Shown here piece by piece: positions 1 through 32,880 of a DNA stretch of 32,880 bases. The number at the start of each line of letters is the position of its first letter. Position 1 is the first letter of the stretch. The notes under the pieces are model-generated. The model did no database searches. It saw only the letters and a list, made by a program, of their open reading frames with translations, and was not told where the DNA came from. Where the stretch lies: NCBI GenBank assembly GCA_030066155.1, contig JASJCE010000010.1, positions 1-32,880 of the forward strand, written 5' to 3'. The stretch is from Desulfobacterales bacterium (GTDB lineage Bacteria; Desulfobacterota; Desulfobacteria; Desulfobacterales; JAFDCJ01). Both the position numbers and the translations under genes were made by a program.

Positions 1-519
1 CTGTTTTAACTCCCAGACGCTGAAAAACCGGGCATGATTGAATATCGAGGGCGTAAAGATACCCTTGACCCGGCGCTGAATCCCCTTGATGGCATAGCGG
101 TTCAACACGCCGATAAATACCCGATCCTTGGCGACCCGAAATGCCTCCTCAAGTACCTTTTGAGGATCGTCGACAAATTCCAGGGTTGTGAACAGGCATC
201 CGTAACTAAAAGAGTTGTCGTCAAATGGCAGGTCTTCACCGAAACCCCGGTAGAGGTCAGCTCGGTTGCCGATCTTCTCCAGCGCAATATCCAGCATATA
301 GGTTGACGGATCCAGACCGGTAACATGCAGTCCCATCTCCAGAAAAGCCTTGAGGCATGCCCCCGAGCCACATCCAATATCCAGAATGGTTTCACCGCGC
401 ATCGGCTGTAACAGATCTCGCATTAATCCCGCCTCCAGCTCAAAGGCCTTCCGGGTGTGCGGCTTGTTCATCCATTGATCGTACGCGATGGCCTCATTAA
501 AATCGAAGACATGTCCCAT
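1..519 (-). CDS. Class I SAM-dependent methyltransferase, C-terminus truncated by window edge
   Basis: Manual reverse-strand translation from ATG at 519: MGHVFDFNEAIAYDQWMNKPHTRKAFELEAGLMRDLLQPMRGETILDIGCGSGACLKAFLEMGLHVTGLDPS...; motif I (ILDIGCGSG) and GLDPS; open to position 1. Not in the supplied ORF list because it lacks a stop. Confidence 0.85.
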   Translation of the reverse strand, partial: MGHVFDFNEAIAYDQWMNKPHTRKAFELEAGLMRDLLQPMRGETILDIGCGSGACLKAFLEMGLHVTGLDPSTYMLDIALEKIGNRADLYRGFGEDLPFDDNSFSYGCLFTTLEFVDDPQKVLEEAFRVAKDRVFIGVLNRYAIKGIQRRVKGIFTPSIFNHARFFSVWELKQ

Positions 520-823
520 ATTTGCTAATCTAAGTAATTATTTTGACTTAATCAAGGGGAAAACCGATCAGCTGCGGGTCCCCGCTATACCGCGCAGCAG
601 GCTGGTTTTAGGATGGAGAGGTGATGCTGGAAGCTGGATACGGGAAAACGCCGAAAGAGATGCGGGGAGCGGCGGTTATGGCCTGGTCGTCGGGTAAGCA
701 ACCGGTGTAAAATATCCCGGCCCTAACCCGGTTTTCGATTTGGAATAAATGGCAGTACCTGTGTGATTCCTGGACTCGAAAATGCGGCCTTTGTAACGCT
801 CAGTCGAATTTGCCGGGCTGTTC

Positions 824-2365
824 CTAATCTGCAGATTCAGAGTCAGACATATTGAAAACCAGGCGCTTCTTTTTTGTGGATTTAGTATCAGCGGTATCGG
901 ACGCAACGCTATTCTTTCCTGCGGCTTCAGTACCTGAATCTTTGGCAGCAGAACTTCTCTTCTTACGGGAAGGCTTCGTTTTCTTTTCCTCGGGTTCGGG
1001 ACCGAAGCCAAAAAATGAGCCCGGAAAATGATTCGGTTTTCGTTTGTACTGGGGTCTTTGCTGATTCCGCTCTTGATTTCCAACACTTCGACTGCGTCGC
1101 TGGGCAGACCGCTTCAAACGGGTCTTTCTTTTAGTCGGCAGTGGTTTGGCTTTATCTTCAATAAACCAGTCCTCTTCCGGCCAGACTACCGGAATTTTGT
1201 ACTCCAGCATCTTCTCCAATGGCTCAAGATGAAAGACGTATTTCTCACAGGCCAGAGAAATAGCATTGCCGGTTTTACCGGCCCGCGCGGTTCTTCCGAT
1301 CCGATGAACGTAATTTTCTGAATCCTGGGGCAGATCATAATTGATGACATGGCTGATATCCTCAACATGAATTCCCCTCGAAGCCACATCGGTGGCAACC
1401 AGAATTTTAATCTGGCCTTTCTTGAAGCGTGCCATCAGCCGAAACCGCTTGCGCTGGGGTAAATCACCGGTAATGCCTTCCGCCGGCCACCCATTGCCCT
1501 TCAGCTTATGCGTCACGTATTCCACCCCGGCTTTCGTATTGACAAATATCAGCATCCGATTCCACTCTTCCCGTTTTAACAGACCCAGAAGCAGGGGTAT
1601 TTTCTTTTCGATACCGACGTGAAACAGCCTCTGTTCAATGCCTTCGACGGTTACCGTTTCGGGGGTAACCGAAATGAACTCGGGCAAGTTCATGAACTCG
1701 TAAGTCAGCTCCATCACCCGATAGGAAAGCGTGGCGGAAAACAACATCGATTGTCTTTTGTCGTAGGCCGGCAGTTTGCGCAGGATATAGCGCATGTCTT
1801 TGGCAAAACCGAGGTCCAGCAGCCGATCCGCTTCATCGATGACCAGCGCTTTGATTCCCTCGGTTTTAAAGATCTTCCGTTTGTAATAGTCGATAATGCG
1901 TCCCGGGGTGCAAATGACGACATCAACCCCGCCTTTGAGAATGTCAGCCTGCTTTACATAATCGACACCGCCCACCACCTGCACCAGAGACAATTTGGTG
2001 TGGCGGCAAAGCACCTTGGCCTCTTCATATATCTGATGTGACAATTCCCGCGTGGGGGCAACGATGATCGCCGAGGGCCCGCTGTTTTTCTTTCGGGCGC
2101 GTGACGTCAACAGACTGTTCAGGACGGTCACCAGAAAGGCGGCGGTTTTACCGGTGCCGGTCTGGGCCTGACCGGCCACGTCCTTGCCGGTCAGTGAAAC
2201 CGGCAGGGTTTGGGCTTGAATCGGCGTACAATAGACAAAGCCGGCATCATTGAGGCCGGCAATAATTTCGGCGGGCAAATTAAATTCATCAAATTTTGTT
2301 TCCGTCAGAAACTCAGGCTGTGGCGCCCGGGGCAATTCCGGCGGCGACAGAGGGTCTTCCGTCAT
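824..2365 (-). CDS. DEAD-box ATP-dependent RNA helicase (RhlE/RhlB-like) with basic C-terminal tail
   Basis: AQTGTGKT, PTRELSHQ, TPGRI, VIDEADRLLD, SAT, ATDVASRGIHVE and HRIGRTARAGKTG motifs in order; Lys/Arg/Ser-rich C-terminus. Confidence 0.95.
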   Translation of the reverse strand: MTEDPLSPPELPRAPQPEFLTETKFDEFNLPAEIIAGLNDAGFVYCTPIQAQTLPVSLTGKDVAGQAQTGTGKTAAFLVTVLNSLLTSRARKKNSGPSAIIVAPTRELSHQIYEEAKVLCRHTKLSLVQVVGGVDYVKQADILKGGVDVVICTPGRIIDYYKRKIFKTEGIKALVIDEADRLLDLGFAKDMRYILRKLPAYDKRQSMLFSATLSYRVMELTYEFMNLPEFISVTPETVTVEGIEQRLFHVGIEKKIPLLLGLLKREEWNRMLIFVNTKAGVEYVTHKLKGNGWPAEGITGDLPQRKRFRLMARFKKGQIKILVATDVASRGIHVEDISHVINYDLPQDSENYVHRIGRTARAGKTGNAISLACEKYVFHLEPLEKMLEYKIPVVWPEEDWFIEDKAKPLPTKRKTRLKRSAQRRSRSVGNQERNQQRPQYKRKPNHFPGSFFGFGPEPEEKKTKPSRKKRSSAAKDSGTEAAGKNSVASDTADTKSTKKKRLVFNMSDSESAD

Positions 2366-2476
2366 GAAATTGGGTACCTTTTAATGCGAGATATGGGCTT
2401 CATATGGATCGCAGGGCAGTATGCGTCCATGCTGCAATTTCGACGATTATACTATTATTTACGATTATTGCAAGGG

Positions 2477-2505
2477 TTGACTTTATCGGAGTGCTGGCTC
2501 ATATT
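2477..2505 (+). promoter_or_regulatory. Predicted sigma70-type promoter for moeA operon
   Basis: TTGACT (2477-2482), 17-nt spacer, CATATT (2500-2505), upstream of the moeA start at 2546. Confidence 0.45.
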
Positions 2506-2545
2506 CAATCGATATTTCGCATAATGGAGGACATCCCAATAAATT

Positions 2546-3778
2546 ATGATGAAGGAATTTTTTAAAGTTATATCCATCGATGAAGCCATAGGGTATCACG
2601 CAAATTTTCCCCCCCTGCAAACCGAAACGGTTTCGCTGGCAAATTCAACCGGTCGGATTCTGGCCGGCGACATCCAGTCCGACATCGATCTACCCGATTT
2701 TGCCCGCTCGATCATGGACGGCTTTGCGGTTAAGGGGTCGTCGACCTTCGGTGCCAGCGAAGGCAACCCCGCCTATCTGAATATCAAAGGATCAGTTGCC
2801 ATGGGCGAGTCAACGGAATTGACGGTTGGACCGACTGAAGCCGTGCGGATCTCAACGGGAGGCATGCTTCCGGCCGGAACCGACAGTGTCGTTATGATAG
2901 AGCATACTGAGGCCATCGACGATGACACCATTGAGGTGTACCGCAGTGTTGCTCCCGGCCAGAATATGATCGAAGTTGGTGAAGATATTAAAAAGGCGGA
3001 AACTGCCTTACGGGGTGGACGTCGAATCCGTCCCCAGGAAGCAGGGATGCTGGCAGCCCTGGGTATTCAAGAGGTACCTGTATTTAAAAAGCCGACCATC
3101 GGTATTGTCTCAACCGGGGACGAAATCGTATCCGTCAGTCAAAGGCCCGGGCCCGGCCAAATTCGGGATATCAACACCTATACCCTCATGGGGCTGGTAA
3201 GAGACCTGGATGCGACTGGCGTTTCATATGGTATCGTCAGGGATGACTATCATGACCTGCAATCCGTGTGCACCCGGGCCATGTCCCAATGCGATATGAT
3301 TCTGGTATCCGGGGGAAGTTCAGTGGGTGCGCGTGACTTCACCATTGACGTCATTACGGCCATGCCGGATTCTGAAATTCTATTTCACGGCGTTTCCATT
3401 AGCCCGGGAAAACCGACCATCCTGGCCCGAGTTCAGGACAAAGCATTCTGGGGATTGCCCGGTCATGTCGTGTCAGCCATGGTGGTATTTTCCCGGATTG
3501 TCAAACCCTTTATCCACCGCATCAGCGGGCTCAGCGATGAAACAGAGAAAAAAATCCGCCTCAGGGCGAGGCTAAGTCGAAATCTAGCATCGGCTCAGGG
3601 CCGGGTCGACTTTGTCCGGGTTCGCCTGATCCACGAGAAAGACGGCCTTCGGGCTGAACCCATCCTGGGCAAATCTGGCCTGATCAATACCATGGTGAAG
3701 GCGGACGGTCTGGTTGCCATTGGCATGAACACCGAAGGTTTGGAAAAGGGCACGGAGATCGAAGTAATTCCATTTTGA
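2546..3778 (+). CDS. moeA: Molybdopterin molybdenumtransferase MoeA
   Basis: MoeA motifs: DFARSIMDGFAV, RISTGGMLPAGTDSVVMIEHTE, GIVSTGDEIV, ILVSGGSSVGARDF, FHGVSISPGKPTILA, FWGLPGHVVSAMV. Confidence 0.93.
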   Translation: MMKEFFKVISIDEAIGYHANFPPLQTETVSLANSTGRILAGDIQSDIDLPDFARSIMDGFAVKGSSTFGASEGNPAYLNIKGSVAMGESTELTVGPTEAVRISTGGMLPAGTDSVVMIEHTEAIDDDTIEVYRSVAPGQNMIEVGEDIKKAETALRGGRRIRPQEAGMLAALGIQEVPVFKKPTIGIVSTGDEIVSVSQRPGPGQIRDINTYTLMGLVRDLDATGVSYGIVRDDYHDLQSVCTRAMSQCDMILVSGGSSVGARDFTIDVITAMPDSEILFHGVSISPGKPTILARVQDKAFWGLPGHVVSAMVVFSRIVKPFIHRISGLSDETEKKIRLRARLSRNLASAQGRVDFVRVRLIHEKDGLRAEPILGKSGLINTMVKADGLVAIGMNTEGLEKGTEIEVIPF

Positions 3779-3800
3779 TATTAAAAATGAGGACCGATTC

Positions 3801-5729
3801 ATGAACAAACGCCGTAACGTTTACTTAAACATGAAACCTCTGGAGGAAGCCAGGGAAATTGTCCGATCGCAGGTTCCTGTGGGAGACGCACCGGGCACGG
3901 AGGAAATACCGGTACCGGAAGCCGTAGGCCGGATCCTGGCGGAGCCGGTTTTTGCCAGATTATCCGCACCGCACTTTAACGCCGCGGCCATGGACGGAGT
4001 TGCCGTTGAAGCAGCGTCCACCTTTGGAGCCAGTGCTGCCCGGCCAATAGAGCTTGAAATCGGCCGGGATGCCATTTATGTCAACACCGGCCATGTCATG
4101 CCCGGCGGAACGGACGCCGTGATTATGATCGAGCAGATCCATGCCCTCGGTGAAAGCCGCATCGAAATTGATAAACCGGTCTTCCCCTGGCAGCATGTCC
4201 GCAAAGTCGGCGAAGATATCGTCGCCACGGAACTGCTGTTTCCCCAGAATCATATCATCACCCCCTATTGTGTAGGGGCGCTTCTGACGGGCGGGATTTT
4301 TAAAGCTCCGGTCAAAAAAAAACCGAAAGTGCTGATTATACCCACCGGGTCGGAACTTTTTGACTGGCGGCAGCAATCCCTTGATAAGTTCAAGCCCGGC
4401 CAGGTCCTCGAAACCAATTCATTTATGCTGGGCAGCCTGGTGGAGAAGATGGGCGGTCAATACGATCGCCATGAGATGCTGGCGGATGATCATGATACCA
4501 TCAAACAGGTCGTGGAAGCGGCCGTCGCCGACGATTACCAGCTGATTCTGGTTCTGGGCGGATCGTCTGCCGGCTCAGAAGACTACGCGAAAGATGTCAT
4601 CTTTGAATTGGGCAATGTGCTGGTTCATGGCGTGACCATCATGCCCGGCAAACCGGTGGTTATCGGATCCGTTGGCGACAAGCCGGTTTTTGGAATACCG
4701 GGCTATCCGGTGTCGGCCATTATCGCCTTTGAGCAATTTGTCCGCCCGGTTTTAAATCGAATGCTCGGTCAGACAGAAACGTCAGCGTCCCGAGTCGATG
4801 TCGAACCGACCCGCAAGATAGCCTCAAAACTGGGTGTTGAAGAGTTTTTGCGCGTCAAACTGGGGCAGGTCGGCGACCGCATTGTGGCCACACCACTGCC
4901 CCGGGGCGCCGGCTGTATTACGTCCATCACTGAAGCCGATGGCGTCATTCGCATACCCAATCATGTCGAAGGCATAAAAGACAATGAAACGGCCACTGCC
5001 GAATTAATGCGTCCGCTGTCTTCAATCAAGCAAACCATCGTCATCGTCGGCAGCCATGACAATACACTGGACGTCCTGGCTGACCGAATCAAGGTTCGGT
5101 ACAGTCACCTGACCCTGTCCTCCAGCCACGTGGGCAGTATGGGCGGGTTGATGGCCATCAAACGCGGCGCCTGTCATCTGGCCGGCTCCCATTTGCTCGA
5201 CACGCAAGACGGCTCCTACAATGTTTCGTACATTCAAAAATATTTGGCAGGTATGGATGTCCGGCTGGTCAATCTCGTCTATCGCGATCAGGGTCTGATC
5301 GTCCAACGGGGGAATCCAAAACATATAAACGGAATTGAAGACCTGACCGGCCAAGATATTTCTTTTATCAACCGCCAACCGGGCTCCGGCACCCGGATTC
5401 TGCTCGACTATCATCTCGGGCAGCTCGGCATCGATCCGGAACAAATCCCGGGCTACCGGCACGAGGAGTTCACGCACATGGCGGTGGCGGTGGCGGTGCT
5501 TAGCGGAACGGTTGACACGGGACTGGGCATATATGCCGCGGCCAAGGCACTGGATCTCGAGTTTATTCCAGTTGTCACCGAGCGATACGATTTGATCATA
5601 CCCGAGGAGCACTTCCAATCGGAAAACATCCAATTAATGCTGGAGATCATCAACAGCAGCGATTTCAAAAAACGCGCAGAAAAACTGGGCGGCTACAGCA
5701 CCGCAAAAACGGGAGAAATAATTCTATAA
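3801..5729 (+). CDS. MoeA-like molybdopterin biosynthesis protein fused to C-terminal PBP-like (substrate-binding) domain
   Basis: MoeA domain (MDGVAVEAASTFGA, VNTGHVMPGGTDAVIMIEQ, IPTGSELFD, LVLGGSSAGSEDY, PGKPVVIG, GIPGYPVSAI) followed by about 230 aa PBP-like region (IVGSHDNTLDVLADRI...SSSHVGSMGGLMAIKRGACHLAGSHLLD...RQPGSGTRILLDYHL...GLGIYAAAKALDLEFIPV). Confidence 0.93.
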   Translation: MNKRRNVYLNMKPLEEAREIVRSQVPVGDAPGTEEIPVPEAVGRILAEPVFARLSAPHFNAAAMDGVAVEAASTFGASAARPIELEIGRDAIYVNTGHVMPGGTDAVIMIEQIHALGESRIEIDKPVFPWQHVRKVGEDIVATELLFPQNHIITPYCVGALLTGGIFKAPVKKKPKVLIIPTGSELFDWRQQSLDKFKPGQVLETNSFMLGSLVEKMGGQYDRHEMLADDHDTIKQVVEAAVADDYQLILVLGGSSAGSEDYAKDVIFELGNVLVHGVTIMPGKPVVIGSVGDKPVFGIPGYPVSAIIAFEQFVRPVLNRMLGQTETSASRVDVEPTRKIASKLGVEEFLRVKLGQVGDRIVATPLPRGAGCITSITEADGVIRIPNHVEGIKDNETATAELMRPLSSIKQTIVIVGSHDNTLDVLADRIKVRYSHLTLSSSHVGSMGGLMAIKRGACHLAGSHLLDTQDGSYNVSYIQKYLAGMDVRLVNLVYRDQGLIVQRGNPKHINGIEDLTGQDISFINRQPGSGTRILLDYHLGQLGIDPEQIPGYRHEEFTHMAVAVAVLSGTVDTGLGIYAAAKALDLEFIPVVTERYDLIIPEEHFQSENIQLMLEIINSSDFKKRAEKLGGYSTAKTGEIIL

Positions 5730-5815
5730 AAAAAATCTTCGGCACCTTTCTTTTTTCGATATTTACAACGATAACCGGAGTCGGCATTGTCCTCCCGCTA
5801 ATGGCGTGTTTTTAG
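5726..5815 (+). pseudogene. Remnant of the 5' end of an MFS-type transporter gene
   Basis: Frame 5726-5815 reads (I)KKIFGTFLFSIFTTITGVGIVLPLMACF*, resembling an MFS first TM helix; the expected ATG overlapping the moeA2 stop reads ATA (CTATAAAAAAAATC) with GGAG upstream; stop after 29 codons; no continuation recognised. Confidence 0.5.
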
Positions 5816-5987
5816 AGCACGTTCACGAATTGACAACCCCTGTAGCTGCATTACTTTAGGTCAAATTCGTCGGTGCAGCACAGTCATGATGTTGGATTGT
5901 GATTGGACATAATTTTTTTTTGACGATATCATATGGCTTAGCGGTAAAATTATTTAAATTGAAAAGTGAGATTTCTGCGGTTTATCA

Positions 5988-7103
5988 ATGAGCACCAAAA
6001 GGGATTATTATCACGTTCTGGGCGTAAATCGTTCCGCCTCCGAATCTGAGCTGAAAGCAACCTACCGCAAACTTGCATTGAAGTTCCATCCGGATCGAAA
6101 TCCCGGCGACAAGGTAGCTGAAGATAACTTCAAAGAAGCTGCTGAGGCCTATGAGGTTCTGCGGGATCCTCAGAAGCGGGCTATCTACGATCAGTATGGC
6201 CATGCCGGACTTGAAGGGTCCGGCTTTTCAGGCTTCGGCGGATTCGAAGACATCTTTTCGAGTTTCAGTGACATTTTCGAAGATTTTTTCGGCTTTGGCG
6301 GTCGGGGACGGGCCAGAACACGGGTACAGCGCGGTGCCGATCTACGCTACGATATGCAGCTGGATTTTATGAATGCGGTTTTTGGTACCGAAACTGAAAT
6401 AAATGTAAATAAGCGTGAATTGTGTTCCGCCTGTGAAGGATCCCGCTGCGAGCCCGGAACCAGTCCGGAGACCTGCCGTCAATGCGGCGGCGCCGGTCAG
6501 GTCAGCCGAAATCAGGGTTTTTTTACCGTGCGTACCACCTGTCCGGTTTGCCGGGGAGAGGGGCAGGCCGTCACCCACCCGTGCGGTGGATGCGGTGGTG
6601 AAGGGCAGGTGATCGTATCCAAGAAAGTTTCAGTCAAAATTCCTGCCGGAGTCGATAACGGATCAAGGTTGCGGCTGACCGGGGAGGGTGAGCCCGGACT
6701 CTATGGTGGCCCTCCCGGTGATCTTTATGTGTTTATCTACGTCGAATCCCATGAGTTTTTCGAACGCCAGGATTCCGATATTATCTGTAAAATTCCCATC
6801 TCCTTCATACAGGCGGCCCTGGGCGACAAGATCTCGGTTCCGACCTTGAACGGCAACAAAAAACTTCAAATACCCAAGGGCACCCAGCCCGGCGATGTCT
6901 TGACCTTCGCCGGCGAAGGCGTTCCATCGCTCCGGACCGGCAGACGGGGTGACCAGCTGATCCAGCTTGACATCAGAACACCAACCCATTTAAGCAAAAA
7001 GCAGGAATCGCTGCTGAAAGAATTCTCCCAGCTCGAGTCCAATAAGTTGTCCAAAAAGCTCAAGAACATCCTCAAGGGTGGAGCAGCTGAAGCAACGCGT
7101 TAG
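5988..7103 (+). CDS. dnaJ: Chaperone protein DnaJ
   Basis: J domain with HPD ([10 protein letters not shown]), G/F-rich region, zinc-finger repeats ([31 protein letters not shown]), C-terminal DnaJ domain. Confidence 0.96.
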
Positions 7104-7137
7104 TCATCTTACCGGGTATCGATTGATATAAAACAGA

Positions 7138-7216
7138 ATTGCCACCAAGATCTTGAGACACAGTGGCGTCAGGCAGGAAGAATCTATTTGCTGTGTCCAG
7201 AGGTCTTCGTGGCAAT
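7138..7216. repeat. Long imperfect inverted repeat (26-nt arms) followed by T tract; possible terminator or MITE/REP-like element
   Basis: attgccaccaagatcttgagacacag (7138-7163) versus reverse complement of ctgtgtccagaggtcttcgtggcaat (7191-7216): 21/26 matches, 27-nt loop, then TTTT. Confidence 0.6.
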
Positions 7217-7258
7217 TTTTACTCCGCCTGAAGCGGAATTGACGTCTGAAAAGGAGAT

Positions 7259-7630
7259 ATGATGTATGAGCTAAAGGTCGTCACCAAATTCGCGGCGGCG
7301 CATCAACTCACCATGGTCGGATCAAAATGCGAAAATATGCATGGTCACAACTGGAAAATTGAGGTCCATGTAAGGGGGGAAATGACCGACGAGGCGGGTG
7401 TCCTCGTGGATTTCGGCATTATCAAAAAGCACGTCCGAGACATCATGTCCATGCTCGACCATAAATATCTCAACGAGCTCGAATACTTCCAGCAAACTCA
7501 ACCGTCGTCGGAAAACATCGCCTTCTTCGTTGCCACCGAGCTGCAAAAAAAGATAGACAATCCGACTGTCAGCGTCAGTCGGGTCACCGCCTGGGAATCA
7601 GACGACGCCGGAGCCACGTACATCGTATAA
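7259..7630 (+). CDS. queD: 6-carboxytetrahydropterin synthase / 6-pyruvoyltetrahydropterin synthase family
   Basis: CENMHGHNW (CxxxHGH), DFGIIKKHV, LDHKYLNE, SSENIA, WES; SD aaggag upstream. Confidence 0.92.
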   Translation: MMYELKVVTKFAAAHQLTMVGSKCENMHGHNWKIEVHVRGEMTDEAGVLVDFGIIKKHVRDIMSMLDHKYLNELEYFQQTQPSSENIAFFVATELQKKIDNPTVSVSRVTAWESDDAGATYIV

Positions 7631-7661
7631 ATGACTATTGAATAATGAATATTGACTAATT
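7631..7661. repeat. Degenerate heptanucleotide tandem repeat immediately after queD stop
   Basis: ATGACTA TTGAATA ATGAATA TTGACTA ATT..., starting at the base after the TAA. Confidence 0.7.
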
Positions 7662-7726
7662 GTGGTAGTCGCTCTCCGAGGCGTAGGCGCTACAATCCCT
7701 ACGAGCCGGAGGCTGCGCTCCGTCAG
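7662..7726. repeat. 65-bp GC-rich stem-loop element flanked by 10-bp direct repeats TTGACTAATT
   Basis: TTGACTAATT at 7652-7661 and 7727-7736; interior has CTCCG-agg-CGTAGG...CCTACG-agc-CGGAG. Confidence 0.5.
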
Positions 7727-7747
7727 TTGACTAATTTAAAAAGATAG

Positions 7748-7789
7748 CATTCCTTCATTTTTCATTTGTCAATTGTCATTTTTCATTTT
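7748..7789. repeat. Degenerate heptanucleotide tandem repeat overlapping the 3' end of pyrE
   Basis: CATTCCT TCATTTT TCATTTG TCAATTG TCATTTT TCATTTT; pyrE stop (7776-7778) and its last codons lie inside the array. Confidence 0.75.
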
Positions 7790-8345
7790 CGAGCTCTTTC
7801 CAGCGCTCGATCAGCTCATCGCGATTGATGATCCAACTCACATCATCTACTTTTTCCCGGATATTATCAAGCCCCCCCTCCTGACGGTCGACTAGGATGA
7901 CGGACTTTACGACTTCCAGTCCTTCTGATTGGGCTCGATCAATCGCCTTGATGGTGGATCCGCCGGTAGTGGCAACATCATCAATGATTGCAACCGGCTG
8001 TCCCACCTGAATGTCACCTTCAACCCAACGGATGATGCCGTGATCTTTTTGAGTTTTGCGTATGGAGAATGCATTTATCGGCTCTCCGTTCATCTCGGAT
8101 GCAAACGCGGTGGCCACTGCTAACGGATCAGCTCCAAAGGTCAGCCCGCCGACGCCGACCACCCCGCTGCCTCTGAGTGCGTCAAATAGGAGGTGTCCGG
8201 CCAGATACATGCCCCGTGCACTCAAGGTGGTTGGTTTGCAGTTGACGTAAAAACGGCTGAGGCGGCCGGAAACCAGCTTGAAGACCGGCTCTTCACTGTA
8301 TTTGAACGATTTGCGGCAAAGTATATCGATCAGTTCCCGTTTCAT
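7776..8345 (-). CDS. pyrE: Orotate phosphoribosyltransferase
   Basis: 189 aa; PRTase signature [42 protein letters not shown]. Confidence 0.93.
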
Positions 8346-8451
8346 AAATGGATTCGCATTCCCCTTCTAATGACCTGTGGTTAGAAAAATGGATTGCAGA
8401 TATTCCTGCTGTTTCGGTAATGAAGGCGATTATAAAATTGATAGAATACCG

Positions 8452-8486
8452 CCATTATTCATTCTTCAAGCTTCAATATTCATTTC
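8452..8486. repeat. Short heptanucleotide tandem repeat
   Basis: CCATTAT TCATTCT TCAAGCT TCAATAT TCATTTC. Confidence 0.6.
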
Positions 8487-8570
8487 CAAGGGGCAGGAGT
8501 TAGAATCAGGTTAGGGAGATATCCTGCGCCAATGACTGCCCTTGATTTAAAAAAGGTTTTTCGATATAAG

Positions 8571-8624
8571 AAAGCCTCCACTTTATGGAAGAAGCCATTT
8601 ATAATGGGATTCAGCGGAGGCTTT
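8571..8624. other. Nested stem-loop structure, candidate structured RNA or bidirectional terminator
   Basis: AAAGCCTCC (8571-8579) perfectly complementary to GGAGGCTTT (8616-8624), enclosing CCATT-TAT-AATGG (8595-8607). Confidence 0.5.
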
Positions 8625-8750
8625 GAGCAAGGAAAACCGGAGACGGCACTCCCTGAACTCGCCACTTTCATATCAATAAACAAAGAGGGGGTCAATCCAT
8701 AATCAGACGGGTAAAAACGGCCGGTTCGGATTGATTGCAAAGAATCTAGA

Positions 8751-10094
8751 ATGATACGACCACGGATCTTCTCCATCGCTATCTGTTTAGTGCTGACGCT
8801 GACCTGCTCCCGGGTGGCCTCTTCCCAGAGTTTTGACCAGGAGATGGACCTGACGCAAACTATTTTAGCCGCCCTCAAGGCGAACCTGCGCCTGAAACAG
8901 TCACAGGATGATGTGGACGCCGCCCAGGCAAACCGCAGTGCCCGTGTAACCGATTTTTTCCCGACCTTGAATGCCAGATACGGCTATATCCGCCGGGACC
9001 AAGCACAAGTCCAGGCCCTCGGCATACCGGGAACCGGTGTTCAAAACGTCCTCATTAATCCAAAGGATGAATACAATTTTGTGACCTCTTTCAGCCAGCC
9101 GATATTCACCGGATTTGCCTTGCTCAATCGCTACAAAATTGCCGACATGGGGCTGGATGTGGCTGAATTAGTTGAAAAATTTACACGACAGGATGTGATT
9201 CTGGATGCCAAAAACGCCTATTATTCAGTGCTTAAGAACCAGAAGCTGGTGGATGTTGCCCGGGATCAAGTCAAGCAAATTGCCTCTCAAAAAGAAGTTT
9301 CCGAAAACATGTACCAGGTCGGCATGAGCCCGCTGAATGACCTGCTGCAGGATCAGGTTCGATTGGCCAATGCAAAACAGCGGTTGATTACGGCCCAGAA
9401 TAATTTGGAGATAACTAAATCCCAGTTCAACACGTTGCTGATTCGCCCGGTAAATGCCCCGGTTGTGATTCGGGACATCCTGGACTACACCCCCTTTGAA
9501 TACGATATTGACTATTGCCTGGCCCAGGCCGAGGACAATCGACTCGAAATCGAGGTCGCTGATCTCGAAGTTGAAATTGCCGAAAAAGATTATAATTTGT
9601 CCAAACAGAATTACTATCCATCAGTGGATCTGACCGGCACCTGGACCCGACGGGGGACCGACTGGGACGTTGACGGCGGGGAGGGAATCGGTGACAAGGA
9701 ATTTTGGGATATCCGCGCCACGGCAACCTGGGATTTCTGGGAATGGGGCCGCACCGCCTATGGCGTCCGCGAGAAGCTAAGCCGTCTTTCCCAGGCTAAA
9801 CATCGTAGAAAAGAAACTTTGGTTAATATTGATCTGGAAGTCAAAGAAGCCTATCTCAGGACCATTGAATCCGAAAAAAATATAATCACTGTCGAAAAAG
9901 CCATTGAACAGGCCAAGGAAAATCTGAGGATTACCGAGGAACGCTTCAGAGAGCAGGTATCCACCTCAACCGATGTGCTGGTGGCCCAGGCACTCCTGAC
10001 GGATACCGAGACCAATTATTTTAATGCGCTGTATGACTTCAAAATCGCCAAAGCCGTCCTGTATCGAGCGATCGGCGTGGATAATTATGAATGA
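8751..10094 (+). CDS. TolC family outer membrane efflux protein
   Basis: Signal-peptide-like N-terminus, 447 aa; repeated OEP-type helices (LTQTILAALKANLRLKQSQDDVDAAQA..., LEVKEAYLRTIESEKNIITVEKAIEQAKENLRITEERF). Confidence 0.88.
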   Translation: MIRPRIFSIAICLVLTLTCSRVASSQSFDQEMDLTQTILAALKANLRLKQSQDDVDAAQANRSARVTDFFPTLNARYGYIRRDQAQVQALGIPGTGVQNVLINPKDEYNFVTSFSQPIFTGFALLNRYKIADMGLDVAELVEKFTRQDVILDAKNAYYSVLKNQKLVDVARDQVKQIASQKEVSENMYQVGMSPLNDLLQDQVRLANAKQRLITAQNNLEITKSQFNTLLIRPVNAPVVIRDILDYTPFEYDIDYCLAQAEDNRLEIEVADLEVEIAEKDYNLSKQNYYPSVDLTGTWTRRGTDWDVDGGEGIGDKEFWDIRATATWDFWEWGRTAYGVREKLSRLSQAKHRRKETLVNIDLEVKEAYLRTIESEKNIITVEKAIEQAKENLRITEERFREQVSTSTDVLVAQALLTDTETNYFNALYDFKIAKAVLYRAIGVDNYE

Positions 10095-10807
10095 TGGACG
10101 CCGCCGAGAAGAGCTCTATCATCCGGATGTTTCACGTCCACTATAACTATGGCCCCAAGAAAGCCCTGATCGACATTACCCTCGACATCGCCAAAAACGA
10201 ATTTGTCTTTATCAGCGGTCCCAGCGGCGCCGGCAAAACCACGTTGTTAAAGCTGCTTTATCTGGGAGAAGTGGTATCCGAAGGACAAATACTGATTGAC
10301 GGCATCAACCTGGCCCGAATGTCCCGCAAACGCATTCCCCTTCTGAGACGAAAATTCGGCATCATCTTTCAGGATTATAAACTGATTCCCACCAAAAGCG
10401 TCTTCGACAATGTTTCACTGGTTTTGGAGGCAGCCGGCACCAGAAAGCGCATCATTAACAAGAAAGTCCGGAGTGTGCTGCGGTTGGTGGGCATGGAGGA
10501 TCGGATAAATTCTTACCCGCCCAGTCTGTCGGGTGGAGAGCAGCAGCGGATAGCCGTTGCCAGAGCAATTGTCGGGGACCCGCAAATCATCCTGGCCGAT
10601 GAGCCCACCGGAAGTCTGGACGATGAATCCGCCGAAATCATTCTCGATCTTCTTCGAGGTGTGCACATTCGTGGGGCGACGGTTATCATCGCAACCCACG
10701 ACAAGGCATTGATGCGCAGGACCGGCGGGCATATTCTGCATCTTCAACAGGGCCGATTAGAGACATCGGTCTATTTAGAAAAGCAGTATGATGACGCTAT
10801 TTTTTAA
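10091..10807 (+). CDS. ftsE: Cell division ATP-binding protein FtsE
   Basis: Walker A GPSGAGKTT, SLSGGEQQRIAVARAI signature, LADEPTGSLD; followed directly by ftsX; ATGA overlap with the upstream TolC-like gene. Confidence 0.9.
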   Translation: MMDAAEKSSIIRMFHVHYNYGPKKALIDITLDIAKNEFVFISGPSGAGKTTLLKLLYLGEVVSEGQILIDGINLARMSRKRIPLLRRKFGIIFQDYKLIPTKSVFDNVSLVLEAAGTRKRIINKKVRSVLRLVGMEDRINSYPPSLSGGEQQRIAVARAIVGDPQIILADEPTGSLDDESAEIILDLLRGVHIRGATVIIATHDKALMRRTGGHILHLQQGRLETSVYLEKQYDDAIF

Positions 10808-11669
10808 ACGTGCCATAGATGATATTTTCAAAAATAGCTTCCTGAACCTGGTCTCCGTCATCACGATCTCGTTGTCAATTCTGATAACCAGTGCCTTTAT
10901 CCTTTTATTTATCAATACCGACGACATTATCAATTCCTGGAAGCACGGCCTGCGTATCATGGCCTACCTGAAACCGCAGCTCAATCATACTGAAAAGGAT
11001 TTTCTCAAACAGAGCATCCAAACCCTGGACGGCGTCCAAAGTGTGCGGTTTATTCCGAAAGACGAGGCTTTGCGTCTGCTTAAAACCCAGATGGCGAATC
11101 AGGCGTCGGTGCTCGAAAATCTTACTGAAAATCCCCTTCCCGATAGCTTTGAAATCAGCATGACGGCAGATATAGAAAGTTGGCAGCGCATTGCTTCATT
11201 GGCCACTCAAATTGACGGTCTGGCAAATGTTGATGAAGTTGAATACGGTCAGCGCTGGATCGGGCGGTTTATCACCATATTTAATTTGTTCCGAATGGCA
11301 GGTTATGCCATGGGGACGCTCTTTTTCGTTGCGGCCATTTTCATCGTTGCCAACACAATTCGACTCGTGATTTACTCCAGACGGGAAGAAGTTGAAATTA
11401 TGCGGCTGGTCGGCGCCACCGACAGTTTCATCAAAATTCCCTTTTATATCGTAGGACTTATCCAGGGGGCGCTGGGGGCCGCAATTGGAACCGGGTTGCT
11501 TTATCTGCTGTTTTCTCTGATGTCCGTCAATGTTGAGCAGGAATTTTTGCCGGGGCTTTTTCGCCTGAAATTCATACCGCCGTCCATTCTGGGCGCAATC
11601 CTTATCGGCAGTATGCTGGTGGGATGGCTGGGCTGTTATATTTCACTGAAACAATTTTTAAAGACCTGA
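10788..11669 (+). CDS. ftsX: Permease-like cell division protein FtsX
   Basis: 293 aa, four TM helices, FtsX C-terminal motif (SRREEVEIMRLVGATDSFIKIPFYIVGLIQGALGA); overlaps ftsE by 20 nt. Confidence 0.92.
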   Translation: MMTLFFKRAIDDIFKNSFLNLVSVITISLSILITSAFILLFINTDDIINSWKHGLRIMAYLKPQLNHTEKDFLKQSIQTLDGVQSVRFIPKDEALRLLKTQMANQASVLENLTENPLPDSFEISMTADIESWQRIASLATQIDGLANVDEVEYGQRWIGRFITIFNLFRMAGYAMGTLFFVAAIFIVANTIRLVIYSRREEVEIMRLVGATDSFIKIPFYIVGLIQGALGAAIGTGLLYLLFSLMSVNVEQEFLPGLFRLKFIPPSILGAILIGSMLVGWLGCYISLKQFLKT

Positions 11670-11680
11670 ATTTGAAAGAT

Positions 11681-11720
11681 GACTAAAATGAGCTAAAATA
11701 TACTAAAATGGTTAAAATTG
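11681..11720. repeat. 10-nt tandem repeat, four degenerate units
   Basis: GACTAAAATG AGCTAAAATA TACTAAAATG GTTAAAATTG, just after the ftsX stop. Confidence 0.65.
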
Positions 11721-11771
11721 AGGTATCATTTCGCTCTATCCATAAATCTTTTCATCGCAATCTAAACTGCA

Positions 11772-12980
11772 ATGGCCAACCCTACCAAACACACTTTTTC
11801 TACTATATTGCTTCTGATAGCCTGTTTATTGCCTTTGGCCGGTGCAGCCGACAACGAGTCATTAAAGCAGCCGGGCAGTTCTCGCTCACGGATTGAAAAC
11901 TATAAAGAACGCCAAAAAAATCTGCGCCGCGAAATCGAAATGGGCCGGCAGGAAGTAAAATCATTTACCCGCCGGGAGCGGGAAATTATCATGCGCCTGA
12001 ATCGGGTGGAACAGGCTCTCAATAAAAGCAGAATGCGGGTTGCCGCGCTGCAAAAAGAAATTAAGGCACTGGACGCCAGGATATTGCAGGAATCGGAGGC
12101 GTCAAAGCAGTTGAAGCAACAGATTCAGGCCAATCAAGAACATGTCGCTCGACGACTCGTCGCCCTGTATAAAATGAACCGGCTGGGTAAATTCCATGTG
12201 CTGGCATCCGCCGGATCAATGCAGGAATTTATTTTGCGCCAGTCTGCCCTTGGTCGTATCCTGGCCCGGGACGAGACGACGCGTCGGGAATTGGTGCACC
12301 AACAAACCACTCTCCGGGGATTGTTGGCCAGTCTGGAATCCGACAAAACCCGCCGAAAAGAAAGTGCTGCCGAGTATCAATCCCAGATCCGGTCAATGTC
12401 ACGGGATCGGTCCATGCGAAAAAGACTGCTGGCCGATATTCGCAGTCAAAAGGCGTTGGAACTGGCAGCCATCGAAGCCTTGACCCAGGCAGCCAACGAT
12501 TTGGACAGCGAGATTGAATCGCTCAGCAAACGAAAGAAGCTGATCGATCCCGAAAAAAATGGGGTTCAATTAACCTTTTCGGCCTATAAAGGCTTGCTTA
12601 TCATGCCTGTAAAAGGTAGAATAGTGCATTTATTCGGACCCTATAAAAATAAGAAGTACAATGTCACCAATTTTCGCAGCGGCATTGACATCAGAGCAGA
12701 GAAAGGAGAGCCCATACGAGCTGTTTTTAAAGGCCGGGTCATTTATTCAAGCTGGTTTAAAGGCTATGGCAATATGATAATCATTGATCACGGCAAAAAT
12801 TATTACACCATTTACGCACACCTGGAAGAGACCTTTAAATCCAAGGGCGATACCGTTGAAACCCGAGAGGTCATAGCGACGGTGGGCGACACCGGCTCGC
12901 TGGAAGGGGCGAAGTTATATTTCGAAGTGCGGCATCATGGCAAACCGCAAAATCCACTTGAGTGGCTAAAAAAAGGGTGA
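11772..12980 (+). CDS. EnvC-like murein hydrolase activator (coiled coil plus M23/LytM domain)
   Basis: Signal peptide, long coiled coil, C-terminal LytM fold (GRIVHLFGPYKNKKYNVTNFRSGIDIRAEKGEPIRAVFKGRVIYSSWFKGYGNMIIIDHG...YTIYAHL); adjacent to ftsEX. Confidence 0.9.
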   Translation: MANPTKHTFSTILLLIACLLPLAGAADNESLKQPGSSRSRIENYKERQKNLRREIEMGRQEVKSFTRREREIIMRLNRVEQALNKSRMRVAALQKEIKALDARILQESEASKQLKQQIQANQEHVARRLVALYKMNRLGKFHVLASAGSMQEFILRQSALGRILARDETTRRELVHQQTTLRGLLASLESDKTRRKESAAEYQSQIRSMSRDRSMRKRLLADIRSQKALELAAIEALTQAANDLDSEIESLSKRKKLIDPEKNGVQLTFSAYKGLLIMPVKGRIVHLFGPYKNKKYNVTNFRSGIDIRAEKGEPIRAVFKGRVIYSSWFKGYGNMIIIDHGKNYYTIYAHLEETFKSKGDTVETREVIATVGDTGSLEGAKLYFEVRHHGKPQNPLEWLKKG

Positions 12981-13121
12981 AGGATCGGCCGGAAAGACAT
13001 TAAGTTAAGCGTGTTCCATTTTTCCTCGGCATTTATTACCAGCACGGCCAATTTTACCCAAACTGACTCAAGAACTCGAGTTTTCATTGTTAGAATAAAT
13101 ATCGCTAGAAGGAGTTAATAC

Positions 13122-14489
13122 ATGAGGAGCAATAAAACACGGCATGTAAAACTATGGCTGCTGATGGTAATCGCCGTTGTTTTCTGGACAATTGGCACCG
13201 GGTTTAATCGTGATCTGGCAGCCAAGAGTGAAGAGGCATACGAAGAGTTAAAAGTGTTCTCCGACGTGATCGAATTAATCGAGCGGGAATACGTCGATGA
13301 GGTCGATACCAAGGAATTGATTCAAAAGGCGATCCAGGGGATGGTTCAGAGCCTGGATCCCCACTCGGCGTTGTTGCCGTTGGATGCGTATGAAGATCTT
13401 CAGATTGATACGAAAGGGAAATTCACCGGCATCGGAATCCATATTACGATGCAGGACGGCTTCGTTACCGTAATTTCCCCTATTGAGGACACTCCGGCGT
13501 ACAAAGCCGGAATAAAAGCACGTGATCGAATCATCAAAGTCGACGGGAATCCGGCCAAGGATCTCAGAGAAGCCGTAAACATGATGCGGGGGCCGAAGGG
13601 AACCAAAGTCGTCGTCACCATTCTCAGGGAAGGTGTCAAGAAGCCGCTCGATTTTGAATTGATCCGAGATGTCATTCCAATTCAGAGCGTTAAACAGATT
13701 ACTCTGGAGCCGGGGTATGGCTACATACGATTATCCAACTTTACCGGAACCACGACCAACGAAATGGAACAGGCGCTGGAAAAACTGGAAGACATGGAGA
13801 TCCCTTTAAAAGGGTTGATCCTGGATCTTCGCAACAATGGCGGCGGGTTGTTGAATCAGTCCATAAAAGTCGCCGACCTTTTCCTGGATGACGGTAAAAT
13901 ATTATCCATCAAAGGTCGCAACAAAAAAAATACCAAAGTTTTCAAGGCATCCGGGTCCGATGTTAAACGGGATTATCCGATGGTGGTGTTGATCAACGGC
14001 GGCAGCGCGAGTGCTTCTGAGATTGTGGCTGGTGCCCTGCAGGATCACAAACGGGCATTAATCCTGGGGACGACATCCTTCGGCAAAGGATCGGTACAGA
14101 CCGTGGAAACCCTGAGGGATGGTTCGGGACTGAAGCTGACGATTGCCAGATACTACACCCCCAATGATCGGTCAATCCAGGCCAAAGGTATCGAGCCGGA
14201 CATATACCTGAAACTAAGGCGGCTGGATCCAAAGGAATTGGCGCAAAAAGAAGAGGGCTTGCTCAAGGAAAAAGACCTGGATAACCATCTTGAAGCCGAA
14301 CCGAATTCCAAGAGGCGGCAGGATGATGAGGCGGTAGACAAGGAAAAAAGCGAGCAGGAAGACAGGATGCGAGAAGCCGAACTGAGAATCGGACCGCTGA
14401 CAGTTGAAGCACTGAAATTCGACAATCAGGTGGTGCGGGCCCTGGAAATGCTGAGGGGTTATGAAATATTAAAAAACCTGAAAGGCTAA
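13122..14489 (+). CDS. S41 family C-terminal processing peptidase (CtpA/Prc-like)
   Basis: PDZ domain plus S41 catalytic region (LILDLRNNGGGLLNQSIKVADLFL, VLINGGSASASEIVAGALQDHKRALILGTTSFGKGSVQT); SD gaaggag. Confidence 0.95.
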   Translation: MRSNKTRHVKLWLLMVIAVVFWTIGTGFNRDLAAKSEEAYEELKVFSDVIELIEREYVDEVDTKELIQKAIQGMVQSLDPHSALLPLDAYEDLQIDTKGKFTGIGIHITMQDGFVTVISPIEDTPAYKAGIKARDRIIKVDGNPAKDLREAVNMMRGPKGTKVVVTILREGVKKPLDFELIRDVIPIQSVKQITLEPGYGYIRLSNFTGTTTNEMEQALEKLEDMEIPLKGLILDLRNNGGGLLNQSIKVADLFLDDGKILSIKGRNKKNTKVFKASGSDVKRDYPMVVLINGGSASASEIVAGALQDHKRALILGTTSFGKGSVQTVETLRDGSGLKLTIARYYTPNDRSIQAKGIEPDIYLKLRRLDPKELAQKEEGLLKEKDLDNHLEAEPNSKRRQDDEAVDKEKSEQEDRMREAELRIGPLTVEALKFDNQVVRALEMLRGYEILKNLKG

Positions 14490-14495
14490 ATCTGG

Positions 14496-14530
14496 GCAAG
14501 TTGTTCCCTCTCATAGCGGGAGCAACTTGC
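14496..14530. other. Strong hairpin just upstream of the deacetylase start
   Basis: GCAAGTTGTTCCC (14496-14508) / GGGAGCAACTTGC (14518-14530), 12/13 pairing (13/13 with G-U), 9-nt loop; ends 13 nt before the ATG at 14544. Confidence 0.6.
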
Positions 14531-14543
14531 ATCTTATCCGTAT

Positions 14544-15542
14544 ATGGCTAAAAGAAAAACCACCCGCAAAAAGAAAAACCGCAAAAAATCCAGCCGACAC
14601 CAGATATTCAAAAGTTCCCTATTGAAAGCTTTTGCGGGCGTGGCGTGCCTGTTCGTTCTGGTTCTGGCCGCCGGTGTCGTGGCGCACTTTCTGATAAAGC
14701 AGCAGAAAACATCATCCCCAGACGTATCTTCCCCTCAACCGCCACCGGCTCCGCCAAAACCGACTGCTAAAGCGCCACCCTTTGAAGTTTATCCCCGGAA
14801 TGAGATCCCTGCCCCCCAAAAACCGCAAATGCGGCCAAAGCCGAAAGAATTGCCGCCTACTGTGAAGAAGAAATTACCGCTGGTCGCGATTATTATTGAT
14901 GACCTCGGTTATGACAAAAAAATAGCTGCAAAACTCGGATCGCTGAATGCTAATATAACATTTTCGATTCTGCCTCACAGCCCCTATCAGCTTAGTATTG
15001 CCCGGATGTCGAGGGAAAAAGGGATTGAAACCATGCTTCATCTGCCGATGGAACCGGTTGAATATCCGAACGTCGATCCGGGTCCCGGCGCACTGCTGAC
15101 GTCGATGTCTCCGGATGAATTGATCGGTCAGCTCAAGGATAATCTGAAAACACTGCCGGATGTGAAAGGCGTCAACAATCACATGGGTTCCAGGATGACG
15201 ACTGAGTCCGGTCACCTGTACCAGATCTTTTCAATATTAAAAAAGAGAAATCTCTATTTTGTCGATAGCCGGACCTCCGCCCAGACGCTGTGCAAACCCT
15301 CGGCGCGTCTGTTTCAAATCCCGTTTGCACAGCGGGATATTTTTCTGGATCATCGGCAGGATGCTGATTTTATCCGGAAGCAGATTAGCGGATTGATCCG
15401 AATTGCGCGACACAATGGTTATGCAGTCGCAATCGGCCACCCGAATTTCACCACCTATCAGGTTCTGCGCGAAATGATGCCCGCATTGCAAAACGCGGTT
15501 GAGTTGGTCCCGGCCAGCAAAATTGTAAAACCCATCGGATGA
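14544..15542 (+). CDS. Divergent polysaccharide deacetylase family protein (YibQ-like)
   Basis: Lys-rich N-terminus plus TM, Pro-rich linker, then VAIIIDDLGYDKK...FSILPHSPYQ...MLHLPMEP...GVNNHMGSRMT...YFVDSRTSA...AIGHPNFTTYQVL. Confidence 0.92.
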   Translation: MAKRKTTRKKKNRKKSSRHQIFKSSLLKAFAGVACLFVLVLAAGVVAHFLIKQQKTSSPDVSSPQPPPAPPKPTAKAPPFEVYPRNEIPAPQKPQMRPKPKELPPTVKKKLPLVAIIIDDLGYDKKIAAKLGSLNANITFSILPHSPYQLSIARMSREKGIETMLHLPMEPVEYPNVDPGPGALLTSMSPDELIGQLKDNLKTLPDVKGVNNHMGSRMTTESGHLYQIFSILKKRNLYFVDSRTSAQTLCKPSARLFQIPFAQRDIFLDHRQDADFIRKQISGLIRIARHNGYAVAIGHPNFTTYQVLREMMPALQNAVELVPASKIVKPIG

Positions 15543-15568
15543 GGCCTGATTCGATATTAGTTCCAGAC

Positions 15569-15597
15569 TTGACATAAGCTTTTGAGTTTTTTATTAT
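15569..15597 (+). promoter_or_regulatory. Predicted sigma70-type promoter upstream of hybrid histidine kinase
   Basis: TTGACA (15569-15574), 17-nt spacer, TATTAT (15592-15597). Confidence 0.6.
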
Positions 15598-15666
15598 TTT
15601 TGGAGGCCAATTGGTAATATCGCCCTCCGCAAATCAATATTCAGCGTTGGGTACGGATAATGGAAA

Positions 15667-18549
15667 ATGATCGAGTCAGCCCCGCTTTACAACAGCCGCA
15701 TAACAAAAATCTATATCCAATATCTCACCAAATATTATCCGGATGTCGATATCGATGCCGTGCTGAATGAAGCCGGAATCGCCAGGTATGAGATTGAAGA
15801 CCCGTCCCACTGGTTCAGTCAGGAGCAGCAGGACCGTCTGCACGATAGCCTGGTGGCCCGGACTGGTAATCCAAATATCGCACGGGAAGCCGGCCGCTAT
15901 ACATCATCATCCGAAGGTTTGGGGGCGACCAAGCAATATGCGCTGGGGTTGATGAGTCCGACAACCGTTTACCTGCTGGTTGAAAAAATACATAACCTGA
16001 TGAGCCGTGGGGCAGATGTCAGCGCTAAAAAAATTGGTGCCAACCAGGTCGAAATTACCGCCGTCCCCAAACCCGGCGTCCATGAAAAACCTTACCAATG
16101 CGAAAATCGCAGCGGTCATCTCGAATCGCTCGCCCGCATGTTTACAGATAAATTGGCTCATATTGAACATCCTACCTGCGTTCATCTGGGAGATGAAAGT
16201 TGCCGATACATTGTCAGCTGGACCAAAGCGGCCAAAATCCACTGGAAGCGCATTCGCAACTACTCCCTGTTAATTAGCATTATTGCACTGTCGGTGTTGC
16301 TGTTTGTATTGCCCCTATTTAACTGGGGTGTTTTTGCACTGGTGTGCGCATCTATCGTTATGTTGCTGTCATACTACACCGAACATCTCGAAAATAAGGC
16401 ATTGGTCAGAACCGTCGAAACCCAGACGGAAGCTGCTCAGGATAACATTGTCGAAAGCAACATTCGGTACAACAACGCCCTCTTGGTTCAGGAAATCGGC
16501 CAGGCCACTGCCAATATATTGGATATCGAAAATTTGCTGAAAACCGTGGCCGGCGTCATGGAGAAGCGCCTGGATTTCGACCGCGGCATGATAATGCTGG
16601 TCAACAAAGATCAAAAGGTACTCCAATATTGCGCCGGATATGGTCAAAACCCGTCCGAGGAAGAAATCTTAAAGGAAACGAACTTCCACCTGAACAATCC
16701 GGACTCGAAAGGCTTATTTGTGCTGGCCATTAAAGAGCAGCGTCCGTTTCTGATCAACAATATCAGTGAGATCGAAGGATCGCTATCCCGTCGGAGCTAC
16801 GATGTCGCCAAACAGCTCGGCAGTGAGGCATTGATTTGCGTTCCGATCATTTATGAAAAGAATTCCCTGGGCATACTGGCGGTCGACAACAGCAAAACCA
16901 GCAGACCGCTTCGCCAAAGCGACATGAGTTTGCTGATGGGAGTGGCATCGCAGCTGGCGATCAGCATTGCCAATGCCATGACGTTTGAAAAACTGCATGC
17001 CAGTGAGCAGAAATATCGCGAATTGGTGGAAAATGCCAACAGCATTATTCTGCGGGTGGATTCAGAAGGCAAAATAACCTATTTCAACGAATTCGCACAG
17101 CGGTTTTTCGGTTACACGGAAAAGGAACTCATCGGCAAAAATGCATCCCGCATCGTGATGCCTGCATCCGGTCCGGATCAGTTGGATTTCAGAGAGCTGA
17201 TTCACGCCCTGCGCGAAGACCCAACGCGGCAGATGGTCAGCGAAAACGAAACCAGAATCAGATCGAATGAGGTTGTCTGGGTCACGTGGACTTTCAAACC
17301 GATTTTCAACGACCCTGGAAGTATTATTGAAGTGCTTTGCATCGGCAACGACATCACTGATCTCAGGAGGGCCAGCCAGGAAAAGGAAGAGCTGCGGTCC
17401 CAGCTGCAGCGTGCCCAGAAAATGGAGGCTATCGGCACCCTGGCCGGTGGCGTGGCTCATGATCTCAATAATATCCTCTCCGGCATTGTCAGCTATCCGG
17501 AATTACTGCTGATGGATCTTAAGGCGGACAGCCCGTTGCGCAAACCGATTTTGACCATTCAAAAGTCAGGGGAGAAAGCCGCCGCCATCGTTCAAGATCT
17601 GTTAACCCTTGCCCGCCGGGGGGTGGAGGCCACCGAGGTTGTCAATCTGAATTTGATTGCGTCGGAATACCTGTTAAGCCCCGAACATGCGAAATTGGAG
17701 TTGAATCATCCCAACGTGACAATCGAAAAACATCTGGATCCGGATCTGCTCAACATCCTGGGCTCTCCCGTGCATCTGTCCAAAACCGTCATGAATCTGG
17801 TTTCCAATGCGGCCGAGGCCATGCTCGACGGGGGCACCATTTTCCTGTCCACCGAAAATCGGCACATCGAAAAAGCTGTTTCCGGCTTTGACGATATCGA
17901 CAAGGGCGACTACGCCACCCTGACCGTCAAAGACACTGGAATCGGCATATCCCCGGAAGATATTGAAAGAATATTCGAGCCCTTTTACACCAAAAAAACC
18001 ATGGGGAGAAGCGGCACCGGCCTGGGAATGGCCGTTGTCTGGGGTACCGTAAAAGACCACCGCGGCTATATCGACATCACCAGTTTGGAAGGTCAGGGTA
18101 CCCAAATCGTACTGTATTTTCCGGTCACCCGAAAACTGTTTTATCCGGAGGTGGAAATTGCCTCCATTCAGGACTTGATGGGAAACGGCGAATCCATCTT
18201 AGTGGTCGATGATATTGAATCCCAGCGACAGATCGCAGCCGAAATGCTGGAGAAACTGGGGTATCGGGTAAGGACGGTATCCAGCGGTGAAGAAGCTATC
18301 GAATATATCCAGAATAAGACGACGGATCTGCTGATTCTGGACATGATTATGGAGCCCGGAATTGATGGTCTTGAGACGTATCGCGAGATTCTCAAAATAC
18401 GTCCAGAACAGAAATCCATTATCGCCAGTGGTTATTCCGAATCGATTCGGGTAAAAGAAGCACTGCAATTGGGCGCCGGGGCTTATGTAAAAAAGCCCTA
18501 CCTGATGGAAAACATAGGGCGCGCCATCCGGGCGGAGCTGGAACGGTAA
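15667..18549 (+). CDS. Hybrid sensor histidine kinase: N-terminal cytoplasmic sensor-like domain, 2 TM, GAF, PAS, HisKA-HATPase, REC
   Basis: GAF (VAGVMEKRLDFDRGMIMLV...), PAS (YRELVENANSIILRVDSEGKITYFNEFAQRFFGY), H-box (GGVAHDLNNILSG), HATPase (NLVSNAAEAM, DTGIGISPEDIERIFEPFYT, GTGLGMAVVWG), REC (ILVVDD...LLILDMIM...AYVKKPY). Confidence 0.93.
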   Translation: MIESAPLYNSRITKIYIQYLTKYYPDVDIDAVLNEAGIARYEIEDPSHWFSQEQQDRLHDSLVARTGNPNIAREAGRYTSSSEGLGATKQYALGLMSPTTVYLLVEKIHNLMSRGADVSAKKIGANQVEITAVPKPGVHEKPYQCENRSGHLESLARMFTDKLAHIEHPTCVHLGDESCRYIVSWTKAAKIHWKRIRNYSLLISIIALSVLLFVLPLFNWGVFALVCASIVMLLSYYTEHLENKALVRTVETQTEAAQDNIVESNIRYNNALLVQEIGQATANILDIENLLKTVAGVMEKRLDFDRGMIMLVNKDQKVLQYCAGYGQNPSEEEILKETNFHLNNPDSKGLFVLAIKEQRPFLINNISEIEGSLSRRSYDVAKQLGSEALICVPIIYEKNSLGILAVDNSKTSRPLRQSDMSLLMGVASQLAISIANAMTFEKLHASEQKYRELVENANSIILRVDSEGKITYFNEFAQRFFGYTEKELIGKNASRIVMPASGPDQLDFRELIHALREDPTRQMVSENETRIRSNEVVWVTWTFKPIFNDPGSIIEVLCIGNDITDLRRASQEKEELRSQLQRAQKMEAIGTLAGGVAHDLNNILSGIVSYPELLLMDLKADSPLRKPILTIQKSGEKAAAIVQDLLTLARRGVEATEVVNLNLIASEYLLSPEHAKLELNHPNVTIEKHLDPDLLNILGSPVHLSKTVMNLVSNAAEAMLDGGTIFLSTENRHIEKAVSGFDDIDKGDYATLTVKDTGIGISPEDIERIFEPFYTKKTMGRSGTGLGMAVVWGTVKDHRGYIDITSLEGQGTQIVLYFPVTRKLFYPEVEIASIQDLMGNGESILVVDDIESQRQIAAEMLEKLGYRVRTVSSGEEAIEYIQNKTTDLLILDMIMEPGIDGLETYREILKIRPEQKSIIASGYSESIRVKEALQLGAGAYVKKPYLMENIGRAIRAELER

Positions 18550-18649
18550 TCCATTTCGCTGATGTATAAAGACAAAAATTCAGAAGCGGTCCAATTTCAA
18601 TATGTTGACGACTAGGGATAATTTGGGCCGTGAATTCGGGACTCCGAAT

Positions 18650-20053
18650 TTAAAGGGAATTCGCTGCCGAATTCGCTGCAGTTAGGCTAGTACTATGATC
18701 GACCGAAAATTTGGTTGGATACTTCTGGTAGTAATGGGATCCTTGCCAGCTTTTTTTCAAGGCTTTGTTGAAGCGATATACCGCGTAAGAGTTTCTTAAG
18801 TTTTTCATGCTGAGAAAAGTTTTAAATACCCGATATTGATTCCAGGGAAAGCTGTAAATATGATTTTTCACATAATTATCGCCGATATAAATGGTCTCGG
18901 GGTCAACTCCTTCCGGTTCTCTGACGACATATGACAGGCGATACTTGGCCCAGTCCTCGGGAAAATTTCGGTAACGCAAACGACCTTCCTTCTCCACTTG
19001 GTTCATGAATGCTGAGCCGGGTAGCGGTGTGAGGATGGCCATTTGAACCACGTCAATGCCGCTGTGAACTAAAAATCTCGCAAGTTGCTTGTAATACTCA
19101 GGAGACTCATAATCGTTGCCGATTATGAACGCTCCCACCACGCCGATCCCATGGGAATGAAATGCTTTAATGACTTCTTTGTAATTGTCAACGCCTATTT
19201 TTAGGTTTATCCCTTTTTCCATATTCTTAAGCGTTTTAACGCTAATGGTCTCAAAGCCGATAAAAGCAAACATGCAGCCGGCTTTGGCCGCTAACGCCAA
19301 AACTTCATCATCTTTGGTCGAGTCAATAGAGGTCTGCATCCACCATTTTTTATTCAGCCCCAGGTTGACCATACCAGCAAAAATCTCTTTGGCCCTTTCG
19401 ATGCTTTTGCGGCTGTGTCCGATCAAATTGTCATCCAGGAAGAAAAGATAGTCACCTTTAATCTCCTGAAGCTCGTCCAAAACATCCTGGGCTTTGCGTT
19501 GGCGAAATTCCGTTCCCAGATATTTGGAAACCGTGCAAAAATTGCAGTCAAAAGGGCATCCCCGGGAGGTCTGAATGGATTGGAATTGATATCTCGGATC
19601 CATCAAATCACGCCTTGGTTTGATACTACTATTTGAAAGATCGACGCGCGGTCCAATATATTTCCCGGATAGACAATTATTTTCAAAGTCGTTGATGACT
19701 TTACCCCAGATCATCTCGGCTTCGCCAATCACGACCGCATCAGCGTAATGCAAGGCTTCATCCGGCAACATTGATGCATGGATACCCCCGATAACGACTT
19801 CGGTACCGCGTTGTCGATATTGTTTGGCAATTTCATAGGCCCGGTTTATATTGCTCGTAAAGGCTGAGATACCCACCAAATCAGCATCTTCGATTTCCAA
19901 ACGGCCAAAATTTTCATCAGCTATTTTCACTTCCCAATTGGCTGGGGTCACAGCTGCTATATAGGCCAAACCCAGTGGAGGAATAGTAGAAAATTTGCTG
20001 AGCAGATAGCCGCTGGATCGGCCAACTGGATTTACGAGTAGAAGCTTTTTCAT
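18650..20053 (-). CDS. B12-binding-domain radical SAM protein
   Basis: N-terminal cobalamin-binding-like fold (MKKLLLVNPVGR...PPLGLAYIAAVTPANWEVKIADE...DLVGISAFTSNINRAYEIAKQYR), radical SAM CPFDCNFC, FLDDNLIG. Start taken at 20053 rather than the listed 20062. Confidence 0.9.
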   Translation of the reverse strand: MKKLLLVNPVGRSSGYLLSKFSTIPPLGLAYIAAVTPANWEVKIADENFGRLEIEDADLVGISAFTSNINRAYEIAKQYRQRGTEVVIGGIHASMLPDEALHYADAVVIGEAEMIWGKVINDFENNCLSGKYIGPRVDLSNSSIKPRRDLMDPRYQFQSIQTSRGCPFDCNFCTVSKYLGTEFRQRKAQDVLDELQEIKGDYLFFLDDNLIGHSRKSIERAKEIFAGMVNLGLNKKWWMQTSIDSTKDDEVLALAAKAGCMFAFIGFETISVKTLKNMEKGINLKIGVDNYKEVIKAFHSHGIGVVGAFIIGNDYESPEYYKQLARFLVHSGIDVVQMAILTPLPGSAFMNQVEKEGRLRYRNFPEDWAKYRLSYVVREPEGVDPETIYIGDNYVKNHIYSFPWNQYRVFKTFLSMKNLRNSYAVYRFNKALKKSWQGSHYYQKYPTKFSVDHSTSLTAANSAANSL

Positions 20054-20117
20054 CGTATGCAATTCGTTGAGGATGGATTTGGAAAATAAACAGGATAATC
20101 GGCAAGTACTTCGAAGT

Positions 20118-20146
20118 GTTATCTTCTAAAAAGCCCGATCTGTCAA
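20118..20146 (-). promoter_or_regulatory. Predicted sigma70-type promoter for radical SAM gene
   Basis: Reverse strand TTGACA, 17 nt, GATAAC. Confidence 0.5.
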
Positions 20147-20315
20147 GTAAATTATGGACCAGATTCAAGCTATTATATGAGAAGGATGGCCGTTATTTTA
20201 TAGGGTGGAATTTGGGTTTCAATGATTAAAAAAAGGCTAATTTAGACTGGCTATTAAAGGATGACAGACAACAAGCATCGAGTACGATAAGCAGTTGTCC
20301 ATACTGCAGCATTCT

Positions 20316-20954
20316 TTAATCCCCTTTAAGCATATCGTACAATGCCTCAGGGTAGAGGAATGTAAATTCATACCGGGCAAATCCGACAATATCGCCGTTT
20401 TCCAAATTTACCGGTTTTTTATCAAGACGTTTACCATTAACAATTGTTCCATTCGTCGATTCGCAGTCCCGGATCGTGTAGTTGCCTCTCTTTATTTCAA
20501 GAATAGCGTGCTCCTTGGAGATGGCGTAATCGGGCATGATCATGTCATTGCCATCGACACGCCCGATAGTGAATGTATTTAACCGCCCGGCGCCGTATTC
20601 CCCTTTGACCAGTGGATAGATCGCGTGTTTCAGGGTCTCTGAAGGCGAAGAGGACTCCTCTCCATCGTCCAATTCAAATATGACCGTTCGATTCATCTCC
20701 TCTTTGTTGGCACGTTTTCGCAGATTCAATGAACCGGACTGGATCGATGAGCCGACAAGTACCGGTCGCTCCATAAAATTTTTGAAGTCTATCTTTTGGT
20801 ACACCTTCACGAGGTTCTGGAGAGTTGGCAGGGCGATTCTGCCCGATGCATTCAACATTGTGGAAATATCGCCAAGCGGAGATCTCGTCCGACCGCCGCT
20901 CGTTGCAGTCGGGTTAACACCCGATTTTTTCGATTTTTTCTTTCGGCCGAACAT
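20316..20954 (-). CDS. FHA domain-containing protein
   Basis: C-terminal FHA (TIGRVDGNDMIMPDYAISKEHAILEIKRGNYTIRDCESTNGTIVNGKRL). Start placed at 20954 (MFGRKKKSKKSG) because GGAG precedes it. Confidence 0.9.
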   Translation of the reverse strand: MFGRKKKSKKSGVNPTATSGGRTRSPLGDISTMLNASGRIALPTLQNLVKVYQKIDFKNFMERPVLVGSSIQSGSLNLRKRANKEEMNRTVIFELDDGEESSSPSETLKHAIYPLVKGEYGAGRLNTFTIGRVDGNDMIMPDYAISKEHAILEIKRGNYTIRDCESTNGTIVNGKRLDKKPVNLENGDIVGFARYEFTFLYPEALYDMLKGD

Positions 20955-21003
20955 CAAAAATATCTCCGAATCTCTGCTTTTCAATCATTTTTAATCCACT
21001 TTA

Positions 21004-21032
21004 ATTATGTCAGAAAATCGTCAAAATGACAA
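21004..21032 (-). promoter_or_regulatory. Predicted promoter for FHA gene
   Basis: Reverse strand TTGTCA, 17 nt, CATAAT. Confidence 0.4.
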
Positions 21033-21098
21033 GATTTCAAAGTTTTATCGATTAATTTGAGGTGGTTGTGCGATCCCTCAGGTTTTAGACAGATTTCA

Positions 21099-21127
21099 TT
21101 GACTCCTGTCCTCCAGGTATATATTAT
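21099..21127 (+). promoter_or_regulatory. Predicted sigma70-type promoter for the 7TM-HD gene
   Basis: TTGACT (21099-21104), 17 nt, TATTAT (21122-21127); implies a roughly 130-nt leader. Confidence 0.55.
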
Positions 21128-21262
21128 GGGCACCGGAATTAACCTGTGGGTTGATAAACCTGGTCAAGCGGAGGCCTGGCTGTATGAGAATGGTGACAGG
21201 TGGCCTTCTCAAGCCGGGTCGCCTTGCGCTGCAGGTCTCGGCAAGAAAATCGAATCGAATTT

Positions 21263-23503
21263 ATGCGACTGTTTTTAAATATCATTCTTATTTCTCTGAC
21301 CCTTCTGGCTTGCTATATCGGGGATATCTATCTCTATCTGTGGCCGCCACGGACAAATCTTCCGGCAAATCTAACGATTCGAACTCACCACAGCTTCAGC
21401 TTTGATCAACAGACCGAATTGGACCTCAAACGCCAAACTGCACTGTCGCGACATAAACCGGTTTTTCGTCACTCCCCGCAGGCAGTCGAGGCAGCTATTA
21501 ATGATTTTAAGGTTTTTATCCAGGTGATCAGTGCAATTCAGAAGCCGGATGCCGGAAAGATCGAAGAACTGCGCCGTCAATTCCGACAGGATTTCAGCGT
21601 GCGGTTTTCTGCGGCCGATATGAGCCAGATCATAAGTTATCGAGACCTCAGGAATTTGCTTCAGGGGATATTGACCATAGAAGAATCGATTCTGCAAAAT
21701 AAGATCGTGGCCAATTTTGACGGATTGAAGGACAAACAGGACATACTAATTAAGAGCCCGAATTCAAACGGCAGCGTTACGCAACCGGTGAGTGCATTGA
21801 TTGCACTGGATAAAGCCCGTTCGCTGCTGGAAGATAAGATACGACAACTATTCTGGCAGGTCGACAATCGGGTATTGAATCCGGTCATTCAGGCATCACA
21901 GGCAACTCTCCGGCCGAATCTCGAATATGATCAGGCCGAAAACCAGCGTCGCCTGGATCGGATCAATCGCGAATTCCCGACCCAGACGGTCTCCTACAAT
22001 CCGGGTGAGGTCCTGGTGCCGTTCCGCAAGGTGTTATCCGAAAAGGATGTCTTGCTGTTGACCTCATATCAGAGGCATCAGCTGGTCAGATTATATCAGA
22101 ATGCTCCCAGGAATGTGTATATTACCCTGTTGGTCGTGGGATTTTTTAATTTATTTCTTTCGAAAATTCTGGCGAACGGGTCCCGTCACGGGCCGCCATT
22201 CCGCTTTGCCCTGGTGCTTCTGATCACCACTACCGTTGTCATTATCGGGTATCTGGCTCTGACTCCGTTACCCATGTACGGCATGCCCTTTTGCATGCTT
22301 CCCTTGCTGATCATATTTTTAAACCATGGCAAGTTAGTTGCCGCCGCCAGCGCGCTGGTTGGTGCGACACTGGTTTGCCTATTGGTCGGGCCGAATTTCG
22401 AGACCCTGCTGTTTCTGGCGTTCGGCGGATCTGCTGCAGTGCTGATTGCATCGAATTTGCAAAAGCGCCGACAAATCATCCTTCCGTCACTGCTGGTCGG
22501 ATTTATCAACGCCCTTACGGTCTTTATCTTCGCTCTGAATTGGCAGGCGGTTTTTTCCGAAATCATCCCTTTGCAATCGGTCCGTTGGGTTCGACTGATG
22601 CATATTTTCGATGACGCCTTGACCTGGAATATTGCCTGGGGTGCAATCGGCGGCCTCGTCGCCGGTCCATTGGCGCTGTTGCTGCTGCCGCTGCTGGAAA
22701 TAGGCTGGGGAACAGCGTCTAATTTTAAATTAAACCGTTACACGGATCTCAGCCGGGTCTTGATGAAAGAACTCTTGTCCAAAGCGCCGGGCACCTATCA
22801 GCACAGCATGAACGTGGCCTACCTGGCGCAATCGGCCGGAGAGGCCATCAGAGCTGACACGCTCTTGTTGCGGATCGGTGCGTACTATCACGATATCGGT
22901 AAAATGATGAATCCCAATTTGTTTATCGAAAATCAGTTCGAGGGCGAAAATCCCCACGATGTCCTTGAACCACGGGAAAGTGCCCGCATCATTATCAAGC
23001 ACGTCCGACATGGTATGCGCATCGGTCAGGAAGCGGGATTGCCGAAAGTAGTGGTCGATCTGATTGTACAGCACCATGGCACGCAATTAATGGAATATTT
23101 TTATAATATCGCGGCCAAAACGTATCCCAAAAGCACGATTCAGGAAGAAGAGTTCCGATATCCGGGACCCAAACCCCAGAGCGTCGAAGCTGCCGTTTTA
23201 ATGTTGGCGGACGCTGTGGAGGCAGCCTCCAGGTCCATTCAGGACCCAAATCGCAACAAATTCAGAAAGATGGTGCGCCTCATTATGTTCAAACGTATCG
23301 CTGACGGACAATTCAGCGAATGCGACCTGTCGTCCCGGGATTTGACGAAAATTGTCGATGCGCTGGTCGATGCCCTGGAGGCGTCGTTTCACTCCCGCGT
23401 TCGCTACCCATGGCAAGGCAAAAAGGCAGTCCCCAAAAAGACGGACTGGCAAATCGGGGCGGATACCGGGAACGATCGGGAAGATCGGGCTTTTCGTTTG
23501 TAG
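21263..23503 (+). CDS. 7TM receptor / HDIG domain phosphohydrolase (PgpH-like, putative c-di-AMP phosphodiesterase)
   Basis: N-terminal TM plus extracytoplasmic region, multi-TM block, HD domain (PGTYQHSMNVAYLAQSAGEAI...RIGAYYHDIGKM...HVRHGMRIGQEAGLP...LIVQHHGTQLMEYFY...ADAVEAASRS). ATG at 21263 preferred over the upstream GTG at 21200. Confidence 0.9.
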   Translation: MRLFLNIILISLTLLACYIGDIYLYLWPPRTNLPANLTIRTHHSFSFDQQTELDLKRQTALSRHKPVFRHSPQAVEAAINDFKVFIQVISAIQKPDAGKIEELRRQFRQDFSVRFSAADMSQIISYRDLRNLLQGILTIEESILQNKIVANFDGLKDKQDILIKSPNSNGSVTQPVSALIALDKARSLLEDKIRQLFWQVDNRVLNPVIQASQATLRPNLEYDQAENQRRLDRINREFPTQTVSYNPGEVLVPFRKVLSEKDVLLLTSYQRHQLVRLYQNAPRNVYITLLVVGFFNLFLSKILANGSRHGPPFRFALVLLITTTVVIIGYLALTPLPMYGMPFCMLPLLIIFLNHGKLVAAASALVGATLVCLLVGPNFETLLFLAFGGSAAVLIASNLQKRRQIILPSLLVGFINALTVFIFALNWQAVFSEIIPLQSVRWVRLMHIFDDALTWNIAWGAIGGLVAGPLALLLLPLLEIGWGTASNFKLNRYTDLSRVLMKELLSKAPGTYQHSMNVAYLAQSAGEAIRADTLLLRIGAYYHDIGKMMNPNLFIENQFEGENPHDVLEPRESARIIIKHVRHGMRIGQEAGLPKVVVDLIVQHHGTQLMEYFYNIAAKTYPKSTIQEEEFRYPGPKPQSVEAAVLMLADAVEAASRSIQDPNRNKFRKMVRLIMFKRIADGQFSECDLSSRDLTKIVDALVDALEASFHSRVRYPWQGKKAVPKKTDWQIGADTGNDREDRAFRL

Positions 23504-23540
23504 AAATTGATAATTTGGGATGCAGAAACGCATTCAAAAG

Positions 23541-23603
23541 CGAATATCGAATCAGGAATATCGAATCCTGAACACTGAAACCTGAAACCTGCAATTCCTG
23601 AAA
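23541..23603. repeat. Degenerate heptanucleotide tandem repeat, 9 units
   Basis: CGAATAT CGAATCA GGAATAT CGAATCC TGAACAC TGAAACC TGAAACC TGCAATT CCTGAAA. Confidence 0.8.
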
Positions 23604-23647
23604 ACATCGTGTCAGACATGAAACTAAATCCGCCAGAGGAGTAATAT

Positions 23648-24769
23648 ATGGCCCTGAGTCTAATGGAAGGCAACGAAGCTATCGGCCGGGGGGCGATGGC
23701 TGCCGGATGCCGCTTTTTTGCGGGTTATCCGATCACGCCGGCAACAACAATTCTAAACACAATGCTGTCGCTGCTGCCGCCCCGGGGCGGCATTTGTTTG
23801 CAGGCCGAGGATGAAATTGCATCGATTGGCGCCTGCCTGGGGGCTTCCATGGCCGGTTTAAAGGTCATGACGGCCACTTCCGGTCCGGGTATAAGCCTCT
23901 ACAGCGAGCATATTTCCTTCGCTGTCGGCAGTGAAATTCCAATCGTTATAGTCGATGTGCAGCGACTTGGCCCGTCTACGGGATCGGCAACCCGCGGGGC
24001 CGACGGCGATATCAATTTCCTGCGCTGGGGATGCAGCGGCGGCATGCCCGTCATCGCTCTGGCTCCTGTCAACATCGCCGATTGCTTCACCCTGACGATT
24101 CATGCGTTTAATCTGGCCGAACAGTTTCGCTGCCCGGTATTCATTGCATCCAATAAAGAAATCGCGATGACCCGGGAAAGCGTCGATCTAAACGCCCTCG
24201 ACAAACCCGATATCATTGACCGCAGTCGGGCCGCAGAGGACGTGCCGTTTCTGCCCTTTCAAATTCGCGCCAATCAACAGGTGCCGGATTTTCTGCCAAT
24301 CGGTGCAGCCACCCCGGTTCGCCAGACCTCATCTACCCACGGTGCAAACGGATATATCACAATCGATCAAGATGAAATTTCGCGCATGCAGCAGCGCCTC
24401 AAAACCAAGTTGGAAGCAGCGGTCGACGGATTTTCCTATTATGAATTTCTCCCGGAAGAGGGTGCCGACACGCTGCTGATCAGCTACGGTGTCACCGCCC
24501 GGGCCGTCAAAGCGGTCTATCAAGATTTAAAGAATACGAGTCGACCGGCAGCCGCACTGATTCTTAAAACACTCTGGCCGGTGCCCACCGACGTCATCCG
24601 ACGGGCGGCCGGAGATGTCGACCGGGTGCTGGTGGTCGAAATGAATCTGGGCCAGTATGTTTCAGAAATTCAGCGCATTTTGCCGGACCACCAGGTCGAT
24701 TTCTACGGTCAGATGGATGGGCGCTTGATTCCGCCCCATAAAATAAAGGAAACCCTGATCAATGGTTAG
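23648..24769 (+). CDS. 2-oxoacid:acceptor oxidoreductase alpha subunit (KorA-like)
   Basis: GYPITPATTILNTM, EDEIASIGACLGASMAGLKVMTATSGPGISLYSE, DVQRLGPSTGSATRGADGD. Confidence 0.92.
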   Translation: MALSLMEGNEAIGRGAMAAGCRFFAGYPITPATTILNTMLSLLPPRGGICLQAEDEIASIGACLGASMAGLKVMTATSGPGISLYSEHISFAVGSEIPIVIVDVQRLGPSTGSATRGADGDINFLRWGCSGGMPVIALAPVNIADCFTLTIHAFNLAEQFRCPVFIASNKEIAMTRESVDLNALDKPDIIDRSRAAEDVPFLPFQIRANQQVPDFLPIGAATPVRQTSSTHGANGYITIDQDEISRMQQRLKTKLEAAVDGFSYYEFLPEEGADTLLISYGVTARAVKAVYQDLKNTSRPAAALILKTLWPVPTDVIRRAAGDVDRVLVVEMNLGQYVSEIQRILPDHQVDFYGQMDGRLIPPHKIKETLING

Positions 24770-26060
24770 CTTGCTCAATGACTCCAGACCGCCGGTTTTT
24801 TGTCCCGGCTGTTCCCATGAGAGAATTACCCGTAGCCTGGACGACGCGTTTCAAAAAATGGATCTATCCGGCGGGCAGATCGTCATCGTCAGCGATATCG
24901 GCTGCTCAGGTCTGTTCGACACATTCTTCATTACCCATGCCATGCACGGTCTGCATGGCCGCGCGCTGACTTACGCGGCCGGTTTAAAGCTGGCGAGGCC
25001 GGAGTTGAAAGTTGTGGTTACCATGGGAGACGGCGGCCAGGGCATCGGCGGCGCCCACCTGCTGGCCGCCTGCCGGCGCAATCTGGATATCACCCTGCTG
25101 ATTCTGAACAATTTCAACTTCGGCATGACGGGCGGTCAGTTTTCGGCCACCACCCCGATGGATGCCCGGGTTGGCTCAGCATTTTTAAATCAGCTGGAGC
25201 GCCCCCTGGATATCTGCCAGGTTGCACGGTCAGCCGGGGCCGCCTATGTCACCCGCTGCTCCGGATATGGTAAAGATTTGGCTGTCGAAATACAGCGGGC
25301 CATTGAATTCGAGGGATTTGCCGTTCTGGATATCTGGGGGATCTGCCCGGGTCGCTATACCAAAAAAAACCGTCTGACGCCGAAAGGCATTGAAGAAGCT
25401 CTCGCCAAAATGGATCCCATCGAAGGCATTGTGACTGAAAATTCTCGCCAGGAATACGGCCGCCAATACCGTCAATTGGCCGGTTCACTGCGTCCCACCG
25501 CCGAGCCGCCTGCAATCGAAGCCAGATTTCAACCACTTGATTCCCAACGGCGGGAAGTAATCCTACTCGGCAGTGCGGGACAGCGAGTCATTACCGCTGG
25601 TGAAATATTTTGTCTTGCCGGACTAACTGCCGGCCTGAAAACAACCCAGAAAAACGAATATAATATAACGGTTCTGCGCGGCCCATCCATCAGCGAATTA
25701 ATCCTCTCCCCGGAAGAAATCAATTACACCGGCATCGAAGCCCCGGACGTCGTTATTGCACTCGATCAGGAAGGGGTTGACCGTCGCCGGGACGTGTTCC
25801 GCGCGTTGGACGGCCAGTCCATGATCCTGCAGGCCGATGGCGTCGAGGTGCCGCCCGGCAACACCCGAATTCATCAAATGAATCTGAAATCCCAGAAAAT
25901 AAAAAAACCCGACTGGGCCCTGGCCTCTCTGGGCGTAATCGCAAAAATCGGCCGGATCATCAGTACGGAAATGCTGGAAGCGGCACTGGCCATACGCTTC
26001 AAAGACAAGATGCTGGAATCGTCCTTGGAGTTGATCAGGAAGGTGGAAACCGGCGCATGA
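24762..26060 (+). CDS. 2-oxoacid:acceptor oxidoreductase beta-gamma fusion (KorB-KorC-like)
   Basis: Beta: FCPGCSHERI, VSDIGCSG, GDGGQGIGGAHLLAACRRN, NNFNFGMTGGQ. C-terminal about 170 aa gamma-like: VILLGSAGQRVITAGEIFCLAGLTAGLKTTQ...VLRGPSISELILSPEEI...PDVVIALDQEGVDR. 8-nt overlap with the alpha gene. Confidence 0.88.
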   Translation: MVSLLNDSRPPVFCPGCSHERITRSLDDAFQKMDLSGGQIVIVSDIGCSGLFDTFFITHAMHGLHGRALTYAAGLKLARPELKVVVTMGDGGQGIGGAHLLAACRRNLDITLLILNNFNFGMTGGQFSATTPMDARVGSAFLNQLERPLDICQVARSAGAAYVTRCSGYGKDLAVEIQRAIEFEGFAVLDIWGICPGRYTKKNRLTPKGIEEALAKMDPIEGIVTENSRQEYGRQYRQLAGSLRPTAEPPAIEARFQPLDSQRREVILLGSAGQRVITAGEIFCLAGLTAGLKTTQKNEYNITVLRGPSISELILSPEEINYTGIEAPDVVIALDQEGVDRRRDVFRALDGQSMILQADGVEVPPGNTRIHQMNLKSQKIKKPDWALASLGVIAKIGRIISTEMLEAALAIRFKDKMLESSLELIRKVETGA

Positions 26061-26270
26061 GGTTTCAGGTTTCGGGTTTCGGGTGTCAGGAGACAGAGGG
26101 TTTCAATTTCGGATTTTAGATTGCGGATTGCGGATTGAAGGGGCGAAGTGCAGAGAGCGGATGGCAGAAAAAGATTGTTGTTTTTTGTTATTCGTTATTG
26201 GTTATTAGGATTATTAGACTGATCAGACAGCATACCATAATTCGCCATTCGACAATCGTCATTCGTCATT
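26061..26270. repeat. Heptanucleotide-phase degenerate repeat array A (about 30 units)
   Basis: GGTTTCA GGTTTCG GGTTTCG GGTGTCA ... CGGATTT TAGATTG CGGATTG CGGATTG ... GTTATTC GTTATTG GTTATTA ... CGCCATT CGACAAT CGTCATT CGTCATT, all in one 7-nt register; begins on the base after the TGA at 26060. Confidence 0.85.
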
Positions 26271-26312
26271 CTTAACGCCCTATACCTATTTTTCTCACCC
26301 ATCATCCGGGCT

Positions 26313-26336
26313 TCCTGGCCTCCCAGCCTCCCAGCG
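26313..26336. repeat. 8-nt tandem repeat (3 units)
   Basis: TCCTGGCC TCCCAGCC TCCCAGCG. Confidence 0.6.
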
Positions 26337-26354
26337 TTATCGCATCCCGCATCG

Positions 26355-26399
26355 AACTCAACAAACACAACAAACTCAATAAACTCAACAAACTCTATA
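26355..26399. repeat. 9-nt tandem repeat (5 units)
   Basis: AACTCAACA AACACAACA AACTCAATA AACTCAACA AACTCTATA; last unit contains the stop codon of the 26395-27828 CDS. Confidence 0.85.
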
Positions 26400-27828
26400 G
26401 CCTAGCAAGAAAGCTCTCCGCCTGGGGAATGATATCATGATCCGGGTATTTCCGGAGCAACAGGTCCAGCGCTTTTATAGCCTGCTCCCGGTTCATCAGG
26501 CGATCATGAAAGATCTGGGCAATCCGAAAATAGGCTTTGGGCACCAGAGGGTTGTCCGGATATGATTTGGCAATTGTGTTGTAGACCGCTATGGCGGCTT
26601 TGGTTTTACCGGTTTCATTCAGCCACCCGGCGACTTTGAACAGGGCGGCGGCCGTCGGACAAAAACCCGGATCGGCCATCCGGCACTCGGTAAATACGGC
26701 AATCGCCTTTCTTTTTTCGCTTCCCTCCGTCAGAAGGTCCAGATGCCTTACGGCGTGTTCCGAGAGTTCCGGCCTGCGTTTTTTCATTTTGAGTAGATTG
26801 TAATATCGCTCGGACAGCTTGATCCCGCTGATGGGTGTCTCGGCCGTCATTGTCTGGATCAGCTTGATGGCTTCATCCAGTTTACCTTCTCTGATCAGGG
26901 GTTCGGCCCTGCCGAGAATTGCCGCATCCGGGTCAAACTTGGGTGTTTCGTAGGTTTCCGCTGCCGGATCCATAAAATCCTCAAAATCGACCTGATACCC
27001 GATTCGATCATGGTACTGCAGGATCACATACCCCATCAAGTGGTAGGAAATGATCGTGTAAAAATTCTGGGCAAAACTGAAGAGCATCGGGTGCACGTCG
27101 GCCGGCAGGAACCGGATAATATACTGCGCCAAAAATGCAGGTGCGCTTCCCAGCAGGAATAGAAAAAAGTACATTAAAAAATAGGCCCAGCCGATTCTGA
27201 ATGTCAGGCCGACAAATACAGCCGGATTGATGGCTTGGAGAAGACTGCCGGTCGTTACCAGAAGGATAATCATTGAGGGTACGAAAAAGAGTGCCGCGAT
27301 CAGGAATGCAAAACCCAAAAGAACGCCGGCTTTGGCACTGATATAGGCAAACCCGATAAAAATCAGCAGATAAATCGCAAACTGCTTGAATACCTGCACG
27401 ATATCATCGGAAATTGTCTGGGTGTTGACGGGAGGCGGCTTCAGGTTCCCGCTGGCCGTAGCCTTGAGCGACTCGAATGAATACTTGAGAATCATCAGCC
27501 ACATTGCCCCCTGTAGAAAGGAGCCGATGAAGCCGATTTCAGCCAGAAACGGGGTGGCGATGGACAGGATCGATATGAACATCAACGGCTGCAGCGATAG
27601 CGGATAGGTAAAAATACGTGGCATACGGTTCCAGAACGGCTCAATCAGATTCTGCAGACCAACCCATTTCACGGGCAGATTGCATTTTTGGCAAAAATGA
27701 TAGACGACTGTTTTACCGTAATTCTCACTTTCGCGTGCAGAAACGCATTCAGGGCACATCAATCCATCGCATTTCGGACAATGCCAATGGGCTTTGCGGG
27801 TGGGATGCCCCATGCAAAATTTTTTCAT
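26395..27828 (-). CDS. Membrane protein with N-terminal Cys/His zinc-ribbon/B-box-like motif, multi-TM domain and C-terminal TPR-like repeats
   Basis: CMGHPTRKAHWHCPKCDGLMCPECVS...FCQKC; several hydrophobic helices; C-terminus AIKLIQTMTAETPISG...AAALFKVAGWLNETGKTKAAIAVYNTIAKSYPDNPLVPKAYFRIAQIFHDRLMNREQAIKALDLLLRKYPDHD. Confidence 0.8.
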   Translation of the reverse strand: MKKFCMGHPTRKAHWHCPKCDGLMCPECVSARESENYGKTVVYHFCQKCNLPVKWVGLQNLIEPFWNRMPRIFTYPLSLQPLMFISILSIATPFLAEIGFIGSFLQGAMWLMILKYSFESLKATASGNLKPPPVNTQTISDDIVQVFKQFAIYLLIFIGFAYISAKAGVLLGFAFLIAALFFVPSMIILLVTTGSLLQAINPAVFVGLTFRIGWAYFLMYFFLFLLGSAPAFLAQYIIRFLPADVHPMLFSFAQNFYTIISYHLMGYVILQYHDRIGYQVDFEDFMDPAAETYETPKFDPDAAILGRAEPLIREGKLDEAIKLIQTMTAETPISGIKLSERYYNLLKMKKRRPELSEHAVRHLDLLTEGSEKRKAIAVFTECRMADPGFCPTAAALFKVAGWLNETGKTKAAIAVYNTIAKSYPDNPLVPKAYFRIAQIFHDRLMNREQAIKALDLLLRKYPDHDIIPQAESFLARL

Positions 27829-28011
27829 TGGTCGAGGTTCCAGTAACTAATCTGCCATTAATGTGGTGACGCTGTCTGATACCGGCGCCGGAGGTTACAA
27901 AGCCATCTCTTTATATCGGGATTTGGCGCCAAAACTTTACTGCAAAATAATTTATGGTGACCGCTAATGTCCTTGACGCGATGCCAAGCTTCGTATAAGA
28001 GACAGTAGGCG

Positions 28012-28053
28012 TTAAATCCCTAAATTCCTGAATTATTATTCCTGAAACCATTG
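28012..28053. repeat. Short degenerate heptanucleotide repeat
   Basis: TTAAATC CCTAAAT TCCTGAA TTATTAT TCCTGAA ACCATTG. Confidence 0.45.
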
Positions 28054-28144
28054 GCAGATTTGGCTTAAATGTCAGAGCCGCTTTTCTCTGACCCCCGACG
28101 ACGGGAGTTGTCGATTCTGATAATAACAGATGTGGAGGATGAGC

Positions 28145-29878
28145 ATGAGAGCCTATTTTGAGAAGATGGAAGAATTTGGCCGTGAATTAAAACCCGGACA
28201 AATTAAGAGCACCGAAGCCAACGTTGGCAAAATCCGCGAGGTGGAGGCGCTGGTAGATGAGGCAACCGAAAAAGTAAAAAATGCCGGAATGCCAACCGAG
28301 AAGATCAATGCCCGCGGTCAGCTGACTGTATGGCAACGATTGGAATATCTGGTCGATGAAGGTTCATGGAGCCCGCTTCATATTCTTTACAATCCGACCG
28401 ACAATGTTGAAGGTACGAACAACGTTATCGATGGACTCGGCAAAATCTCCGGAAAATGGGCCGTAATTATCGGTTTTGACAACAAGGTGTTTGCCGGTGC
28501 CTGGCTTCCGGGACAGGCGGAAAATGTATTCCGGTGCACGGACCTGGCCAAGCGGCTGAACATACCACTGGTCTGGCTGGTCAATTGCAGCGGCGTGAAG
28601 TTAACCGAACAGGAAAAATTCTATGCCGATCGACGTGGATCCGGTACGACATTTTTCAGACATGCCGAGCTCAACCGCGATGGCGTTCCGGTCCTTGCCG
28701 GTATTTACGGAACCAATCCGGCCGGCGGCGGTTATCAGGGAATCAGCCCAACTGTCCTGTTTGCCCATAAAGACTGCAACATTGCCGTTGGCGGCGGCGG
28801 AATTTTGAGTGGGATGTCGCCCAAAGGCTATTTTGACCTGGAAGGCGCCGAGCAACTCATTTCAGCTGCCAAGCAATTCAAAGCCGAACCGCCGGGCAGT
28901 ACCAAAATCCACCATGATGAAACCGGTTTCTTCCGACATGTATTCGAAACCGAGGAAGCCGTCCTTGACGGGATAAAAGAGTACATGCGGGACATACCGG
29001 CCTACAATCCCAAATTCTTCCGTGTGGCCGAACCCAAAAAACCGCGTCTGTCTGACGAGGATCTGTATCGCCTGGTGCCGTTCAACCAGAAGCAGATGTA
29101 TGATTTCGACGAAGTCCTGGCGCGTCTGGTCGACGGTAGCGAGCATATGGAGTTCCGACCGGGTTATGGCCCCGAAGTATACACCGGTCTCGTTAAAATT
29201 GATGGCTTTCTGGTGGGCGTTATCGGGAATCGGCAGGGGTTCTTCGGTGAAGACTATCCCGAATACGCCCCCTATGCCGGTATCGGCGGCAAACTTTACC
29301 GTCAGGGATTGATTAAAATGAATGAATTCGTCACCCAGTGCGGCCGGGATCGGGTCCCCGTCATCTGGTTTCAGGATACCAGTGGTATCGATGTCGGGGA
29401 TATCGCCGAGAAGGCCGAATTATTGGGTCTGGGACAATCCCTGATTTACTCCATTCAGCAGACGGAAGTGCCGATGATGCTGGTTGTATTGCGCAAAGGC
29501 ACAGCTGCGGCCCACTACATCATGGGTGGCCCCACAGCCAACCGGCATAATGCCTTTACCATCGGAACAGCCACAACCGAAATCTATGTGATGCACGGCG
29601 AAACCGCTGCGGCAGCGAGCTTTTCCAGACGCCTGGTAAAGGAAAAGGATGCCGGCCGGGACCTCCAGCCGGTCATCGACGATATGAACAAACTGGTTCA
29701 GGAATACAATGACTATTCTCGACCGGTATACTGCGCCCAACACGGCCTGGTGGATCAGGTTGCTAAAATGAACGAAATTCGTCGGTATCTGATCGCCTTT
29801 GCCGGTGCTGCGTATCAAAATCCAAAATCAATATGTCCCCATCATCAGCTGATGCTGCCTCGACTTATTAAGGGATAG
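28145..29878 (+). CDS. gcdA: Acyl-CoA carboxyltransferase, glutaconyl-CoA decarboxylase alpha subunit-like
   Basis: Closely resembles GcdA along its length (MRAYFEKMEEFGRELK..., GAWLPGQAENVFR, WLVNCSGVKLTEQEK, GIYGTNPAGGGYQGISPTV, GIGGKLYRQGLIKMNEFVTQCGRDRVPVIWFQDTSGIDVGDIAEKAELLGLGQSLIYSIQ, LRKGTAAAHYIMGGP). Start moved to 28145 after GGAGG. Confidence 0.9.
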   Translation: MRAYFEKMEEFGRELKPGQIKSTEANVGKIREVEALVDEATEKVKNAGMPTEKINARGQLTVWQRLEYLVDEGSWSPLHILYNPTDNVEGTNNVIDGLGKISGKWAVIIGFDNKVFAGAWLPGQAENVFRCTDLAKRLNIPLVWLVNCSGVKLTEQEKFYADRRGSGTTFFRHAELNRDGVPVLAGIYGTNPAGGGYQGISPTVLFAHKDCNIAVGGGGILSGMSPKGYFDLEGAEQLISAAKQFKAEPPGSTKIHHDETGFFRHVFETEEAVLDGIKEYMRDIPAYNPKFFRVAEPKKPRLSDEDLYRLVPFNQKQMYDFDEVLARLVDGSEHMEFRPGYGPEVYTGLVKIDGFLVGVIGNRQGFFGEDYPEYAPYAGIGGKLYRQGLIKMNEFVTQCGRDRVPVIWFQDTSGIDVGDIAEKAELLGLGQSLIYSIQQTEVPMMLVVLRKGTAAAHYIMGGPTANRHNAFTIGTATTEIYVMHGETAAAASFSRRLVKEKDAGRDLQPVIDDMNKLVQEYNDYSRPVYCAQHGLVDQVAKMNEIRRYLIAFAGAAYQNPKSICPHHQLMLPRLIKG

Positions 29879-29907
29879 GGCACGGCCATAAAACCGGGGA
29901 AGAAAAA

Positions 29908-30843
29908 TTGATAAAATTTAATGCCTACAGGGTCGCCCGAACACTAACCACAGCTGCGCTTCTGACGGCAGGCTGGTTGTGGCCTATTTCGATTGCAGCA
30001 TCGAAACAAACCTACCCATCACCTGAAATTAAGTTATCTGCCGACAAAATTTCAAACGGCCGCGTCCTTCTGCTCCAGGTTGATGCCGCCGGTTTGTCCT
30101 CACCCATCACCAATATGCAGGTTGATTTCAATAAGACGTCCTACCGGTTTTATCCGCATCCGATGCAGGGCAATGGCTCCTTTTTTGCGCTGGTAGGAGT
30201 CCCGTATCGAACCAGGCCCGGCGCTCAGAAGTTGATTTTCAAATATTCAGATCTAACGGGCAATCAATCCCGCCAGCTTTCTTTTAATGTGGTTATGGGC
30301 GAATACCGCACCGATGTCTTGAAAGTGGATTCCCGACGGGTCGATCCCAACAAAAAAGATCGCAATCGGGCCAACCGTGAACATCAGGAGGTTAAACATA
30401 TTTACGCCAGTGCCAGTCCTGCCAGACTGTGGGAAGGCCCCTTTGTTCTCCCGGTTGAAAACGACATATCCAGCTCTTTCGGCAATCGGCGGGTTTTCAA
30501 TGGTAAGCTGAAAAGCTATCACAATGGCCTGGATTTCCGGTCTCCGGTGGGAACTCCGGTTCGGGCGACCAACTCCGGAATTGTCAGGGTTGCCAAAAAT
30601 CTCTTTTATTCCGGTAATGCTGTTATTATAGATCACGGTACCGAGATATTTTCGATTTATGCCCATCTGAGCAAGCTAAAGGTCAAAGCCGGCCAGCGAA
30701 TAAGCAAAGGTCAGTTGCTCGGATTAACCGGTGCCACCGGCAGAGTCAGCGGCCCCCATCTGCACTGGGGCATCAAAATAAAAGGCATCGCCGTAAGCCC
30801 GCTCCAGTTCGTCGAAACGCTAAATGACCTGTTGCAGCGGTAA
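29908..30843 (+). CDS. M23 family metallopeptidase (LytM domain, secreted)
   Basis: Signal-like N-terminus (TTG start); SSFGNRRVFNGKLKSYHNGLDFRSPVGTPVRATNSGIVRVAKNLFYSGNAVIIDHGTEIFSIYAHL...GLTGATGRVSGPHLHWGIKI. Confidence 0.93.
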   Translation: MIKFNAYRVARTLTTAALLTAGWLWPISIAASKQTYPSPEIKLSADKISNGRVLLLQVDAAGLSSPITNMQVDFNKTSYRFYPHPMQGNGSFFALVGVPYRTRPGAQKLIFKYSDLTGNQSRQLSFNVVMGEYRTDVLKVDSRRVDPNKKDRNRANREHQEVKHIYASASPARLWEGPFVLPVENDISSSFGNRRVFNGKLKSYHNGLDFRSPVGTPVRATNSGIVRVAKNLFYSGNAVIIDHGTEIFSIYAHLSKLKVKAGQRISKGQLLGLTGATGRVSGPHLHWGIKIKGIAVSPLQFVETLNDLLQR

Positions 30844-30971
30844 TCCGGTACTACCGGTATCCGAAAATCTGGCCAATTTAGTAAAAATTGGCATGAAATA
30901 TGTAAAAAGAATGTAGGGTAATGTGATAGATAGCGCAATCATCTATGATGCATTGACAAGGAGGAGGAAAG

Positions 30972-31079
30972 GTGAGCAAAAAAAAAGTCATGGGATTTTT
31001 CCGAGCTATTTTTTCGACAGCCTTTTACGTTGGGTTGTTTGGCGGTATCAGCTACTTACTAAAGATCGCCCTGCTGTAA
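30972..31079 (+). CDS. Small hydrophobic protein, 35 aa, putative single-TM microprotein
   Basis: GTG start with strong SD (aaggaggaggaaag); VSKKKVMGFFRAIFSTAFYVGLFGGISYLLKIALL*; basic N-terminus then one TM. Absent from the supplied ORF list (too short). Confidence 0.55.
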   Translation: MSKKKVMGFFRAIFSTAFYVGLFGGISYLLKIALL

Positions 31080-31322
31080 GCAACCGCAGTTAGTTTTGCC
31101 GACCCCCTAAAAACCGCTTCCGGATATCAAATTATTAGTCTGAATAAATGCGTTAAACGAAATTTGTCCTGTCAAATCTCCGGCTTGTGGTGTTTAATTT
31201 TTGACATGTCTCACTGATAAATCCACCGGTTTACATATCGCAATTCGTGTTAATATTCATTGATAAGCAAATATTGTCCCGCTCCCAATGGATTTAAATT
31301 ATTTTAAAGGCAGGTTGAAAAA

Positions 31323-31463
31323 ATGAATGATCCCAAGAAAAAAACAGACGAAGAACTGGATTGTCATGTGACAGTTAATGACGGCTCTTACATGACCTGC
31401 GATATGATAGAGGAAGAACATCCTGAAGATGGTGAGGAGACCGCCGAAGACTATCACATCTAG
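31323..31463 (+). CDS. Small acidic protein, 46 aa
   Basis: ATG at 31323: MNDPKKKTDEELDCHVTVNDGSYMTCDMIEEEHPEDGEETAEDYHI*; weak SD (ggcaggttgaaaaa). Absent from the supplied ORF list. Confidence 0.45.
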   Translation: MNDPKKKTDEELDCHVTVNDGSYMTCDMIEEEHPEDGEETAEDYHI

Positions 31464-31555
31464 TGTCTCTGTTGAATGAATCCATTCACGCTGAATACGG
31501 TCTTAATTATACCCAGACCCATTTTGTTGTGAGGGGCGCTGTGAATAAGGGAAGA

Positions 31556-31793
31556 GGCATTCGGCTTTCGACCATCGGTATTCGATTTTTGATTCGCCGT
31601 GCGCTCTCTGCCCTTTGCTCTTAGCCCTCTGCACTAAGCCCTCCGCTCAGTCCGTTAATACCAATAACGAATAACCAATAACAACAGCCCCTTTCTGTCT
31701 TCTGCCCTATGCGCTATGCCCTTCGCCCCTTCAATCCGCAATCTAAAATCCAAAATTGAAACCCTCTGCCCTCTGTCATCTGTCATCTGCATG
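31556..31793. repeat. Heptanucleotide-phase degenerate repeat array B1 (about 34 units), partly an inverted copy of array A
   Basis: GGCATTC GGCTTTC GACCATC GGTATTC ... CCTTTGC TCTTAGC CCTCTGC ACTAAGC CCTCCGC ... CCAATAA CGAATAA CCAATAA ... TGCCCTA TGCGCTA TGCCCTT CGCCCCT TCAATCC GCAATCT AAAATCC ... CTGCCCT CTGTCAT CTGTCAT. Confidence 0.85.
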
Positions 31794-31856
31794 CCGCGGC
31801 GAACCTCGACTTGTTGGGTCGTAGCTGAAAGCGAAGCCTAAAGAGCGAAGACCGGT

Positions 31857-31947
31857 CCTCTGTATTCCGTCATCTGACTTTTGTCGTCTGTCGTCTGTCA
31901 TCTGTCATCTGTTATCTGACAACAGTCATCTGACAACAGTCATGCGA
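31857..31947. repeat. Heptanucleotide-phase repeat array B2 (13 units) running into the transporter CDS 3' end
   Basis: CCTCTGT ATTCCGT CATCTGA CTTTTGT CGTCTGT CGTCTGT CATCTGT CATCTGT TATCTGA CAACAGT CATCTGA CAACAGT CATGCGA. Confidence 0.85.
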
Positions 31948-32880
31948 CGATATTCACGGATAACCACGCCCGCGAGCACGATCCAGATCACGACCAAAAC
32001 GATATTCAGGACAAAAAATGACTGGATCGGAAGTGCCACAATCTGGACGCCAATTAGCACGGTAAGGGCCGCAACGCCATCACCCAGACGGACAAAAAGC
32101 GAGTCAACAGTTGGTTTGCCTTTGTATTTCATTTCCGCCGAGACCGGCAGCCAGAGGACATTGCGCGCGGTGTTGTTGATGGAGTAGTCGGTGGAATTCT
32201 CGGCGATTTTCATGACCTTGACGATCGACAAAACCGGGATGAAAGCCATGGCGGAATAGGATATCAGAGCCACCACGGGCATCGCCAGTAAGATAGCGCC
32301 GAAACCGCCGTACTTGAGAATGCGGGAAGCGACGAAAGCCTGCAGTAGCATTGCCATGATGTTGACCCAGAAATAAAAGTCGCCGTAAAACGCCGTTGTA
32401 CCATCGCGCGTGTATATCAGTAGTGAAACGGTATCGACAATTCGTTGGGAGAATGCCTGGTCTCTTAGATATTCCTGAATGACCCGGAAAAGAAGATTTT
32501 CGCCGTTGGTATTGACCCAGCTCAGGATCATCGTAATGATGGCTGTGGCGAGCAGAAAGCGGCTGGAAAATATGATGGAGATCGCGCTTTGCCCCGAATC
32601 CTTAAATTCATCTTGGATTCTGGGATCCTGAACCGGTTCATTTTCTTTCTGATGCATGCGGTCATCAACCAGCCGGTACAGTACTACAGATACCCCCAGC
32701 GGAATCATTGCAACGATGAGAAGCCATTCGGCGCTGAATAACTCTGATTTTACTAATATTTCAGTAATCCAAGCACCACACGCGGCACCGGAGGTTGCCC
32801 CGACGGCAATCAGGGGAAACATTCGGTTCCCACGTTCCTCGCTGTAAATGTCAGCTGCGAAGGCCCAAAACTGGGCAACC
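31926..32880 (-). CDS. ATP/ADP-translocase-like / MFS-type membrane transporter, N-terminus truncated by window edge
   Basis: Listed ORF starts at 32822 but the frame stays open to the edge (VAQFWAFAADIYSEERGNRMFPLIAVGATSGAACGAW...); multiple TM helices; NTARNVLWLPVSAEMKYKGKPTVDSLFVRLGDG resembles the AAA-antiporter/NTT-like family. Confidence 0.8.
   Translation of the reverse strand, partial: VAQFWAFAADIYSEERGNRMFPLIAVGATSGAACGAWITEILVKSELFSAEWLLIVAMIPLGVSVVLYRLVDDRMHQKENEPVQDPRIQDEFKDSGQSAISIIFSSRFLLATAIITMILSWVNTNGENLLFRVIQEYLRDQAFSQRIVDTVSLLIYTRDGTTAFYGDFYFWVNIMAMLLQAFVASRILKYGGFGAILLAMPVVALISYSAMAFIPVLSIVKVMKIAENSTDYSINNTARNVLWLPVSAEMKYKGKPTVDSLFVRLGDGVAALTVLIGVQIVALPIQSFFVLNIVLVVIWIVLAGVVIREYRRMTVVR

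Follow-up and report, generated by a model that had tools for sequence, protein, structure and literature searches.

Heptanucleotide array A of a Desulfobacterales bacterium is a patchwork of hairpin arms, probably left by decayed mini-elements

Array A, a region of degenerate 7-nt repeats in the genome of a Desulfobacterales bacterium, is a patchwork of partnerless arms from several families and not a single drifting repeat. It most likely consists of decayed, nested mini-elements of a MITE/REPIN-like kind, a graveyard of hairpin arms that have lost their partners, with slippage as a minor process. Here we describe this region within the window, which is the whole stretch of 32,880 nucleotides that was analysed (GCA_030066155.1, contig JASJCE010000010.1), together with related sequences in the host genome and in other genomes. 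In one well-sampled family we established the build and copy number of the elements, the inverted orientation of their arms, their conserved inner motifs and their potential to fold; the inner motifs, a and b, also adjoin arms of other words.

Introduction

Many bacterial genomes have an excess of heptanucleotide repeats, for which polymerase slippage has so far been the main attribution. Most of the heptads described here are fixed arms of hairpin elements dispersed in the genome, and this gives them a different and testable origin. This rarely described hairpin-arm design may be a source of many bacterial heptanucleotide repeats.

Genome sample and short-period segments

The host genome is a fragmented MAG of 543 contigs with 5% contamination. 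The sample drawn from it comprised about 0.92 Mb, with 487 gaps and 135 kb of intergenic sequence, about 20 of its contigs having been picked for array-A hits. In its intergenic DNA, lags 7, 8 and 9 gave 248, 59 and 34 segments, compared with 2, 0 and 1 in shuffles; the remaining lags gave almost no segments, the harmonic at 14 excepted, and coding sequence held very few lag-7 segments. Forty contigs outside the array-hit selection agreed, with 152, 41 and 30 segments at lags 7, 8 and 9 and only 1-4 at lags 5, 6 and 10-12. Arrays were present in 15% of divergent, 34% of tandem and 28% of convergent gaps, and their scarcity in divergent, promoter-only gaps may reflect selection against insertion there. 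No preference of arrays or elements for gene orientation, strand or gene end was found in the sampled gaps.

A universal grammar of heptads was considered, its information being 3.41 against 2.27 in column-permuted controls. Once similar words were merged, this signal was nearly lost (2.14 against 1.91 ± 0.09, the highest control reaching 2.13), and a universal grammar is therefore not claimed. Inversion-type swaps of A/T or C/G were considered and rejected, the substitution spectrum being ordinary with excess transitions.

Array A and its setting

Array A (26061-26270) starts directly after the TGA of the gene for a 2-oxoacid:ferredoxin oxidoreductase beta subunit (24762-26060) and occupies a convergent gap, the next gene being that of a TPR-like protein (26395-27828, minus strand); 8-nt and then 9-nt repeats lie in the remainder of the gap (Table 1). 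At a lag of 7 the identity within array A reaches 0.562, whereas dinucleotide shuffles give 0.267 ± 0.033 (z 9.0, 0/1000); its Fourier power at period 7 is 4.56 against 0.81 (0/1000). Among the other lags there is a weak excess at 8 (z 1.9), with no comparable excess at 4-6 and 9-11. Similar sequence was found at 51 places in the host genome and in 15 of 40 related genomes (E <= 0.001).

The first-pass annotation of this DNA, whose list of heptamers from 26061 matches the sequence exactly, had made its reading depend on a period-7 excess over shuffles and on recurrence elsewhere, and both are present in the figures just given. Its statement that the region is not a simple microsatellite holds, with several words per region and arms of five units in the majority of copies, and array A does look like an undescribed repeat family, as was proposed. 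The picture of one array in a strict, unbroken 7-nt register, its word drifting in fixed phase, was not borne out: the words named make up only half of the 30 heptamers, the blocks are separately dispersed families, and no register is kept between blocks elsewhere. Phase differences between 53 adjacent same-strand arrays were flat over the seven values (7, 7, 9, 9, 5, 7, 9), phase shared by unrelated words being judged only through a common alignment.

Array A resolves into four main blocks of different words, each with BLAST matches elsewhere in the sample (Table 1). The irregular units of the ATTCGTC block recur as fixed spellings (the third unit, CGACAAT in the cut of the first-pass annotation, corresponds to AATCG in most copies), which indicates that the block was copied as a "sentence" and not made by local slippage. 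Blocks 2-3 have an inverted, paralogous counterpart at 31656-31768, with 1-nt indels between its blocks, and at locus L022 the block order of array A is swapped. Blocks 1-3 are known as arms only, with no complete element reconstructed for them, and array A as a whole does not fold (z -0.5).

Table 1. Repeat features of the window; sample matches are BLAST matches in the 0.92-Mb sample
Feature	Positions	Strand	Remarks
a-side arm of nearly complete element, ATTATTC/ATAGTCA words	7632-7658	-	outward is left
a-motif region of nearly complete element	7661-7725	-	nested small hairpin repeat in loop, 7670-7719
b motif GATAGCATTCC and arm of TTCATTT words	7743-7789	+	folds with the a side
Another b end (GATAGAATACC) with CATTATTC/CTTCAAT words	8440-8482	+	
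Heptad arms CGAATAT and GAAACCT	23536-23594	+	between two genes
Block 1, GGTTTCA words, family arm	26061-26096	+	26 sample matches; elsewhere often inverted pairs (L017, L027, L048, L059)
Block 2, GGATTTT/GGATTGC words	26106-26137	+	conserved 30-40 bp arm at 23 sample places; also 31656-31768, minus strand
Weak degenerate tail, GGGCGAA/GTGCAGAG words	26138-26174	+	comes after block 2 in several copies
Block 3, GTTATTC words, arm	26175-26206	+	9 sample places
b motif, variant GACAGCATACC, b-type element end	26226-26236	+	outward is right; partnerless, no matching a-arm on inward side
Block 4, ATTCGTC words, b-end arm of ATTCGAC family	26240-26271	+	38 sample matches; dozens of copies with same unit spelling
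8-nt repeat GCCTCCCA, array A gap	26318-26335	+	
9-nt repeat AACTCAACA, array A gap	26355-26395	+	
Second large heptad-arm mosaic	31556-31943	.	includes inverted copy of blocks 2-3

Architecture of the intact elements

An intact element is 130-340 bp long and consists of an arm, motif b, a core, motif a and then an arm of the same word inverted. This fixed design was read from the best family, AACGTCC, which also supplied most of the structural detail. Motif b is GAYAGAATWCC when read outward, and motif a, present in the complete copies, is GAGCGNAGCG; the latter includes a sequence of the form GC-GNA-GC, and DNA of this form makes unusually stable mini-hairpins. The arms are built of degenerate words of 7, 8 or 9 nt.

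The motif b pattern has 202 copies in the host genome, compared with 2 for the reversed-pattern control. On its outer side a 7-, 8- or 9-nt array was present in 41 of 44 intergenic motifs and on its inner side in 5, the baseline for random intergenic sequence being 18%. Motif b precedes arms of the words ATTCGAC, TTGGACG, TTCATTT and ATATTCA, of the 8-nt word AATTCCTA and of the 9-nt word TTTAGGCAT; this design, shared by words of three lengths, accounts for an excess at lags 7, 8 and 9 only.

Related arms within one gap formed 44 inverted and 18 direct pairs, against 267:290 for random pairs, and the inverted arms had a median separation of about 110 bp. A strong partner arm lay within 430 bp of 12 of the 44 b ends (3 with shuffled arms). 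Complete b-core-a elements with matching arms were found at L012, L062, L010, L053 and L042 and, with words of 9 nt, at L036 and L034. Intact elements gave folding z values of -4.5 to -9.5, and the nearly complete element of the window (7627-7790) gave -3.4.

Copies and inheritance of the arms

Searching with a 281-bp query taken from one element of the AACGTCC family recovered about 19 long copies in the host genome, which are 81-97% identical and lie in different gaps. Several sit at contig ends, as expected because repeats break assemblies. In most long copies the arms are 42 nt long and fixed at five units, and departures are mainly of -7 or -14 nt, the length staying steady even though the copies diverge by up to 19%. 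Unit spellings differ between the b and a arms, with a likeness of 0.758 within elements and of 0.758 between elements, and b arms compared among themselves reached 0.852. Since belonging to one element makes the two arms no more similar, they appear to be inherited by copying; compensatory change keeping arm pairing within elements was looked for and not seen.

The elements have the size and copy characteristics of MITEs, being 50-1000 bp long, free of a transposase gene, high in copy number and bounded by inverted ends. No consistent target duplication was seen when the flanks of 20 copies were read by eye. Copy number and the identity among copies suggest mobility, and the dispersal fits whole-element copying with occasional loss of units.

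Other genomes

The congeners G005 and G007 have the same neighbouring gene pair as array A with different gap content, consisting of inverted-arm sequences (in G007, AGCTCAT-type heptads, inverted, at both ends, as read by eye), which points to complete turnover at the array A site at such divergence. Arrays are present in genomes of the same genus and of several other families of the order, and AACGTCC arms reach high copy number in some same-genus or same-order genomes. Among 297 genomes of the phylum, a draw without other members of the genus, none had a b-motif count near that of the host. One exact 20-mer from block 4 was found in MAGs of Desulfobacteraceae/Desulfosarcina, adjoined by b- or a-like motifs, as well as in MAGs of WOR-3, Planctomycetota and Bacteroidetes, where it is often part of inverted heptad pairs (both read by eye); the matches in these last three groups may represent the same family, convergence or contamination. 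In G029, from another family of the order, a compact TTACTGG/TTACTCG heptad hairpin with a loop of a few bases was observed (L180 18388-18450).

Search for an enzyme, a parent and a function

A RAYT/Y1 transposase was rejected as the mobiliser: the host has 12 Y1_Tnp genes, and heptad arms lay within 450 bp of one, the other 11 having no nearby arms. Matching ends 0.4-9 kb apart, sought in a sample of 14% of the genome, yielded no convincing parent transposon, and whole-genome matches of one family had short spacings only. One integron-integrase gene was detected (L207, G000:C136, 2476-3722) with 315 bits to TIGR02249, above the family cut-off. Because it is interrupted and split into two frames, it is probably a pseudogene, and a search of the C136 contig found no attC-like sites. 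The Y1 genes, the integron integrase and the end-spacing search of the sample thus gave neither an autonomous parent nor a mobilising enzyme. At the Rfam gathering threshold, the window and seven element-bearing contigs had no match except tRNA and PYLIS.

Some by-products of these searches are recorded here. Several Y1-transposase genes (L157, L158, L161) are bordered by repeats of their own (GGGGACGTCC...), unlike heptad arms, as expected of RAYT-like genes. The PYLIS matches are two pyrrolysine insertion elements, PYLIS_2 and PYLIS_3, at L010 9229-9328 and 11103-11202 (minus strand), so that pyrrolysine is probably used in the methylamine methyltransferases of the host.

Origin of array A

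In the explanation we favour, whole elements would spread as units in a MITE/REPIN-like manner, inserting in gaps away from promoters. They would land beside or within one another and then shed one arm or decay, and array A would be the product of successive insertion and decay. Copying would be carried out by a transposase or another enzyme acting in trans on the hairpin, with slippage merely trimming units.

The model of the first-pass annotation was one of in-place microsatellite dynamics, in which slippage expansion, mutation and re-expansion from mutant units change the word while the phase stays. Adjacent units are indeed more alike than units separated by another unit (aab 973, abb 956, aba 596), and 7- and 14-nt unit losses exist between copies. 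In most surveyed genomes heptanucleotides also outnumber the other long SSR classes, with polymerase slippage proposed as the cause (cited in PMC4679880 and PMC4692102). We nevertheless hold the model to be unlikely, as it does not lead one to expect identical irregular unit spellings at dozens of loci, arms of constant length in such divergent copies, inverted pairing with conserved flanking motifs, or blocks without a common phase. The present data weigh against in-place slippage as the main process. What remains of the slippage claim is the rare loss of units between copies; it has left no other trace and is probably a minor process.

Another alternative is that the elements are functional structured RNAs or regulatory hairpins, for example terminators or mRNA stabilisers, under selection that lets the arms take up new words provided that they still pair. 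Such a regulatory role is made less likely by the absence of strand or gene-end preference and of an Rfam match. The arms of one element also match no better than arms across elements, the orthologous gap of the congeners holds other content, and partnerless ends are numerous. These points leave the RNA explanation improbable, even though intact elements fold strongly, arrays are rarer in divergent gaps and the base-pairing degenerate heptanucleotide repeats of the Nostoc tRNA-Leu intron offer a precedent (PMC3488679). A very remote prospect is that the elements are integron attC-like recombination sites, which an integron integrase would move in their folded single-stranded form.

The core sites of attC follow the patterns RYYYAAC/GTTRRRY, which the words GTCCAAC/GTTGGAC of one family fit, and the genome does have its one integrase gene on C136. 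That gene is interrupted on a contig without attC-like sites, the remaining word families misfit the pattern, and the elements are single and dispersed; neither the cassette arrays nor the active integrase of an integron is seen, and the attC explanation is largely refuted.

Returning to decayed, nested mini-elements, it is conceivable, though rather doubtful, that they belong to an undescribed superfamily of mobile hairpin mini-elements with interchangeable 7/8/9-period arms and fixed inner recognition motifs, found across the order (probably Desulfobacterota) and perhaps in WOR-3, Planctomycetota and Bacteroidetes MAGs. If true, this would imply a dedicated enzyme and mechanism (e.g. snap-back or templated copying) rewriting both arms together. 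Constant inner motifs, combined with arms varying in word and period, pose the question of what copies or rewrites the two arms jointly.

Comparison with known repeats

What is new here is that inner motifs which stay fixed are combined with arms that differ in word and period from one family to the next. We file the elements as a variant of MITE/REPIN-like small dispersed elements and a member of neither, since the RAYT link was tested and not found. They resemble the REPINs and REP sequences of Pseudomonas and others in that intact elements are many-copy intergenic inverted pairs folding into hairpins and, probably, in that clusters arise by insertion beside existing copies; REPIN singlets have been interpreted as decayed doublets (PMC3116915), much as solitary arms are read here. 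They differ in that REP cores form a class of fixed palindromic 16-mers and lie beside RAYT transposases, whereas here there are short-word arrays of many families, with a single Y1 gene in twelve near arms.

Like MITEs, including the minisatellite-bearing BrickBuilt of Porphyromonas gingivalis, which demonstrates that a MITE can contain tandem repeats (PMC4596501), the elements are short, non-coding, high in copy number and bounded by inverted ends. BrickBuilt carries 23-nt repeats between a leader and a tail bearing the inverted ends, whereas here it is the 7-9-nt arrays that make up the inverted arms, and neither a parent transposon (14% sample) nor a target duplication (20 flanks) was seen. 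The Nostoc tRNA-Leu intron has degenerate heptads on either side of a hairpin, variable copy number and interrupting extra inserts (PMC3488679); it is a single intron site, in contrast to dispersal genome-wide with inner a/b motifs.

Excerpts of earlier reports describe heptamer direct repeats of TAACTGA in Beggiatoaceae (PMC4679880), GGGAATC in Xanthomonas and GGGGA(T/C)T in Nostoc (PMC4692102) and GGGACCG-type elements in Geobacter metallireducens (PMC2700814). These are likewise intergenic and present at many loci, some of those in Xanthomonas in inverted pairs. In the excerpted text they have one main word per genome, mixed heptamers being reported in Microcystis, and no word-independent inner motif or common element architecture is reported there (PMC4679880, PMC4692102, PMC2700814). 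A heptanucleotide microsatellite of the STRR type has one head-to-tail unit in variable copy number, which is not the structure found here.

Additional dispersed repeats

A GC-rich hairpin repeat of 39-80 bp (CTCCGGCTCGTAGGGG...GCGCCTACGCCTCGGAGA) lies in the motif-a loop of some copies (window 7670-7719; L031, L120, L124, L136-L138, L142, L143). It is missing from otherwise near-identical copies, so that a second dispersed repeat, of smaller size, is seen with its site filled in some copies and empty in others. Cyanobacterial small dispersed repeats nest within heptamer arrays and are, by description only, tiny nested repeats like this loop insert. A palindromic module (AGTTTCATATAAGCGCCGCCTCTGGCC-A-rich loop-GGCCAGTCTGATCGGAAAAGAAACT) adjoins many elements of the AACGTCC family at one end or at both (left flanks of L131-L149; right flanks of L144 and L133), and seems to be a separate repeat. 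Within TCATCTG/CAGATGA arrays, a recurrent non-heptad insert (CCGCGGCGAAGCTCGA...GAGCGAAGACGGGTCC) was observed at 31808-31860 of the window, at L013 9157-9661 and at L037 1628-2127.
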